64,000 nt of DNA from Hydrogenophaga sp. PAMC20947 (GTDB lineage Bacteria; Pseudomonadota; Gammaproteobacteria; Burkholderiales; Burkholderiaceae_C): contig NZ_CP039252.1 in assembly GCF_004795855.1 (NCBI RefSeq), positions 3,844,001 through 3,908,000 of the forward strand, written 5' to 3'. The notes under the pieces were generated by a model. That model worked only from the letters and a program-made list of their open reading frames with translations. It made no database searches and was not told the DNA's origin. Of the stretch, positions 1 to 64,000 are shown piece after piece; positions within the stretch are counted from its first letter, which is position 1, and the number at the start of each line of letters is the position of its first letter. The position numbers and the translations under genes were made by a program.

Positions 1-132
1 AAGCAGTTTCTGAGCGCCACGTCTGAGCCGCTCAAGCGCGCTGTTCGTGCCGAGCTTCAGACGCTGCTGGGTCGCGTGGTTCCTCGCGAAGCTTTGCCTT
101 CAACGACTGGAGCGCTGGCCCATGTGGACTGA
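1..132 (+). CDS. rnpA: Ribonuclease P protein component, C-terminal end (partial)
   Basis: The window opens inside a frame that encodes 43 residues and stops with TGA at 130-132. The visible part contains the segment FLSATSEPLKRAVRAELQ, which resembles the basic C-terminal helix of the RNase P protein, the partner of M1 RNA in tRNA 5' processing. Identity rests mainly on position: the next two genes are yidD and yidC, and rnpA-yidD-yidC is a conserved order. The start and the RNR motif lie upstream of the window. The stop codon overlaps the start of yidD by a few bases, which suggests one transcript with translational coupling. Confidence 0.8.
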   Translation, partial: KQFLSATSEPLKRAVRAELQTLLGRVVPREALPSTTGALAHVD

Positions 133-409
133 CTGGCCGCGCCAGGGCCTGGTGGGCCTGGTCAAGGGATACCGTTTGCTGCTCAGCCCCAGTCTGGGCA
201 GCAATTGCCGTTTTGAGCCCAGCTGTTCGAAGTACGCTCTGGGCGTTCTGGAGCGCCACGGCGCTTTGGCCGGCAGTTATTTGACGCTGCGCCGTCTGGG
301 TCGCTGCCATCCCTGGTGCGACGGCGGCTGTGACCCGGTGCCGGATCAGCCGCCCGCCCTGTTTTCCCGTCTGCTATCCCCTTCCTCAGAAAAGAAGAAC
401 GCGTCATGA
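122..409 (+). CDS. yidD: Membrane protein insertion efficiency factor YidD
   Basis: This 95-residue protein carries the family signature CRFEPSCSKYA at about residues 31-41 and a second Cys-containing stretch (CHPWCDGGCDPV). YidD is a small, inner-membrane-associated protein thought to help YidC-dependent insertion. I chose the ATG at 122 because it gives the usual length and starts just before the conserved amphipathic helix; a more upstream ATG at 47 would add 25 residues lying over rnpA. The gene overlaps rnpA at its start and yidC at its end (ATGA at 406-409), so the three are probably translated as a coupled set. Confidence 0.93.
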   Translation: MWTDWPRQGLVGLVKGYRLLLSPSLGSNCRFEPSCSKYALGVLERHGALAGSYLTLRRLGRCHPWCDGGCDPVPDQPPALFSRLLSPSSEKKNAS

Positions 410-2163
410 ATGACATCCGTCGGTCCATCTTGTGGGTGGTGTTTGGTTTCTCGATGGTCCTGGTCTGGGACAAGTGGCAGATCCACAACGGGAACAAGCC
501 CACTTTTTTCCCTTCTTCGGCCCTGACGGAAAAGGCGGCTCCGGGCGCTGTGCCTGTCCAAGGTGACAACAGCCTGCCTGCGGCAGCGGCCAGCTCGGCG
601 GGAACGGATCCTGCCATGGCCCCGACCGGTGCCACCGCGCCTTCGGCTCAATCCGTTCGCACGGAAGTGACCACCGACGTCTACAAGCTGACCTTCAACA
701 GCGACGGCGGCTCACTGGTGGGCGCCCAGCTGACCCAGCACGCAGCCGATGGCCACACACGCAAGGAAATCGCCGAGTTTCCCTTTACCCTGTTGCAGCA
801 GAGCGACGCGCACACCTACATCGCGCAATCAGGGCTGATCGGCGGAAATTTCCCCACCCACAAGACCCCCATGACGCTGGTGCCCGGCCCGACGGCTTTG
901 GCCGATGGCCAGAATGAGCTGCAGGTGAAGTACGAGTCCGCCGAAGTGGACGGCGTCAAGCTGGTCAAGACCTACACGCTCAAGCGCGGCAGTTACTCCA
1001 TCGGCGTGCAACACGCGGTGTTGAACAACGGCGCCCAGGCTGTGAGTCCGCAGCTCTATGTGCAGCTGGTGCGCGACAACCGCCAAAGCGCGAATTCCAC
1101 GCCTTTCTACTCGACCTTCACCGGTCCTGCGATCTACACCGCCGAGAAGAAATACCAGAAGGTGCAGTTCAAGGACATCGACAAACAAAAGGAACAGGCC
1201 AACGATCCCACCGGATTCAAGGCCGACTTTGTCAAGACCGCCAGCGAAGGCTATGTGGCCATGGTGCAGCACTATTTCGCTTCGGCCTGGGTGCTGGGCG
1301 AAGGCGTGCCGCGCAACAACTTTGCCCGCAAGATCGACAGCACCTTGTACGCAGCCGGCGCGATCACCGAGTTGGGTGAGATTGCTCCCGGCCAGAGCAA
1401 GACGCTGGATTCGAATCTTTTTGTGGGCCCGCAAGAAGAGAAGGTGCTGGAAGTGACCACGCCGGGTCTGGAGCTGGTGAAAGACTACGGCTGGCTCACC
1501 ATTCTGGCCAAGCCGCTGTACTGGCTGCTCGAAAAGATCCATGGCTTCGTGTCCAACTGGGGCTGGTCCATTGTGTTGTTGGTGGTGACGATCAAGGCCG
1601 CCTTCTACTGGCTCAATGCCACGGCTTACAAGAGCATGGCCAAGATGAAGGCCATCAACCCCCGCATCACCGAAATGCGTGAGCGCCTGAAGAGCAATCC
1701 GCAGGCGATGCAGCAGGAGATGATGAAGATCTACCGCGAAGAGAAGGTCAATCCCCTGGGCGGCTGCTTGCCCATCATGATCCAGATTCCGGTGTTCATT
1801 GCCCTGTACTGGGTGCTGCTGTCGTCGGTAGAGATGCGCAATGCGCCCTGGCTGCTGTGGATCCACGATCTGGCGCAACCCGATCCGTTTTTCATCTTGC
1901 CGCTGGTGATGGCCGTGACCACCATGATCCAGACCGCGCTGAACCCGCTGCCACCTGACCCGATGCAGGCCAAGCTGATGTGGATGATGCCGATGATGTT
2001 CTCGGTGATGTTCTTCTTCTTCCCGGCCGGTCTGGTGATCTACTGGGTGACGAACAACATTCTGACCATCCTGCAACAGTCTTTCATCAACAAGCGCATG
2101 GGTGTGCCGTTGAAGTTCACTTTGCCGTTCGAATTGTTCAAATCGAAGCCGAGCACGAAATAA
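406..2163 (+). CDS. yidC: Membrane protein insertase YidC
   Basis: A 585-residue inner-membrane insertase of the Oxa1/YidC family that places membrane proteins with or without the Sec translocon. The N-terminal membrane anchor (about residues 6-23) is followed by a large periplasmic domain (about 85-360, beginning near TTDVYKLTFNSDGG), as in Gram-negative YidC, and a C-terminal set of five hydrophobic segments starting near residue 365. The conserved region around NPLGGCLPIMIQIPVFIALY and the end IYWVTNNILTILQQ are typical. Length is slightly above the E. coli protein. The start overlaps the yidD stop (ATGA). Downstream, two hairpins lie between this gene and mnmE. Confidence 0.97.
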   Translation: MNDIRRSILWVVFGFSMVLVWDKWQIHNGNKPTFFPSSALTEKAAPGAVPVQGDNSLPAAAASSAGTDPAMAPTGATAPSAQSVRTEVTTDVYKLTFNSDGGSLVGAQLTQHAADGHTRKEIAEFPFTLLQQSDAHTYIAQSGLIGGNFPTHKTPMTLVPGPTALADGQNELQVKYESAEVDGVKLVKTYTLKRGSYSIGVQHAVLNNGAQAVSPQLYVQLVRDNRQSANSTPFYSTFTGPAIYTAEKKYQKVQFKDIDKQKEQANDPTGFKADFVKTASEGYVAMVQHYFASAWVLGEGVPRNNFARKIDSTLYAAGAITELGEIAPGQSKTLDSNLFVGPQEEKVLEVTTPGLELVKDYGWLTILAKPLYWLLEKIHGFVSNWGWSIVLLVVTIKAAFYWLNATAYKSMAKMKAINPRITEMRERLKSNPQAMQQEMMKIYREEKVNPLGGCLPIMIQIPVFIALYWVLLSSVEMRNAPWLLWIHDLAQPDPFFILPLVMAVTTMIQTALNPLPPDPMQAKLMWMMPMMFSVMFFFFPAGLVIYWVTNNILTILQQSFINKRMGVPLKFTLPFELFKSKPSTK

Positions 2164-2191
2164 TCCACGGCGATTCATTTCGCTGTGTTCT

Positions 2192-2250
2192 GGAAAGAGC
2201 CCGCTCTTTCCACTCTCACGGGCCTGCTGATGCAGGCCCTTGTCATTTCT
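2192..2250 (+). terminator. Tandem hairpins after yidC, probable terminator
   Basis: Two perfect stems follow the yidC stop. The first is GGAAAGAGC / GCTCTTTCC (2192-2200 with 2203-2211). The second is GGGCCTGC / GCAGGCCC (2220-2227 with 2232-2239, loop TGAT), followed by a T-rich but interrupted run (TTGTCATTTCT). The second looks like an intrinsic terminator of moderate quality. It lies upstream of the preferred mnmE start, so mnmE may be separated from yidC or receive read-through only. Confidence 0.5.
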
Positions 2251-2277
2251 GAACCGCGTTTGCCGCAAAATCTCGCC

Positions 2278-3696
2278 ATGCTGCCTCACCACCACGATCC
2301 CATCGCCGCCATTGCCACCGCATCCGGTCGCGGGGCAGTGGGCATTGTTCGGGTTTCGGGCAAGGGGCTGGCGCCGTTTGTGCAAGCGTTGCTCGGCCGG
2401 GCTTTGAAACCGCGTGAAGCCACCTATTTGCCATTTCTGGACGAGCAGGGCCAAGCCATCGACCACGGTCTGGCCTTGTGGTTTCCGGGCCCCCACTCCT
2501 ACACCGGTGAAGACGTGCTGGAGCTGCAAGGCCACGGTGGTCCTGTGGTGTTGCAACTGTTGCTGGCGCGCTGTTTGTCTTTGGCCCAGACCCTGCAGGC
2601 TGCCGGTGGATCGCTGTTGCCGGGCTTGCGACCCGCGCGGGCGGGTGAATTCACCGAGCGGGCGTTCCTGAACGACAAGATGGATCTGGCCCAGGCCGAG
2701 GCCGTGGCCGACCTGATCGATGCCAGCACCGAAGCCGCGGCTCGCAGTGCCAGCCGTTCGCTGGCCGGGGTGTTTTCCGACCGCATTCATGTGCTGCGTG
2801 ATGCGCTGGTCAATCTGCGCATGCTGGTCGAAGCCACGCTGGATTTTCCCGAAGAGGAAATCGATTTCCTGAAAAAAGCCGACGCGGCAGGTCAGCTCAC
2901 CCGGTTGCAGTCCGCCTTGGTGGCTGTGCGTGCCCAGGCGCGTCAGGGGGCCTTGTTGCGTGACGGTCTGAAAGTGGTCATCGCCGGGCAGCCCAACGCA
3001 GGAAAAAGCTCGTTGCTCAACGCCTTGGCCGGTGCCGAGCTTGCGATCGTGACCGCGATTGCCGGCACGACCCGTGACGTGGTGCAGCAAACCATCCAGA
3101 TCGAGGGTGTGCCACTGCATGTGATTGACACCGCAGGCTTGCGTGAGAGTCCCGATGTGGACGAGGTGGAGAGGATCGGTATCGAGCGGGCCTGGGGCCA
3201 GATTGCCCAGGCCGATGCGGTGTTGTTCCTGCACGATCTCACACGGGTGGACCAACCGGCCTACCAGGCGGCTGACGCGGCCATTGCGGCAGCTTTGCCT
3301 GAGGGCATGCCCTTGGTGCAAATCTGGAACAAGCAGGACCAGAGCGACGCGGCCACGGCTGCGCGCTGTGTCGAAGGTCTGCCCGATGCCCTGCTGCTGT
3401 CGGCGAAGCGCGGAGATGGCATCGAGGCCTTGCGCCAGCGCCTGCTCAAGCTGGCGGGCTGGCAGCCGTCCGGCGAGGGCCTGTTCATGGCCCGGGAGCG
3501 CCACCTGCAGGCATTGGCCCGGGTGGGGGAACACCTGGACGCAGCCGCTGGCTGGCTGGAGGCGGATGCCGAACACCTCGACTTGCTGGCCGAGGAGTTG
3601 CGTTTGGCCCAGCAGGCATTGGGAGCCATTACCGGTGAGTTCAGTGCCGATGACTTGCTGGGTGAGATTTTTTCGCGGTTCTGCATTGGCAAGTAA
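2278..3696 (+). CDS. mnmE: tRNA uridine-5-carboxymethylaminomethyl modification GTPase MnmE
   Basis: A 472-residue GTPase that with MnmG modifies U34 of certain tRNAs. The N-terminal tetrahydrofolate-binding domain (about 1-120, starting near [16 protein letters not shown]) is followed by a helical domain into which the G domain is inserted. Visible GTPase motifs are GQPNAGKSS (G1), GTTRDV (G2), DTAG (G3) and NKQD (G4). The protein ends FSRFCIGK, with the catalytic Cys of the CxGK motif. I chose ATG 2278 because the conserved protein begins here; an upstream frame from 2185 would run through the terminator hairpin. It is the last gene of the rnpA-yidD-yidC-mnmE block. Confidence 0.96.
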
Positions 3697-3831
3697 CGGC
3701 CAACCAGCATGCATGCATTGTTGTTTCATGGCTGCAAGCGCCGTCGCAGGGCTTGAGTCAACCGCTTTAACTGTAAGTCCGGGTAACACCGACTTGTGCG
3801 CGAAGCACCTGCGCGGTTAACGTGCGGTGGT

Positions 3832-4323
3832 ATGAACGCCTCCCGAAACGTCGCTGACCCTCAGGGCATTCAGGCGCTGGCCATGGCCATCAAAGGCTGC
3901 CAGGCGCTGGATGCCTTGCCATTGAACCTCAGCGAGGCTCAATGGGCCCTCTTGGCTGACTATTTGCAGCCCATGGCTGTTCGCACGGGCGATGTGGTGA
4001 TCGAACAGGGGGTGAAGGACCGGGCGTTGTACCTGGTGGAGAGCGGCAGCCTGACCGTGCACTATGAAGATGCCAACGACCGCATTCGCATTGCGCTGGT
4101 GGGCGCCGGGTCGATTCTGGGCGAAGGGGCCTTTTTCAGCCAGTTGCCGCGCAGTGCCACGGTGCAGGCTGGCTGCGACAGCCGCCTTTGGTGTCTGACG
4201 CCTTTGCGGTTTCGGGAGCTGTCGTTGCGCGCGCCCGAGATTGCGCTGGAGCTGACCGTGGCCATGGCCGCCGTGCTGGCGCGGCGTTTCTACAACCGGC
4301 CCAAACGCATTGCTGTGACCTGA
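3832..4323 (+). CDS. Cyclic nucleotide-binding domain protein
   Basis: A 163-residue protein made almost wholly of one cyclic-nucleotide-binding (CNB) beta-roll. Landmarks are VVIEQGVKDRALYLVESGSLTV and, further on, GSILGEGAFFSQLPRSATV, which resembles the phosphate-binding cassette (GE-x-x-x-x-x-x-x-x-R-x-A). There is no C-terminal helix-turn-helix, so it is not a complete CRP-type regulator. It is soluble with no signal peptide. ATG 3832 was chosen over a GTG at 3796 because the extra residues look non-conserved. The ligand and partner are unknown; a stand-alone CNB domain could act as a small signalling adaptor. Confidence 0.8.
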   Translation: MNASRNVADPQGIQALAMAIKGCQALDALPLNLSEAQWALLADYLQPMAVRTGDVVIEQGVKDRALYLVESGSLTVHYEDANDRIRIALVGAGSILGEGAFFSQLPRSATVQAGCDSRLWCLTPLRFRELSLRAPEIALELTVAMAAVLARRFYNRPKRIAVT

Positions 4324-4408
4324 TCACGCGATGACCTGCCAAAGTCCCTTGTAAATTCGAACCATTTGTTGCGTATGAAACGCCCTTGACCCCGGCATAC
4401 TGTCGAGC

Positions 4409-5104
4409 ATGTCCTTACTGCGCTGGCTACAGGCCAAAAAAATCGAGCCAGGTACTTCGGGTGGCACCCGTGCCCGCATGCGCAAAGCGTTTCGCGAGAC
4501 CACTCTTCCGCTGATTTCACCCCGGCGAGGCCGCCGCATTCTGAGGCGTGAGCAGCTGTATTCGGTTGTGCGCGAGTCGTTGATCCGCGCGGGTGTGTTG
4601 TCTACCAGCTACGAATTCAAGGTGCTGGCACTCGATGCCAACGGCGATGCCTTTCTGGTGCTGATGGATCTGGCATTGCCGGCCGAAGCCATTCCAGATG
4701 AATACCTGCTCGAGATCGAGCGCTGGGTCCAGACCAGCGCGCGTTCGCGCCACAGCATGCAGGTTGAGGCCGTGTACTGGCGCCGCAAGGCCACACACGA
4801 CCAGCGAGGCATGGCTTTGAAGGCGGCTGTGGAGGCTCAGACCCGGCGCGAGGCGCAGGCAGAGCGGCCAGAAGAGAGGGCAACAGCCCTGCCGCCTGTA
4901 GAGCACATGCCCAGCCACGAGCGCACCCAGCCGGTTGCTCGCGACGAAGTGGAGGCTTTTCGCAAGGCCTTGGCGTCGCCGGCCATGCCGAAACCACCAT
5001 CCGATGCGCCGGCGCCTGGTCGCGTGTCTGGCGGGGAGTTTCCGCAAGAACTGGACAGCGACTTCGCGGCCCTGAGCGCCACCCAATACGGCAAGATGGA
5101 ATAG
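4409..5104 (+). CDS. Conserved hypothetical protein
   Basis: A 231-residue protein that I do not recognise by function. The N-terminal 130 residues look folded and well ordered, with a basic start (RMRKAFRETTLPLISPRRGRR) followed by an alpha/beta segment (YEFKVLALDANGDAFLVLMDLAL). The remaining 100 residues are rich in Ala, Pro, Glu and Arg and look disordered. No signal peptide or membrane segment is seen. Codon use matches its neighbours, and the frame is open with a credible ATG at 4409, so I consider it real. It is transcribed away from the following apt gene (convergent ends, 40 bp apart). Confidence 0.7.
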   Translation: MSLLRWLQAKKIEPGTSGGTRARMRKAFRETTLPLISPRRGRRILRREQLYSVVRESLIRAGVLSTSYEFKVLALDANGDAFLVLMDLALPAEAIPDEYLLEIERWVQTSARSRHSMQVEAVYWRRKATHDQRGMALKAAVEAQTRREAQAERPEERATALPPVEHMPSHERTQPVARDEVEAFRKALASPAMPKPPSDAPAPGRVSGGEFPQELDSDFAALSATQYGKME

Positions 5105-5144
5105 CGCTCGACGGCGAACCCCTCAGCGCCTTTGCCGGGCGGGC

Positions 5145-5690
5145 TCAGTGGCTGGAGAAATCCAAGATGGTGAACAGGGGCAGGCCCGAAGCCTTGATTC
5201 GCTGCGACCCTCCGAGCTCCGGCAGATCCACAATGGCGGCCCCCTCGATCACCTCGGCCCCCAGCTTTTCCAGCAAGCGGGCGCCCGCCATCATGGTGCC
5301 GCCCGTGGCGATGAGGTCGTCGATGAGCAAGACACGATCCCCTGGCTTGACCGCATCGGTGTGCAGTTCCACAGTGGCGCTGCCGTATTCGAGTTCGTAG
5401 GTTTCTTGCACCGTGGTGAACGGCAGCTTGCCCTTTTTGCGGATGGGCACAAAACCCAACCCCAGTTCGTAGGCCACGACTGAGCCGATGATGAAACCAC
5501 GTGCGTCCAGCCCGGCCACCACGGTGGGGCGCAATTCTGGCGCCATGTAGCGGTGCACAAACACATCAATCAAGACGCGGAACACGCGTGGGTCTTGCAG
5601 CAACGGGGTGATATCGCGGAATTGCACACCGGGCGCGGGCCAGTCGGACACGGTGCGAATGTGGGCTTTGAGGTAGGCGGCGTTGTCCAT
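5145..5690 (-). CDS. apt: Adenine phosphoribosyltransferase
   Basis: A 181-residue type I phosphoribosyltransferase that converts adenine and PRPP to AMP in purine salvage. The PRPP-binding motif is [18 protein letters not shown] at about residues 120-137. Other family landmarks are the N-terminal FRDITPLL segment and [20 protein letters not shown]. Its length is usual for Apt. It lies 71 bp downstream of the KefB-like antiporter gene on the same strand and could share its transcript. Confidence 0.96.
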
Positions 5691-5761
5691 GGCGTGGGTT
5701 GAATCGGGTTAAGCGGTGAGGGGGCGGTGGGTGCGCGCGGCGGGTGTTGGCGGCATCGGCC

Positions 5762-7747
5762 TCATCCCGACAGCAGCTTGTCTTCGGCCAGTGCCAGGGC
5801 TGGCGCTTTGGCGCTGAGCACCAGGGTGTCGCCGCCATTGACCAGCGTCTCATCGTCAAAAACCTTGTTTTTGCCGTTGGCGGTGCGCAGGTTGACCACG
5901 CGAACACCCATGGGCTCCAGGTTGAAACTGCCCAGGGTTTTGCCTGCGCTCCGACCCCCCATGGGCAAGGTCACGGTGTGCATGCGTTCGTGTTCGGCCT
6001 CTTCTACGCTGTCGTCGTCCGCCCCGTGGAAATAACCGCGCAGCAGGTTGTAGCGCGCGTCGCGCTGGTCTTGTACGACCCGGATCACCCGCCGCATGGG
6101 CACCCCCACCAGGGCGAGTGCATGGCTGGCCAGCATGAGGCTGGCCTCGATCGCTTCGGGCACCACCTCGGTGGCGCCGGCATTGCGCAGGCGTTCCAGA
6201 TCCACATCGTCCACGGTGCGCACCACCACAGGCACCTGCGCCGCCTGGTCTCGGCAATGGTGCAAAACCTTGAAGGCACTGGCGGTATCGAGGTAGGTGA
6301 TGACCACCGCGCTGGATCGGTGCAGCCCGGCGGCCATGAGGGCTTGCAGGCGCGCTGCGTCGCCGAAAACCACCGAATGGCCGGCGGCAGCGGCCTGACG
6401 CACACGATCGGGATCCAGATCCAGCGCCATATAGGGGATGTTCTCGGCCTCGAGCAGGCGGGCCAGGTTTTGCCCGCAGCGGCCGTAGCCGCAAATGATC
6501 ACGTGTTTGTCGGCGTTGATCGACTTGCGCGCGATGTTGGTCATCTGCACCGACTGCATCAGCCAGTCGCTGCCGACGACGCGGGTCACGATGCTGTTGG
6601 TGTACATGATCATGAACGGTGTGGCGAGCATGGAGATCACCATGGAGGCCAGGATCGGGTTGAACAGCGCTGGGGGCACCAGGTTGTTTTGCCCCGCCAG
6701 CGTGAGCAACACCAGACCGAATTCACCCGCCTGCGCGAGGTACAGGCCGACCCGCAGGGAAACGCCCATGGGCGCGCCAAAGCCCCGGGCCAAGCCCGTG
6801 ATCAAGGCCAGCTTGAATGTCAGCGAGAGAGACAGCAGCAGCAGCACCAGGGGCCAGCGTTCGATCACCAGGCGCCAATCGAGCATCATGCCGATGGTGA
6901 TGAAAAACAGCCCCAGCAAGACATCGTGGAACGGGCGGATGTCGGTCTCCACCTGGTGCTTGAATTCGGTCTCGGAAATCAGCATGCCGGCCACGAAGGC
7001 CCCCAGGGCGAGCGACAGGCCCGCATGCTCCGTCAACCAGGCCAGGCCCAGGGTGATGAGCAAAATGTTGAGCATGAAGAGCTCTTCGCTCTTTTGCCGT
7101 GCCACCAGGGTGAGCCACCAGCGCATCACCTTTTGACCGCCGGTCAGCAAAACGCCCAACAGCACCACCGCCTTGACCAGCGCAAACCCCAGCGAGACCA
7201 GCAGCTCTTCGGGCTTGGCTCCCAGGGCCGGGATCAACACCAGCAGAGGCACCACGGCCAGATCTTGAAACAGCAAGATGCCCACCACGCGTTTGCCGTG
7301 GTCGGACTCCAGCTCCAGGCGCTCGGCCACCATCTTGATCACGATGGCGGTGCTGCTCATGGCCATGACACCCCCCAGGGCCACGGCAATCTGCCAGGAC
7401 ACGCTCCACCATTCGGGCAAGACCATGCCCAGGACAATCGAGGCACCGGTGGTGATCAGCACGGTCAGCACCACCTGCGCCAGACCCAGCCCGAACACAT
7501 GGCGTTTCATGGCGCGCAGCTTGGGCAGGCTGAACTCCAGCCCGATCACAAACATCAGGAACACCACGCCAAACTCGGCCAGGTAGCGCACACCGCTGGA
7601 GTTCTGGGCGAGGGCCAGGGCATTGGGCCCGATCACCACACCGACCACCAGATAACCCAACATGGGCGGTAACTTGAACTGGCGGCACGCCACCACCCCC
7701 AGCACGGCGGCAAGCAGGTAAAGCAGCGTGATGTCCAAGGAGTTCAT
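5762..7747 (-). CDS. Monovalent cation:proton antiporter, KefB/YbaL-like (CPA2)
   Basis: A 661-residue membrane protein with a CPA2-type antiporter domain of about twelve hydrophobic segments (residues about 1-385), beginning SLDITLLYLLAAVLG. It is followed by a cytoplasmic TrkA-N nucleotide-binding domain (HVIICGYGRCGQNLARLL) and a TrkA-C domain (about 570-645). The family exports K+ in exchange for H+ and is gated by nucleotides or thiol adducts through the TrkA-N domain. The start is set at ATG 7747; a longer frame reaches 7819 but would overlap the divergent kdsD. Whether it is KefB, KefC or YbaL in role cannot be decided here. Confidence 0.88.
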   Translation of the reverse strand: MNSLDITLLYLLAAVLGVVACRQFKLPPMLGYLVVGVVIGPNALALAQNSSGVRYLAEFGVVFLMFVIGLEFSLPKLRAMKRHVFGLGLAQVVLTVLITTGASIVLGMVLPEWWSVSWQIAVALGGVMAMSSTAIVIKMVAERLELESDHGKRVVGILLFQDLAVVPLLVLIPALGAKPEELLVSLGFALVKAVVLLGVLLTGGQKVMRWWLTLVARQKSEELFMLNILLITLGLAWLTEHAGLSLALGAFVAGMLISETEFKHQVETDIRPFHDVLLGLFFITIGMMLDWRLVIERWPLVLLLLSLSLTFKLALITGLARGFGAPMGVSLRVGLYLAQAGEFGLVLLTLAGQNNLVPPALFNPILASMVISMLATPFMIMYTNSIVTRVVGSDWLMQSVQMTNIARKSINADKHVIICGYGRCGQNLARLLEAENIPYMALDLDPDRVRQAAAAGHSVVFGDAARLQALMAAGLHRSSAVVITYLDTASAFKVLHHCRDQAAQVPVVVRTVDDVDLERLRNAGATEVVPEAIEASLMLASHALALVGVPMRRVIRVVQDQRDARYNLLRGYFHGADDDSVEEAEHERMHTVTLPMGGRSAGKTLGSFNLEPMGVRVVNLRTANGKNKVFDDETLVNGGDTLVLSAKAPALALAEDKLLSG

Positions 7748-7806
7748 GCCCTGCATGTTAATGGCACAGGGCTGCGCCGCTGCGCGCAAGCGACGATAAT
7801 TCCAAG

Positions 7807-8805
7807 ATGAGTCTGTCACCCGTTTTCGATCCAGCGCGCGCGCTGACCCTGGCCCGGGAAACCCTGGATATCGAGGCCGAAGCTGTCACGGCCATGGCCC
7901 AACGGCTGGATGAGCGCTTTGGGCTCGCCGTAGAGCGGGTCTTGCAAAGCCAGGGGCGTGTGGTCGTGATGGGCATGGGGAAAAGCGGTCACGTGGGGCG
8001 CAAGATCGCCGCCACCCTGGCCTCCACAGGCACCCCCGCGATGTTTGTGCATCCGGCCGAGGCCAGCCATGGGGATTTGGGCATGATCACTGCCGGCGAT
8101 GTGGTGCTGGCCATCAGCAACAGCGGCGAGAGCGAAGAACTCACCATGCTGTTGCCGCTGATCAAGCGCATGGGCGTACCGCTGCTCGCCCTCACCGGGC
8201 GCGCCGATTCCACCCTGGGGCGCCATGCCGATGTGGTGCTAGACGCGGCGGTGGCCAAGGAGGCCTGCCCGCACAACCTGGCACCCACGGCCAGCACCAC
8301 GGCGCAACTGGCTTTGGGCGATGCCCTGGCGATGGCCTTGCTCGACGCGCGGGGGTTTCGGGCCGATGACTTTGCGCGCTCCCACCCCGGTGGCGCTCTC
8401 GGCCGCAAACTGCTGACCCTGGTCAGCGATGTCATGCGCAGTGGGGCCGAGGTGCCCTGCGTGGCGCCCGAGGCGGAGTTGATGGCGCTCATGCGAGAAA
8501 TCAGCGCCAAAGGCCTGGGCATGACGGCCGTCACCACCGGCGATGGCCGTGTCGCGGGCATCTTCACCGATGGTGACTTGCGGCGCCTGATCGAAAAATC
8601 GGGCGATGGCGTGGATCTGCGTGCTTTGAAGGCTTCGGACGTTTTGCACCCTGCTCCGCGAACCATTCGTGCCCATGCCCTGGCCGTCGAGGCCGCGGAA
8701 TTGATGGAATCCAGCCGGATCACCAGTTTGCTGGTGGTCGATGGGGCGGGTTTGCTGGTCGGTGCACTCAACAGCAACGATTTGATGCGGGCGAAGGTGA
8801 TTTGA
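7807..8805 (+). CDS. kdsD: Arabinose-5-phosphate isomerase
   Basis: A 332-residue KpsF/GutQ-family enzyme that converts ribulose-5-phosphate to arabinose-5-phosphate, the first step towards Kdo for lipopolysaccharide. The N-terminal SIS sugar-isomerase domain shows VVVMGMGKSGHVGRKIAAT and the conserved AEASHGDLGMI. Two CBS domains follow (about 205-265 and 270-330). The gene is divergent from the antiporter gene with 59 bp between the starts. It is followed after 140 bp by kdsC, the phosphatase of the same pathway. Confidence 0.95.
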   Translation: MSLSPVFDPARALTLARETLDIEAEAVTAMAQRLDERFGLAVERVLQSQGRVVVMGMGKSGHVGRKIAATLASTGTPAMFVHPAEASHGDLGMITAGDVVLAISNSGESEELTMLLPLIKRMGVPLLALTGRADSTLGRHADVVLDAAVAKEACPHNLAPTASTTAQLALGDALAMALLDARGFRADDFARSHPGGALGRKLLTLVSDVMRSGAEVPCVAPEAELMALMREISAKGLGMTAVTTGDGRVAGIFTDGDLRRLIEKSGDGVDLRALKASDVLHPAPRTIRAHALAVEAAELMESSRITSLLVVDGAGLLVGALNSNDLMRAKVI

Positions 8806-8892
8806 ACCGGCTGACCTCCCTGTGGCGCGCTGAGCGTGTCACTCCCCGGGGCGCGGCGCTGGCGATCGGGCAAAGCCCCCTCCTCCGCGCCC

Positions 8893-8920
8893 TTGAACCG
8901 GTGATTCCATTCGTTACTTT
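8893..8920 (+). promoter_or_regulatory. Possible sigma-70 promoter upstream of kdsC
   Basis: TTGAAC (8893-8898) is followed after 16 nt by TACTTT (8915-8920), about 25 bp before the kdsC start. The match is moderate and was found by eye. It would let kdsC-lptC be transcribed independently of kdsD. Confidence 0.35.
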
Positions 8921-8945
8921 TGTACACCCCGGTTAGCATTGCGCC

Positions 8946-9512
8946 ATGTTGTCTGATCTGCCACCGCTGCGTCCCACGCTGAATTTCGCGCCCGAGCTGT
9001 TGCTGCGTGCCCAGCCCGTGCGCGTGGTGTTTTTTGACGTTGACGGCGTGCTGACCGACGGGGGGCTGTATTTCAGCGAGTCGGGCGAATCCCTCAAGCG
9101 GTTTCACACCCTTGACGGGCACGGAATGAAGCTGCTGCAGCGGGCGGGCATCACCCCGGCGGTGATCAGTGGACGGGACTCGGCGCCGCTGCGCACACGC
9201 CTGGCGGCTTTGGGCGTGACCCACATGCGCCTGGGCACAGAAGACAAGCGGCCTGCCGCCGAAGCCTTGCTGGCCGAGCTCGGCCTGGACTGGTCGGCGG
9301 CGGCGGCCATGGGCGATGACTGGCCCGATTTGCCCATGTTGCGCCGGGCCGCCTTTGCTTGTGTGCCACCCGAGGCCCATGCCGAAGCCCTGTCGGTGGC
9401 GCACCACATCACGCGACGCTCGGGCGGTGCCGGTGCCGTGCGCGAACTCTGCGATCTGTTGTTGATTGCCCGGGGTGTTTATGCACGTGAGTTGCAACAG
9501 GCGGCTCAGTGA
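8946..9512 (+). CDS. kdsC: 3-deoxy-D-manno-octulosonate 8-phosphate phosphatase
   Basis: A 188-residue C0-type HAD phosphatase that removes phosphate from Kdo-8-phosphate. The nucleophile motif is FFDVDGVLTDG, motif II is ISGRDS, and motif IV is MGDDWPDLPML. An N-terminal extension of about 25 residues precedes the HAD core. The length is typical. The stop codon overlaps the GTG start of lptC (GTGA at 9509-9512), so the two are translationally coupled. Confidence 0.94.
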   Translation: MLSDLPPLRPTLNFAPELLLRAQPVRVVFFDVDGVLTDGGLYFSESGESLKRFHTLDGHGMKLLQRAGITPAVISGRDSAPLRTRLAALGVTHMRLGTEDKRPAAEALLAELGLDWSAAAAMGDDWPDLPMLRRAAFACVPPEAHAEALSVAHHITRRSGGAGAVRELCDLLLIARGVYARELQQAAQ

Positions 9513-10168
9513 ACGACGCCATTGACCCTGTCTTGATGGCGCCTCAGCGCGCGCAGCGCTCGCGCTGGAGCCGCGTCTGGGATCAGCTTTCGATTTACCT
9601 GCCGGTGGCGCTGATGGCGATGCTGGCGCTGGCTTCCTATCTGTTGTTGCGCGCCACGCCTTTGCCCTTGGAACCCGAGCCAGAGCGGGTGCTGTCGCAC
9701 GAGCCCGACTATTTCATGAAGCGCTTTTCGGTCAAGGTGTTTTCGCCCACGGGCACATTGCACTCCGAGCTTTATGGAGCGGCCGCACAGCACCACCCCG
9801 ACACCGACATCTTGGTGGTGGAGTCCGCACGAATCCGGTCTTACAGCATCAACGGCACCCTCTCCACGGCGACCGCCAACCAGATCACCACCAACGGTGA
9901 GGGCACAGAATTTGTGCTTGAAGGTGATGCGGTCGTGGTCCGCCAGGCAGGCGTCACCCCAACGGGGCAGCGCCTGTCGCGGCTGGAATTCTATGGGGAC
10001 TACCTCAAGGTCAACACGGCGCCTGAACGCATCGTGTCCGACAAGCCGGTGTTGTTGATGCGCGACCGAAACAAGATGACTGGCGACACCCTGGATTACC
10101 ATGGCGAGACCCGTGTCATAGAACTGGATGGCCGCGTGCAGGCCAAGCTGGTTTCCCGCCTGCCATGA
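9509..10168 (+). CDS. lptC: LPS export system protein LptC
   Basis: A 219-residue protein with one N-terminal membrane anchor (about residues 30-50, LPVALMAMLALASYLLL) and a periplasmic beta-jellyroll domain. It fits LptC, which passes lipopolysaccharide from LptB2FG to LptA. The start is GTG inside the kdsC stop. The assignment depends on fold-like pattern, length and context, as LptC is poorly conserved. The expected lptA and lptB do not follow; a short-chain dehydrogenase gene begins 13 bp downstream. Confidence 0.88.
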   Translation: MNDAIDPVLMAPQRAQRSRWSRVWDQLSIYLPVALMAMLALASYLLLRATPLPLEPEPERVLSHEPDYFMKRFSVKVFSPTGTLHSELYGAAAQHHPDTDILVVESARIRSYSINGTLSTATANQITTNGEGTEFVLEGDAVVVRQAGVTPTGQRLSRLEFYGDYLKVNTAPERIVSDKPVLLMRDRNKMTGDTLDYHGETRVIELDGRVQAKLVSRLP

Positions 10169-10181
10169 CACCCGTTTGCCC

Positions 10182-10982
10182 ATGAACTCAGCCGCCTCCT
10201 GCCCCCTGCCGTTGGTCTTCATCACCGGGGCTTCCAGCGGCATTGGCCAAGCCTTGGCCTTGCGTTACGCGCAGGCCGGGTACCGCTTGGCGCTGGTGGC
10301 CAGGCGCACCGCCGAGCTGCAGGCCTGGGTGCAGGCTCAAGGGTGGGACGACGAGCGTTGTGCCGTGTACCACGCTGATGTGGCCGAGATACACAGCATC
10401 GTCGCTGCCGGGCAAGCCTGCACCGCTCAGCAAGGGTTGCCCGATGTGGTGATCGCCAACGCGGGCATCAGCGTGGGCATGGACACAGCCGAACGAGACG
10501 ATCTGGATGTATTGGCCAGGACCCTGGCCACCAACAACACCGGCCTGGCCGCTACCTTTCACCCGTTTGTCGCGGCCATGACGGCCCGCGGCAGTGGCAC
10601 GCTGGTGGGGATCGCCAGCGTGGCCGGGATTCGCGGGCTGCCTGGACATGGCGCTTATTGCGCCAGCAAGGCAGCGGTTGTGGCCTATTGCGAGAGCCTG
10701 CGCGGCGAGCTGAGCCACAGCGGGGTGAAGGTGGTCACCTTGTTGCCGGGGTATGTGGACACCCCGCTGACCCGCGAAAACCGGTATTCCATGCCCTTTT
10801 TGCTGAGCGCGTCGGCCTTTGCAGATCGGGCCTTTGCGGCCATTTTGGCGCAGACCAGCTACCGCGTGATCCCCTGGCAGATGGGTGTGGTCGCCAAGTT
10901 GCTGCGCCTGTTACCCAATGCGTTGTTTGACCGCGTGCTCGCTGGGCGGGCGCGCAAGCACCGGAGCGGGCAAGGCCGCTGA
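10182..10982 (+). CDS. Short-chain dehydrogenase/reductase (SDR)
   Basis: A 266-residue classical SDR. The dinucleotide-binding motif is TGASSGIG near the N-terminus. NAGI follows, and the catalytic Ser and YxxxK are seen in IASVAGIRGLPGHGAYCASK. The substrate cannot be told from sequence. I chose ATG 10182, which places the glycine motif about 15 residues in; an earlier start at 10128 would run into lptC. The 13-bp gap from lptC indicates one operon, so a role in envelope lipid or sugar metabolism is possible but is only inference. Confidence 0.9.
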   Translation: MNSAASCPLPLVFITGASSGIGQALALRYAQAGYRLALVARRTAELQAWVQAQGWDDERCAVYHADVAEIHSIVAAGQACTAQQGLPDVVIANAGISVGMDTAERDDLDVLARTLATNNTGLAATFHPFVAAMTARGSGTLVGIASVAGIRGLPGHGAYCASKAAVVAYCESLRGELSHSGVKVVTLLPGYVDTPLTRENRYSMPFLLSASAFADRAFAAILAQTSYRVIPWQMGVVAKLLRLLPNALFDRVLAGRARKHRSGQGR

Positions 10983-11025
10983 GCCCGCACGGTTGGGGCC
11001 AGGGTAGGGCACAATCGCGCTCGCC

Positions 11026-11985
11026 ATGATTGATGTTGTTGTCCTCTTTTTCCTCTTGGGTGTGTTCGCACGCCTGGTCAAGAGCGACCTGCGTCTGCCA
11101 GAGCCCCTGTACGAAACGCTCTCCATCTACCTCTTGCTGGCCATCGGTCTGAAGGGTGGCATTGAGCTCAGCAAGCAGCCGATACTCGAGCTGCTGCCCC
11201 AGATGCTGGCCTGCATGGCGCTGGGTTTTGCGATTCCCTTGGTGCTCACGCCGGTGTTGCGCCTGATGGGCCTGTCGCGGGTGGACGCCGCGTCCATGGC
11301 CGCGCACTACGGTTCGGTGAGTGTGGTGACTTTTGCCGTTGCCAGCGCTTATCTGGCGGCCCAAGGCGTGCCCGCAGAATCGCACGCCGCCTTGTGGGTG
11401 GCGCTCATGGAGGCGCCGGGCATTGTGGCGGGCATCTTGCTGGCCCGCCTGGGCGCACCAGCGCCTTCCGGGGGGAAAGCGCCTCGCGTCAACTGGCCGG
11501 AGCTGGCGCACGACGTGTTCCTGGGCAAATCGGTGTTGTTGCTCGCCGGCGGTCTGCTCATCGGGGCTGCCATGGGCGAAGCCGGGACTGCGCCCATTGC
11601 CCCCGTTTTCCTTGTGCCTTTCAAAGGTTTGCTGGCGCTGTTTCTGCTGGAGCTTGGCCTGGTGGCCGGTGGGCGTCTGGGTGAGTTGCGCCGCTACGGT
11701 GTTCGCATCGTGGGCTTTGCGCTGGTGGCACCCCCCATCTTGGCGATGGCCGGCGCCTTGACTGGCTGGGCTTTGGGGCTTTCGCTGGGCGGCGTGACCA
11801 TTCTGGCCACGCTGGCCGCCAGTGCCAGCTACATCGCAGCGCCCACCGCCATGCGCATGGCAGTTCCGGAGGCCAATGCCGCGCTGTCGATCACAGCGGC
11901 GCTGGGTGTGACCTTCCCATTCAATATTGTGCTGGGTGTGCCGCTGTACCTTGAAATGGCCCGCTGGCTTGTCCCCGGAGGCTGA
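11026..11985 (+). CDS. sbtA: SbtA-like sodium-dependent bicarbonate transporter
   Basis: A 319-residue integral membrane protein with about ten hydrophobic segments in two similar halves. The start MIDVVVLFFLLGVFARL and the segment IGLKGGIELS match the SBT family, whose characterised cyanobacterial member takes up bicarbonate with sodium. The length is shorter than cyanobacterial SbtA (about 370), lacking most of the central cytoplasmic loop, as in many proteobacterial members. The next gene, 5 bp downstream, encodes a PII-like protein, matching the known SbtA-SbtB pairing. Substrate is inferred from family, not shown. Confidence 0.82.
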   Translation: MIDVVVLFFLLGVFARLVKSDLRLPEPLYETLSIYLLLAIGLKGGIELSKQPILELLPQMLACMALGFAIPLVLTPVLRLMGLSRVDAASMAAHYGSVSVVTFAVASAYLAAQGVPAESHAALWVALMEAPGIVAGILLARLGAPAPSGGKAPRVNWPELAHDVFLGKSVLLLAGGLLIGAAMGEAGTAPIAPVFLVPFKGLLALFLLELGLVAGGRLGELRRYGVRIVGFALVAPPILAMAGALTGWALGLSLGGVTILATLAASASYIAAPTAMRMAVPEANAALSITAALGVTFPFNIVLGVPLYLEMARWLVPGG

Positions 11986-11990
11986 ACGCC

Positions 11991-12293
11991 ATGGAAAAAC
12001 ACGCCCGTACCCTGCTCGTTCTGATCACCGAATCAGCCTTGGAGAAGCACCTGATCACCGACAGCCAGCGCCTGGGCGCTCAAGGCTACACCGTACACGA
12101 TGTTCGAGGCGGCAGCCGCCTGAGCACGCGCGAAGCCCTGTGGGAAGCTGATCGCAGCATTGAATTGAAGTTGATTTGCACACCGGAAGTGGCCGACGCG
12201 ATTGCGACCCATGTGATGGCGACTTACACCCCGCACTACAGCCTCACGCTGTATTTTGCCGACGTTGACGTCTTGCGCCCCGAAAAGTTCTGA
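11991..12293 (+). CDS. sbtB: SbtB-like PII-family regulatory protein
   Basis: A 100-residue PII-superfamily protein immediately downstream of the transporter gene. The predicted beta-alpha-beta pattern includes LLVLITESALEKHL at the N-terminus and a T-loop-like region GGSRLSTREALWEADRS. In characterised systems SbtB forms trimers, binds adenyl nucleotides and controls SbtA. The C-terminal redox-type Cys motif (CGPxGC) of some cyanobacterial SbtB proteins is absent: the protein ends shortly after the last strand and has one Cys. It is not a GlnB/GlnK protein, because the uridylylation-site Tyr context is missing. Confidence 0.78.
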   Translation: MEKHARTLLVLITESALEKHLITDSQRLGAQGYTVHDVRGGSRLSTREALWEADRSIELKLICTPEVADAIATHVMATYTPHYSLTLYFADVDVLRPEKF

Positions 12294-12515
12294 GGGGTGG
12301 CCGGGGGAGGCTCCAGCTGCGTACCGCGCCTAGCGCATGGTCTTTTGGAGGCCGAACCCATGTGGGTCACGGGTTTTGGACGATTCACTTCGTTGTGAAT
12401 TCAGGTCAAACGTCCATGAGCCCTGGATTTCGCGCCTCGCGCCCCATCCCGCAAAGTCCACGCCGCGCACGGCGCGGTTGTGCAGGCAGAGCTTCCCTGG
12501 CGTGAAGCGGGCAAG

Positions 12516-12550
12516 AAAAAACCCCCTGAGCACTGAGCCGAGGGGGCTTT
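12516..12550 (-). terminator. Rho-independent terminator of the RRM protein gene
   Basis: Read on the minus strand, a CCCCCT / AGGGGG stem is followed by a run of six Ts (plus-strand poly-A at 12515-12521). It sits about 35 bp beyond the stop of the RNA-binding protein gene. Confidence 0.8.
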
Positions 12551-12584
12551 GCAGGATCGGGCTCAAGGCCCGATCAGGCTGGGA

Positions 12585-13031
12585 TCAGTAGCCGCCGCGG
12601 CCACCACCACCACCGCCGCCGAAGCCGCCGCCACCGCCGCCGCCGTCACGACGGCCGCCGCCGCCGTAGGGGCTGCGGAAACCGCCGCCTTCGCCACCAC
12701 CACCGCCGCCGCCGCCGCCAAAGCCGCCACCACCGCCACCACCACGTGGGCCGCCGAAGCCGCCGGTACGTGGAGGACGTGCTTCCATTGGACGGGCTTC
12801 GTTCACCACGAGGCTACGGCCGCCCAGGGACTGGCCGTTCATGCCTTCGATGGCTGCCTGAGCTTCTGCGTCGTTGCCCATTTCCACAAAGCCGAAGCCT
12901 TTGGAGCGGCCGGTGTCGCGTTCCATCATGACTTTGGCGCTGCTAACAGAACCAAATTCGCTGAAAGACTGTTGCAGGTCTTCGTCGCGCACGGTGTAGG
13001 GCAGGTTGCCCACGTACAGTTTGTTGCCCAT
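12585..13031 (-). CDS. Glycine-rich RNA-binding protein (single RRM)
   Basis: A 148-residue protein with one RNA recognition motif at residues about 2-80 and a C-terminal tail of nearly pure Gly with some Arg, Tyr and Phe. RNP2 is LYVGNLPY and RNP1 is KGFGFVEM, both intact with the aromatic RNA-contact residues. Such proteins are common in betaproteobacteria and cyanobacteria and are often cold-inducible; a role as an RNA chaperone is inferred. I chose ATG 13031 because RNP2 begins three residues later; the frame is open further upstream but without conserved sequence. The GGN-repeat DNA of the tail is prone to slippage. A clear terminator follows. Confidence 0.93.
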   Translation of the reverse strand: MGNKLYVGNLPYTVRDEDLQQSFSEFGSVSSAKVMMERDTGRSKGFGFVEMGNDAEAQAAIEGMNGQSLGGRSLVVNEARPMEARPPRTGGFGGPRGGGGGGGFGGGGGGGGGEGGGFRSPYGGGGRRDGGGGGGGFGGGGGGGRGGY

Positions 13032-13337
13032 GATTGGGACTCCTAAAATACAAGAGAAAATTAGCGATGGAGCCCCGTTAGCAAACAAACCTGTAGCACG
13101 CGAAACATACCGATCACTCGTCAAGCGAGATTTTCAGACTCTCGCCGCGAGATTATGCTCCCAAAGCCGCATGGGCAGTGACTTTTTTGTGGAGATGCCC
13201 TGTTGTTGTTTACCCGGATGTGCATTTACAACACCCCATTTCTCGCTCTTTTTCAGGCCTATTGAGAGGGATTCAGCCTGGTTCTGGGGCGCCGGACGGC
13301 GGTCAGGTCGGACGTGGCGTTGGGTGGCGCTTCAATC

Positions 13338-13343
13338 TATACT
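13338..13343 (+). promoter_or_regulatory. Possible -10 element of the metX leader
   Basis: TATACT lies 7 bp before the first base of the SAM-II aptamer, which is where a -10 box would have to be if transcription starts at the aptamer. I see no good -35 element. Confidence 0.4.
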
Positions 13344-13349
13344 GCAGGT

Positions 13350-13402
13350 CAGCGCCGATTTGTCCGGATTGCGGGCGCTTTATAAGTACCGCTAAAGGGG
13401 GG
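13350..13402 (+). promoter_or_regulatory. SAM-II riboswitch aptamer upstream of metX
   Basis: The stretch matches the SAM-II consensus as I remember it: stem AGCGCC (13351-13356) with GGCGCT (13374-13379), loop containing GATTTG and CCGGATTGC, then TATAA, then GCTAAAGGGG. The 3' segment CCGC (13389-13392) can pair with GCGG in the loop to form the pseudoknot. SAM-II binds S-adenosylmethionine and lowers expression of methionine genes, so it fits the downstream metX. In textbook SAM-II leaders the 3' end of the aptamer contains the ribosome binding site. Here the metX start is 111 nt further on and a terminator stands in between. Confidence 0.85.
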
Positions 13403-13404
13403 AC

Positions 13405-13444
13405 TCCCGGTCTCGCACCTTGCGGCACCGGGATTTTGTTTTTT
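13405..13444 (+). terminator. Intrinsic terminator between SAM-II aptamer and metX
   Basis: TCCCGGT (13405-13411) and ACCGGGA (13427-13433) form a perfect 7-bp stem followed by TTTTGTTTTTT. It begins three bases after the aptamer, so it probably acts as the expression platform (premature termination when SAM is high), although I could not identify a convincing antiterminator. Confidence 0.75.
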
Positions 13445-13513
13445 GGGCCATGGGCCTGTGGGTGTGGCGAGGCGCCACGTGCACAGGTTCCGCCAGCCTC
13501 GAGGTGATTCACC

Positions 13514-14686
13514 GTGATTGTCACGCCCCAAACCCATCGTTTCGATGACCCTTTGCCCTTGCGAAGCGGTGCCGTCCTGCCCGCCTATGAGCTGGTGATC
13601 GAGACCTGTGGCGAGCTCAATGCAGATCGCACCAATGCGGTGCTGGTGTGCCATGCCCTCAACGCCTCTCACCATGTGGCAGGTCTGCACGCCGATGCCA
13701 GCGGTCAACCGATACCCCGCAGTGAAGGCTGGTGGGACAACATGATCGGACCGGGCAAGTCGCTGGACACGAACCGATTTTTTGTCATTGCGGTGAACAA
13801 CCTGGGTTCCTGCTTCGGCTCGACGGGCCCGACCCACACCAATCCCGCCACCGGTCAACCCTGGGGGGCGGATTTCCCGGTGGTCACGGTGGAGGACTGG
13901 GTGGATGCGCAGGCCCGCTTGCTTGATGTGATGGGCATTCAGACGCTGGCCGCGGTGATGGGGGGCAGTCTGGGTGGCATGCAAACCCTGAGCTGGACCC
14001 TGCAATACCCGGATCGGGTGCGTCACGCCGTGGTGGTGGCCAGCGCGCCCAACCTCACCGCAGAGAACATCGCTTTCAACGAGGTGGCGCGGCGAGCCAT
14101 CGTGACCGACCCCGATTTTCACGGCGGCCACTATTTGCGCGAGGGCACGCTGCCCCGGCGCGGCTTGCGGATCGCCCGGATGATCGGGCACATCACCTAC
14201 CTGAGTGATGACGTGATGAACGAAAAATTTGGACGCAGCCTGCGACCTGCCGACAACGAGAATCCCGCGGCGGTGGCCGAGCTGGCTTACCGGTACACCA
14301 CCCTGGACGTGGAATTCCAGATCGAGAGCTATTTGCGCTACCAGGGCGACAAATTCAGCGAATATTTCGATGCCAACACCTATTTGCTGATCACCCGGGC
14401 GCTGGATTATTTCGACCCGGCGCGGGAGCATGGCGGGCGCCTGAGTGCGGCCCTGGCCCGCGCGAAGGCGAAATTCCTGCTGATCAGTTTCACCACCGAT
14501 TGGCGCTTCTCGCCCGCGCGCAGCCGCGAAATCGTCAAGGCGTTGCTCGAAAACCGCCGTGACGTGAGCTATGCCGAGATCGACGCCCCCCACGGGCACG
14601 ATGCGTTTTTGCTGGACGACCCGCGGTATCTGCAAGCGGTGCGGGCCTATTTTGAAGAAACCGTGGCGCAAGAGGTGGCGGCATGA
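13514..14686 (+). CDS. metX: Homoserine O-acyltransferase (MetX)
   Basis: A 390-residue alpha/beta-hydrolase-fold enzyme that acylates homoserine, the first committed step of methionine synthesis. The family landmarks are CHALNASHH near the N-terminus, the nucleophile elbow [13 protein letters not shown] with its Ser, and the C-terminal [12 protein letters not shown] with the catalytic His. Whether acetyl- or succinyl-CoA is used cannot be settled by reading; many betaproteobacterial MetX enzymes use succinyl-CoA. The start is GTG 13514 with GAGGTG 7 bp upstream. It follows a SAM-II aptamer and terminator, and its stop overlaps the metW start (ATGA). Confidence 0.95.
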
Positions 14687-15264
14687 GCGATCTGCAGGTG
14701 ATCGAGAGCATTGCGCGCCTGGTGCCAAAGGGATCCCGGGTGCTGGACCTGGGCTGTGGGGACGGAGCCTTGATGGCCCACCTTCAGACGCATCGCGCCT
14801 GCATTGGCTACGGTGTGGAGATCGACGACGCCAAGGTGCTGGCCTGCATCCAGCGCGGCGTCAACGTCTTGCAGCTCAACCTGGAGGATGGTTTGGCGGC
14901 GTTTGAGGACAGCTCGTTTGATGTGGTCTTGCAGATCGACACACTGCAACACCTGCGCAACGCCGAGACCATGCTGCGGGAAACCGCCCGTGTGGGGCGC
15001 AGCGGCGTGGTGGCGTTCCCGAATTTCGCGCATTGGCCCAACAGGCTCGATGTGCTGCGGGGCCGCATGCCGGTGACGAAACGGTTGCCCTATCAGTGGT
15101 TTGACACGCCCAACATCCGGGTCGGTACCTATGCCGACTTCGAAGTGCTCGCGCGCAGCTGTGGCCTGCGCATCACGGACAGCTTCGGGTTGCACGAGGG
15201 CCAGGAAGTGCGTGCGCTGCCCAATCTGATGGCCAGCACTGCGGTTTTTCGCTTCACCCGCTGA
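14683..15264 (+). CDS. metW: Methionine biosynthesis protein MetW
   Basis: A 193-residue protein with a class I methyltransferase fold. The SAM-binding motif is [15 protein letters not shown] at about residues 20-34, and the family segment [19 protein letters not shown] is present. MetW is encoded with MetX in many proteobacteria and is reported to be needed for full MetX activity in some; its own reaction is uncertain. The ATG overlaps the metX stop, indicating coupling under the same riboswitch. Confidence 0.94.
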
Positions 15265-15935
15265 TCCGGTAGCTGCCGGGCGCAACAAGGCTTTCATCTG
15301 GTCCGGCGGCCTCGCCAGTCGCCGAAGCGCTGGCGTGCGGCCCCACCCAGACTTCGAAGCTGCCAAGCCTGTCCTCACTTCAGGACCCTGAGTGCACAGG
15401 ACAGGTCGCTTGATCACCTGCCCTGGCACTGGGTTGCGCGCCTGCCTGCTTCGTGGGTTGTTCGAGCGGCGCCCGAATGGGATGAAAAAAATACGCCTGT
15501 CACAGACCACTCTGGTTCCCCACCGAGGTATGCAGGTCCTGGGAGTCGAACCGATGAAGGCAGGTCAACTGTGAAACCGAGTGGGCTTGCTTCGCAAGCT
15601 CGCCTGGCTCTTGGCGCCTTCACGCACAGTAGTTGATTGGCCATGTCTGGTGCTGCGGGGGGCGTTCCTGAGCTGGTCTTGCGCGTGAAACCCAACAGCC
15701 GCTCGGTGGCAAGGCGACCGGGAAGGCGAAATCACCAAGGGGCAAAAGCCGATCCACATGGACATCGAAAAATCGATGGACGAGGCTGTCACGGGCTTGA
15801 TCAAGTATCACCAATCAGCCCGACACCCGAGCGGCCACCGCGGCCACCATCAGACAAGTTGGCCGTTCTATGGCGGCCTCTGGCGCTTGTCCGGTCTGCG
15901 ATCAGAAGCGGGGCGATTCACCGTCGATTCCGGGC
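15265..15935. other. Intergenic stretch without recognisable gene
   Basis: About 670 bp between metW and the mcp1 promoter. Short open frames exist on both strands (for example 15637-15939 plus and 15565-15804 minus), but none has a protein I recognise, a good start or the codon pattern of the neighbours. I see no RNA gene or clear terminator. It may be a decayed gene or regulatory DNA. Confidence 0.4.
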
Positions 15936-15962
15936 TTAAGGACGGTGAGGCGCCGCCGATAC
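15936..15962 (+). promoter_or_regulatory. Sigma-28 (FliA)-like promoter of mcp1
   Basis: TTAAGGAC (15936-15943), 11 nt, then GCCGATAC (15955-15962). The sigma-28 consensus is TAAAGTTT-N11-GCCGATAA; the -10 differs at one position. It lies 84 bp before the mcp1 start. Confidence 0.7.
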
Positions 15963-16045
15963 TTTGTGAATTGAATCAATGAACCACGCTGTGGCAGGCT
16001 CAGCGTGGTCCATTCTTAACCCGATCCTGCATGGAAATTTTTGAC

Positions 16046-17605
16046 ATGTCATTCTTCAAGAGTTTGCGCATCGGCACCCGTCTCGGGGCAGGTTTTGCTC
16101 TGGTCATCGTCGCCGGCCTGGCTGTGGCCCTCATCGGGCGCAACTCTTTGACCAGCGTGGGCGACGACTTGCAGCTCCTCACCAACGACCGCGTCGTCAA
16201 AGTGGACCAGGTGCGTGACGTGCGCGACAACGTGTACGTCATTGCCAGCGCCATCCGAAACGTGGCCATGATCGAAGACGACACGTTGATGAACGCCGAG
16301 GTCACCCGCATTGAGCTGGCCCAGGCCGCCAACGCCAAGCTCTTCGAGGTCCTGCAGGTCACGATCACTTCGGGCGAAGGAAAGTCCCTTCTGGTTGCGA
16401 CGATGTCGGCCCGAAGTGCCTACAACTTGGCGCTTAAAAAAGCCATCGAGCTCGGCCGTTCCAACGACATGTCTGGCGCGCGCGACCATATCCTCAATGA
16501 ACTGGATGCGCCGCAAGCGGCCTACTTCAAGGCGCTTGAAGAGCTGGTGTTGCTCCAGGAAAAATTGATGGCCGACAGCAAGACAGAGACCATGCGAGAG
16601 GTGTCGACAGCCGGCACGTTGATGCTGGTGCTTGCGATCGCTGCAGCACTGGCCGGTGGTCTGATCGCCTGGTTGGTGGCGCGCAGTGTGACACGCCCTT
16701 TGGCGCGCGCGGTGGAAGTTACCGACCACATTGCCGAAGGCGACCTGAGTCAGCCCATCGAAGCGGACAGTCGAGACGAGGTGGGGCAACTGCTGCGGTC
16801 GCTGGCGCGCATGCAAGCCAGCCTGTCCAGGGTGGTCGGCACGGTACGCGGCAACGCCGGCAGTGTCGCCACCGCCAGCGCTCAAATCGAGCAGGGCAAT
16901 CAGGATCTGTCGAGTCGCACCGAGCAGCAGGCTTCTGCGCTGGAACAGACCTCGGCCTCTATGGAGGAGATGGGGACAACGGCCAGCCAAAACGCGGACA
17001 ACGCCCGTTCGGCAAACCAACTGGCCGCCTGTGCCAGTTCGGTCGCTGTCCAGGGCGGTGAAGTGGTGAGCCAGGTGGTGCAGACGATGAAAGCCATCAA
17101 CGACAGCAGCAAAAAGATCAGCGACATCATTGGCGTGATCGATGGCATTGCCTTCCAGACGAATATCCTGGCGCTCAATGCCGCGGTGGAGGCAGCCCGC
17201 GCCGGTGAACAAGGACGGGGCTTTGCCGTGGTGGCGGCCGAGGTGCGCAACCTAGCGCAACGCAGTGCCGAGGCTGCCAAGGAGATCAAGGGCTTGATCA
17301 GCGCCAGCGTTGAGCGTGTCGAGCAGGGCACGACCTTGGTGGACCGGGCCGGCAGCACCATGCAGGAAATCGTGAGCTCGATCCAACGAGTGAGCGACAT
17401 CGTTGGCGAAATCAGCAGCGCCAGCATGGAGCAGAACGCGGGGGTGAACCAGATCAGCCAGGCGGTGAGCCAGATGGATCAGGCCACCCAGCAAAATGCG
17501 GCGCTTGTGGAAGAGAGTGCAGCGGCTGCGGCCAGTTTGCGTCAGCAGGCGGAACAACTGGTGCAAGCCGTTTCGGTGTTTCGTCTGGGTGGCGCCCACG
17601 CCTGA
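16046..17605 (+). CDS. Methyl-accepting chemotaxis protein 1
   Basis: A 519-residue chemoreceptor: membrane segment about 10-30, periplasmic domain about 31-190 of four-helix-bundle type (ligand unknown), membrane segment about 191-213 ([18 protein letters not shown]), HAMP about 215-267, and a long coiled-coil signalling domain. The hairpin tip contains [20 protein letters not shown], the site for CheA and CheW. The sequence of its signalling domain is the most divergent of the seven here (for example [21 protein letters not shown] methylation helices rather than the shared version). It ends VFRLGGAHA and has no C-terminal pentapeptide. ATG 16046 fits other family N-termini; an ATG at 16031 is also possible. 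It has its own sigma-28-like promoter. Confidence 0.93.
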
Positions 17606-17711
17606 TCGAGCCCACACCCCTTTGAAGCTGGCGAGCACAACGGGGTGTTTCAACCCTTCACTGGCGGGTTCCGATGGAGCTTTTCCACTTGCAAAGCTTG
17701 TCTTTTTCCGC

Positions 17712-17738
17712 TTCAGGGACCCCCGTAACGGTCGATAG
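17712..17738 (+). promoter_or_regulatory. Sigma-28 (FliA)-like promoter of cheW1
   Basis: TTCAGGGA (17712-17719), 11 nt, GTCGATAG (17731-17738), 36 bp before the cheW1 start. The -10 is identical to that ahead of cheW2 and the spacing is exact; the -35 is the weaker half. Confidence 0.65.
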
Positions 17739-17774
17739 TCTCAAGACCCTCCGAGTTTAGAAGGCCAGCGAATC

Positions 17775-18296
17775 ATGGACATGCACAACCCCACCTCACT
17801 TCGTCAGGTCCGGCTTGCCCAAACGGCGGCTCCGGTGCCCTCGGCAGAATTTCTCACCTTCCGCTTGGGTGGCGAGGAGTACGGCATTGACATCCTGCGG
17901 GTGCAGGAGATCCGCTCGTACGAAGAGCCTACGCGCATCGCGAATGCGCCCAGCTTCATCAAGGGCGTGGTCAATCTGCGCGGGGTGATCGTGCCGGTGG
18001 TGGACTTGCGCATCAAGCTCAATTGCAGCTCGGTGGCCTATGACAGCTTCACCGTGGTGATCGTGCTCAACGTGCACGGTCGTGTGGTCGGCGCGGTGGT
18101 GGACTCGGTTTCTGATGTGCTGGAGCTCAGTCCGGATCAGATCAACGCGGCGCCCGAGATGAACACGGCCATGGACACGAGCTACATCACCGGCATTGCC
18201 AGCGTGGCAGAACGCATGCTCATCTTGATGGATATCGAGGCGCTCATGTCTTCTGCCGACATGGGGTTGATGGACGTCTCTCCCCCCTTGAATTGA
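17775..18296 (+). CDS. cheW: Chemotaxis coupling protein CheW (copy 1)
   Basis: A 173-residue CheW, which links MCPs to the CheA kinase. The folded domain starts at [22 protein letters not shown] (about residue 25) and shows the typical [13 protein letters not shown] and ILMDIEALM. The first 24 residues are variable and probably flexible. Bases 17866-18154 are identical to cheW2, which lies 4041 bp downstream, including third codon positions; only the N-terminal tail and the last codons differ. A sigma-28-like promoter precedes it and mcp2 follows after 84 bp. No cheA is in the window. Confidence 0.97.
   Translation: MDMHNPTSLRQVRLAQTAAPVPSAEFLTFRLGGEEYGIDILRVQEIRSYEEPTRIANAPSFIKGVVNLRGVIVPVVDLRIKLNCSSVAYDSFTVVIVLNVHGRVVGAVVDSVSDVLELSPDQINAAPEMNTAMDTSYITGIASVAERMLILMDIEALMSSADMGLMDVSPPLN
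17866..18154 (+). repeat. Direct repeat shared by cheW1 and cheW2, copy 1
   Basis: 289 bp that appear identical by eye to 21907-22195. The next base (18155, C) differs from the second copy (T). Confidence 0.9.
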
Positions 18297-18380
18297 TGCC
18301 CTGCCGGTTTATGCAACAGCAGCCTTGCAGTTGAGTGGCCATTTCCCCCGGATCTTTTTCTTGTCTTCTGAGTTTTCATA

Positions 18381-19964
18381 ATGATCATCTTTCGATCCTC
18401 TATCCGTTCTCGCTTGACGGGCAGCTTGACCCTCCTCATTCTGATGATGGTTGCCATGAGCTTGATGGGGTTTGTGGGAATGCGTGGCAGCAATCAAGGG
18501 TTGCGTTCCGTGTACAACGATCGTGTGGAGCCCATGAAGGGGCTGAAGCTGATTGCAGATGCTTATGCAGTCGATGTCATCGACGCGGTCAATAAAGCAA
18601 ATGCTGGCGTGATCACAGCCGAAGTGGCTCGGGAGAATGTGACGCGGGCCAGGAAGGTCATCGAGCAAGAGTGGAAAGCCTACCTCGCGATAAACCATAG
18701 CGGGGAAGAGAAAAAACTGATTGAGCAAGCCACGTTGACCTTTGGTCCAGCCGACGCAGAGATGGCCAAGATTGTGTCCAGATTGGGTCAAATGTCGGGC
18801 AACGTCATGGGTCAGCTATCTGCGTTTGATGGGCCTTCCTATCAAGTGATCGATCCCATCAGCACATCGATTTCCAATTTGGTGAACCTGCAACTGGATA
18901 TCTCCAAACAGGTGGCCGAGGCGAGCAATCGCGATTTTCAGCGGATGACAGCCATCTTGCTAGGACTGCTGGCTGTGGGTGTGGCTGTGGCTGCGACAGG
19001 GGGCCATTTCCTCGTGCAGTCGATCGTTGTCCCCATTGGGCGTGCTCAGAGGGCGGCCGATGCCGTGGCGGCTGGCGATTTGACGCAGCAACAGGCAGTC
19101 ACGGGTAGCGACGAAGCGGCACAAATGCTGCACGCGATTGATCGAATGAGGGTCAGTCTCACCGAGATGGTGGCTTCGATGTGCAGTGCCACCGACAGCA
19201 TCAACACGGCGTCGGCAGAGATTGCTTCGGGCAACCAGGACCTGAGTGCCCGCACCGAACAGGCCGCCAGCAACCTGGAAGAAACCGCAGCCTCCATGGA
19301 GCAGCTCACCAGCACCGTGCGCCAGAGCGCCGATGCGGCGCGCCAGGCCAACCAGCTTGCAGCCACCGCCTCGGAAATTGCTGTGCGCGGCGGGCAGGTG
19401 GTGGGCGAAGTTGTCACGACCATGGAAGCCATCAACCACAGCAGCAAGAAGATCAGCGACATCATCAGCGTGATCGACGGCATTGCGTTCCAGACCAACA
19501 TTCTGGCGCTCAACGCCGCGGTGGAAGCGGCGCGAGCCGGTGAACAAGGCCGGGGCTTTGCCGTGGTCGCCAGCGAAGTGCGCAGCCTGGCACAACGCAG
19601 CGCTGAAGCGGCCAAAGAAATCAAGGGCCTGATCGGCACCAGCGTGGACAAGGTCGAAGCGGGCAGCCGGCTGGTGGCCGATGCGGGTCAGACCATGAGC
19701 GAGATCGTGGGCTCGGTGCAGCGGGTCTCGGACATCATTGGCGAGATCACAGCGGCGGCAGGCGAGCAAAGCGATGGCATAGGCCAGGTCAACGTGGCGG
19801 TGAACCAGCTCGACCAGATGACGCAGCAGAACGCGGCATTGGTGGAAGAAAGCGCGGCTGCGGCCGAAAGCCTCAAAGAACAGGCCCTTCGCCTGGCCCA
19901 GGTGATTCAGGTTTTCCGAATCGATGGCGCCGCCGCAGCATTGCCCTACGAGCCGACGCGCTAG
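18381..19964 (+). CDS. Methyl-accepting chemotaxis protein 2, tail cut off by in-frame TAG
   Basis: A 527-residue chemoreceptor with membrane segments at about 10-32 and 191-212, a periplasmic helical domain between them, HAMP (about 213-267) and a signalling domain with the [20 protein letters not shown] tip. The frame ends at TAG 19962-19964, but the same reading frame stays open for another 32 codons to TAA 20061-20063, encoding a Pro/Ala/Ser-rich linker with EIKRPAAPAS and a final GDWESF. That end matches the tails of mcp4 and mcp5, so the ancestral protein was about 560 residues with the CheR/CheB docking motif. It follows cheW1 by 84 bp. Confidence 0.93.
   Translation: MIIFRSSIRSRLTGSLTLLILMMVAMSLMGFVGMRGSNQGLRSVYNDRVEPMKGLKLIADAYAVDVIDAVNKANAGVITAEVARENVTRARKVIEQEWKAYLAINHSGEEKKLIEQATLTFGPADAEMAKIVSRLGQMSGNVMGQLSAFDGPSYQVIDPISTSISNLVNLQLDISKQVAEASNRDFQRMTAILLGLLAVGVAVAATGGHFLVQSIVVPIGRAQRAADAVAAGDLTQQQAVTGSDEAAQMLHAIDRMRVSLTEMVASMCSATDSINTASAEIASGNQDLSARTEQAASNLEETAASMEQLTSTVRQSADAARQANQLAATASEIAVRGGQVVGEVVTTMEAINHSSKKISDIISVIDGIAFQTNILALNAAVEAARAGEQGRGFAVVASEVRSLAQRSAEAAKEIKGLIGTSVDKVEAGSRLVADAGQTMSEIVGSVQRVSDIIGEITAAAGEQSDGIGQVNVAVNQLDQMTQQNAALVEESAAAAESLKEQALRLAQVIQVFRIDGAAAALPYEPTR
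19185..19918 (+). repeat. 734-bp direct repeat in MCP signalling domain, copy 1 (mcp2)
   Basis: Bases 19185-19918 look identical to 25055-25788 in mcp5, with an offset of 5870 bp. It covers nearly the whole cytoplasmic signalling domain; the flanking sequence differs on both sides. Confidence 0.9.
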
Positions 19965-20063
19965 CGTTTACCCACCAGCAAGTTCGCCCAGGTTTCGACC
20001 GAAATCAAGCGGCCAGCGGCCCCGGCATCCACCAGCGCTGAAGGCGACTGGGAAAGTTTCTAA
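19965..20063 (+). pseudogene. Detached in-frame C-terminal tail of mcp2
   Basis: Directly after the TAG, the mcp2 frame continues for 32 sense codons and ends at TAA. The predicted segment has EIKRPAAPAS in the middle and ends AEGDWESF, which is the same as the ends of mcp4 and mcp5 (linker plus aromatic docking peptide). There is no start codon or ribosome binding site of its own, so it is expressed only if the amber codon is read through or suppressed. Confidence 0.8.
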
Positions 20064-20077
20064 TCCAAGGAGTTCAC

Positions 20078-21601
20078 ATGACTTTTAACAACCGCCTCGT
20101 CATTGCCTTCCTGGCGCCCGCGATCCTCTTTGTCGCGGGATTGGTCGGGAGCATTTGGGCACTCGGCCGAACCCAGAGCGACTTTGACAACTACCTCCAG
20201 ACCGAACAGGCAGTCGCCAACGGCGTGCGGGAGATGTACGCGCAAGGACTCCAGATGGGCCAAGCGTTGCGGAACATTCTCCTGGACCCAGCCAACCCGA
20301 AAGCCTATGACAACATGAATGCGGCCAAGAACGCGTTTGACGAGGCCTACGTTGCCACCCAAAGGGCCGCGCAGGGCACGCCCACGGCCGCCAGTCTGGA
20401 GCCGCTGGCCGCATTGCGCAGCACCCAGGCCGCGGCACAGGAGAAAGTGCTGGCCCAGGTGAAGATCGACGTGGCGCAGGCGGTCGACTTGCTGAACCGC
20501 GAAGAGACTCCCGCCTGGCGGGCTCTGCGCGGTGAGCTGCTCAAGCTCAAAGATGCCTCTTCAGCGCTCTCCGCGCAAACCCGCGAGACGGTGGTGGCGC
20601 GCGCAGAGCGTGCGCGTTGGGTCTCCATGGCACTGGCGTTGTCGGCCTTGGTGACAGCCGCGCTGCTGGGGCTGATGGTGCAACGCACGTTGCGACGGGA
20701 GATTGGTGGCGATCCTGCCGCGGCCAAGATTGTTTTGCGGCGCATCGCAGACGGCGATTTGTCCGGCGCATTGCCCACCGTGCGGGATCCACAAAGCCTG
20801 ATGGGTGCGCTGGTGACCATGCAGCGCTCCATGCAGGAGCTGGTGACGCAGGTGCACCAGGCCAGCGCGGGTATTCATGGTGCCAGTTCTGAAATCGCCT
20901 CGGGCAACCAGGACCTGAGTGCCCGCACCGAACAGGCTGCCAGCAACCTGGAAGAGACCGCGGCCTCCATGGAGCAGCTCACCAGCACCGTGCGTCAAAG
21001 CGCCGATGCGGCGCGCCAGGCCAACCAGCTCGCAGCCAGCGCCTCGGCCATCGCTGTGCGTGGTGGGCAGGTGGTGGGCGAAGTTGTCACGACCATGGAG
21101 GCCATCAACCACAGCAGCAAGAAGATCAGCGACATCATCGGCGTGATCGACGGCATTGCGTTTCAGACCAATATTCTGGCGCTCAACGCCGCGGTGGAAG
21201 CGGCCCGTGCCGGCGAGCAGGGCCGGGGCTTTGCGGTGGTGGCCGGTGAGGTGCGCAACCTGGCGCAGCGCAGTGCCGAAGCAGCGAAAGAAATCAAGAG
21301 CCTGATCGGCGCCAGCGTGGACAAGGTTGAAGCCGGCAGCCGACTGGTGGCCGATGCGGGTCAGACCATGAGCGAGATCGTGGGCTCGGTGCAGCGGGTC
21401 TCGGACATCATTGGTGAGATCACAGCGGCGGCAGGCGAGCAAAGCGATGGCATAGGCCAGGTCAACGTGGCGGTGAACCAGCTCGACCAGATGACGCAGC
21501 AGAACGCGGCATTGGTGGAGGAAAGCGCGGCTGCGGCCGAGAGCCTCAAGGATCAGGCCAACCGCCTGGCCCAGGTGATTCAGGTGTTCCGCCTGAGCTG
21601 A
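20078..21601 (+). CDS. Methyl-accepting chemotaxis protein 3
   Basis: A 507-residue chemoreceptor. A membrane segment at about 9-29 is followed by a periplasmic helical domain (about 30-185), a second membrane segment ([21 protein letters not shown], about 187-207) and a short HAMP-like region containing [13 protein letters not shown]. The signalling domain shares long stretches of DNA with mcp2, mcp4 and mcp5. It ends VFRLS with no linker or pentapeptide. AAGGAG lies 8 bp before the ATG. It is followed by a strong terminator, which closes the cheW1-mcp2-mcp3 unit. The ligand is unknown. Confidence 0.94.
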
Positions 21602-21658
21602 ATCATCGCCCCCAGCCACCCGATAGGGGGGGTGTCCTGGGAAAGGCGGGAGCGGGGA

Positions 21659-21691
21659 AAAGGGGTGCCAATGATGGTGCCCCTTTCTTTT
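21659..21691 (+). terminator. Rho-independent terminator after mcp3
   Basis: AAAGGGG pairs with CCCCTTT and the stem extends through two G-T wobbles and two C-G pairs (11 bp, loop AATGAT), followed by CTTTTG. It lies 57 bp after the mcp3 stop and before the sigma-28-like promoter of cheW2. Confidence 0.75.
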
Positions 21692-21752
21692 GCGCCGCCG
21701 GAGACCGCATCAGTGTGAGAGACAGAGCCCCGTTCATCGTCCTTTTCCCGGC

Positions 21753-21779
21753 TTCAGTTGGGCGCACTCCGGTCGATAG
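21753..21779 (+). promoter_or_regulatory. Sigma-28 (FliA)-like promoter of cheW2
   Basis: TTCAGTTG (21753-21760), 11 nt, GTCGATAG (21772-21779), 24 bp before the cheW2 start. This is the best -35 match of the three in the island. Confidence 0.7.
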
Positions 21780-21803
21780 TAGGAAGACCTCCTATCAATT
21801 CTC

Positions 21804-22337
21804 ATGGACCGGCGTATGACCATGCTCACTTCATCAAACTCTCAGAACCAGACATCCCGCGGGGCTGTCCACAAGGCAACTGCCGCTGAGTTCCTCACTT
21901 TCCGGCTGGGTGGCGAGGAGTACGGCATTGACATCCTGCGGGTGCAGGAGATCCGCTCGTACGAAGAGCCTACGCGCATCGCGAATGCGCCCAGCTTCAT
22001 CAAGGGCGTGGTCAATCTGCGCGGGGTGATCGTGCCGGTGGTGGACTTGCGCATCAAGCTCAATTGCAGCTCGGTGGCCTATGACAGCTTCACCGTGGTG
22101 ATCGTGCTCAACGTGCACGGTCGTGTGGTCGGCGCGGTGGTGGACTCGGTTTCTGATGTGCTGGAGCTCAGTCCGGATCAGATCAACGCGGCGCCTGAGA
22201 TGAACACGGCCATGGACACGAGCTACATCACCGGCATTGCCAGCGTGGCCGAGCGCATGCTCATCTTGATGGATATCGAAGCACTCATGTCTTCTGCAGA
22301 CATGGGGTTGATGGACGTTCAACCAACGGTTCAATAA
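21804..22337 (+). CDS. cheW: Chemotaxis coupling protein CheW (copy 2)
   Basis: A 177-residue CheW whose folded domain (from [14 protein letters not shown] on) is the same as that of copy 1; only the N-terminal 28 residues and the last few codons differ. Three ATGs lie close together (21804, 21816, 21822); the first is used here and the choice is not certain. The gene begins a second transcription unit with its own sigma-28-like promoter, and four MCP genes follow on the same strand. Duplication followed by gene conversion explains the identity better than selection on the protein alone, because silent positions also match. Confidence 0.96.
21907..22195 (+). repeat. Direct repeat shared by cheW1 and cheW2, copy 2
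   Basis: Second copy of the 289-bp identical block (see 17866-18154), same orientation, 4041 bp away. Confidence 0.9.
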
Positions 22338-22415
22338 CGCCTTACTCCTTTTTTCGATCGAGTTGTGCGGCGCAAAACCCGTTCTCTTGCCCGTCTTACC
22401 TTGTGTCTCCCCGCC

Positions 22416-24215
22416 ATGATCAATACCCTTACTTTCCGTCAAAAGATCAGCCTGCTGATCGTCGCCGCTTCGCTCGGCATTGCCGCCATCGCCGCTGTGG
22501 CTGTGGTGCAAGCCAAACGCCTGATCGAGACCGGCCGCCAGGGTGAGCTCGTGACCGCGGTGCAGTCGGCCCATTCGATCGTCGAAGGCTTTCGCGCCCA
22601 AGTCCAGTCGGGCAAGCTGAGCGATCAACAAGCGCAGGCAGCGGCTACAGAGGCCCTGCGCATCGCGCGCTATGGCGCGGAGGGCAAGGATTACTTCTAT
22701 ATCTGGACACTGGATGGCGTTGCTGTGATGCACCCGCTCAAGCCGGAGTGGGCAGGGCAGAACATGCTGGGAAAACTCAAGGACACCAATGGCGCAGACA
22801 TCATCGTGGACCTCACGTCGGGGCTGAAAAAGAGCACCAATGGCCAAGCACTGGTTCCGACCTATTTCCCGCGCCCCGGCGGCACCGAGGGCGTGCCTAA
22901 GCTGCAGTTTGTGATCAAGGTCGACGGATGGAACTGGATGGTGGGTTCGGGCCTGTACACGGACGATCTCGATGCGCAGGTTCAACAGGCTGTGCTGGTT
23001 GATATGTTGATTGGACTCCTGGCCTTGGGTGCCATCGTTGGCTTGGGCTGGTACACCTTGCGCAGCGTGACCCGACAGATCGGCGGCGAGCCCTCGGAGG
23101 CTCAGGCCGCCATGCGTGAAGTGGCTACGGGCAACCTCAATGTCCGGATGGACCATGTGCCCGCTGGCAGCCTGATGGCCACATTGGGCGAGATGATTGC
23201 ATCGCTGCGTCAGACGGTCTCCCAGGTGCGCAGTGCCACCGACAGCATCAACACGGCGTCGGCAGAGATTGCCTCGGGCAACCAGGACCTGAGCGCCCGC
23301 ACCGAACAGGCTGCCAGCAACCTGGAAGAGACCGCTGCTTCCATGGAGGAGCTGACCAGCACCGTGCGCCAGAGTGCCGATGCAGCCCGCCAGGCCAACC
23401 AGCTCGCAGCCAGCGCATCGGCCATTGCTGTGCGCGGTGGGCAGGTGGTGGGCGAAGTCGTCACGACCATGGAAGCCATCAACCACAGCAGCAAGAAGAT
23501 CAGCGACATCATCAGCGTGATCGACGGCATTGCGTTCCAGACCAACATCCTGGCGCTCAACGCCGCGGTGGAAGCGGCGCGAGCCGGTGAGCAGGGCCGG
23601 GGCTTTGCGGTGGTGGCCGGTGAGGTGCGCAACCTGGCGCAGCGCAGCGCCGAAGCAGCGAAAGAAATCAAGGGCCTGATCGGCGCCAGCGTGGACAAGG
23701 TCGAAGCGGGCAGCCGGCTGGTGGCCGACGCGGGCCAGACCATGAGCGAGATCGTGGGCTCGGTGCAGCGGGTCTCGGACATCATTGGTGAGATCACAGC
23801 GGCGGCAGGCGAGCAAAGCGATGGCATAGGCCAGGTCAACGTGGCGGTGAACCAGCTCGACCAGATGACGCAGCAGAACGCGGCATTGGTGGAAGAAAGC
23901 GCGGCTGCGGCCGAAAGCCTCAAGGATCAGGCCAACCGCTTGGCCCAGGTGATTCAGGTTTTCCGGCTTGATGGTGAGGTCGCGGCATTGACCCATGCGC
24001 CCGTGCGTGAGCTTCCCCTCGTGAGAAAGCCGGCGCCCGCGAAGCTGGCTGCGGCCAGAGCTCCCGCCTTGACCTCGACGACGCCCAGGGCCCCGCTCGA
24101 ACTCAAGCGCCCGGCCCCCTTGCCCAAGGCCAAAGTGGCCAGCAAGCCCGCGGCATCCCCAAGCCTGAAAGTACCCGCATCCGCTGGCGCCGAGGGCGAT
24201 TGGGAAAGCTTCTGA
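22416..24215 (+). CDS. Methyl-accepting chemotaxis protein 4 with single Cache-type sensor
   Basis: A 599-residue chemoreceptor. After a membrane segment (about 11-32) the periplasmic part looks like an sCache_2 domain: [19 protein letters not shown], then [17 protein letters not shown] and [16 protein letters not shown]. This family often senses small organic acids, but the ligand here is unknown. A second membrane segment (about 192-212), HAMP and the signalling domain follow. The C-terminus is a long Pro/Ala/Lys linker ending GDWESF, an aromatic docking peptide of the NWETF type for CheR/CheB. ATG 22416 is preferred because it starts just before the membrane segment; a GTG at 22365 would add a basic, non-conserved stretch. 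Confidence 0.93.
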
Positions 24216-24253
24216 CGCATCCTGATCGGCGCATCTTTTCTTAAGGATTCATC

Positions 24254-26053
24254 ATGATTTTCGATCGACTCAAAATTGGCCAACGCCTCTACCTCGGGTT
24301 TGCCGTGGTCTTGATGCTGCTGGCCGTGATGACAGCCTTGGCTTTTGTTGGTCTCCAGGCGTCGCAGGCCGCCACCCAGCGCATCGTCGAGATGGACAAG
24401 CGCTCCATCAACACTTCAGAGTGGTTGCAAGGAACAAAGCTGAACATCAACCGCGTGCTGGCGGTGGCCAAGTCGGGCAACGACCCAGCTGTGGATGCTT
24501 ACTTCAAACCATTGATGGCCGAGACTTCGGCTCGCATCAGTGAGGTTCAGAAATCGCTCGAAGCCGAAATTGTGAGTGAACAAGGCAAGGCGCTGCTGGT
24601 GAGCATTGCCGCGGCGCGCAGCGATTACATCGCAGTGCGCAAGGCGTACTTTGCGAAACTCAGCGCCGATGATCTGGCGGGGGCCGAGCAGGTGCTGAAC
24701 AACGCGTTGATGCCGGCTGCCAATCGCTACAGCGGCTTGCAAGAGAGTTTGCTGACGCTCCAGCAGGGGCTTGTGAGCGTGGCTGTTCAGGATTCCGAAT
24801 CCACCATACAGCGCCAAGTTTTGTTGCTGGCAACCGTGGCCGGCTTTACCCTGCTGTTCGCCTTGTGGGTCGCCTGGAGCATCACCCGGTCTGTGACCAA
24901 GCCTGTCGGCGAGGCCCTTCAGATGGCCAACGCCGTGGCGCAAGGTGACCTGACCCGTTCGGTCGTCACGCGGCGACAAGACGAACTGGGTGACCTGATC
25001 AGGGCATTGGCTGCGATGAAAGATTCGTTGTTGCAGACCGTGACACAGGTACGAAGTGCCACCGACAGCATCAACACGGCGTCGGCAGAGATTGCTTCGG
25101 GCAACCAGGACCTGAGTGCCCGCACCGAACAGGCCGCCAGCAACCTGGAAGAAACCGCAGCCTCCATGGAGCAGCTCACCAGCACCGTGCGCCAGAGCGC
25201 CGATGCGGCGCGCCAGGCCAACCAGCTTGCAGCCACCGCCTCGGAAATTGCTGTGCGCGGCGGGCAGGTGGTGGGCGAAGTTGTCACGACCATGGAAGCC
25301 ATCAACCACAGCAGCAAGAAGATCAGCGACATCATCAGCGTGATCGACGGCATTGCGTTCCAGACCAACATTCTGGCGCTCAACGCCGCGGTGGAAGCGG
25401 CGCGAGCCGGTGAACAAGGCCGGGGCTTTGCCGTGGTCGCCAGCGAAGTGCGCAGCCTGGCACAACGCAGCGCTGAAGCGGCCAAAGAAATCAAGGGCCT
25501 GATCGGCACCAGCGTGGACAAGGTCGAAGCGGGCAGCCGGCTGGTGGCCGATGCGGGTCAGACCATGAGCGAGATCGTGGGCTCGGTGCAGCGGGTCTCG
25601 GACATCATTGGCGAGATCACAGCGGCGGCAGGCGAGCAAAGCGATGGCATAGGCCAGGTCAACGTGGCGGTGAACCAGCTCGACCAGATGACGCAGCAGA
25701 ACGCGGCATTGGTGGAAGAAAGCGCGGCTGCGGCCGAAAGCCTCAAAGAACAGGCCCTTCGCCTGGCCCAGGTGATTCAGGTTTTCCGCCTTGACAGTGA
25801 GGTCGGCGCCTTGATCCCCGCGCCCGTGCGCAAGTTGTCTCCCGCCAGGAAGTTGGCACCTGCGATGTTGCCCCGAGCCGCAGGGCCCGCGTTGGGCTCG
25901 GCGTATGCCAAGCCTTCGCTCGAACTCAAGCGCCCAGCCCCGGCTTCGACCGCCCCCACCGTCAGATCGAAAACGGCCAGCCAACCTGCAGCGTCCCCGT
26001 CCACCAAGGCGCAGGCTCCCGCTGGCGCCGAAGGCGATTGGGAAAGCTTCTGA
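24254..26053 (+). CDS. Methyl-accepting chemotaxis protein 5
   Basis: A 599-residue chemoreceptor with a membrane segment (about 11-33), a four-helix-bundle-type periplasmic domain (about 34-193), a second membrane segment (about 195-217), HAMP, and a signalling domain whose DNA is identical to that of mcp2 over 734 bp. Unlike mcp2 it retains the complete C-terminal linker and the final GDWESF docking motif. It lies 38 bp after mcp4; AAGGA precedes the ATG. The periplasmic domain shares no obvious similarity with mcp2, so only the output half has been homogenised. Confidence 0.94.
25055..25788 (+). repeat. 734-bp direct repeat in MCP signalling domain, copy 2 (mcp5)
   Basis: Second copy of the block at 19185-19918, same orientation. 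The segment between the two contains the end of mcp2, mcp3, cheW2, mcp4 and the 5' half of mcp5. Confidence 0.9.
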
Positions 26054-26079
26054 CGGGTAGACGTTTTCGAAACCGAAAG

Positions 26080-27525
26080 ATGAACATGAATCCCACAGCA
26101 AACCCTTCCTCCCAAGACCATCTGGATCCTCAAGCCTTGTTGGGCGACAAGGTTCTGTTGGCGACCGTGGCGCTCAGCGCCGTGGCCGCGGTGGTTTTGG
26201 GATCGGTCTATTACGAACTGAGCCTGGCGATCATCGGCGCGCTGGCGCTGGCGGGGTTCGCGCTGGCCGGCTTTGTGTGGGCGAGGGGAACCTTGACGTC
26301 TCGCATGGTGCTGACGGTTGCCCAAGCGGGCCTCGTCATATTGCACATCCAGCTGGCCCACGGTGAGATCGAGTACCACTTCGGCATCTTCGTGACCCTG
26401 GCGCTGTTGCTGGTCTACCAAGACTGGCGCCCCATTTTGCTGGCGGCCGTTTTGTTTGCCGTGCACCACGTGATGTTTGACCGCTTGCAGGCGGCGGGCT
26501 TTGATTTCTATTGCCTGAGCGAACCCAACTTCGGCCGCGTGATGTTGCACGCCGGCTATGTGGTGATCCAGACCTCGCTGGAACTGGCGCTGGCCGTTGG
26601 CATGGCGCGCACAGCACGACAGGGTCTTGAGCTCACGCGCCTCGTTGAGGCGGTTGATCAGCCAGACGGCATCGTGCTGGATGTCAGCGACATAGCGGTC
26701 ACCACACAAGGTGCCCTTGCCCTGCAATCTGCGCTGCAGCGCATGCAGGTCGTGGTGGCGTCGGTACAGGATTCGTCCACCCAGATTGAAGCCGCCAGCC
26801 GCGAAATTGCGCTGGGCAACCAGGACCTGAGCGCCCGCACCGAACAGGCCGCGAGCAATCTGGAGGAGACCGCAGCCAGCATGGAGCAGGTGAACAGCAC
26901 GTCCCGGCAAAGCGCCGAGTCGGCACGCCAGGCCAGCCAGATGGCGGTTGCGAATGCCGAAGTCGCGGCACGTGGCGGCCATGTGGTCAGCCAGGTGGTC
27001 TCGACCATGGACGAGATCAACCACAGCAGCAAAAAGATCAGCGACATCATTGGCGTGATCGACGGCATTGCTTTCCAGACCAACATCCTGGCGCTCAACG
27101 CCGCTGTGGAAGCGGCCCGTGCCGGCGAGCAGGGCCGGGGCTTTGCGGTGGTGGCCGGTGAGGTGCGCAATCTGGCGCAGCGCAGTGCCGAGGCGGCCAA
27201 AGAGATCAAGACCCTGATCGGCACCAGCGTGGACCGGGTCGAAGCGGGCAGCCGGCTGGTCGCCGAGGCGGGGGAAACCATTGGCGAGGTGGTGAACAAT
27301 GCGCAGCGAGTGGCCGACATCATTGCCGAAATCACGGCCGCCAGCGGTGAGCAATCAGCCGGTATGGGCCAGGTGAACACCGCAGTGAACCAGCTCGACC
27401 AGATGACGCAGCAGAACGCTGCGCTGGTTGAAGAGAGCAGTGCCGCCGCCGACAGTCTGAGAGACCAGGCGGTGTTGCTGACGCAAGCCATCCAGATCTT
27501 TAAGCCCCGCCCTGTGGCGCGCTGA
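26080..27525 (+). CDS. Methyl-accepting chemotaxis protein 6 with multi-helix membrane sensor
   Basis: A 481-residue chemoreceptor with no periplasmic ligand domain. The first 190 residues form about six hydrophobic segments, with the conserved-looking stretch [19 protein letters not shown] and the His pair in [12 protein letters not shown] short cytoplasmic connector without an obvious HAMP leads to a signalling domain with the usual [20 protein letters not shown] tip. It ends FKPRPVAR without a docking peptide. Similar N-terminal membrane domains occur in other proteobacterial MCPs, but I know no assigned ligand; the histidines suggest a metal or haem, which is speculation. ATG 26080 is used; a frame from 26038 overlaps the end of mcp5. 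Confidence 0.9.
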
Positions 27526-27578
27526 CCCGATCGGTTGGGGAGCGTTCGCCTGCTTCAGAACATCGAAACGGGATTCCG

Positions 27579-29156
27579 ATGCAAGTTTTTATGCGCCGTT
27601 TTTCCATTCGCTTTCGGATGATGGCTGCGATTGGTGTGGTGCTGTGCCTGCTGATCCTGATTGGCGGGGCCGGATTTTGGGGCCTGCAGCACACCGCGCG
27701 GCTGAGCGACCGGTTTGTCACCCAGGACTTTCAGAAAACGGTCACCTTGTCGCGGCTGCGCATGGCCTTGGCCGACACCAGCCGGTATGAGAAGGACATG
27801 GTGATTCAGTACGAATCGCCAGAACAGCTGTCACTGGCCAGCTTCTATTGGGAACGGTCGCGCAAATCGGTGATTGAAAATCTCGCGCTGATGCAAACCG
27901 ATCCACAAGCCGACGTGTTGCCTCTGGTTCAGCGCATGCAGCAAAACCTCGATGCCTATGTCAAAGAGGTGGAGCCCGTGGTGCAGCGCATTCAGACAGG
28001 TGCTTTCGTTTCGGCCACTGTGGCCAACCGGGCGCTGGTCAAAGCCCAAGAGCGCTATGCCCAGCTGCTCAACGACATGAAGCAGATAGAAACCCTCATG
28101 TTGGCGCGGGCCGATGCGTTGCACAGCGAGGGCAGGGCGACCACGCAAGAAACCCTGATCGGATTTGCCTTGGCGCTCGCACTGGCGGTCCTGGTGGTGG
28201 TTCCCGCCACACTGGCCAATATGCTCAGCATCTGCCGTCCGCTCGAAGAGGCCCAGCGCGTGGCTTCCGCCATCACCCGAGGCGACCTCACCCAACAGAT
28301 CCCGGGCAAGGGGCGCGATGAGCTCACGGCCTTGATGCAGGCGCTGTCCGAAATGCAGGGCGCGCTGTCCCGCATCGTGGGTGAGGTTCGCCGCACCACC
28401 GATGGCATACACACCGCCAGCCGCGAAATCGCTTCAGGCAACCAGGATTTGTCTGTGCGCACGGAGCAGGCGGCCAGCAATCTGCAGCAGACGGTCGCCA
28501 GCATCGATCAGATCACGTCGACCTTGCGTCAGAGTGCCGATGCGGCCCGCCAGGCGACCGAGATGGCGGTAACCAATGCGGCGGTGGCCCAGCGCGGGGG
28601 GCTGGTGGTGGCCCAGGTGGTCTCGACCATGCAGGACATCCACGACAGCAGCCAGAAGATCAGCGACATCATCGGCGTGATCGACGGCATCGCCTTCCAG
28701 ACCAATATCCTGGCTCTCAACGCGGCGGTCGAAGCCGCTCGCGCAGGTGAGCAAGGCCGTGGATTTGCCGTGGTGGCGGGCGAGGTTCGCAACCTGGCCA
28801 AACGCAGTGCCGACGCCGCCAAGGAAATCAAGTCGCTGATCGCCAACAGCGTTGAGCGTGTTGCCACAGGACGTCGCCTGGTGACCGAGGCCGGCACGAC
28901 GATTCAGGACATCGTGGTCAATGCGCACAAGGTGTCTTCTTTCATCGCCGAGATCACCACCGCCGCCCACGAGCAGTCGGACGGCATCGGGCAGGTCAAT
29001 GCCGCTGTGGGGCACCTCGATCAGATGACACAGCAAAATGCCGCTCTGGTGGAGCAAGGTGCAGCGGCCGCTGAAAGTCTGAGGGATCAGGCCGGGCGCC
29101 TGACCGAAGTGGTCCAGGTGTTTCAGCTGAGTGCGGCCGACCCCACCCCAGCCTGA
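27579..29156 (+). CDS. Methyl-accepting chemotaxis protein 7
   Basis: A 525-residue chemoreceptor, last of the cluster. Membrane segments lie at about 15-35 and 195-217 ([21 protein letters not shown]), with a helical periplasmic domain between them containing [16 protein letters not shown], which resembles the TarH-like/4HB families. HAMP and the signalling domain follow. The signalling-domain DNA is less like mcp2-mcp5 than those are to each other, so it has escaped part of the homogenisation. It ends [12 protein letters not shown] and has no pentapeptide. It is 53 bp after mcp6 with no promoter that I recognise, so it is likely in the cheW2 transcript. Confidence 0.93.
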
Positions 29157-29288
29157 CGAGTGCCGCGGCCTCGGGGTCGATGGCGGAGTGGATCTCATTC
29201 CAGGCCCTGCTGGGCGGCCTGCTCGCCTCTGGCTCCCTATACTTGATGCTCGCGCGGTTCGCGCACCCATCGAAGGAAGCCAGCTGCC

Positions 29289-30803
29289 ATGAATGCCCGC
29301 CTGTCCCCCGACGTCCTGCCCCTGGAGGCCCAGGCCTTGCAAGCCCACGTGGACGAAGCCTGGTCACAGCGCATCGTGCCTGCGTTGCAACGCTACATTG
29401 AAGTGCCCGCCAAATCGCCTGCTTTTGATGCCGATTGGGCCGCACATGGCTTGCTGGACCGCGTGGTGCACAGCGCGGCCGACTGGGTACAGGCGCAGCA
29501 AGTGGCCGGCTTGCGCCTGGAGATTCTTCGCCTGAACGATGCGGCCGGGTCGCCGCGCACGCCGGTGCTCTTTTTTGAGATCCCGGCCAGTGCGGGGCAG
29601 GACGGCACGCCCGCGCCCGCCTCGGGCCAGACCGTGCTCATGTACGGCCATCTCGACAAACAGCCTGAATTCACCGGTTGGCGCAGCGATCTGGGCCCCT
29701 GGACCCCCAAAATTGACGATGGCAAGCTCTATGGCCGAGGGGGCGCTGACGATGGTTATGCGGTGTACGCCAGTGTCGCCGCCATTCAGGCACTCAAGGC
29801 CCAGGGCGTCGCCCATCCGCGCATCGTGGGCCTGATCGAAACCTGCGAAGAAAGCGGGTCTGGCGATCTGCTGCCCTATGTGGATGCTTTGCGTGCGCCG
29901 GGCAACAACCGTCTGGGTGATGTGGGGCTGGTGATCTGTCTGGACAGTGGCGCGGGCAACTACGACCAGCTCTGGCTCACCACCAGTCTGAGGGGCATGG
30001 CGAGCGGCGTGCTCAAGGTCGACATTCTCACCGAAGGCGTGCACTCGGGCGACGCGTCGGGCCTGGTGCCGTCGAGCTTTCGCATCATGCGCCAGGTACT
30101 GGACCGCCTCGAAGACAGCGCCACCGGGCGTTTGCTACCTGCCAGTTTTCACTGCGAAGTGCCTGCAGAGCGTGTGCAGCAGGCCCAGGCCACGGCCGCG
30201 ATTCTGGGTGATGAAATCCACAAGCGGTTCCCCTGGGCCCACTACGATTGCGGGGGCTCTTCGGTCTTTGCCTTGCCCACCACGACCGATCCCGTCGAAG
30301 GCTTGCTCAACCGGACCTGGCGCCCCACGCTGTCCGTGACCGGGGCCGACGGCTTCTCCGAAATTCGCAACGCGGGCAATGTGTTGCGCCCCTACACCGC
30401 GTTCAAATTGAGCTTGCGCCTGCCGCCGCTGGTGGACGCAAGCGCCGCTGTGCAAGAGCTGAAGCAGCTGCTGGAGGACAACGCGCCCTACCAGGCAAAG
30501 GTGACTTTTGAGAGCCAGGGCTCGGCCAGTGGCTGGAATGCGCCCACAAACATTCCCTGGTTTGAGCAAGCGTTGCAGCAGGCCTCCCAGGCCCACTTTG
30601 GCGCTGGATGCGGCACCATTGGGCAGGGCGGCACCATTCCGCTGATGAATCTGCTGAGCCAGGGGTTTCCGCAGGCGCAGATGATGGTGTGTGGTGTTTT
30701 GGGCCCCCGGAGCAATGCCCACGGCCCCAATGAGTTTCTGCACCTGGACTATGCGCGGCGCCTCACAGCGTCGGTAGCCCAGGTCATTGCCCGCATGCCC
30801 TGA
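29289..30803 (+). CDS. M20 family metallopeptidase (dipeptidase-like)
   Basis: A 504-residue zinc peptidase of the M20 family. The metal-binding landmarks are LMYGHLDKQPE (His and Asp), GRGGADDGYAVY (bridging Asp), ETCEESGSGD (catalytic and metal Glu), CLDSGAGNYD, and the C-terminal NAHGPNEFLHLDY with the last His ligand. The inserted dimerisation domain contains EGVHSGDASGLVPSSF. The length fits the dipeptidase/carnosinase-like subgroup. No signal peptide is seen, so it is cytoplasmic. A hydrolase gene follows 36 bp downstream. Confidence 0.93.
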   Translation: MNARLSPDVLPLEAQALQAHVDEAWSQRIVPALQRYIEVPAKSPAFDADWAAHGLLDRVVHSAADWVQAQQVAGLRLEILRLNDAAGSPRTPVLFFEIPASAGQDGTPAPASGQTVLMYGHLDKQPEFTGWRSDLGPWTPKIDDGKLYGRGGADDGYAVYASVAAIQALKAQGVAHPRIVGLIETCEESGSGDLLPYVDALRAPGNNRLGDVGLVICLDSGAGNYDQLWLTTSLRGMASGVLKVDILTEGVHSGDASGLVPSSFRIMRQVLDRLEDSATGRLLPASFHCEVPAERVQQAQATAAILGDEIHKRFPWAHYDCGGSSVFALPTTTDPVEGLLNRTWRPTLSVTGADGFSEIRNAGNVLRPYTAFKLSLRLPPLVDASAAVQELKQLLEDNAPYQAKVTFESQGSASGWNAPTNIPWFEQALQQASQAHFGAGCGTIGQGGTIPLMNLLSQGFPQAQMMVCGVLGPRSNAHGPNEFLHLDYARRLTASVAQVIARMP

Positions 30804-30839
30804 ACTCTTCACACGCCAACGCCCATCCGGGGACCCTTC

Positions 30840-31697
30840 ATGACCGACTCCACCCAAGCGCCTTTCACCTTGCGCGATGGCCTCAACGTTGCGCTGTTTG
30901 ATTGGCCTTTGCCCATGCGCTGGCGCCCGCGTGGGGTGGTGTTGATCGTGCACGGCCTGGGGGAGCACGCCTGGCGGTACGACACGCTGGCCCAGCGCTT
31001 GAACCAATGGGGTTTCCACGTGCGCGCCTACGATCAGCGCGGGCATGGGGAGTCGGGCGGCCACCGTGGCGTGCTGCCGGTGGAAGATGCCTTGCTGGAT
31101 GACCTGCTCGAGGTGCTGGATGACACCCGCGCACACATTGCCGAGCCATGGGCCTGCCCTCTGATCTTGCTGGGTCACAGCATGGGTGGTCTGGTGACCG
31201 CCACTTTGGTGCAGCGAGACCTCGCACCGGTGGATGGTCTGGTGCTGTCCTCCCCCGCACTCGATGCCGGCATTGGGGGGGTGCAAAAACGGCTCATCAA
31301 ACTGTTGAACCGCTGGGCGCCCAACCTCACCCTGTCCAATGGTCTGGACGCACGCCAGATTTCTCACGACCCCGACGTGGTGGCCGCTTACCAGAAAGAT
31401 CCGCTGGTGCACGACCGCATTTCAGCGCGCCTCGCGCAGTTCATCGACAGCAATGGACCGCGGGTGGTGGCCGAGGCGCCCTTGTGGCGTGTGCCTACCT
31501 TGCTGATGTATGCCGGTGCGGATCGCCTGGTTCGTCCCGAGGGCAGCCGCGCGTTTGCCTCGGTGGCGCCTCCAGCCATTGTGCAAGGCCATTGTCTGGA
31601 GGGACAGTTCCACGAAATCTTCAACGAAATCGATCCTTCGCAGGCGTATGCCTTGCTCAAGCAGTGGCTGGAGCTACGCGCGCCTTCGCCTCGTTGA
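30840..31697 (+). CDS. Alpha/beta hydrolase, monoacylglycerol lipase-like
   Basis: A 285-residue serine hydrolase. The oxyanion region is HGLGEHAWRYD, the nucleophile elbow is LGHSMGGLV, the likely acid is the Asp in YAGADRLV, and the likely base is the His in EGQFHEIFNE. This pattern fits the Hydrolase_4 (lysophospholipase/monoglyceride lipase) group. There is no signal peptide. It is probably cotranscribed with the M20 peptidase. Confidence 0.9.
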   Translation: MTDSTQAPFTLRDGLNVALFDWPLPMRWRPRGVVLIVHGLGEHAWRYDTLAQRLNQWGFHVRAYDQRGHGESGGHRGVLPVEDALLDDLLEVLDDTRAHIAEPWACPLILLGHSMGGLVTATLVQRDLAPVDGLVLSSPALDAGIGGVQKRLIKLLNRWAPNLTLSNGLDARQISHDPDVVAAYQKDPLVHDRISARLAQFIDSNGPRVVAEAPLWRVPTLLMYAGADRLVRPEGSRAFASVAPPAIVQGHCLEGQFHEIFNEIDPSQAYALLKQWLELRAPSPR

Positions 31698-31733
31698 CCG
31701 TTGGGTCCGGGCGGGCGCGGCGGGTTGCCTGCC

Positions 31734-32234
31734 TCAGCGCTTGTTCAACATGCCACCCAGCATGCCCATCAAGTCACCCGAGCCACCGCTCTGGCCACCA
31801 CCCAGCAAGCCGCCGAGGGCGCCCATGCCGTTGTCGTCTGGCACTTGCCCCTGGGGTGTGAGTTTGTCAATCAGACCGGGCAACAGATCAGCCATGGTGC
31901 CCGCGGCCTGTTCCTGGCTGCCACCCATTTGCTGGGCGATCATGCCCATCAGGTCTGGGCCGAGGGCGCCGCCAACGGCATCCGGCGACACCGCCTGGTT
32001 GCTGCCCGTGCCGACCCACGAGGCTGCGGCGTCGCCCAATCCGCTCTGTTGCAGTTTGCCGAGGACGCCGGAGAGGCCGCCGCTGCTGTTCATGAGCGCG
32101 CCCACGATGCCCATCAATACCTGGGGGTCGAGTCCACCCGTGCCGCTGCCGCCGGCTTGTGCCTGGTTGTTGCCGGTGAGCGAGCCCATGGCGGCGTTGG
32201 TGGCTGCGCCGATCAAAGAGTCCATCAGTCCCAT
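31734..32234 (-). CDS. YidB-family protein (DUF937-like)
   Basis: A 166-residue protein rich in Gly, Met and Leu, beginning MGLMDSLIGAATNAAMGSL and containing LQQSGLGDAAASWVGTGSNQAVSPD, which is the characteristic YidB segment, followed by ALGPDLMGMIAQQMGGS and DLLPGLIDKLTPQG. The function of the family is not established. The ends of the protein are low-complexity Gly/Ser. It has no signal peptide. It is convergent with the hydrolase gene upstream. Confidence 0.88.
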   Translation of the reverse strand: MGLMDSLIGAATNAAMGSLTGNNQAQAGGSGTGGLDPQVLMGIVGALMNSSGGLSGVLGKLQQSGLGDAAASWVGTGSNQAVSPDAVGGALGPDLMGMIAQQMGGSQEQAAGTMADLLPGLIDKLTPQGQVPDDNGMGALGGLLGGGQSGGSGDLMGMLGGMLNKR

Positions 32235-32321
32235 ATCAATTCCTTTTCGTGAGTTGGTTGACAGGAGCGCACTGCCGATCAGCCCGCACCCACAAGACGC
32301 ATCAGCGATGTAGCGCCAAGG

Positions 32322-33497
32322 TCATTGGCCATTGTGGGCGCTGCGTTGGCGCCACGCAAGCCAGGCCAGGGCCGCTCCGGTGAGCACAACAGGCACCAGC
32401 GAACCCAGGTTCAACAGCTGCCAACCCTGGGTGGTGACCAGGGCTCCGGAGGCAAACGAGGTGACCGCCATGGTGGCAAAAACAAAAAAATTGATAGCAG
32501 CCTGTGCGCGGTCTTTTTCCTCAGGCCTGTAGGCTCTCAGCGACAGTGTGGTGCTGCCGGTGAAGAGGAAATTCCAACCGACTCCCAGAAAAAAGAGGGC
32601 GATGATGAACTGGTGCAGGTCCACGCCGGACAGCGCAATGGCAATACAGACCGCATTGAGGACCACGCCCACGCCCATGATGGGCAACACGCCAAAGCGC
32701 TTGATCAGGTGGCCGGTGAAAAAACCCGGTGCAAACATGCCAATCACGTGCCACTCCAGCACCAACGCCGCATCGCTGAACTCGAAGCCACACACCTGCA
32801 TGGCCAGCGGTGTCGCCGCCATGAGCAGGTTCATCACGCCGTAGCCCAGTGCCGCGCTGATGGCTGCCACCATGAACACCGGTTGGCGGATGATTTCGGA
32901 CAGCGGACGTCCCGGATCGTCGCTGGCTTTTTTGGGCGGTACGGGCGGGAATCGCAAGAAGGCCATGATGGCCATCGAGACGAGGGCGACCCCGGCCAGC
33001 GAGAGGTAGGCGCCCGCGAATGGCACGTCCAGCAGGTTGCGGGTGCGGCTGGCCAGATTCGGCCCCAGCACCGCGCCCACGAGGCCACCCGCCAGCACCA
33101 GCGACACCGCTTTCTCGCGGAATTCGGGCTTGGCCAGTTCGGCTGCGGCAAACCGGTAGAGCTGACCATTGGCGCTGTAGTAGCCGGCGATCACGGTGGC
33201 CGCAACCAGCAGCCAGAAGTTTTTTTCTATGGCCGCCCAATAGCAGAGCAAGGCCGACAAGACCGCCACCACCAAGCCCAGCTGGAACGAGCCCTTGCGA
33301 CCCAGCGCCGTCTGGGAGCGCGCCACCAGGGGCGTGGACAGCGCACCGCCGACCACATAGCCCATCACCGGCAAGGTGGCCATCCAGCCCAGGGGAGCCA
33401 GCGACAGCCCCACCAGGCCATTGATCGCAATGAAGACCACGTTGTTGGTGAGAAAGAGGCCTTGTGCGGCGGCCAGCAGCCAGAGGTTCTTGTTCAT
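32322..33497 (-). CDS. Major facilitator superfamily transporter
   Basis: A 391-residue membrane protein with about twelve hydrophobic segments and the typical halves separated by a short cytoplasmic loop (RFPPVPPKKASDDPG). The first segment is NLWLLAAAQGLFLTNNVVFIAI. The substrate is unknown. I start at ATG 33497, immediately before the first membrane segment; a longer frame to 33650 would overlap aroG. It lies 58 bp downstream of aroG on the same strand. Confidence 0.9.
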   Translation of the reverse strand: MNKNLWLLAAAQGLFLTNNVVFIAINGLVGLSLAPLGWMATLPVMGYVVGGALSTPLVARSQTALGRKGSFQLGLVVAVLSALLCYWAAIEKNFWLLVAATVIAGYYSANGQLYRFAAAELAKPEFREKAVSLVLAGGLVGAVLGPNLASRTRNLLDVPFAGAYLSLAGVALVSMAIMAFLRFPPVPPKKASDDPGRPLSEIIRQPVFMVAAISAALGYGVMNLLMAATPLAMQVCGFEFSDAALVLEWHVIGMFAPGFFTGHLIKRFGVLPIMGVGVVLNAVCIAIALSGVDLHQFIIALFFLGVGWNFLFTGSTTLSLRAYRPEEKDRAQAAINFFVFATMAVTSFASGALVTTQGWQLLNLGSLVPVVLTGAALAWLAWRQRSAHNGQ

Positions 33498-33555
33498 AAG
33501 CCGTCGTTTATACAGTGCACCAAGTGAAGCGGCGCACACGGCCTTCAAGGCAGAC

Positions 33556-34611
33556 TCAACCCCGTCGTGCGCGCACCGCTTGCGCCAGTCCTTCCAGCAC
33601 CGGCACCACGTCGTCAAATGCCAGGCAGGCATCGGTGATGCTTTGCCCATAGGTCAAGGGCTGTCCTGGTTCCACCTTCTGGGTGCCGGCGACAAGGTGG
33701 CTCTCCAGCATCACCCCGATGATGGCGCGCTCGCCGCCCGCGATTTGCTGGGCCACGTTTTCTGCCACGGCAGGTTGTTGCTCGCAGCGCTTGCCGCTGT
33801 TGGCGTGGCTGCAATCCACCAGGATGGCTTCGGGCGCGCCGGCCTTGTTCAGCAGCGCTTTCGCTTGTTCGATGTGCGGGGCTTCGAAATTGGGTCCGAT
33901 CCGGCTGCCGCCGCGCAGCACCAGATGCCCGTGTTCGTTGCCCGAGGTGGTCAGCACTGCGGGTGCCCCCTGGTGGGTCAGCGAGGGAAAGGAATGGGGG
34001 TGCTGCGCCGACATGATCGCGTCCACGGCCACTTGCAGGTCGCCATCGGTGCGATTCTTGAAGCCCACTGGCATGGACAGGCCCGAGGCCAGCTCCCGGT
34101 GGATCTGGCTTTCGACGGTGCGCGCGCCGATAGCACCCCAACTGATCAGATCGGCGTAGTACTGACCCAGCGTGGTGTCCAGAAATTCTGTGGCAATGGG
34201 CAGGCCCACTTCGGTGATATCGAGCAGCAACTGGCGGGCCAGCCGCAGACCGCGGTTGATCTGGAAGCTGCCGTCCAGCGCCGGATCGTTGATCAAGCCT
34301 TTCCAGCCGACCACCGTTCGCGGCTTCTCGAAGTACACGCGCATCACCACGAGCAGGTCGGGCGCGAGCCGTTGCGCCAGCGCCTCCAGACGGCGTGCGT
34401 ATTCCAGCGCAGACACTGGATCATGAACCGAACAGGGACCAACGATGGCCAGCAGGCGGTCGTCCTGGCCGGTGACCACCCGCGCGACCGCGCGGCGGGC
34501 TTCATGCACGCGAGCAGCGGCGGCGTCGCTCATCGGCAGCTCATCGGCCAGGATGGCGGGGGAAATCAACGGGCGGGTGCTGCGGATGCGGACGTCGGCG
34601 GTGGTGGGCAT
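33556..34611 (-). CDS. aroG: 3-deoxy-7-phosphoheptulonate synthase (class I)
   Basis: A 351-residue class I DAHP synthase, first enzyme of the shikimate pathway (phosphoenolpyruvate plus erythrose-4-phosphate). Landmarks are IVGPCSVHDPVSALEYA, VMRVYFEKPRTVVGWKGL, GARTVESQIHRELASGL, VGFKNRTDGD and VDCSHANSGK. Metal ligands Cys and His are present in the first and last of these. Which amino acid inhibits it cannot be read with certainty. ATG 34611 gives the typical length; upstream ATGs are not conserved. Confidence 0.95.
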   Translation of the reverse strand: MPTTADVRIRSTRPLISPAILADELPMSDAAAARVHEARRAVARVVTGQDDRLLAIVGPCSVHDPVSALEYARRLEALAQRLAPDLLVVMRVYFEKPRTVVGWKGLINDPALDGSFQINRGLRLARQLLLDITEVGLPIATEFLDTTLGQYYADLISWGAIGARTVESQIHRELASGLSMPVGFKNRTDGDLQVAVDAIMSAQHPHSFPSLTHQGAPAVLTTSGNEHGHLVLRGGSRIGPNFEAPHIEQAKALLNKAGAPEAILVDCSHANSGKRCEQQPAVAENVAQQIAGGERAIIGVMLESHLVAGTQKVEPGQPLTYGQSITDACLAFDDVVPVLEGLAQAVRARRG

Positions 34612-34822
34612 AGGGTAAAAATGGACGCAAGGGACGTGGAGGATCTTAAGCGCCCCCGGTTGTGAGACGGGAGGATCTGTCCCAACTCGGTGAGGTGTTG
34701 CGGACAGCATGTGCACCGAACAAGGCTCCATGGAGCGCGCAAATGGGCGCAGCGTGCGTTCGCCCAGCGGCGTGGGTCTGGCGGCCGGTCCGTTGCCCTG
34801 CGCAAAATCAAAGCCTTCGCTC

Positions 34823-36403
34823 TCACAGCAGCCATTCGATCGGCAACCATGACAGCAGCTTGACCATGGTCCGCTTCCACAGCCGGGTCTGTGGCTCCGC
34901 AGGGTGCAACTGCGGAGGCGCTGCGGGCGACGGGCGGTCTAGCCATTCAATGCGGCCCTCGCCGTTCAGCCGCAGCGTGTAAGCACGTGCGGCCAGGTGG
35001 TTCTCAAAAACATCGGCGATGGCCGCTGCCATGGTCGGGCTGTCGATGACCAGACCCGATTCGGTGTTCAGCGCTGCAGACCGTGGGTCGAGGTTGAAGG
35101 AGCCGACGAAGGTGCGGCGGCGATCGAGCGCAAAGGTCTTGGCGTGCAGGCTGGCGCCCGAACTGCCCGCCAAACCCCGGTCCGAACGCCGTGAGCGCGC
35201 GGCCTCACCCCGGTCGGGCTTGAGTTCGAACAGTTTCACGCCCGCCGCGAGCAGTGCAGGCCGGCGTTTGGCGTAGCCGGCGTGGACCGCCGGCACGTCC
35301 GTGGCGGCCAGCGAGTTGGTCAGCACGCTCACCGCGACGCCTTGGCTCATCAGTTCGGTCAGCGCTTCGGTGCCCCTGGCGGTGGGCACAAAATAGGGTG
35401 AGACCAGCAGCAGCTCCCGTTCTGGCTTGCCCAGCACCTCCGCCAAGCGCTTGGGCAGCAACGCTTCAGGTGGGGCTTGTCCCAGCCCTTTCGCGGGGTC
35501 GTCGCTGACCAGGCGCACGGTGGTCCACTCCAGCTCCAGCTCCCCGGCCACCAGGCGCCGGACAAAGTCCGATTTCGCCAGAGCGGTCAGGTAGGGCTCT
35601 GCTGCCCGGTTGCTGCGCACCTGCGCGGCCCCCTGGGTCAGAGCGTCAAGGGCCTGTGGTGCGGCGGCAGGCAGCAACGATGCCACCGGGTAGGCCGAGG
35701 CACTGGCCCAGTAGCGATCGAAGTCGGCAGACACACGCGGCACCACCGCACCCACCGCGAGCACATCCAGGTCAACAAAGGAAACGGCCTGGCCTGCGTC
35801 GAAATATTCGTCACCGATGTTGCGCCCACCCATGATGGTGGCCTGGTTGTCGGCCGTGAACGATTTGTTGTGCATGCGGCGGTTCAGCCGGCCAAAATCG
35901 GTCAGGTAACCGAGCCAGCGCCAGTTGCGTTGCACAAACGGGTTGAACAGCCTGACCTGGATGTTGGCGTGGCTGTCCATGGCCGCCAGGATCTCGTCCA
36001 GCCCTTCGGTGTTGTTGTCGTCCAACAGGAGGCGCACGCGCACACCGCGGTCTGCTGCCTGCCGCAACGCCTGCATCAGCAAGGTGCCGGTGAAATCTGG
36101 GTGCCAGATGTAGTACTGCACATCCAGGCTGCGTTCGGCCGCTTCGGCCAGCAACATGCGCGTGGCAAAGGCTTCACGTCCTTCGGCCAAGGCAAGCACG
36201 CCGGATTGACCTGGATGCGTCTGCGCGGGTGGTGCGCTGGCCTGCCCCAGCCGCGTTGACGCTGTGTCGTCAAAGGCGCGGGTTTCGTGGCGCCCTTCAA
36301 GCGCTGGCAGCACGCCGCAACCCGACAGCGAGGCGACAAGCGCCAGGACGCTGCACAACGGCGGCCTGGTGCGGTGGGTGGTGCGAAAAGGGATGGTGGA
36401 CAT
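34823..36403 (-). CDS. Phospholipase D-family lipoprotein, cardiolipin synthase-like
   Basis: A 526-residue protein with a lipoprotein signal peptide (LALVASLSGCGVL, lipobox LSGC) and two HKD catalytic motifs: HNKSFTADNQ in the first half and LHAKTFALDRR in the second. PLD-like domains are followed by GGRNIGDEYF and GSFNLDPRS, as in bacterial cardiolipin synthases of the ClsC type. A phosphatidyl transfer role at the envelope is inferred. ATG 36403 places the signal peptide at the N-terminus. A 202-bp gap separates it from rsmE. Confidence 0.9.
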   Translation of the reverse strand: MSTIPFRTTHRTRPPLCSVLALVASLSGCGVLPALEGRHETRAFDDTASTRLGQASAPPAQTHPGQSGVLALAEGREAFATRMLLAEAAERSLDVQYYIWHPDFTGTLLMQALRQAADRGVRVRLLLDDNNTEGLDEILAAMDSHANIQVRLFNPFVQRNWRWLGYLTDFGRLNRRMHNKSFTADNQATIMGGRNIGDEYFDAGQAVSFVDLDVLAVGAVVPRVSADFDRYWASASAYPVASLLPAAAPQALDALTQGAAQVRSNRAAEPYLTALAKSDFVRRLVAGELELEWTTVRLVSDDPAKGLGQAPPEALLPKRLAEVLGKPERELLLVSPYFVPTARGTEALTELMSQGVAVSVLTNSLAATDVPAVHAGYAKRRPALLAAGVKLFELKPDRGEAARSRRSDRGLAGSSGASLHAKTFALDRRRTFVGSFNLDPRSAALNTESGLVIDSPTMAAAIADVFENHLAARAYTLRLNGEGRIEWLDRPSPAAPPQLHPAEPQTRLWKRTMVKLLSWLPIEWLL

Positions 36404-36605
36404 GCGACGGAGGTCTGCAGCGCGTTGGGCTGCTGACCTTGGGGGCTGATTCAGCCGAGCTTGGCCACTCCATTGCGGTGGGTGTGACGAGTTCTGCCAG
36501 CGCGACCCGCCTGCCAATCTCCATGCTGCTGCCCAGGCGCAGCCGCGATGATCTTGTTTCGCAGACCGGCATGCAGCGGGGCCCTCTGGTGTGGCTGACG
36601 GTGGC

Positions 36606-37340
36606 TCAAATGGCCAGTGCCGCCATCAAGGCCGCCAGCGCTGCCGTTTCTGCCCGCAACACACGCGGTCCCAGTGATACCGGCGCAAAGCCGGCGCCCC
36701 GTGCCTGGGCGTCTTCGGCCGCAGACAGTCCGCCTTCGGGCCCACTGAGAAAAAGAATGGGCTGGGTGGCCGCGAGCCCGGTCCGCAGCTCGGGCAGGCG
36801 GAGCGCGCCGTCGGCCAAAGAGAGCACACAGCGCAACGCTTTCGTGTCTTCACCCGCAGACGCCTCCTTGAGCCAGGCGGCGAATTCGCGCACCGGATGC
36901 ACCGCCGGAATGCGGTTTGCGCCACATTGTTCGCAGGCCGCCACGGCGACCGACTGCCAATGGGCCTGCTTTTTGAGGGCACGCTCGCCACTGAGCCGCA
37001 ACACACTGTGTGAGGTGTGCAAAGGTTGAATGCTGGCCACGCCGAGCTCCGTGGCTTTCTCGACCAGCCAGTCCATGCGGTCGTTGGCGGGCATGCCCAC
37101 GGCCAGGTGCACCGCACGCAGGGGTTCGCGCTCGAGATCGTGGTGGGCGTCAACACGCACGGCCACGGCGGAGCGCCCCATGCGCAAGACGGTGGCGCTG
37201 TGTTCACCGCCATCGCCGTTGAACAGGGTGATGGTAGAGCCGGGTTGCAGGCGCAGCACCTGCACATGGCGGGCGGCTGAGGCAGGCAGATCGAATTCGG
37301 CGCCGATGGTGAGGGGAGAAGGGCAGTGGAAGCGGGGCAT
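36606..37340 (-). CDS. rsmE: 16S rRNA (uracil-1498-N3)-methyltransferase
   Basis: A 244-residue SPOUT-fold methyltransferase that methylates U1498 of 16S rRNA. The N-terminal PUA-like domain is followed by the knot domain with DRMDWLVEKATELGV, LFLSGPEGGLSAAED and the SAM-binding SLGPRVLRAETAALAAL. ATG 37340 starts at the conserved PRF. It is 16 bp downstream of amgK on the same strand, indicating one transcript. Confidence 0.94.
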   Translation of the reverse strand: MPRFHCPSPLTIGAEFDLPASAARHVQVLRLQPGSTITLFNGDGGEHSATVLRMGRSAVAVRVDAHHDLEREPLRAVHLAVGMPANDRMDWLVEKATELGVASIQPLHTSHSVLRLSGERALKKQAHWQSVAVAACEQCGANRIPAVHPVREFAAWLKEASAGEDTKALRCVLSLADGALRLPELRTGLAATQPILFLSGPEGGLSAAEDAQARGAGFAPVSLGPRVLRAETAALAALMAALAI

Positions 37341-37356
37341 GGGGTGTGGCCGTTGA

Positions 37357-38448
37357 TCAGACGCGCCCAAAGGCATAACCCGATGCGGCCTCCAGGCCTT
37401 CGACTTTGTCGATGTACCTGAGGAAAGGGCCCAGTTCGCGGTAGCGTCCCGCGGCGTGGCGGATGTAGTGAATGAAGCGCGGCGTGTCCGCCAGGTATTT
37501 GGGCTTGCCATCCCGCAAGGTCAGGCGGGCAAAGATGCCGGCCACTTTGAGGTGGCGCTGAAGGCCCATCCATTCCACGGCGCGGTAGAAAGCGCCAAAG
37601 TCGCCGTGCCAGTCTTCGAAATCCATCAGACCGGCTTTGCGGGCTTTTTCCCAATAGCGGATGGTGACCTCGAGCACGAAGTCTTCTTCCCAGGTGAGAA
37701 ATGCGTCGCGCATGAGGCTGGCGATGTCGTAGGTGATGGGTCCGTAAACGGCATCCTGGAAATCGAGCACACCGAGTTGCTGGGCCGAGGTTGTCCCGGG
37801 CTGCGTCGGAATCATCAGGTTGCGCGGCATGAAGTCGCGGTGCACGTAGACACTGGGCGCGGCCAGGTTGCGCTCGACGATGGTGTCAAAGGTCTTTTTC
37901 AAGGTTTCGGCTTCAGCGCCTTGAAGTGTGAGCCCTTTGTGTTGCGCGAGGTACCAATCAGGGAACAATTGCAGCTCGCGGCGCAGCAGGGGTTCGTCGT
38001 AGGGCGGCAGCACACCAGGTTTGGAGGCCAGTTGCCAGGCCAAAAGCGTGTCTGTGGCCTGGTTGTAGCGCTCAAAGTTGGCGGCCGGGACTTCGGGCTG
38101 GATCTGCTCCATCCAGGTCTGCTGCCCCAGGTCGGGCAGGAGCATGAAACCCTGGGGCTCGTCCCAGGCCAGGACGTCGGGCACCAGCAGGCCCGCGGTT
38201 TTCATGAGTTGCGCAACCTGCACAAATGGCTTGCAGTTCTCCTTCTCGGGCGGCGCGTCCATGATGATGCGGGTGCCGCCGGTGTGGGTGTCGATCCGCA
38301 GGTAGCGGCGGAAACTGGCGTCGGCTGAGGCTGGACGCAAGCTGTTGATCACCAGCCCCTGGGGGCCGCTGAGGGCAGAGAGCCACCCGCCAAAGGCTGC
38401 CTCGCGGAGAGGTTCGGTCCAGGTCACGTCGGTGCTGAGAGGGGTCAT
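37357..38448 (-). CDS. amgK: N-acetylmuramate/N-acetylglucosamine kinase AmgK
   Basis: A 363-residue phosphotransferase of the aminoglycoside-kinase fold. The catalytic loop is VHRDFMPRNLM and the metal-binding segment is LDFQDAVYGPITYDIASL. This pattern and the position next to lptD fit AmgK, which phosphorylates N-acetylmuramate in anhydromuropeptide recycling so that MurU can activate it. The MurU candidate is not adjacent but at 62607-63359. Start ATG 38448 is preferred over 38475. The gene is divergent from lptD with 185 bp between. Confidence 0.88.
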   Translation of the reverse strand: MTPLSTDVTWTEPLREAAFGGWLSALSGPQGLVINSLRPASADASFRRYLRIDTHTGGTRIIMDAPPEKENCKPFVQVAQLMKTAGLLVPDVLAWDEPQGFMLLPDLGQQTWMEQIQPEVPAANFERYNQATDTLLAWQLASKPGVLPPYDEPLLRRELQLFPDWYLAQHKGLTLQGAEAETLKKTFDTIVERNLAAPSVYVHRDFMPRNLMIPTQPGTTSAQQLGVLDFQDAVYGPITYDIASLMRDAFLTWEEDFVLEVTIRYWEKARKAGLMDFEDWHGDFGAFYRAVEWMGLQRHLKVAGIFARLTLRDGKPKYLADTPRFIHYIRHAAGRYRELGPFLRYIDKVEGLEAASGYAFGRV

Positions 38449-38633
38449 AAAGCAGGTGTTGGGGTCAACACGCAAACCGCGCGCTGAAGGGCGTAGGATA
38501 ATCGCCTGAGAGTTTACTGATCCCTTGCGACGGCGCCCTGGGCGGCCGTGTGCTTTTCGTGGCCCTGCTGATATGCTGCAGGTGGCCGATTCCCCAGCGT
38601 TCTAAGACGGCCGTTTTGCCTCACACCGCCTAG

Positions 38634-41147
38634 ATGAAATCTGCCAAACACACTCTCAAAACTTCCCGGCGCAGCCTGTCTGGAAGCGCAAAGCGCTTGT
38701 CCAAGCCCGCGCCCTTGCCTCGGCTCCAGCGCCTGCAGGGGCCCGCTGGCGTGCCGCAACCCACCTTGGTTTCGCTGGCCGTTTACGGCGCGCTGGCTGC
38801 ACTGGCGCTCGGCTCAGTCGTGGCCCAGACCAGCGCCTGGGCCCAGGACGTGGTCCAGGACACCGGAGCGCCGCTGAGTCTGAAGTCCGGCGGCGAACTG
38901 CTTGAGACCTTGCCGGTCGAGGTACGGGATGCCCTGCCAACCTTTGTGCGCAGCCAGAGCATGGAAAGCAAGTCCCAGACGCAGACTGTGTTTGAGGGCG
39001 AGGTCGAGCTGCGGCGTCATGACACCGTGATTCGTGCCGACCGCCTGGAGTTCGATCAGCAGAGTCAGGAAGCCAAAGCCAGTGGCAACGTCTTGATCAA
39101 CCGCAACGGTGATCGGTTCACCGGCCCCGAGATGCAAATGAATGTGGAGACCTTCAAGGGCCACTTCGAGCAACCCGAATACCAGCTGCTCAAGAATGGT
39201 GGTGTGGGTGATGCCAGCCGCATCGATTTTGTCGATCGCAATACCGTGGTGGTGCAGGATGGTCGCTATTCGACCTGCGAGCGCTTGCCGGGCAGCCAGT
39301 GGATGCCCGATTGGCTGATCCGGGCCTCCAGCATTGAGCTGGATACCGCAGAAGATGTCGGAACGGCCAAAGGCGGTGTCCTGGAGTTCAAGGGGGTGCC
39401 CATACTGGCAGCGCCCTATCTCACCTTTCCGCTCAGCGACAAACGCAAGTCGGGCGCCTTGCCGCCCAGCATGAGCATTGACAGCGACAGCGGTGTTCAG
39501 TTGGCGGCACCCTACTATTTCAACATCGCCCCCAACATGGACGCCACCCTCACGCCCCGGGTGATGTCCAAGCGCGGCGTGGACCTGGGGGGGGAATTGC
39601 GCTACCTTGAACCCAGCTTCAGCGGTTATGTGCAGGGGGCCTTCATGCCCTCGGACCAGCTCCGCGATGAAGATCGCTGGTCCTATTCCCTGCAACATCG
39701 GCAGACGCTTGTGCCGGCATTTGCGGGCGGCAGTGATATTGGCTTGCGCTTGAGGCTCAACCGCGTGAGTGACGACAATTACTGGAGCGATTTTCCGCGT
39801 TCCATCACAGGACTCACCTCCCGGCTATTGGGCTCGGATGCCACGCTGGGCTGGGCCAAGGGGCCATGGTCAGTCGGGACTGGCGTGTACAAATGGCAAG
39901 CGCTGCAAGTGGATGATGCAACCTACACGCCGCCTTTCGACATATTGCCGGTTTCGTGGGTCAACTACAGGCAACCGAACCAGACGATTCTCGGATCACC
40001 CGACTGGGACGTTTCGATGCAGTCCAACTTCACCCGGTTTGAACGCTCAGCGCTGGCGGCCGATTCGACATTGAGCAAGGGGGGGGATCGCACCTTGCTC
40101 ATGGGCCGTCTGTCGCGGCGTGTGCAGGCGTCGGGCTGGTATGTGCAGCCCAGCGCCCAGTTGCACGGCACCCAGTACAGCACCATTGGCGCCAATGGTG
40201 GTGCCAATGTGGCTGCGTCGCGGGTGGTGCCCACTCTGAGCGTGGACAGCGGCTTGACGTTTGAGCGCTCGACACAGTTCTTTGGCACCGATTTCACCCA
40301 GACCCTGGAACCCCGGGCCTTCCTGACCTGGACACCCTACCGTGACCAAAGTGGGCTGCCCAACTACGATTCAGGTTCGCGCGATCTCAGCCTGGCCACC
40401 CTGTATGCGGAAAACGCCTTCAACGGCAGCGATCGCATCTCCGACACGCGTGCGGTGACCATGGGCGCGAGTTCTCGCCTGATCTCGCCTGACACTGGCG
40501 CCGAGGTGGCTCGCCTGTCCCTTGCTCAGCGGTATTACCTGACCGACCAAAACGTGACGCTGCCCGACGAAACAGCCGTGAGCAAGGGTTTCGGCGACAT
40601 GCTGCTGTCTGGTCGTGTTCAATGGGATCCTCGCTGGTCACTGGACTCGACGGTGCAGTTCAACTTCGAAGACAACCGGAGCGAGCGCCTGACGGTAGGT
40701 GGCCGTTACGTCCCCGGACCTTACAAAGTGTTAAGCGCGGCTTATCGCTACGATCGTGATGAGACGAGTGAGTATCTGGACCTGGGTTGGCAATGGCCGT
40801 TGGCCTCCCTCTTGGGCCGCGCACCAGATCCATCGCCGGGCCGGGCCCTGGGCCCCAACCAGTGGTACAGCGTGGGTCGCATCAACTACAGCATGCTCGA
40901 TCGCAAAGTGGTCGATCTCGTGGCCGGTTTCGAATACGACGCTGGCTGCTGGCTGGGTCGTGTGGTGTTGCAACGCCTGCAGACCAGCACCACCGAGTCC
41001 AACGAGAGCATTCTGTTCCAGCTCGAGTTCTCCGGCTTCTCCAGGGTAGGCGCCAGTTCGTTGCAGAGCCTGCAGACCAACGTGCCGGGCTACCGCTACC
41101 TGCGTGAGGAAGTCAACCCGCCGAGCCGGTACCCTACCTACGACTGA
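38634..41147 (+). CDS. lptD: LPS assembly outer-membrane protein LptD
   Basis: An 837-residue outer-membrane protein that with LptE inserts lipopolysaccharide at the cell surface. A long basic N-region is followed by a hydrophobic signal core (LAVYGALAALALGSVVAQTSAWA). The N-terminal jellyroll (about 100-230, ELRRHDTVIRADRLEFDQQ) resembles LptA, and the rest is a C-terminal beta-barrel (GALPPSMSIDSDSGVQLAAPYY). I see only two Cys in the mature protein, in YSTCERL and DAGCWLG, which could form a single disulphide between jellyroll and barrel. The stop TGA overlaps the surA ATG by one base. Confidence 0.95.
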   Translation: MKSAKHTLKTSRRSLSGSAKRLSKPAPLPRLQRLQGPAGVPQPTLVSLAVYGALAALALGSVVAQTSAWAQDVVQDTGAPLSLKSGGELLETLPVEVRDALPTFVRSQSMESKSQTQTVFEGEVELRRHDTVIRADRLEFDQQSQEAKASGNVLINRNGDRFTGPEMQMNVETFKGHFEQPEYQLLKNGGVGDASRIDFVDRNTVVVQDGRYSTCERLPGSQWMPDWLIRASSIELDTAEDVGTAKGGVLEFKGVPILAAPYLTFPLSDKRKSGALPPSMSIDSDSGVQLAAPYYFNIAPNMDATLTPRVMSKRGVDLGGELRYLEPSFSGYVQGAFMPSDQLRDEDRWSYSLQHRQTLVPAFAGGSDIGLRLRLNRVSDDNYWSDFPRSITGLTSRLLGSDATLGWAKGPWSVGTGVYKWQALQVDDATYTPPFDILPVSWVNYRQPNQTILGSPDWDVSMQSNFTRFERSALAADSTLSKGGDRTLLMGRLSRRVQASGWYVQPSAQLHGTQYSTIGANGGANVAASRVVPTLSVDSGLTFERSTQFFGTDFTQTLEPRAFLTWTPYRDQSGLPNYDSGSRDLSLATLYAENAFNGSDRISDTRAVTMGASSRLISPDTGAEVARLSLAQRYYLTDQNVTLPDETAVSKGFGDMLLSGRVQWDPRWSLDSTVQFNFEDNRSERLTVGGRYVPGPYKVLSAAYRYDRDETSEYLDLGWQWPLASLLGRAPDPSPGRALGPNQWYSVGRINYSMLDRKVVDLVAGFEYDAGCWLGRVVLQRLQTSTTESNESILFQLEFSGFSRVGASSLQSLQTNVPGYRYLREEVNPPSRYPTYD

Positions 41148-42535
41148 TGAGCATCCGTTTCATGAACCTATCTGCCTGTTTCCGTGCTTTGTTGTTGGGA
41201 GGCCTGGTGTCCTCTCTGGGGCTTCCCGCTGCGGCGCAGTCGCTCAAGCTGAGTGACCAGATGCGAGCCCAGGCTGCACTGCCCGCGGCGCAGAGCGGCT
41301 CTCTCACGGTGGATTACATCGTCGCGCTGGTCAATTCAGCGCCCATCACGAACAACGAAGTACGCCAGCGCCTGCTGCGCATCGAGCAGCAGTCTGCCCA
41401 GCAGGGTGTGGCGTTGCCCCCGCGCGATGAGCTGGCTCGTCAGGTGATGGAGCAGCTGGTGGCCGAGCGGGCGCAGCTCCAGGAAGCCGGTGATCTGGGT
41501 TTGCGGGTGGACGAAGCGTCGTTGCTGCAAGCCGAACAGGGCATTGCTGCCCAGAATCAGCTGAGCCTGGAAGATTTCCGCCGCCGGGTCACTGCCGAAG
41601 GCCTGGACATTCAGCGCTTGCGCAATGAGTTGCGCAGCCAATTGTTGCTGCAACGCCTGCGCGAACGTGAGGTGGAGCAACGTGTGCGGGTGAGTGAAGC
41701 CGATATTGATGAGTTCATCCGCGAGCAAAACCACAACAATCCCGCTGCCCTGGAGCTCAATCTGAGCCATGTGCTGGTGCAAGTCCCTGAGTCCGCTGGT
41801 GCCCAGCAAGTGTCGGTGCTTCAGGCCAAAGCGCAACGCGTGGCCGACGATGCGAGGGTTGCGGGTGCTGATTTCTCCGCACTGGCCCGGCAGAACTCCG
41901 ATGCGCCGGAAGCGGCCAATGGTGGGTCTTTTGGTTGGCGCTCGGCCAATCGCCTGCCGCCCCTCTTTGTTGAAGCCACGCGATCATTGCCTGTGGGTGG
42001 CGTGGCGGGACCGCTGCGCAGTGCCGCCGGTTTTCACGTGCTCAAGCTGGTGGAGAAGCGGCAGGGATCGGCGGCGGCATTCGTCGTGACCCAGTCGCAT
42101 GCCCGGCACATTCTCTTGCGCCCAGGGCCGCAGCTGACGCAAGCCGCAGCGGTTGCCCAGCTCGCTCGCTGGCGCGAGCAGATCGCTAGCGGGCAGGCCA
42201 ATTTCGAAACCCTGGCCCGCGAACACAGCCAGGATGGTTCGGCACAGGCCGGCGGTGACCTGGACTGGGTCAACCCCGGCCAGTTTGTGCCCGAGTTCGA
42301 AGAAGTCATGGACGCCTTGAAGCCCGGTGAGATGTCGGCGCCCGTGGTGTCCCGCTTCGGGGTGCACCTGATCCGCCTGGAAGAGCGCCGCAACCGGGCT
42401 TTGACCGACCGCGAGCAGCGGGATGCGGCCAAGGGCATGGTGCGTGAAGCCAAGGCCGCCCAAGCCTTGCAAACCTGGTCGCAAGATGTGCGCGCCAGGG
42501 CCTTTGTCGAGTTCCGCGAGCCGCCCCGTCCCTGA
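41147..42535 (+). CDS. surA: Periplasmic chaperone and peptidyl-prolyl isomerase SurA
   Basis: A 462-residue chaperone for outer-membrane proteins. The signal peptide ends near LGLPAAAQS, the SurA N-domain contains [19 protein letters not shown], and two parvulin domains follow ([13 protein letters not shown] at about 200 and [13 protein letters not shown] at about 315). The second parvulin has [15 protein letters not shown] and [16 protein letters not shown] ends. The start overlaps the lptD stop, so LptD, one of its best-known clients, is made from the same message. Confidence 0.95.
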
Positions 42536-42566
42536 TGGACAGCGAGCATTCGCCACAGTCCCCCAT

Positions 42567-43346
42567 ATGAAACACATTGCGCGCAAGCGCTTCGGTCAGC
42601 ACTTTCTCACCGACGCTTTGATCATCGATGCCATCGTGCAGGCTATCGATCCGGTGGCCGGCGATGCCATGGTAGAAATTGGGCCCGGACTGGCCGCCCT
42701 CACGCAGCCGCTGGTGGAACGCCTGGGTCGCTTGACCGTGATCGAACTCGACCGGGATCTGGTCGTGCGCTTGCGGGCACATGAGCAGCTTGATGTGGTG
42801 GAGTCCGATGTGCTCAAGGTTGACTTCACCGCTCTGGCACATACGGTGGTGGGCGAAGCAAACACCCAGGCCTCGCTGCGCATTGTGGGCAACCTGCCCT
42901 ACAACATCTCCACCCCCATCCTGTTCCATCTGCTGGACCATGTCCATGTGGTGAAAGACCAGCATTTCATGCTGCAAAAGGAAGTGGTCGACCGCATGGT
43001 GGCCCAACCTGCCACGAGCGATTACAGCCGCCTGAGCGTGATGCTGCAGTGGCGTTATGCCATGAACAACGTCTTGTTTGTACCGCCCACGAGCTTTGAC
43101 CCGCCGCCGCGCGTGGACAGTGCCATCGTGCGCATGGTGCCGCTGGCCGAGCCGCCTGCGATCGATTTGCGTTTGTACGGCGAGATGGTGCAAGTGGCGT
43201 TCAGTCAGCGCCGCAAGATCCTGCGCAATACCCTGGGCCGCTGGCTGGAAGCCCGAGAATTTCCCGGCACATTTGACCTCCAGCGTCGAGCCGAAGAGGT
43301 GCCTGTGCACGAATATGTGGCCCTCGTCCAGGCCGTACAGGCGTAA
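42567..43346 (+). CDS. rsmA: 16S rRNA (adenine-1518/1519-N6)-dimethyltransferase
   Basis: A 259-residue KsgA/RsmA methyltransferase that dimethylates two adenines in helix 45 of 16S r[11 protein letters not shown] begins the protein, the SAM motif is [11 protein letters not shown], and the catalytic motif IV is [11 protein letters not shown] 42567 gives the usual start. The gene is third in lptD-surA-rsmA, 31 bp after surA, and is followed at once by a terminator. Confidence 0.96.
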
Positions 43347-43374
43347 AAAAGCCGCTGCGGAAACAGCGGCTTTT
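43345..43374 (+). terminator. Rho-independent terminator after rsmA
   Basis: GCCGCTG (43351-43357) pairs with CAGCGGC (43364-43370), followed by TTTT; six As precede the stem, so it may work in both directions. It begins right after the rsmA stop. Confidence 0.8.
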
Positions 43375-43404
43375 GAATCGAAGTGACCCCTGTCCAGAAC
43401 ACCG

Positions 43405-43480
43405 TGGAACCGGCTTTGCCGGGCCAAAGATGTTGCCCCCCAGTGGGTGGTGACGCGCCAAAGGCGCGGCGCAGGGGGCG
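43405..43480. repeat. Dispersed GC-rich intergenic repeat, copy A
   Basis: Contains GGAACCGGCTT followed, about 40 bp later, by GTGACGCGCCAAAGG and CGCGGCGCAGG. The same pieces in the same order occur at 52983-53050. It has internal inverted repeats (GCGCC / GGCGC) and lies between convergent gene ends. Confidence 0.6.
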
Positions 43481-43485
43481 TCCAG

Positions 43486-44028
43486 TCAGGCTGCGTTGAG
43501 CCAGTAACCCGCGTTGAACGGGCTGCTCATGCGGAGTGCCATGGGGCTCACATCCAGAAGCTTGTCCGTGGGCATGGGCCCTTCGTTTTCGACCTCGATC
43601 TGCGTTTCACCCTTGGACGCGCGAGCGACCGAGAACGAATAGAAGCAACGGAACGGGATCTTGCGGTCGTGCCAGTAGTCGGCCGTGTCGCGGAAGATGT
43701 CGAGCAGTTGCTCACGGGCTTCTTTGTCGAACTTGGCGTGGGCAGGGATGTGCTCCAGCACGACGATGAAACCCGTCTGCGGGCCAGACTTGTGCACGAG
43801 ATCGGTCATGCAGTCGTACAGCGCGTCGAAGTTTTTCCCGAAGTGCGTGGGCAGCGTGTATTGCGCCGCGATCAATTCAAGCACGTCCTGTTTGCTCTGG
43901 GCTTTGGCCAGGTTGGCATACAGGAAGTGGTGACCCAACTGCTCGGCCGCAGCCTGCAGGTCTTTCACGCTATAGGCGCGAATCGACTGAACGATATTGG
44001 GTTTTACGTTACGAAGTGGTGTGTCCAT
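43486..44028 (-). CDS. Barstar-family ribonuclease inhibitor-like protein
   Basis: A 180-residue protein with a barstar-type core: LELIAAQYTLPTHFGKNFDALYDCMTDL at about residues 50-77 (read in two parts, the signature being LPTHFGKNFDALYDC). Classical barstar has about 90 residues, so this has extra N- and C-terminal parts. Barstar binds and blocks barnase-type RNases. It lies 57 bp downstream of an exported RNase gene on the same strand, which fits an immunity or self-protection role. Similar barstar proteins are common in Burkholderiales. No signal peptide, so cytoplasmic. Confidence 0.85.
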   Translation of the reverse strand: MDTPLRNVKPNIVQSIRAYSVKDLQAAAEQLGHHFLYANLAKAQSKQDVLELIAAQYTLPTHFGKNFDALYDCMTDLVHKSGPQTGFIVVLEHIPAHAKFDKEAREQLLDIFRDTADYWHDRKIPFRCFYSFSVARASKGETQIEVENEGPMPTDKLLDVSPMALRMSSPFNAGYWLNAA

Positions 44029-44085
44029 CTCCGTGTCTCTTTCAAAGTCAAAGTTAAAGATCAGATCAACTCAAGCTACCGAGGT

Positions 44086-44520
44086 TCACTGCAAAATCAG
44101 CTTGAAGCTGTTGTAGTGATCCTCGGTGTAATAACACGCATCAGGACGCTGAGGCCGCTGTCCACCGCATACGATGCGGCGCGCTCCTCGGTGGTTCAGC
44201 CCCGGGGTGGGCACGGTGTATTCGCGGTAATAGCCCCGTTTCTGGTCAGGGAGCAAACGCTCCCGGTTGCCGAAAACAGTGCCGTCCTTCTCGTACCGGA
44301 ATGGACCGCCTTGCCGAATTTGCACCAACATTTCATGGCCTTGCTCGGGCAGTCCGGTGGTGAACACCGACGCCACTGCAGGGTCTGGCAAAGCCGCTGT
44401 CTGGGGTGCTCTGGCCTGCACCCAATAAGTGCCGGCCGTGATCACCAGGACCGCTGCCAGCGATCCAACGCTGCGCTTCTTGCCCATCCAGTGCTTGCTC
44501 CGGATCCATTTCAGATCCAT
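44086..44520 (-). CDS. Exported guanyl-type ribonuclease (RNase N1/T1 family, RNase Sa-like)
   Basis: A 144-residue protein with a basic N-terminus and hydrophobic export segment (RSVGSLAAVLVITAGTYWV). The mature part shows the microbial RNase pattern: FGNRERLLP, then REYTVPTPG with the catalytic Glu, RGARRIVCGG with the Arg, and YYTEDHYNSFKLI with the catalytic His. These match Glu54, Arg65 and His85 of RNase Sa. Such enzymes cut single-stranded RNA after guanine. Two Cys (in VCGG and ACYY) may form a disulphide. The start could also be ATG 44487. The barstar-like gene follows directly. Confidence 0.88.
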   Translation of the reverse strand: MDLKWIRSKHWMGKKRSVGSLAAVLVITAGTYWVQARAPQTAALPDPAVASVFTTGLPEQGHEMLVQIRQGGPFRYEKDGTVFGNRERLLPDQKRGYYREYTVPTPGLNHRGARRIVCGGQRPQRPDACYYTEDHYNSFKLILQ

Positions 44521-44721
44521 GAAAGTCCTTGTCCTGATGCGATCAACCCGCCACCATGACCTTTGCAATCGATCGCATCTGAGGTCAATGAAGGGGCGGG
44601 TTAACCCTGTGAATCAAGGCCGCAAGTGTGCCCGACTCGGTGCAAAAAAGCAAGTCATTGCTGAATTTATAGGCAATGGTGCAGTGCGGCAAAGGGTCGG
44701 AAAAGTTAGTGCTTGCTTTTT

Positions 44722-47058
<2,337 letters not shown>

Positions 47059-47318
47059 GGCCGTTGTCTCCGGATGATTTATTGCATTGTGAAAACGTAT
47101 TGCACATTCTAAGTCGCAACCCTTTTCCGGGCTACCTGTGTCAGACCACAGGCGGGTGACTCAGTTTTGACATTTTCACTGCGAACCGCTGCTCGCGGTT
47201 GTGCGGCAGGGGCGCCTTCAGAAGACAGGGCGTAATGCTCAGGAGTGGAGTAGCGGTTGGCCCACGAGTGGGGCCTTGAGCGCGTCCATGGGAGGCTCCA
47301 TTGGAGCGCGGTGCAGCG

Positions 47319-47555
47319 TCAGGCGCAGGGCGCTGCGTTCGCGGCGTGCAGGCTGGCGCGCACGGCTTCGAGTTTCAGGTGGGCAATGGCCTGGCCAGGG
47401 TGGCATTCGGCCCAGACATCGCGGGCACAGGATTCACATTGTCCGCACTGGGTGGCCACACCCAGCTCAAGCTGGATGTCATCAAAGCTGTGGCCCGAGC
47501 GGGCCGCTTTGGCGATGGTGTGGTCACTGACGCGGTGGCAAACGCAAACAATCAT
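47319..47555 (-). CDS. bfd: Bacterioferritin-associated ferredoxin
   Basis: A 78-residue BFD-like [2Fe-2S] protein. Four Cys ligands are seen in CVCHRVSD and CGQCESC. Bfd passes electrons to bacterioferritin to release stored iron. It has a Fur-like box just upstream (47584-47606), and bfr lies further upstream on the same strand (its stop at 47674, about 120 bp before the bfd start). Confidence 0.93.
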   Translation of the reverse strand: MIVCVCHRVSDHTIAKAARSGHSFDDIQLELGVATQCGQCESCARDVWAECHPGQAIAHLKLEAVRASLHAANAAPCA

Positions 47556-47583
47556 GGCAACAACCCGAGAAGGGAAAGTTGAT

Positions 47584-47606
47584 GCGCATGATAATGGTTC
47601 GCATTA
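47584..47606 (-). promoter_or_regulatory. Fur-like box upstream of bfd
   Basis: Contains GCATGATAATGGTTCGCATT, which resembles the Fur consensus (GATAATGATAATCATTATC) in its left half, about 30 bp before the bfd start. It implies induction of bfd when iron is low. Confidence 0.6.
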
Positions 47607-47650
47607 AGTTTGTCGAGCGACCCTGATGCATTTGTGGGTTCCCGGGTCGG

Positions 47651-47673
47651 TCCCTCGCGCCTCCCGCGAGGGA
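47651..47673 (-). repeat. Perfect hairpin at the end of bfr
   Basis: TCCCTCGCG and CGCGAGGGA form a 9-bp stem with a 5-nt loop directly next to the bfr stop codon. No T-run follows on the minus strand, so it is more likely an mRNA-stabilising hairpin than an intrinsic terminator. Confidence 0.55.
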
Positions 47674-48150
47674 TCAGCTCACCTCGCCCATCTGGCTTTG
47701 CAGGTAGTTGGGCAGACCGACCTTCTCGATCAGCTCGAGCTGGGTTTCCAGGAAGTCGACGTGCTCTTCGGTGTCGTCCAGGATCTTCATGAGCAGGTCG
47801 CGCGACACAAAATCCCGCACCGACTCGCAATAGGCCACGCCGTCCTTGACGGTGGCCTGCGCACCGCGCTCCAGTGCCAGATCGCTTTGCAGCATCTCGG
47901 GAACGTTCTCGCCGATGTTGAGTTTGCCGAGGTCTTGCAAGTTGGGCAGGCCGTCGAGCATAAATATCCGGTCCATGAGCCAGTCTGCGTGCTTCATTTC
48001 CCCGATCGACTCTTCGTATTCTTTCTTGGCCAGCTTGTCCAGACCCCAGTGTTTGAGCATGCGGTAGTGCACGAAGTACTGGTTGATCGCAGTCAACTCG
48101 TTCTTGAGTTGGTCCTGCAGGTGTTTGATGGCTTGAGGGTCGCCTTTCAT
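47674..48150 (-). CDS. bfr: Bacterioferritin
   Basis: A 158-residue haem-containing ferritin that stores iron in a 24-mer. The ferroxidase and haem residues are visible: Glu18 in KNELTAINQY, Glu51-Met52 and His54 in GEMKHADWLMDRI (Met52 is the haem ligand), Glu94, and DDTEEHVDFLE near the C-terminus. ATG 48150 gives exactly the usual length; the frame is open upstream without conserved sequence. A strong Fur-like box lies about 95 bp upstream. Confidence 0.96.
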   Translation of the reverse strand: MKGDPQAIKHLQDQLKNELTAINQYFVHYRMLKHWGLDKLAKKEYEESIGEMKHADWLMDRIFMLDGLPNLQDLGKLNIGENVPEMLQSDLALERGAQATVKDGVAYCESVRDFVSRDLLMKILDDTEEHVDFLETQLELIEKVGLPNYLQSQMGEVS

Positions 48151-48243
48151 GGGGGGCTCATGTTTCCGGTGACTTGAGCGAAATCGCTGTCCGATTCTCG
48201 CGCGAACCTTGAGGCGCTGCATAAAAGTACTCCGCCATCTATG

Positions 48244-48264
48244 CAATTGAGAATCATTCGCATA
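48244..48264 (-). promoter_or_regulatory. Fur-like box upstream of bfr
   Basis: On the minus strand it reads ATGCGAATGATTCTCAATTG, very close to the betaproteobacterial Fur box AATGCGAATGATTCTCATT. It lies in the 496-bp region between bfr and the divergent gene at 48647 and could affect both. I see no other element in this region. Confidence 0.7.
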
Positions 48265-48646
48265 CACTTCCTTCTCCAGCCAGCCAGACAGCCAGACAGA
48301 CAACTTCCTCCAAGTCTTAACATTGACGTGCCCTGCCAACCAGCCGATGACCTTTTGCAGCAGATATTGACAGGGCTTTCTATGCACGGGACGCCGACGC
48401 GATGTCCCCCATTTCCGCCCATTCCGGTTCCACCAGCAGGTGTGGCAGGTCGGTCTAGTTTGCGCCGCGGGAAACCTTGTCTGTGTTTCAAGCGCCCCAC
48501 CGGGCGACTTCATCGCAGGGTCTGGCGCGTGGAGGGCCAGGCTATTGAAGCGTGCGATGGCCCCGTGCAACGGCCCACTGCACCCACACGCCCGCCGGGC
48601 CATCACCGGGTCCCCCAACAAGCGGGTTCATGACTGATGAGCGCCT

Positions 48647-49117
48647 ATGAAGCACCCAATCCACCCTGCCCCCGTCGGAGCCCTGCAACTGCGAAGGCCA
48701 TGGCCGCAGGACCCGGCACAGCGCACCCTGAGTGACGAGCACGGCGCGTTGCTGCAACAGGTGGCCACGCTACAGCGACGGGTCGGTGACCAGATCGTCC
48801 ATCAGGCCCGGCGCCTGTCTGCCATTGAAGCCGACAACCTGCGCTTGCGCGCCGAACTGGTGCGCTCGCGCACGGTGGTGCTGTGGGGTTTGCAGGTGGC
48901 TGCTGTGACCACGCCACCGCGGCGACAGGCGCTTCGGAGGGGCGCACCAGTGGAAAGCCCGGGGCGAGAAGCGCAAGCGGTGATTTGCCAGACCGGTTGC
49001 GCGGGCCATGCGCACCGTTGGTTGGACCAGCAAGGCTTATGCCGGCGCACGGGTGAAATGTGCCAGCCCCAGGGCAGCGCAGAGGATGGGAGCGGTGGCT
49101 CAGATCCAAACCAGTGA
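48647..49117 (+). CDS. Hypothetical protein with coiled coil and C-terminal four-Cys motif
   Basis: A 156-residue protein of unknown function. Residues about 28-75 form a probable coiled coil (DEHGALLQQVATLQRRVG, then ADNLRLRAELVRS). A basic linker leads to a Cys-containing segment: VICQTGCAGHAHRWLD, then LCRRTGEMC, that is Cys114, Cys118, Cys132 and Cys139 with nearby His. This spacing could bind a metal or a cluster; it is not a motif I can name. It is divergent from bfr across a region with a Fur-like box, so a link to iron is possible. Confidence 0.65.
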   Translation: MKHPIHPAPVGALQLRRPWPQDPAQRTLSDEHGALLQQVATLQRRVGDQIVHQARRLSAIEADNLRLRAELVRSRTVVLWGLQVAAVTTPPRRQALRRGAPVESPGREAQAVICQTGCAGHAHRWLDQQGLCRRTGEMCQPQGSAEDGSGGSDPNQ

Positions 49118-49164
49118 AGGCTGAAACGCCGATGGGCGGAGCGGCCTATTGCTTTGCCGCGAAA

Positions 49165-50292
49165 TCAACCCCCCGGCCAGACTTGCCAGTGGTTGTCCCA
49201 ATGCGGTACCGCGGCTGGTGCGGTAGCCAGTTGGGTGGCCCCGCCTGCGCCGGGCCCGGTGTGCAACACGCCCGTGCTGCCAGCGGCCCACCATTGACCC
49301 TCGCTCACGGCCACCGCACACGCGTCGGGCAACGGCAGGTTGTGTGTCCAACGGGCCTGGCCGTCGAAGGCTGCGACCACGTTCGCACGGGGACAGCCGA
49401 TCAGGAATCCACCACCGGGCATTGCGGTCACCGCGCCACCGTAGCCGCGCAGGTCGGGCGGCTCCGGCGTGGGGCTGAGGCGTTCGCCGTCCCATACCGC
49501 CAGCACAGGCGCCTGCCAGCGTTCTTCAGGGGTGGGGTGTTCGGCCTGCAAGGCAATGCCCAGGCGTTTGAAGCGCGCGTCCCAGGCGAGGTGGCGGATG
49601 CTCAGGTAGGGGTCAGCGAGCCGCCATTGCCCCAGCAGCTCGCCGCTATTTGGGTTCAGGGCCACCAATGAGGCGTCCATGCGGTCGAGGTGGCGTTTGC
49701 TGCGTCCGGTCTCGGGCAGGGTGGGAATGCCGCCATTGGCCACCAGCAGGGTGCCGGCCGGGAAGCGGCCGAGCTGCTCGGGCAGCACCTGCAACTCGTG
49801 CGGGTCCATGCCGTGGGTGGCCCATTCATCCGCCTTCTCCAGGCTGCGCGCATCGCGCACACCCAGGCGACCCTGCGCAGTGTCCAGATCGGTTTCAGTG
49901 GTCCAGATGTGCGACCCGTCGGCGCTGGCGATCGCGTGGCCGTTGAAGCGTCGGTCGCCCCCTATCCAGTGCCATCGCTGTTGTTCTGGGACACCAGGTC
50001 GCCAGCGCAGCAACCAGTCGCCGGGGCGCCGTGCGATCGCCAGCACCGTGCCACCCGGTTCGGTCAGCAGGGCGTGGGGCCGTGTGGGCACCGAGACCGA
50101 CTGTTGGGCCGTCCAGGTGTCCCCTGCTACTGCGATCAGTCCCACCCGGTATTGGTTGTCGGCCACCCAGGCCGCAACCAAGGTGGTTTTAGAAAGGGAC
50201 ACATCGGCCCAGGCACTGGGCAAAAAAACGCTCCCTGCGGCCGCCTTAAGGCACTGGCGGCGGGAGAGGCCTTTGGGCAGGAACGCGTTCAT
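49165..50292 (-). CDS. DUF1513-family protein with Tat-type signal
   Basis: A 375-residue protein with a twin-arginine-like N-terminus (SRRQCLKAAAGSVFLPSAWA), followed by a repeated beta pattern suggesting a propeller (for example GHAIASADGSHIWTTETD and MDPHELQVLPE). The DUF1513 family is usually encoded with imelysin-type iron proteins, as here. Its function is unknown. It is the last gene of a four-gene set, 26 bp after the second imelysin gene. Confidence 0.85.
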   Translation of the reverse strand: MNAFLPKGLSRRQCLKAAAGSVFLPSAWADVSLSKTTLVAAWVADNQYRVGLIAVAGDTWTAQQSVSVPTRPHALLTEPGGTVLAIARRPGDWLLRWRPGVPEQQRWHWIGGDRRFNGHAIASADGSHIWTTETDLDTAQGRLGVRDARSLEKADEWATHGMDPHELQVLPEQLGRFPAGTLLVANGGIPTLPETGRSKRHLDRMDASLVALNPNSGELLGQWRLADPYLSIRHLAWDARFKRLGIALQAEHPTPEERWQAPVLAVWDGERLSPTPEPPDLRGYGGAVTAMPGGGFLIGCPRANVVAAFDGQARWTHNLPLPDACAVAVSEGQWWAAGSTGVLHTGPGAGGATQLATAPAAVPHWDNHWQVWPGG

Positions 50293-50318
50293 CGGGGGGG
50301 CATTGGCCGTGTTCGGGT

Positions 50319-51437
50319 TCAGTCGCCATCGGCCGATGAAAACCCGAGCGGCACATCGAGTGCTGCCGCCACTTCGTTTTGGTAGAGCAGAGTCACGGCT
50401 TTCATGCGCTGGGTCATGGCCAGCAGCTCGGTTTCGCCGGCCTGTGGCGTGAGCGCAGCGAGGTCGGCGCTGGTGCGGTCAATCGCCTGTGCCCAGCGCT
50501 GGGCCAGCGGCCCCAGCCCCTTGCCAATCAGCAGCGCCTCAATGGGCACGAGCGCTTTGCCTGGCAATGGCGGCGCAGCGTACTGGCCGGGTCGCAGACG
50601 CGCCATGGTCAGCAGGCTCTGCCATTGCGCGCGCCAGTCGGCGAGATTGGCCTCACGCGAGAGGCGGGGAAAGGCCACGGGTTCGCTGCTCGGCGCTCCG
50701 GTGGTGCGGTGGGTCTGAATGGGTTTTTCGATGTGCGCCCACTGCAGCCGCTCAAGCCCGCCCAACCACTGGTTGATCCATTCGGCAAATGCGCTGCCCG
50801 CGTCTTCTGGCGACTCGCTCCAGTCCTTTTCGACCAGTGCGGTCACCTCGTGGTCCAGTGAGCGGGCTTCGGCAGCGATGCCCTGGGCAACCAGGCCAGC
50901 GTAGTGACAGGTGGCGGGTGCCAGGGCTGGCTCAGAGGCGGTGGCCAGCAATTGTTCAAAGGCCGGAAAACCCTTGGCGGGTGTGCCCACGCGCTCCATG
51001 TCGGCCAGCGTCTGGGGTGCCTTGGCCAGGGCTTGTCGCAAAAGTCGCTCTCGCGTGGGCCAAAAATCGATTTCGCGCTGTGAGCGGCGCGTGACCAAGG
51101 GCCCGAGCTCGGGGCTGGACAAGGCTTGCCAGCTCACCAGTGTCTGCTGCCACTGCAAACGCAGTTCGGTCAGTGTGGCCTGTCCGCTGCAATGCGCGTT
51201 GGTGCGGCTCAGCAGTTGATCCGACGCCTGCTCGAAGGCCTGTGCCTGCGCAGGCAACTGGTGGGCGTAGACGCCTTGAAGCGCTTGCTCAGCACTGTAA
51301 TAAGGCATGGGCTGGGCGGCGGCCTCGGCGGCCGTGGGCGTGGTGGCAGGCGGGACCAACGCCCCTTGTGCCCAGCCCAGTGGTGACAGCAGGGTGAGGG
51401 AGAAAGTGGTGAGGAAGATGGCGGCAGGGTGCTTCAC
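50319..51437 (-). CDS. Imelysin-family protein 2
   Basis: A 372-residue periplasmic protein with a signal peptide (AIFLTTFSLTLLSPLGWAQG) and an all-helical imelysin-like domain containing RREIDFWPTRERLL and LAPATCHYAGLVAQGIAAEA. Imelysin proteins are linked to iron uptake. The GxHxxE motif of the family is not evident, unlike in the first imelysin of this operon. The start is GTG 51437, overlapping the stop of the di-heme protein gene (GTGA at 51434-51437), so the longer open frame is not used. Confidence 0.87.
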   Translation of the reverse strand: MKHPAAIFLTTFSLTLLSPLGWAQGALVPPATTPTAAEAAAQPMPYYSAEQALQGVYAHQLPAQAQAFEQASDQLLSRTNAHCSGQATLTELRLQWQQTLVSWQALSSPELGPLVTRRSQREIDFWPTRERLLRQALAKAPQTLADMERVGTPAKGFPAFEQLLATASEPALAPATCHYAGLVAQGIAAEARSLDHEVTALVEKDWSESPEDAGSAFAEWINQWLGGLERLQWAHIEKPIQTHRTTGAPSSEPVAFPRLSREANLADWRAQWQSLLTMARLRPGQYAAPPLPGKALVPIEALLIGKGLGPLAQRWAQAIDRTSADLAALTPQAGETELLAMTQRMKAVTLLYQNEVAAALDVPLGFSSADGD

Positions 51438-52939
51438 AGGGACTCCACAAACTTCACGAGCGCAGCGCGGTCGGCGGCGTTGAATTTCAGCACGTGCTCT
51501 TTCGCGAGCCGGGCTTCGCCACCGTGCCACAACACCGCTTCGAGCACGCCGTTGGCGCGGCCATCGTGCAGCAGACGCTGGTGGTCGTTGACATCCTTGA
51601 ACAGGCCGATGCCCCAGAGCGGCGGTGTTTTCCATTGACTGCCGCTGGCCAGAAAATCTGGGCGCCCGTCGGCGAGTTCAGGGCCCATGTCGTGCAAGAG
51701 AAGATCGGTGTAAGGCCAGATGCGCTGGCCGCTCACGCGGGGGGTGCTCAAGCTCGGGAACAGGGCTTTACCGGTGGTGTAGCCGGGGCGGTGGCAGGCG
51801 GCGCATTGCGCCTGAGCAAACAGCGCCTGGCCACGCAACACCTGGGGCTCTCTGGGATGGCGGCGGGCCGGTGGCGCAAGGGTGGCTGTGTAGAACGCCA
51901 CCTGGGCGAAAGTCTCGTCGTCTATTTCAGGCGGCGAGGTCAAGGCCTGGGCGGCCGGAATAAGCCCCGTGCCGCCCTTGGCTTTTCCGCCGCCGTGGGG
52001 CGCAGCCAGGCAGTCTTTCTGGGCTGGTGTGCAGGCTTCGCCAGGGAAGACGCTGGTGGTGATGCCCATGTCGCCATTGAAGGCGCCGGCCGATTGGTGG
52101 GCCACAGAGCCCACGTTGGCCTTCCAGCCGAAGCGCCCGACCAGTTCCTTTTGGGCAAAGACGTCCCATACACGGTTGGGCTGGCCCTTGATGGGGCCAG
52201 TACTGGCCGCCTGGTCCCGTGCGTTGGCCAGAATTTCGCTTTCAGGAATGGCTTCCAGCAACCCCATGCCGATCATCTGCGGTGCGATGCGCGGGCTGAT
52301 CATCACGTCTTTGGCCATGGGGCCATAGGCCAGATCGGTCAGTGTGTAGAGGGGTTTTTGCAGCGTATAGGGCGTGCCATCGGCGAAGCGACCACGCGAG
52401 GTTTCGCTGCGAATTTCAACCCGCCCTTCGGGCTTCACGCCCTGCACGGCGGCGTTGTTGAACTGGTCTCCGTAGGTGGGTTCCGGCACCACGCCCGCGT
52501 GGGCACTGGCCTGGCCTGGAATCGACAGGCGCACCAGCAGTGCCACGGTGTTTTCGGGCTCGGTGCCCAGGGTCTTGGGCCAGTCGGGTGGTGAGCCCCG
52601 CCCATCCATGGTGTGGCATGCCGCGCAGGAGCGCGCGATGAAATGAGGGCCCAGCCCGTCGCGCGCGGTGGTGGATGCCGGGGCTTCCACCCAGTTGCGC
52701 TTGAAGAAGGAGTTGCCGATCACAAAGCGTGTGCGTTCCGGGTCGCTCAGGTCGGCCAGCGGGAACGAAAAAGCATTGCGGCCAGTGGCGTAGACGGTGC
52801 CACTGCCTCCGACCTTCTCCCCCAGAGGATCGGGGTCGGCTTCAGCGCCGGCTTGTCCGTGCAAAGCGAGTACCGCTGCAACAACCGCAGCGGCCCCCAT
52901 GGCTGGCGCAAAGCGCGTGGCTTTGGGAAGAAGGGTCAT
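51434..52939 (-). CDS. Di-heme cytochrome, putative thiol oxidoreductase (DUF1111)
   Basis: A 501-residue periplasmic protein with a signal peptide (AMGAAAVVAAVLALHGQAGA) and two c-type haem sites, CAACHTMDG and CAACHRPGY. The family is often annotated as di-heme oxidoredictase or thiol oxidoreductase and is encoded with imelysin-like proteins; an electron-transfer or iron-redox role in uptake is inferred. It lies 120 bp after the first imelysin gene, and that gap holds a dispersed repeat. Confidence 0.9.
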   Translation of the reverse strand: MTLLPKATRFAPAMGAAAVVAAVLALHGQAGAEADPDPLGEKVGGSGTVYATGRNAFSFPLADLSDPERTRFVIGNSFFKRNWVEAPASTTARDGLGPHFIARSCAACHTMDGRGSPPDWPKTLGTEPENTVALLVRLSIPGQASAHAGVVPEPTYGDQFNNAAVQGVKPEGRVEIRSETSRGRFADGTPYTLQKPLYTLTDLAYGPMAKDVMISPRIAPQMIGMGLLEAIPESEILANARDQAASTGPIKGQPNRVWDVFAQKELVGRFGWKANVGSVAHQSAGAFNGDMGITTSVFPGEACTPAQKDCLAAPHGGGKAKGGTGLIPAAQALTSPPEIDDETFAQVAFYTATLAPPARRHPREPQVLRGQALFAQAQCAACHRPGYTTGKALFPSLSTPRVSGQRIWPYTDLLLHDMGPELADGRPDFLASGSQWKTPPLWGIGLFKDVNDHQRLLHDGRANGVLEAVLWHGGEARLAKEHVLKFNAADRAALVKFVESL

Positions 52940-52982
52940 GATGGGCGTTTTGGGTTCAAAGGTAGGGATTCAACGCCTGTTC

Positions 52983-53050
52983 GGAACCGGCTTGGCGAAC
53001 CTCACGGGCGCCCCTTTTGAAGGGGTGACGCCGAAACGCGGCGCAGGCGC
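52983..53050. repeat. Dispersed GC-rich intergenic repeat, copy B
   Basis: Starts GGAACCGGCTT, contains a CCCCTT/AAGGGG hairpin (53011-53025) and ends GTGACGCCGAAACGC-GGCGCAGG. It shares these parts in the same order with 43405-43480. It lies inside the imelysin operon. Confidence 0.6.
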
Positions 53051-53059
53051 TGCAGCCGT

Positions 53060-54247
53060 TCAGGGCGCCACCAGTGTCAGCTTGGTGATGCCGACCGCAG
53101 ACGCTGATTCGCCCAGCAGCTTGGACTGCGCCACCAGGCTGGCCACGGTCTTCTCGATCGCAGGGCGACCGGGTGCACCTTTGGCAATGGCTTGATCAAA
53201 GGGGGCAGGAATCGCTTCTGCACTGGTCACCGAGGCGTTGATCTGGGCGGTTGTCTTGTCCGCCAGTGTGGTGTCTTTGACTGCGACCAGATCGCGCAGA
53301 CCCAGGCCCGTCAGGGACTTGCCGTCGCGCTGCTGGTACCGACCCAGCCAGACGTTTTGAATGCCTTTGGCGTTGGTGACCACATCGCGGTGGGTGTTGT
53401 CGGAAAAGCAGGAGTGCTCGTCTTCCTGGTCTTGCGAGTTCAGCGCCACTTCCATGCGTTCGCCCGAGAGCTCACCACGGGACAGGGAACCCAGGCCCAC
53501 AATCATTTTGCGCACCGATTCTTTGCCGCCTTTTTCAAACTGGGCGCGGTAGTTCTTCGCGTTGGGTGCCCAGGCCTGGGTGACCCCGGTGAGGTCGTCC
53601 ACGAGCAAGGCGGTGGCGACGGTGAGGTATTGGGCCCGGCGCTCGGCGTTGGCGCCTTTGCCCGCGACGTAGTCTTCAAACGAGCGGTTACCTGGGCCGG
53701 TTTCGCTCAGATCCTGACCCCACAGCAGGAATTCGATGGCGTGCCAACCGGCGCTGATGTTTTCTTCGCCGCCGCGCTCGTTGGCCTTGATCAAGGCCGC
53801 CTTGGTGATTTTGATTTTGAGGTTGTTCACCAGGCCCGCCTTGGGCTTGCCTTCCACGTAGTCCACATAGGCTTCGTCCAGCGGCCAGGCATTGATCTGG
53901 CCTTCGGGTCCATTTTTGTCGTCGATGGGGCCACCGTAAAAACGGAATGCCTCGGTCTGACCGTAGAACTCGCGCGCATCGCGCCAGGCCTGACGGGCCT
54001 GCTTCAGCCCGTCTTCCGAGGGCGATTTGACGAACACAGCGATTGCGGCCTGCAGGTCTTGGGCGGACGCCAGCGTGTCGCTGTAGTTGGCAAATACCAG
54101 CGCGGCATAGTGGCGGGCGACGGCGTCTGGGCTGGCGGCGGCGGCGGTGATTGCCGCTTGTTCAGGGGCTGCGGCCATGGCAGGTAGGCTGCTCAGCGAG
54201 AACGAGGATGCGGCCAAAATGGCGGCTGCAAGGGCATTGAAATGCAT
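53060..54247 (-). CDS. Imelysin-family iron-related protein 1
   Basis: A 395-residue periplasmic protein with a clear signal peptide (ALAAAILAASSFSLSSLPAMA). It has the imelysin motif GxHxxE in SAGWHAIEFLLWG, and FRFYGGPIDDKNGPEGQINAWP, typical of IrpA-like proteins (read as FRFYGGPIDDKNG and QINAWP). Such proteins are needed for growth with low iron in cyanobacteria. It is the first gene of a four-gene set and has a Fur-like box 23 bp upstream. Confidence 0.92.
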   Translation of the reverse strand: MHFNALAAAILAASSFSLSSLPAMAAAPEQAAITAAAASPDAVARHYAALVFANYSDTLASAQDLQAAIAVFVKSPSEDGLKQARQAWRDAREFYGQTEAFRFYGGPIDDKNGPEGQINAWPLDEAYVDYVEGKPKAGLVNNLKIKITKAALIKANERGGEENISAGWHAIEFLLWGQDLSETGPGNRSFEDYVAGKGANAERRAQYLTVATALLVDDLTGVTQAWAPNAKNYRAQFEKGGKESVRKMIVGLGSLSRGELSGERMEVALNSQDQEDEHSCFSDNTHRDVVTNAKGIQNVWLGRYQQRDGKSLTGLGLRDLVAVKDTTLADKTTAQINASVTSAEAIPAPFDQAIAKGAPGRPAIEKTVASLVAQSKLLGESASAVGITKLTLVAP

Positions 54248-54269
54248 GGTGTGTTGAATCCTGTATGTG

Positions 54270-54294
54270 AATGAGAACGATTCTGGTTTGCATT
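54270..54294 (-). promoter_or_regulatory. Fur-like box upstream of the imelysin operon
   Basis: AATGAGAACGATTCT followed by GGTTTGCATT resembles the Fur box AATGAGAATNATTCTCATT over its left half, 22 bp before the imelysin start. Confidence 0.65.
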
Positions 54295-54496
54295 ATGCAC
54301 GATGGCACCAGCGGTCCATTCAACAGATGTTTGGGACATTGCCGGGCGGGTTGCCGATGAAAACGCGGCTCGGGCGAAGGCGTTTTGCTGTCCGGCGTCC
54401 GGCGTCCGGCCGCTCGGTGGCGTGGTGGCGGACCGTAGGCCATCGCCCTGCTCGACAGTGCCGCGAACGGCGGCAAGCCTGGCAAGCCGGGTGAAA

Positions 54497-55483
54497 TCAG
54501 GCCGCGGCTGGGTTCGGGTCTTGGGTGAGCCGAACCCGGGGAAACAGCTGCTGAGCATCTTCTCGTCGGGACAGGCCTGTGCTCACCGACATCAGGGCCG
54601 CCGACCCGGATGCGACCCCCCAGGCGAACGCGTCCGGCAGCGACAAACCGCTTTGCAGTCCCCAGACCATGCCGCCCACAAAGCTGTCGCCTGCCCCTAC
54701 CGCACTGGCGACTTCGATGGCCAGCGCCGGGGCGCTCCAAATACCCTCCCGGGTGACCAGCAAGGCCCCCAGGTGGCCCAGGGTCAATGCCACCACCTCG
54801 GCCTGGCCCCGGGCCACACACCGAGCGGCCGCGGCTTGCCATTCGACTGGCGTGCGCAGCGCCAGCCCAGTGAACTCGGTCAGCTCCTTGAGGTTGGGTT
54901 TCCAGAGAAAAACGCCTTCAGCCAGAGCGGCCGCGAGCGCTGGCCCGGAGCCATCCATCACCAGTTTTGACCCCCGCTCCCGGCACAGCTTGGCCAGCCG
55001 TGCGTAGAAATCGTCGGGCACGCCGGGCGGCAAGCTGCCACTGGCCACCAGGTAATCGGGAAAAACCGCCATGTGGGTCAGGTGGTCCAGGCAGGCCTGC
55101 CATTCTGACGCCGCGAGGCGCGGCCCAGGCATCACGAAGCGAAACTCTTCCCCGGTCTCTCCTTCGTGAACGCAAAAACTCACCCGGGTCTCTTCGGCAA
55201 TCGGAATGGTGGTGTAACGCAAACCATCCTGGGCCATGCGCACTTCCAGCCAGTGGCCTGAAGGCCCTCCGGCCGGGCAGACCGAGTCGCAAGTACCCCC
55301 GAGGCGTGTGATCACGCGGGCCACGTTGATCCCGCCACCGCCGGCGTCGTGCACCGCATCGCTGCAACGCAATTTGTGGGTGGGCAACACACGGGGCGTC
55401 TCGGTGGCCAGATCCACCGAGGGGTTCATGGTGAGGCACAACACGCGAGGCGCTGCCGTTTCGGCAAGGTGTGGAGCGGGCAT
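54497..55483 (-). CDS. pfkB: PfkB-family sugar kinase (6-phosphofructokinase II-like)
   Basis: A 328-residue ribokinase-family enzyme. The substrate motif is DAGGGGINVARVITRLGG and the ATP/anion-hole motif is GAGDSFVGGMVWG with the catalytic Asp. NPSVDLATE near the start and FLWKPNLKEL fit the 1-phosphofructokinase/PfkB subgroup, which includes 6-phosphofructokinase II and tagatose-6-phosphate kinase; the exact substrate is uncertain. ATG 55483 is used; ATG 55525 is also possible. It stands alone, divergent from the MscS gene. Confidence 0.88.
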   Translation of the reverse strand: MPAPHLAETAAPRVLCLTMNPSVDLATETPRVLPTHKLRCSDAVHDAGGGGINVARVITRLGGTCDSVCPAGGPSGHWLEVRMAQDGLRYTTIPIAEETRVSFCVHEGETGEEFRFVMPGPRLAASEWQACLDHLTHMAVFPDYLVASGSLPPGVPDDFYARLAKLCRERGSKLVMDGSGPALAAALAEGVFLWKPNLKELTEFTGLALRTPVEWQAAAARCVARGQAEVVALTLGHLGALLVTREGIWSAPALAIEVASAVGAGDSFVGGMVWGLQSGLSLPDAFAWGVASGSAALMSVSTGLSRREDAQQLFPRVRLTQDPNPAAA

Positions 55484-55650
55484 AGATCGTGGGAAAAGGT
55501 GGGGCAGGGTCTGCGGATATGCCATTGTGCGACAGCGCTGTCCACCGACCCTCCGCCTCCCTATACTGAGCCGACCTGGGCCCATTTCGCGACGCGATCT
55601 GTTGCTCGGTCATCGTTCGACCCGCCGATTTTTTCACCTGGGCCCACTTC

Positions 55651-56613
55651 ATGAACCCCGATTTCAGCCAGCTTGTTGTGGACTTCATGGGGCGCACCCT
55701 TTTCTCGATCGGAACCAGCGTCATCACAGTGGGTGGTTTGACGAGTGCGGTGGTTTTTGTGGTGGTGCTCTGGTGGGTGGCGAGCCTGATGGAGCGCATG
55801 GTGCAGCGCATCGTGGCCCGACGCGCAGCGACCGAGCCCTGGAAATACGCCGGCATGCTGATGTTGAGCCGGCTTCTGCGCTATGTCGTCTGGGCGGTCG
55901 GTACCTTGATCGGCCTGGAGTACCTGGGCATCGATCTCTCCAGCATCGCGCTGCTGGGCAGTGCGCTGGCGGTTGGTCTGGGTTTTGGCCTTCAACATGT
56001 GGTGAGCAACTTTGTGTCGGGCGTCATCATTCTCCTCGAGCGCAGCCTGAAGGTGGGTGACTTCGTGGAGCTGGAGTCGGGTGTGCGCGGCCACGTGAGC
56101 GAAATCGCGATGCGCTACACCCGCATCACCAGCAACGATGCCCTCGACGTAGTCGTCCCCAATTCGGAGTTCATCAACGGGCGCGTGGTCAACTGGACTC
56201 TGGGTGATGCCTACCGCCGCATGCACATTCCGTTTGGCGTGGCCTACGGCACACCCAAGGAAATGGTGCGCGAAGCCGGCATTGCTGCCGCCAAGCGAAT
56301 CCCCGGCGTGATGGAAACCGACAAGAAAAAAAGCACGGTCTGGCTGGTGGCCTACGGCGACAACGCCATGAACTACGAGTTGGTCGTGTGGGCCGACCGC
56401 ATACTCACCACACGCCCCGGATCGGCCCATGCCGACCTCATGTGGGCTCTGGACGACGAGTTGCACCAGCGGGGCATCGCGATTCCCTTTCCCCAGCGCG
56501 ACCTGCACATCCGCTCTGGCACCCTCGATGTGCGCGTGGCCGCGTCGGAAGGGCGCTCGCCATGGCCCTCAACAGCCGCATCGACGAAGGAACGCGACCG
56601 GCTGCAGGACTGA
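55651..56613 (+). CDS. MscS-family mechanosensitive channel
   Basis: A 320-residue membrane protein. Three hydrophobic segments in the first 125 residues lead into the pore helix LGSALAVGLGFGLQHVVSNFVSG, in which the Gly/Ala pattern is that of MscS. The beta domain follows (GDFVELESGVRGHVSEI) and then the C-terminal domain. It is a simple MscS-type osmotic channel of near-minimal size. The last 25 residues are variable. It is convergent with the K+-channel-like gene (177 bp apart, no feature seen between). Confidence 0.93.
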   Translation: MNPDFSQLVVDFMGRTLFSIGTSVITVGGLTSAVVFVVVLWWVASLMERMVQRIVARRAATEPWKYAGMLMLSRLLRYVVWAVGTLIGLEYLGIDLSSIALLGSALAVGLGFGLQHVVSNFVSGVIILLERSLKVGDFVELESGVRGHVSEIAMRYTRITSNDALDVVVPNSEFINGRVVNWTLGDAYRRMHIPFGVAYGTPKEMVREAGIAAAKRIPGVMETDKKKSTVWLVAYGDNAMNYELVVWADRILTTRPGSAHADLMWALDDELHQRGIAIPFPQRDLHIRSGTLDVRVAASEGRSPWPSTAASTKERDRLQD

Positions 56614-56790
56614 GCTGGGCGGGGGCCCATGAGCCAGCGCGGCAGATGGGACATCGGCTCAATGCACGACAAACCGGTCCAATGCGGTTTCGCCTTCTGC
56701 GCCCAGAGGCACACCCTGCGCTTGTCGGTCGCCCCACACGATCCTCGGGTTGCGTGCGTTTCGCTGCGATGCCTTCTGCCGCGCCGACGC

Positions 56791-58545
56791 CTAGCCTGAC
56801 TGGGTCAGCGGCCCCATTTCCGAATCTTCGGGATCGCGTTCGATGAGCATTTTCTGGGGCAGCGCCGGCGCCACCCACAGCGATTTGCCTTCCGGGCCCT
56901 TGGGCACACCCACCCCAAGGATGTTGTGTCGCATGGTGGCGCGCGCGCGCTCCTGACCGCAGCACAGCAGATGATCGCCCTCTTGCAGCGGCGTGTGCAG
57001 ATGGGGCAACAAGATGCGCTCTTTGCCGCGCTGCAGCAGCAAAGGAATGGCGCGCACCAGGTACTGGCTGCCATTGGGGCGCACCATCAGTTGCTGCAGT
57101 TCTACTGTTTCACCGCGTTTCAAAGCGGTGCACACCGCCCGCGCTTGCGCCGGCATGATGTCCAGGGACCATGACTCCACGACCGAGTCACCAAACGTGG
57201 CGCGCATGCGCAGCAACAGCTGCTCCGCCCAGGCTTCGTCTTCGTCCCGTGCCTTGCGCAAAAACGTGGCCAGCTGGGGGGCTCGAATCACGCGCAACAC
57301 CTCAGCCGCTGCCACGTGACCGTTGAGCATCACCAGTTGGGCCGGGCTGGCCTTGAACACCTGGGTGTTGCGCTGCTGGGTTTGACGCGCCACGATGACC
57401 AGCGTCTTGTTGAGCGGGCGCGCGGCCAGGGCGATGGCCAGGTTGTCCACGTCTATTTCGGTGCCCGCCACGATCGCATTGGCGTCTTCGATGCCGGCCT
57501 CTCGCAAGACAGAGGGGTCGGTGGGGTCGCCGTGGAAGTTGTGTGCGTCGATGTCTTCGTCGGCCAGGTGCGGGTCAACGATCACTGTTTCGATGTCCAG
57601 CCGCTCGAGCTGGCGCCGAAGCGTGCGGGTGAACAGGCCCGTGCCGCAAAGCAGCCAGCGTCCGTGGGGCAGGTCGGGCCGCGCATGCATGGCTGTGCCG
57701 TGTTGCAGCGTGAGCGCGTTGTAGATCACCTGCAGGCTGGGCGTGCGGATCGAGGTGGCCACCCGCTCGGCGAACTGGTCGTAAGGATTGATGATGTGGT
57801 CCGCGCCAGCGGCGGCCATGCGGGCATGCGAGGCATGGTCCCGTGCGGTCGACAGCACCGGCACCTCCGGGTTCAGCAGGTGCGCTGTGAGCGCGATCTT
57901 GGTGTTGACTTGGTCGTCGCCCGTCAGCGCGAGCACGCCAGCGCAATGCGGACTTCTGAGGCCGGCCAGTACCAGCGACATGGGATCGCTGGCATCTCCT
58001 TTGAGCGCGGGCACGCTGAAAGTGAGGTCGTCCACCTCCACGGTGTCCACGCGCTGGGGCATGATGTCGATCACCACCATGCGCGCACCGTCTTCCGAGA
58101 GCTCGCGGGCCACGCGGCTGCCGGTGTCGTCGTAGCCGCAGATCAGGTAGAACGGCTCGCGGATGCGGCGCACTGCGCGTTCCACGCCGTTCTCATGCAG
58201 GATGCGGCGAAACAGCGGGTCTTGCAAGATGCCGAACAGGGCGCCAATGCCGTACAACCAGGCCACCACCGTGCCGTAGATCGAAGCCGTGGCCCACAGG
58301 CGTTGCGGGTCGGTGAAAGGGTAAGGGATTTCGCCCAGGCCAATGGTGGTGCCCAGGAAGCTGACGAAATAGAACGCATGCAAAAAACCCATGCGCCACG
58401 GTTGGCCGTCGGGCGCCTGGCCTGGGATCAGGGTGAAGCCCAGCACGGCCACGGCGTACACGCCAATGAGCACCACCAGCGGCTGGCGCAGGCGGCGCAG
58501 CAGAATGAAGATGCCGTGGCGGGTGCGGTTGCCGGGGGTGATCAT
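56791..58545 (-). CDS. Potassium channel-like protein with two RCK/TrkA-N domains
   Basis: A 584-residue protein. Two membrane segments (about 20-40 and 85-108) frame a pore loop with the filter-like sequence TTIGLGEIPYP. Two nucleotide-binding RCK domains follow: YLICGYDDTGSRVARELS (about 140) and WLLCGTGLFTRTLRRQL (about 355), the second with a TrkA-C-like end. The filter has GLGE where most K+ channels have GYGD, so ion selectivity may differ. ATG 58545 is used, since the upstream open frame covers another gene. A small membrane protein gene ends 10 bp upstream. Confidence 0.88.
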   Translation of the reverse strand: MITPGNRTRHGIFILLRRLRQPLVVLIGVYAVAVLGFTLIPGQAPDGQPWRMGFLHAFYFVSFLGTTIGLGEIPYPFTDPQRLWATASIYGTVVAWLYGIGALFGILQDPLFRRILHENGVERAVRRIREPFYLICGYDDTGSRVARELSEDGARMVVIDIMPQRVDTVEVDDLTFSVPALKGDASDPMSLVLAGLRSPHCAGVLALTGDDQVNTKIALTAHLLNPEVPVLSTARDHASHARMAAAGADHIINPYDQFAERVATSIRTPSLQVIYNALTLQHGTAMHARPDLPHGRWLLCGTGLFTRTLRRQLERLDIETVIVDPHLADEDIDAHNFHGDPTDPSVLREAGIEDANAIVAGTEIDVDNLAIALAARPLNKTLVIVARQTQQRNTQVFKASPAQLVMLNGHVAAAEVLRVIRAPQLATFLRKARDEDEAWAEQLLLRMRATFGDSVVESWSLDIMPAQARAVCTALKRGETVELQQLMVRPNGSQYLVRAIPLLLQRGKERILLPHLHTPLQEGDHLLCCGQERARATMRHNILGVGVPKGPEGKSLWVAPALPQKMLIERDPEDSEMGPLTQSG

Positions 58546-58555
58546 CGGCGCAATT

Positions 58556-58936
58556 TCAGCGGCGCAGGTTGGCCATCTCGATGATGAGCAACACCACCGA
58601 GACCACGTTGGCCACCGCAGCACCGATGGACAACGAGACCACCGTTGCGCCTTGGTGGGCGGTGAGGGCGGCGCCCCCAGAAGCGTAAAACCCCCAGGCG
58701 GTGGCGGCGGCGATGAGCTGCAGATCGGCCACCAGACTGGTGGCCAGCATGCTGGAGCCCAGAGGGGAGCGATCACCGAACTTCATCACCGTGGCGATCA
58801 GGCTGACCACCAGCGCGGCGAAGAGTTCGTAGACGTTGTGGTGGTTGATGTCGTTGATGTCGCCAGCGATGAAACCGACGTTGAGCGTCAGCGCCAGCAC
58901 GATGACAAAGGCAAACAGAACGCGTTCGGTGCTCAT
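58556..58936 (-). CDS. Small conserved membrane protein upstream of the channel gene
   Basis: A 126-residue protein with about four hydrophobic segments (VLFAFVIVLALTLNVGFIAGD, VYELFAALVVSLIATVM, LIAAATAWGFYA, VVSLSIGAAVANVVSVVLLI; each read approximately). The charged loop INDINHHNVYE is notable. I recall a family of unknown function (DUF6394) with this pattern paired with channel/TrkA proteins, but cannot verify it. The 10-bp gap to the channel gene indicates joint expression. Confidence 0.78.
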   Translation of the reverse strand: MSTERVLFAFVIVLALTLNVGFIAGDINDINHHNVYELFAALVVSLIATVMKFGDRSPLGSSMLATSLVADLQLIAAATAWGFYASGGAALTAHQGATVVSLSIGAAVANVVSVVLLIIEMANLRR

Positions 58937-59051
58937 GGGGTGGTGTCTCAGGAAAGTGGCTGGAATCGAATCACGCCATTGTCGCCCGTTCGCCGCAGGA
59001 ACAACGGATTGAACGGCCCCCACAGCATAAGGGTGAAAGCGTCGCGGGCGT

Positions 59052-59630
59052 TCAACGCAGGTGCTTGATGCGCTTGGCCTGAAAGGCTTCGCTCACCGTC
59101 AGCCCGCGTTGACCGGGCTCCAGTGTGAACGCCTGACCCGCCTGGATGTGGCCTGTTTGCGCCACCGACAGGTAAAAGCCGGGGCAGCCTTGCTGCATCA
59201 TGCGTTTGCCAGCCTGGGAGAAACCCATGATGGCGGTGAATTTGAAGCAAGGCTCACGCGGCGCTGTCACACGCAGGGCGCAGTCGGGAAAGTGCAGGGT
59301 ATCGCCGATCCAGACCTCCGCCTCCAGCAGGCCGGAAATGCTCAGGTTTTCGCCCATGAAGCCGAACGGCAGGGGGGCGTCGAACAGGCTCACACGGTGT
59401 TCGCACCGCTCTTGCGCCCAGAAAGCCAGGTGCTCGGTCGGGTAGGCATAGACCGCCTTGTCCAGACCGCCGTGAACGCTGGGATCGGCCTGATCGTCCC
59501 CCTGCAAACCCATCGCCACGACAGCCACAGGACCCGCCACCGGGGCCTTGCCGATGGCCGACAGCACACTGCGCCCACCGGCCACGCGCAAAGGCCTGGA
59601 CAGGCCGGTGTTGACGCTCAGCAGTTGCAT
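59052..59630 (-). CDS. MOSC domain protein (YiiM-like)
   Basis: A 192-residue protein with a MOSC domain: DQADPSVHGGLDKAVYAYP, GFMGENLSISGL, and VTAPREPCFKF with the conserved Cys proposed to handle sulphur or the molybdenum cofactor. A C-terminal helical part follows. YiiM-like proteins reduce N-hydroxylated compounds with the cofactor; this role is inferred. It is 17 bp downstream of pepP. Confidence 0.9.
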   Translation of the reverse strand: MQLLSVNTGLSRPLRVAGGRSVLSAIGKAPVAGPVAVVAMGLQGDDQADPSVHGGLDKAVYAYPTEHLAFWAQERCEHRVSLFDAPLPFGFMGENLSISGLLEAEVWIGDTLHFPDCALRVTAPREPCFKFTAIMGFSQAGKRMMQQGCPGFYLSVAQTGHIQAGQAFTLEPGQRGLTVSEAFQAKRIKHLR

Positions 59631-59647
59631 GGCAGGTGGTCTGGCGT

Positions 59648-61045
59648 TCAACCGCGCATCAGCGCTTCGATCTCGTCCGCTGTCACCGGCACACCACGGC
59701 TGATCAGCTCACAGCCCGTGTCGGTGACGATGGCGTCGTCCTCGATGCGGATACCGATGTTCCAGAACGGCTCCGGCACACCCTCGGCGGGGCGCACATA
59801 CAGGCCCGGCTCGATGGTCAGCACCATACCCGCCCGCAGGATGCGGCTGGGCCGGTCCTTGATGACTTCGCCTGACAGCGCATCCTTGCGCTCCTTCACC
59901 TGGCCCAGTTCACCGGGTTCGACATAGCTGCCGCAGTCGTGCACGTCCATGCCCAGCCAGTGGCCGGTGCGGTGCATGTAGAACGGGAAGTAGCTGCGGT
60001 TGGCGATCACGTCCTGCGCGGTTCCGACCTTGTTTTTGTCCAGCAGGCCGACATCCAGCAGACCCTGGGCCAGCACGGCCACCGTGGCATCGTGTGGATC
60101 GGTGAAGCGTGCGCCGGCTCGGGTCGCTGCCACGGCGGCCTCTTGTGACGCCAGCACCAGGTCGTACAGCGTGCGTTGTGGGCCGGTGAACCGACCGTTG
60201 GCGGGGAACGTGCGCGTGATGTCGCTGGCGTAGCCGTCCAGCTCGCAGCCGGCGTCGATCAGCACCAGCTCGCCGTCGCGGATCGGTGCGGCATCGGCGC
60301 GGTAATGCAGGATGCAGGCGTTTGCCCCGGCCGCCACGATGCTGCCGTAGGCGGGGTACTGCGAGCCCTGCTGCCGGAATTCGTGCAGCAGTTCGGCGTC
60401 CAGGTGGTATTCGCGCACATCCTGCCCCGCCCGCAACATGGCCGCGCTGCGCTGCATGGCACGGATGTGGGCCCGCGCACTGATCTGCGCTGCACGGCGC
60501 ATCACATCCTGCTCGTGGGCGTCTTTGATGAGCCGCATTTCGTCGAGCGGCCCGCAGAGATCGCGCTGTTGTTCGGGACACACGGCACCGAAGCGCACCC
60601 GCGCGCGCACCGGGTCCAGCCAGTCGTTGACCCGGCCGGCCAGGGTCTTGTGGGTGGCGAAGGGGTACCAGACCGCGCTGCGGTTCTCCAGCAGCTTGGG
60701 CAGGCGGGAGTCGAGGTCTGCGCTGGACACGGCAGCGCTCACGCCCAACGTGTCGGGCGCGGCTTCAGGGCCCAGGCGCAGGCCATCCCACACTTCGCGC
60801 TCGGCGTCTTTGGGGTTGCAAAACAGCGTGCTCTCGCCCTCGGCGGTCAACACCAGCCAGGCGTTGGGCTCGGTGAAGCCGGTGAGGTAATAAAAATAGG
60901 AATCGTGGCGAAACAGGAAATCGCTGTCGCGGTTGCGCGGCTGTTCGGGCGCCGTGGGCACGATGGCGATGCCACCGGCGCCCAATTGGGCAGCCAGGCG
61001 TGCTCGGCGTTGGGCGTAAATCGTGTGTGGGTTGGTGTTGTCCAT
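59648..61045 (-). CDS. pepP: Xaa-Pro aminopeptidase (aminopeptidase P)
   Basis: A 465-residue metallopeptidase of the M24 family that removes N-terminal residues before proline. The N-domain contains RNRDSDFLFRHDSYFYYLTGF. The five metal ligands are in LIDAGCELDGYASDITR (two Asp), HRTGHWLGMDVHD (His), TIEPGLY (Glu) and GIRIEDDAIV (Glu). ATG 61045 is used; ATG 61051 is equally close. The gene lies between the unknown gene at 61110 and the MOSC gene, on the same strand. Confidence 0.95.
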   Translation of the reverse strand: MDNTNPHTIYAQRRARLAAQLGAGGIAIVPTAPEQPRNRDSDFLFRHDSYFYYLTGFTEPNAWLVLTAEGESTLFCNPKDAEREVWDGLRLGPEAAPDTLGVSAAVSSADLDSRLPKLLENRSAVWYPFATHKTLAGRVNDWLDPVRARVRFGAVCPEQQRDLCGPLDEMRLIKDAHEQDVMRRAAQISARAHIRAMQRSAAMLRAGQDVREYHLDAELLHEFRQQGSQYPAYGSIVAAGANACILHYRADAAPIRDGELVLIDAGCELDGYASDITRTFPANGRFTGPQRTLYDLVLASQEAAVAATRAGARFTDPHDATVAVLAQGLLDVGLLDKNKVGTAQDVIANRSYFPFYMHRTGHWLGMDVHDCGSYVEPGELGQVKERKDALSGEVIKDRPSRILRAGMVLTIEPGLYVRPAEGVPEPFWNIGIRIEDDAIVTDTGCELISRGVPVTADEIEALMRG

Positions 61046-61109
61046 GGTCATGATTGTGCGATGGCTTGGCGATTCTTCGGGGATGAGGGGCAATGGGTGT
61101 TCACAGACC

Positions 61110-62060
61110 CTAGAGCGCCAGCAGCCGCCGTTGCACGTCCAGTTTGAGGGTCAGGACCCGGCGCATGCGCGGGGCGGCAAAGCTGTGCGCCAGCAAAGGA
61201 TTGTCGAAATCGCGCAGCAGCGGTGGACGGGGCGCGTTGAAGTACAGATCGGCGTTGTGCAGGATTTCCGAGGACGCCGCCTGTTGCACATCCTCCATTG
61301 AGGCACAGGGCTGGATCAGACAGGGCGCGTGTGTCAGGCCCAGGGCGCGCAGGGCCAGTGCCCGGTGGTGACCGTTGTTGAGGGCGATCCGTCCGTTGAA
61401 GCGCACGGCATTGAGCAGGTTGGCGCTGAACCCCACGGTGAGCGCCACCACCGCTTGCGGGTGTCCCATCACGGGCGCCTGCTGCACGCTCAAGGGCTCA
61501 ATCACCTGGGCATCCAGAAAACGCATGTCGTGGGCATCTGAGACAAAAGTGAATTCCCGTTCGGAACGCCCGGCCAGGCGAAAGCTGGCTGCGGGCGCTT
61601 TCAGGGGCAAGCACAGCTCGGCCAGACGCCGTGGGCTGATGGGTGCCGGGTGCCCGGCTGCGATGTGGTCCACCACCGCCCGGGTCATGCTGTACTGCGA
61701 AACGATGAGGGCATCCAGCGGCACGAGCCCGAAGGCGACGGGCACTGTGTCGAAGGTGCGGCTGACGCCCTCGCGCTCGACCAACGCGGCGATGTGCTTG
61801 TCCATGGCTTTGGGCAAGGGCTTGACCGCGGGGCGGTCGGCAATGCCGGGTTCGCTGAGCTCCAGCCTGGCGTACTCGGCCTGGCCCGCGCGCCACAAAT
61901 CGGTCAAGGCAGCGCGGTCCGGCATGGGTTGGCTGAGGCGCAACGCCTCGGCGTCCTCCAGCCAGCTGTCCAGTTGCCCGGGACCCATGAGGAAGCGCTC
62001 TTCGGTGGTGGCGACTGCGCCGAACGCTGGCGACGCTGAGGGGTAGGCAGGGCGTGACAT
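61110..62060 (-). CDS. Hypothetical protein with ParB-like C-terminal motif
   Basis: A 316-residue soluble protein I do not recognise by function. The middle and C-terminal part contain RIALNNGHHRALALRALGLTHAP, which resembles the ParB/Srx-type nucleotide-binding pattern (GxxR-type box with a following VP). The N-terminal half is helical with no motif seen. It is divergent from the double-glycine peptide gene across 233 bp and is followed after 64 bp by pepP. A link with the peptide is possible only by position. It may simply be a conserved housekeeping protein of the order. Confidence 0.7.
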   Translation of the reverse strand: MSRPAYPSASPAFGAVATTEERFLMGPGQLDSWLEDAEALRLSQPMPDRAALTDLWRAGQAEYARLELSEPGIADRPAVKPLPKAMDKHIAALVEREGVSRTFDTVPVAFGLVPLDALIVSQYSMTRAVVDHIAAGHPAPISPRRLAELCLPLKAPAASFRLAGRSEREFTFVSDAHDMRFLDAQVIEPLSVQQAPVMGHPQAVVALTVGFSANLLNAVRFNGRIALNNGHHRALALRALGLTHAPCLIQPCASMEDVQQAASSEILHNADLYFNAPRPPLLRDFDNPLLAHSFAAPRMRRVLTLKLDVQRRLLAL

Positions 62061-62139
62061 GCCGCAATTGTGCGCGCACCCTGCTGTCGCCGGGCGGGCG
62101 GGCTTGTCTCATGCGTTTTCGGAAATCCCCGCCCCTCAT

Positions 62140-62167
62140 TTGCCAAATTTGTCACATTGCTTATAAT
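62140..62167 (+). promoter_or_regulatory. Strong sigma-70 promoter of the peptide gene
   Basis: TTGCCA (62140-62145), 16 nt, TATAAT (62162-62167). The -10 is perfect and the -35 has one mismatch, unusual for this GC-rich window. Confidence 0.75.
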
Positions 62168-62219
62168 GCCTTTTCCGTACGAAACAAAATGTGATGATTC
62201 GTTTTGTACTCATTTTGAG

Positions 62220-62234
62220 GCGATGTCACATCGC
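62220..62234 (+). promoter_or_regulatory. Palindrome in the peptide leader, possible operator
   Basis: GCGATGTCACATCGC is a perfect inverted repeat with 7-bp arms around one central base, about 55 bp after the -10. A further imperfect repeat (ACAAAA at 62184-62189 with TTTTGT at 62202-62207) lies upstream. It could be an operator or an mRNA hairpin. Confidence 0.45.
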
Positions 62235-62293
62235 TTGTATGGATGCTGCGGGCGCAAGCCCCTGTGGGGAAACACTTTGAAGGAGAGATGACG

Positions 62294-62539
62294 ATGCGAG
62301 TGTTGAATCTGGAAGAAATGACCGAAGTCAGTGGCGGTCGCGGTTGCGGTTCTTCCTGGACCGGAAGCCGCTGGAAAAAGAGCTACGGCAAGGGTTCCGG
62401 GAAAAACTCCGGCAAGAACTCTGGCAAGTGCGGGAGCAAGGGTTCGGGCAAAGACTCGGGCAAGGGTTCCGGTAAAGGCAGTGGAAAATGCACGCCGCCG
62501 CCCGTATGTGGGCCAGCGGAACCGCCTCAAGTGCCGTGA
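62294..62539 (+). CDS. Double-glycine leader peptide with Ser-Gly-Lys repeats (bacteriocin/RiPP-like precursor)
   Basis: An 81-residue product with a 15-residue leader, MRVLNLEEMTEVSGG, that matches the double-glycine leader pattern (acidic-hydrophobic, ending GG) cut by C39 peptidase/ABC exporters. The predicted core begins RGCGSSWTGSRWKK, then has eight imperfect tetrapeptides of the form xSGK (residues 34-65), and ends with Cys66, PPPVCGP and a Pro-rich tail. There are four Cys (18, 46, 66, 72). AAGGAG at 62280-62285 favours ATG 62294, though ATG 62288 is possible. Strong promoter and terminator flank it, so it is a single-gene unit. No exporter, modifying enzyme or immunity gene is nearby that I recognise. 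Confidence 0.78.
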   Translation: MRVLNLEEMTEVSGGRGCGSSWTGSRWKKSYGKGSGKNSGKNSGKCGSKGSGKDSGKGSGKGSGKCTPPPVCGPAEPPQVP

Positions 62540-62564
62540 GCTTGGCTTGACGTCACGTCAACAA

Positions 62565-62592
62565 ATGGGCCCTTTCAGGGGCCCATTTTTTT
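62565..62592 (+). terminator. Rho-independent terminator of the peptide gene
   Basis: ATGGGCCC (62565-62572) pairs with GGGCCCAT (62579-62586) around a 6-nt loop, followed by seven Ts. It lies 25 bp after the stop and 14 bp before the end of the convergent murU. Confidence 0.9.
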
Positions 62593-62606
62593 GCAAAAAT
62601 CGCAAC

Positions 62607-63359
62607 TCAGGCGTGTCGGGCCTGGTTCAGCTCGGCAAGGCGTTCCGGGGTACCCACATCGGTCCAGGCCCCGGTGTAGAGCTCGGCGCTGACGAGGCCG
62701 GCGTCCATCGCTGCGCGCAACAAGGGCGCCAGGGCCGCCGCGCTGCCCTGTGGGTTGCCGGGCCGCGTGTGGCACCACGGCTGCTCAAACAGTGCGCGCC
62801 GGTACAGGGCGATGGTGCTGAAGGTGAAGCGCTCTTCGGCCTGGTTGAGTGCCTTGCCTTCGGCGCTCAGACCAAAATCCCCTTGGGGGTTGTGCGCCGG
62901 ATTCGGCACCAGCCACAGGTGGGCAAGGTGATCACTGGCCCGAAACCGGTCAACGTTGTCCTGGCTGAAAACAAAGTCTGGCACGTAGACGTCGCCTGCG
63001 AGCACCCAGAAGACATCGTCGAGCAGCGGCAGCGCGCGGGAAATACCGCCAGCGGTTTCCAGCGCGTAGCCAAAGTCGACACCTTCATGGGAGTACGCGA
63101 TGTGCGCGCCGGGGTGCTGGTCTGACCACGACGCGAATCGTGCCTCAATCTTTTCACCCAGCCAGGCCGTGTTCACCACCAGCCGGGCACATCCGGCCTT
63201 GTGCAGGGCCTCCATGGGCCACTGCATCAATGGCAGGCCTTTGACTTCCAGCAAAGGCTTGGGGCACACGTCGGTCAGTGGGCGCATGCGCATGCCGCGT
63301 CCAGCCGCCAGCACCATGGCGCCAGCGGTGTGGGTAGCGGGGTTGGGGGTGGATATCAC
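62607..63359 (-). CDS. murU: N-acetylmuramate-1-phosphate uridylyltransferase MurU
   Basis: A nucleotidyltransferase of 250 residues from GTG 63359 (236 from ATG 63317). The sugar-nucleotide signature is MVLAAGRGMRMRPLTDVCPK, followed by PLLEVKGLPLMQW, and the metal-binding VLAGDVYVPD. This fits MurU, which makes UDP-N-acetylmuramate from the product of AmgK in cell-wall recycling. The start is uncertain, because no convincing ribosome binding site precedes either codon. The matching amgK is 24 kb away at 37357-38448. It is divergent from tkt, 107 bp apart. Confidence 0.85.
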   Translation of the reverse strand: MISTPNPATHTAGAMVLAAGRGMRMRPLTDVCPKPLLEVKGLPLMQWPMEALHKAGCARLVVNTAWLGEKIEARFASWSDQHPGAHIAYSHEGVDFGYALETAGGISRALPLLDDVFWVLAGDVYVPDFVFSQDNVDRFRASDHLAHLWLVPNPAHNPQGDFGLSAEGKALNQAEERFTFSTIALYRRALFEQPWCHTRPGNPQGSAAALAPLLRAAMDAGLVSAELYTGAWTDVGTPERLAELNQARHA

Positions 63360-63466
63360 CTGCGCATTATTGACGAGCGGCGGGCGCTTTGACACCCCGT
63401 TGGCACGGGGCGAATAAAATTCAGGGTTTGGCGCCCCGCCGCCGCCTTCCAACCATCTGGGATTCC

Positions 63467-64000
63467 ATGTCCGACGTAGCCAGCACCACCCCCTCCGCAG
63501 CAGCCCCGGCGCCAGCGCCAACCACCGTGTCCGCCCAGACCCAGGCCAACGCGATCCGCGCGCTCGCCATGGACGCGGTGCAGGCCGCCAATTCCGGCCA
63601 CCCGGGCGCTCCCATGGGCATGGCCGACATGGCCGTGGCCTTGTGGGGCCGCCATCTGCGCCACAACCCCACCAACCCCGCCTGGGCCAACCGCGACCGC
63701 TTCGTCCTGTCCAACGGCCATGGCTCCATGCTGATCTACGCGTTGTTGCACCTGACCGGCTACAAGCTGCCCATCCAGGAACTGAAAAACTTCCGCCAGC
63801 TCGGCAGCAAGACCGCTGGTCATCCTGAAGTTGGACACACCCCCGGCGTGGAAACCACCACCGGTCCGCTGGGTCAAGGCCTCACCAACGCCGTGGGCAT
63901 GGCGCTGGCCGAGAAGCTGCTGGCTTCGGAGTTCAACCGCACCGTTGGCGATGTTCACCATGCCATCGTGGACCACAACACCTTCGTGTTCCTGGGCGAC
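63467..64000 (+). CDS. tkt: Transketolase, N-terminal part (cut by window end)
   Basis: The first 178 residues of a thiamine-diphosphate transketolase, which moves two-carbon units in the pentose phosphate or Calvin cycle. A Ser/Ala/Pro-rich N-terminal extension of about 25 residues is followed by [52 protein letters not shown] and [10 protein letters not shown]. The His in NSGHPGAP and the GHGS motif are intact. The reading frame remains open to the last base of the window. Confidence 0.96.

Follow-up and report, generated by a model that had tools for sequence, protein, structure and literature searches.

A double-glycine leader peptide with a Ser/Gly/Lys-rich repeat core and its linked partner of predicted ParB/sulfiredoxin fold in Hydrogenophaga sp. 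PAMC20947

Introduction

Class II microcin systems have five listed components in the available part of the source (PMC9746304), and the export of class II microcins and colicin V uses PCAT, HlyD, and TolC. The genome of Hydrogenophaga sp. PAMC20947 resembles these systems in having a 15-aa double-glycine (GG) leader, a C39 ABC exporter, HlyD, and a TolC-like gene. Unlike class II microcins, it has a low-complexity SGK core, no recognized immunity gene, a distant exporter, and an orphan partner protein of predicted ParB/sulfiredoxin (Srx) fold. The small GG-motif proteins EbfG1-4 of Synechococcus elongatus are exported by a C39 peptidase transporter and serve biofilm formation, according to the accessible portion of the paper (PMC4997328). 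From this precedent, GG-leader peptides may serve biofilms rather than killing. By description, our peptide is like EbfG in its small size, GG leader, and predicted C39 export; the accessible portion of that paper mentions no ParB-type partner, unlike the locus described here.

The partner resembles SerK and SbnI, of the ParB/sulfiredoxin superfamily, in its predicted fold, by a weak profile match, and in an NNG[HY]HR box similar to DGHHR. Unlike SerK, it has Gln122 in place of Glu30 and an extra N-terminal helical part. As far as the available text of the source goes, the substrate of SerK is free serine, not a Ser in a peptide (PMC5120207), and a survey of the ParB/sulfiredoxin fold, in the part at hand, describes many members as uncharacterized (PMC12704722). 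In the open-licence literature, we found no paper that connects ParB-like proteins to peptides with a GG leader.

For the exporter, the best NCBIfam model is that of the NHLP/NHLM system (TIGR03796), yet the score of 494.2 bits falls short of the 853.3 required. The HlyD protein scored 72 bits against 156.2 with TIGR03794, so neither is a member. The leader here is also neither Nif11 nor nitrile-hydratase-like. Diatom silaffins, which are eukaryotic, have Ser/Lys-rich cationic repeats; our core resembles them by analogy only, and no data here suggest a role in silica.

We analyzed a 64,000-nucleotide stretch of the genome (contig NZ_CP039252.1, positions 3,844,001 to 3,908,000; hereafter the window). 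With moderate confidence, we read the locus as encoding a cationic peptide that would be exported by a C39 transporter, have its core handled by the nucleotide-dependent partner, and bind an anionic surface or polymer. If true, this would explain what one orphan branch of the ParB/sulfiredoxin fold does and add a peptide export module whose partner follows the core, not the leader.

Results and Discussion

The peptide gene and its signals

The features of the locus are collected in Table 1. The 66-aa core contains 17 Gly, 12 Ser, 11 Lys, 7 Pro, and 4 Cys, with 13 Lys and Arg against 2 Asp and Glu. The initial annotation, made from the sequence alone, had described eight xSGK units; we count seven SGK units, starting at aa 35, 39, 43, 51, 55, 59, and 63 of the precursor, and a lone GSK after Cys46. 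The Pro-rich tail and the four cysteines it reported are present, the latter at aa 18, 46, 66, and 72 of the 81-aa precursor. Five Ser codons and four Gly codons are used across the whole protein, so the SGK repeat is no fresh DNA-level expansion. The core had been described as matching no known class, and Pfam likewise gave no family above the cut-off for it; the best match, PF10439 (Bacteriocin_IIc), reached 14.4 bits against 27.1 and covered the leader region only.

Table 1. Coordinates of the features discussed (window positions unless a genome or locus is named)
Feature	Position	Strand	Basis
Partner gene, 316-aa orphan, predicted ParB/sulfiredoxin fold	61110..62060	-	Divergent from peptide gene
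Sigma-70-like promoter, TTGCCA-16-TATAAT	62140..62167	+	11/12 consensus matches
Ribosome-binding site, AAGGAG	62280..62285	+	Read in sequence
Precursor peptide gene	62294..62539	+	ORF, 81 aa; translation and family alignment
Double-glycine leader MRVLNLEEMTEVSGG, 15 aa	62294..62338	+	Translation, alignment; predicted cleavage after Gly15
Core, 66 aa, putative exported product from Arg16	62339..62536	+	Translation
Repeat region, SGK x7 and GSK x1	62393..62488	+	Residue count
Cys/Pro-rich tail CTPPPVCGPAEPPQVP	62489..62536	+	Translation, alignment
Terminator-like hairpin with T run	62563..62592	+	Folding energy
TolC-like gene	G000:C1 498256-499734	-	OEP 2.9e-43; adjoins C39 gene
C39-ABC ORF	G000:C1 499731-502106	-	C39 match and ABC domains; locus L007
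HlyD-type gene	G000:C1 501940-503223	-	HlyD_3 5e-09; locus L007
Planctomycete repeat proteins	L053 10937-11650, L054 1661-2500 (-)		Without Pfam match; beside partner

Among the expression signals that had been annotated, the near-consensus promoter and the ribosome-binding site were both found again. The promoter search returned one site, compared with a mean of 0.3 in shuffled sequence. In the genus relative G005, one peptide copy (G005a) is preceded by TTGTGA-16-TATAAT at about the same distance, and the region upstream of the other (G005b) has no site above the threshold. The supposed strong terminator holds as far as folding goes, with a hairpin of -23.2 kcal/mol (z -3.46) in the region 62540-62600, 3' of the stop codon, but it was missing from the output of a simple terminator scan. 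An alternative in-frame ATG at 62288, two codons 5' of the start, is possible, but it would crowd the ribosome site. We consider that the ORF looks real as a gene. A perfect inverted repeat, GCGATGT-C-ACATCGC, lies at 62220-62234, between the promoter and the peptide gene.

The peptide family

The double-glycine leader of the initial annotation is real, and homologues sharing it exist. A protein search with the peptide brought up 28 further proteins at E ≤ 1, of which 25 reach E ≤ 1.6e-3, and all 28 carry the same kind of leader together with SGK units, so the observation exceeds chance. In the family alignment, which took in 24 of 29 sequences, the invariant leader columns include M1, R2, V3, E8, V12, G14, and G15. 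One relative, LPB72_21975 of Hydrogenophaga crassostreae, is named Bacteriocin microcin in UniRef. Another protein, P0028, has the leader and the start of the repeat core running into sequence matched by PF05635, which may be an assembly error.

Within the genus, the full-length peptide occurs in 2 of 67 genomes, the window genome (G000) and G005; a third match, in G020, covers the leader only. Tandem peptide copies are found in G005 and G114. The two copies of G005 lie in the same chromosomal setting as in the window, flanked by relatives of the 316-aa upstream gene and of the downstream nucleotidyltransferase and transketolase-like genes. In another search, which matched three genomes besides G000, G005 was genuine, and the G037 and G051 matches were set aside as chance because they lack the leader (none was seen when the G037 stretch was translated). 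A search of 399 family genomes, scoring up to 14 first-look candidates per genome and thus open to misses, matched seven genomes, with the full-length peptide in G000, G192, G114, and G316. The matches in G117, G100, and G096 were without a leader and were dropped as chance. Two divergent peptides, in G226 and G371, escaped this search and came to light only through the partner.

The partner protein

The peptide gene had been taken as monocistronic, which overlooked the divergent partner gene with which it belongs. In each of the five genomes read at the outset (G000, G005, G192, G114, and G316), the partner is 311-337 aa long and adjoins the peptide. Four copies gave no NCBIfam match and no Pfam match at E ≤ 0.1 except a weak HHH_2 in the G005 copy; PADLOC gave no match to a defence protein, and viral contigs gave none. 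A protein search returned 141 proteins at E ≤ 1e-5, of which the best 120 make up our list. One relative, P0152 (518 aa), has about 200 extra N-terminal residues and is a possible fusion.

A structure model of the partner, with a pLDDT of 92.7, is similar to the ParB/sulfiredoxin fold, with ParB and Noc in the top Foldseek rows, and the G005 copy is named ParB/Sulfiredoxin domain-containing in UniRef. All seven PDB sequence matches of the partner profile were weak and fell on SerK, SbnI, or their relative 1vk1. The PHROG search gave one weak match, to PHROG 4715, a ParB-like partition protein (E 0.0036). Sulfiredoxin has its catalytic Cys in a GCHR box. In the partner, position 231 of the NNG[HY]HR box is His in 54, Tyr in 21, and a gap in 1 of 76 aligned sequences, and we rejected the sulfiredoxin assignment because the Cys is missing. 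A plain serine kinase of the SerK/SbnI type was rejected because Gln122, present in 75 of the 76 sequences, sits at the position of Glu30 in a gap-free alignment made by eye; we take Glu30 to be the catalytic Glu of SerK. In both cases a single residue decided against membership, even though fold and profile favour it.

The likeness to ParB raises the possibility that the partner is a nucleotide-switched DNA-binding regulator of the peptide gene that does not act on the peptide. The Foldseek and PHROG results are consistent with this, as are the divergent gene arrangement, the perfect 7-bp inverted repeat (GCGATGT/ACATCGC), and Gln122, which sits where ParB has a Gln. However, when we looked for a conserved operator in the region separating the two genes, the inverted repeat was absent from both G005 upstream regions, and the partner is co-directional within the cluster at three loci (L052, L065, and L066). 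By our reading, its box is nearer to SerK than to ParB, and the partner tracks the type of core rather than the leader or exporter (see below). We therefore judge a regulatory role unlikely.

The C39 exporter and linkage with the partner

A C39-type transporter, which the initial annotation had suggested looking for, is present in the window genome as one match above the cut-off (E 1.6e-35). Its cluster lies about 1.45 Mb from the peptide gene if the single contig is circular, and no known RiPP-class modifying enzymes are among the ORFs listed around it. Some C39 match at E ≤ 0.001 occurs in 35 of the 67 genus genomes; matches at E < 1e-30 occur in only four (G005, G000, G461, and G457).

The partner was found in 2 of the 67 genus genomes, G000 and G005, which are the two with the full-length peptide. 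The chance of this overlap is 1 in 2211 if the draws are independent, a figure that kinship makes too kind. In the family, the partner is full length in 6 of 399 genomes (G000, G114, G192, G316, G226, and G371) by a search that scored up to five first-look candidates per genome, with misses possible. In G226 and G371, a divergent peptide with the leader MRTL[ND]SEELKLVYGGG and a Ser/Lys-rich core lies directly beside the partner, and HlyD and C39-ABC come next. Scanning named genomes with the partner alignment yielded 13 loci, 10 of which have a 15-aa GG leader close by; L044, L045, and L049 duplicate G192, G114, and G316 and were counted once. The partner matches in G324 and G567 are fragments around the HHR box within longer frames, and we left them out of the counts.

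All 15 proteobacterial partner genomes contain a GG-leader peptide, and in 14 the nearest is within 0.84 kb of the partner. All 15 also contain a C39 exporter, in the same stretch in 10 and elsewhere in the genome in 5 (G000, G005, and the genomes of L044, L046, and L055). At L055, from a Rubrivivax MAG, no GG leader lies near the partner; it was considered as an exception and rejected as such because the C39 contig of that genome carries a GG-leader peptide, MRILTLEEMLVASGG, that combines a Lys/Gly core with a Cys/Pro tail. At L052, L065, and L066, the order on one strand is peptide, partner, HlyD, and C39-ABC. In a background check over 17 stretches (307,538 bases), 16 peptides near the partner satisfied the 15-aa leader rule, and there were no hits beyond 1.6 kb; the rule missed the peptide of L065, which is inside a long open frame. 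At least five pairs of peptide and partner are on contigs of equal size (16624, 8982, 4120, 564855, and 4944132), which suggests that the members of each pair share a contig.

A chance neighbourhood or hitch-hiking, with an ORF that is not expressed, would fit a family so rare in the genus (2 of 67 genomes). We consider it highly improbable, since the linkage recurs in several genera with different flanks, the leader is conserved, the codons of the repeat are varied, and promoter and terminator signals are present.

The same parts could also form an ordinary class II microcin, in which the peptide is a C39-exported antibacterial and the partner is an immunity protein or merely accessory. The GG leader and the PCAT, MFP, and TolC-like genes make up four of the five class II components in the available part of the source (PMC9746304), and the UniRef name of one relative and the tandem copies in G005 and G114 agree with this. 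We find it somewhat unlikely, however. No candidate for a small membrane protein turned up beside the peptide, as no ORF of up to 250 aa that passed the codon filter between about 61000 and 63600, a narrow look that a large or unusual immunity protein may have escaped, has a 19-aa mean hydropathy above 1.6; the partner has 316 aa and a maximum of 1.57 on the same scale; the core is of low complexity; and in planctomycetes the partner also adjoins a repeat protein that is not of the GG type.

An apparent tie between partner and core type

In three genus relatives, the GG leader precedes a CxPKP-repeat core: G461 (MRVLSNEEMGNVAGG), G457 (MRTLTQQEMADVAGG), and G020 (MRVLSNEEMGEVSGG). The exporters of G461 and G457 are 81% and 75% identical to that of the window genome, and G020, which is 84% complete, has C39 matches at E 1.9e-24 and 1.9e-18. 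The 67-genome genus search found no partner in these three genomes. The (CxPKP)n peptides make up a further family that goes with the same exporter lineage. Such GG-leader (C-x-P-K-P)n peptides were seen in three genus relatives at L067 (6325-6507), L068 (4331-4522), and L028 (1501-1677), and those of L067 and L068 adjoin a TolC-like gene. The more distant G051 has a C39-ABC that is 50% identical and a non-repeat GG peptide, with no partner in the 19 kb read. Ser and Gly together account for 28-63% of the residues in 14 of the 16 tabulated partner-linked cores (16% and 18% in L044b and L051) and for 4-11% in the three partnerless cores tabulated.

In two Fimbriiglobus MAGs, which are planctomycetes, the partner is 34-35% identical, and a 237-279-aa KGSGG/KGSNG-repeat protein with Cys and Pro-rich stretches is encoded convergently beside it. 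These repeat proteins have no GG leader but another kind of N-terminal export signal, and neither Fimbriiglobus genome has a C39 match. Across 95 genomes of that planctomycete family, two have a full-length partner. A pattern encoding KGS repeats was found in 3 of 14 genomes of the family: at the partner locus in six places in G485 and one in G486, and elsewhere once, in G492 (K-G-C-K-G-K-G-C). The reversed control pattern gave one match in these 14 genomes, in G485. Because the partner stands beside a KGS-repeat protein without GG leader or C39 exporter in planctomycetes and is absent from the CxPKP genomes, it appears from these sequence comparisons to be tied to the repeat core rather than to the leader. 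We regard this pattern as our strongest hint that the repeat core is what the partner works on. That the leader and exporter lineage are shared with and without the partner, according to core type, gives a clear test.

For our preferred reading, a C39-exported cationic peptide with a handled core, we propose the following steps. Before export, the 316-aa divergent partner would handle the core in the cytoplasm and may act on its repeat part; by its predicted fold, it probably uses a nucleotide. The C39 domain of the chromosomally distant ABC exporter would read the 15-aa leader and cut after Gly15, and the core would pass through HlyD and a TolC-like channel, as the parts present and the linkage in relatives suggest. 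We infer both export and cleavage, and consider the repeat peptide very probably exported. The exported core, which is flexible and cationic and has cysteines as well as a Pro-rich tail, would most likely attach to an anionic surface or polymer, and its role could be that of a matrix or surface peptide or of a toxin to neighbours; the antimicrobial, adhesin, and metal-binding roles first suggested may each apply. It is also possible, although we put this forward only tentatively, that the locus represents a new RiPP-like class in which a ParB/sulfiredoxin-fold enzyme modifies the Ser/Gly/Lys-rich core with a nucleotide, for example by phosphorylation, with C39 export in Burkholderiales and a different export route in planctomycetes. 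There is a fair chance of new peptide chemistry.

Two further peptides were observed near these loci. L042 encodes, some 1.4 kb away from the partner, a second GG-leader peptide (5824-6078) whose core is Asn/Asp-rich and not cationic. At L091 (9472-9699), a leader-like sequence, RVLTFEEVRVAQGGG, lies in frame upstream of a peptide with a Lys/Gly core and is perhaps a decayed copy.
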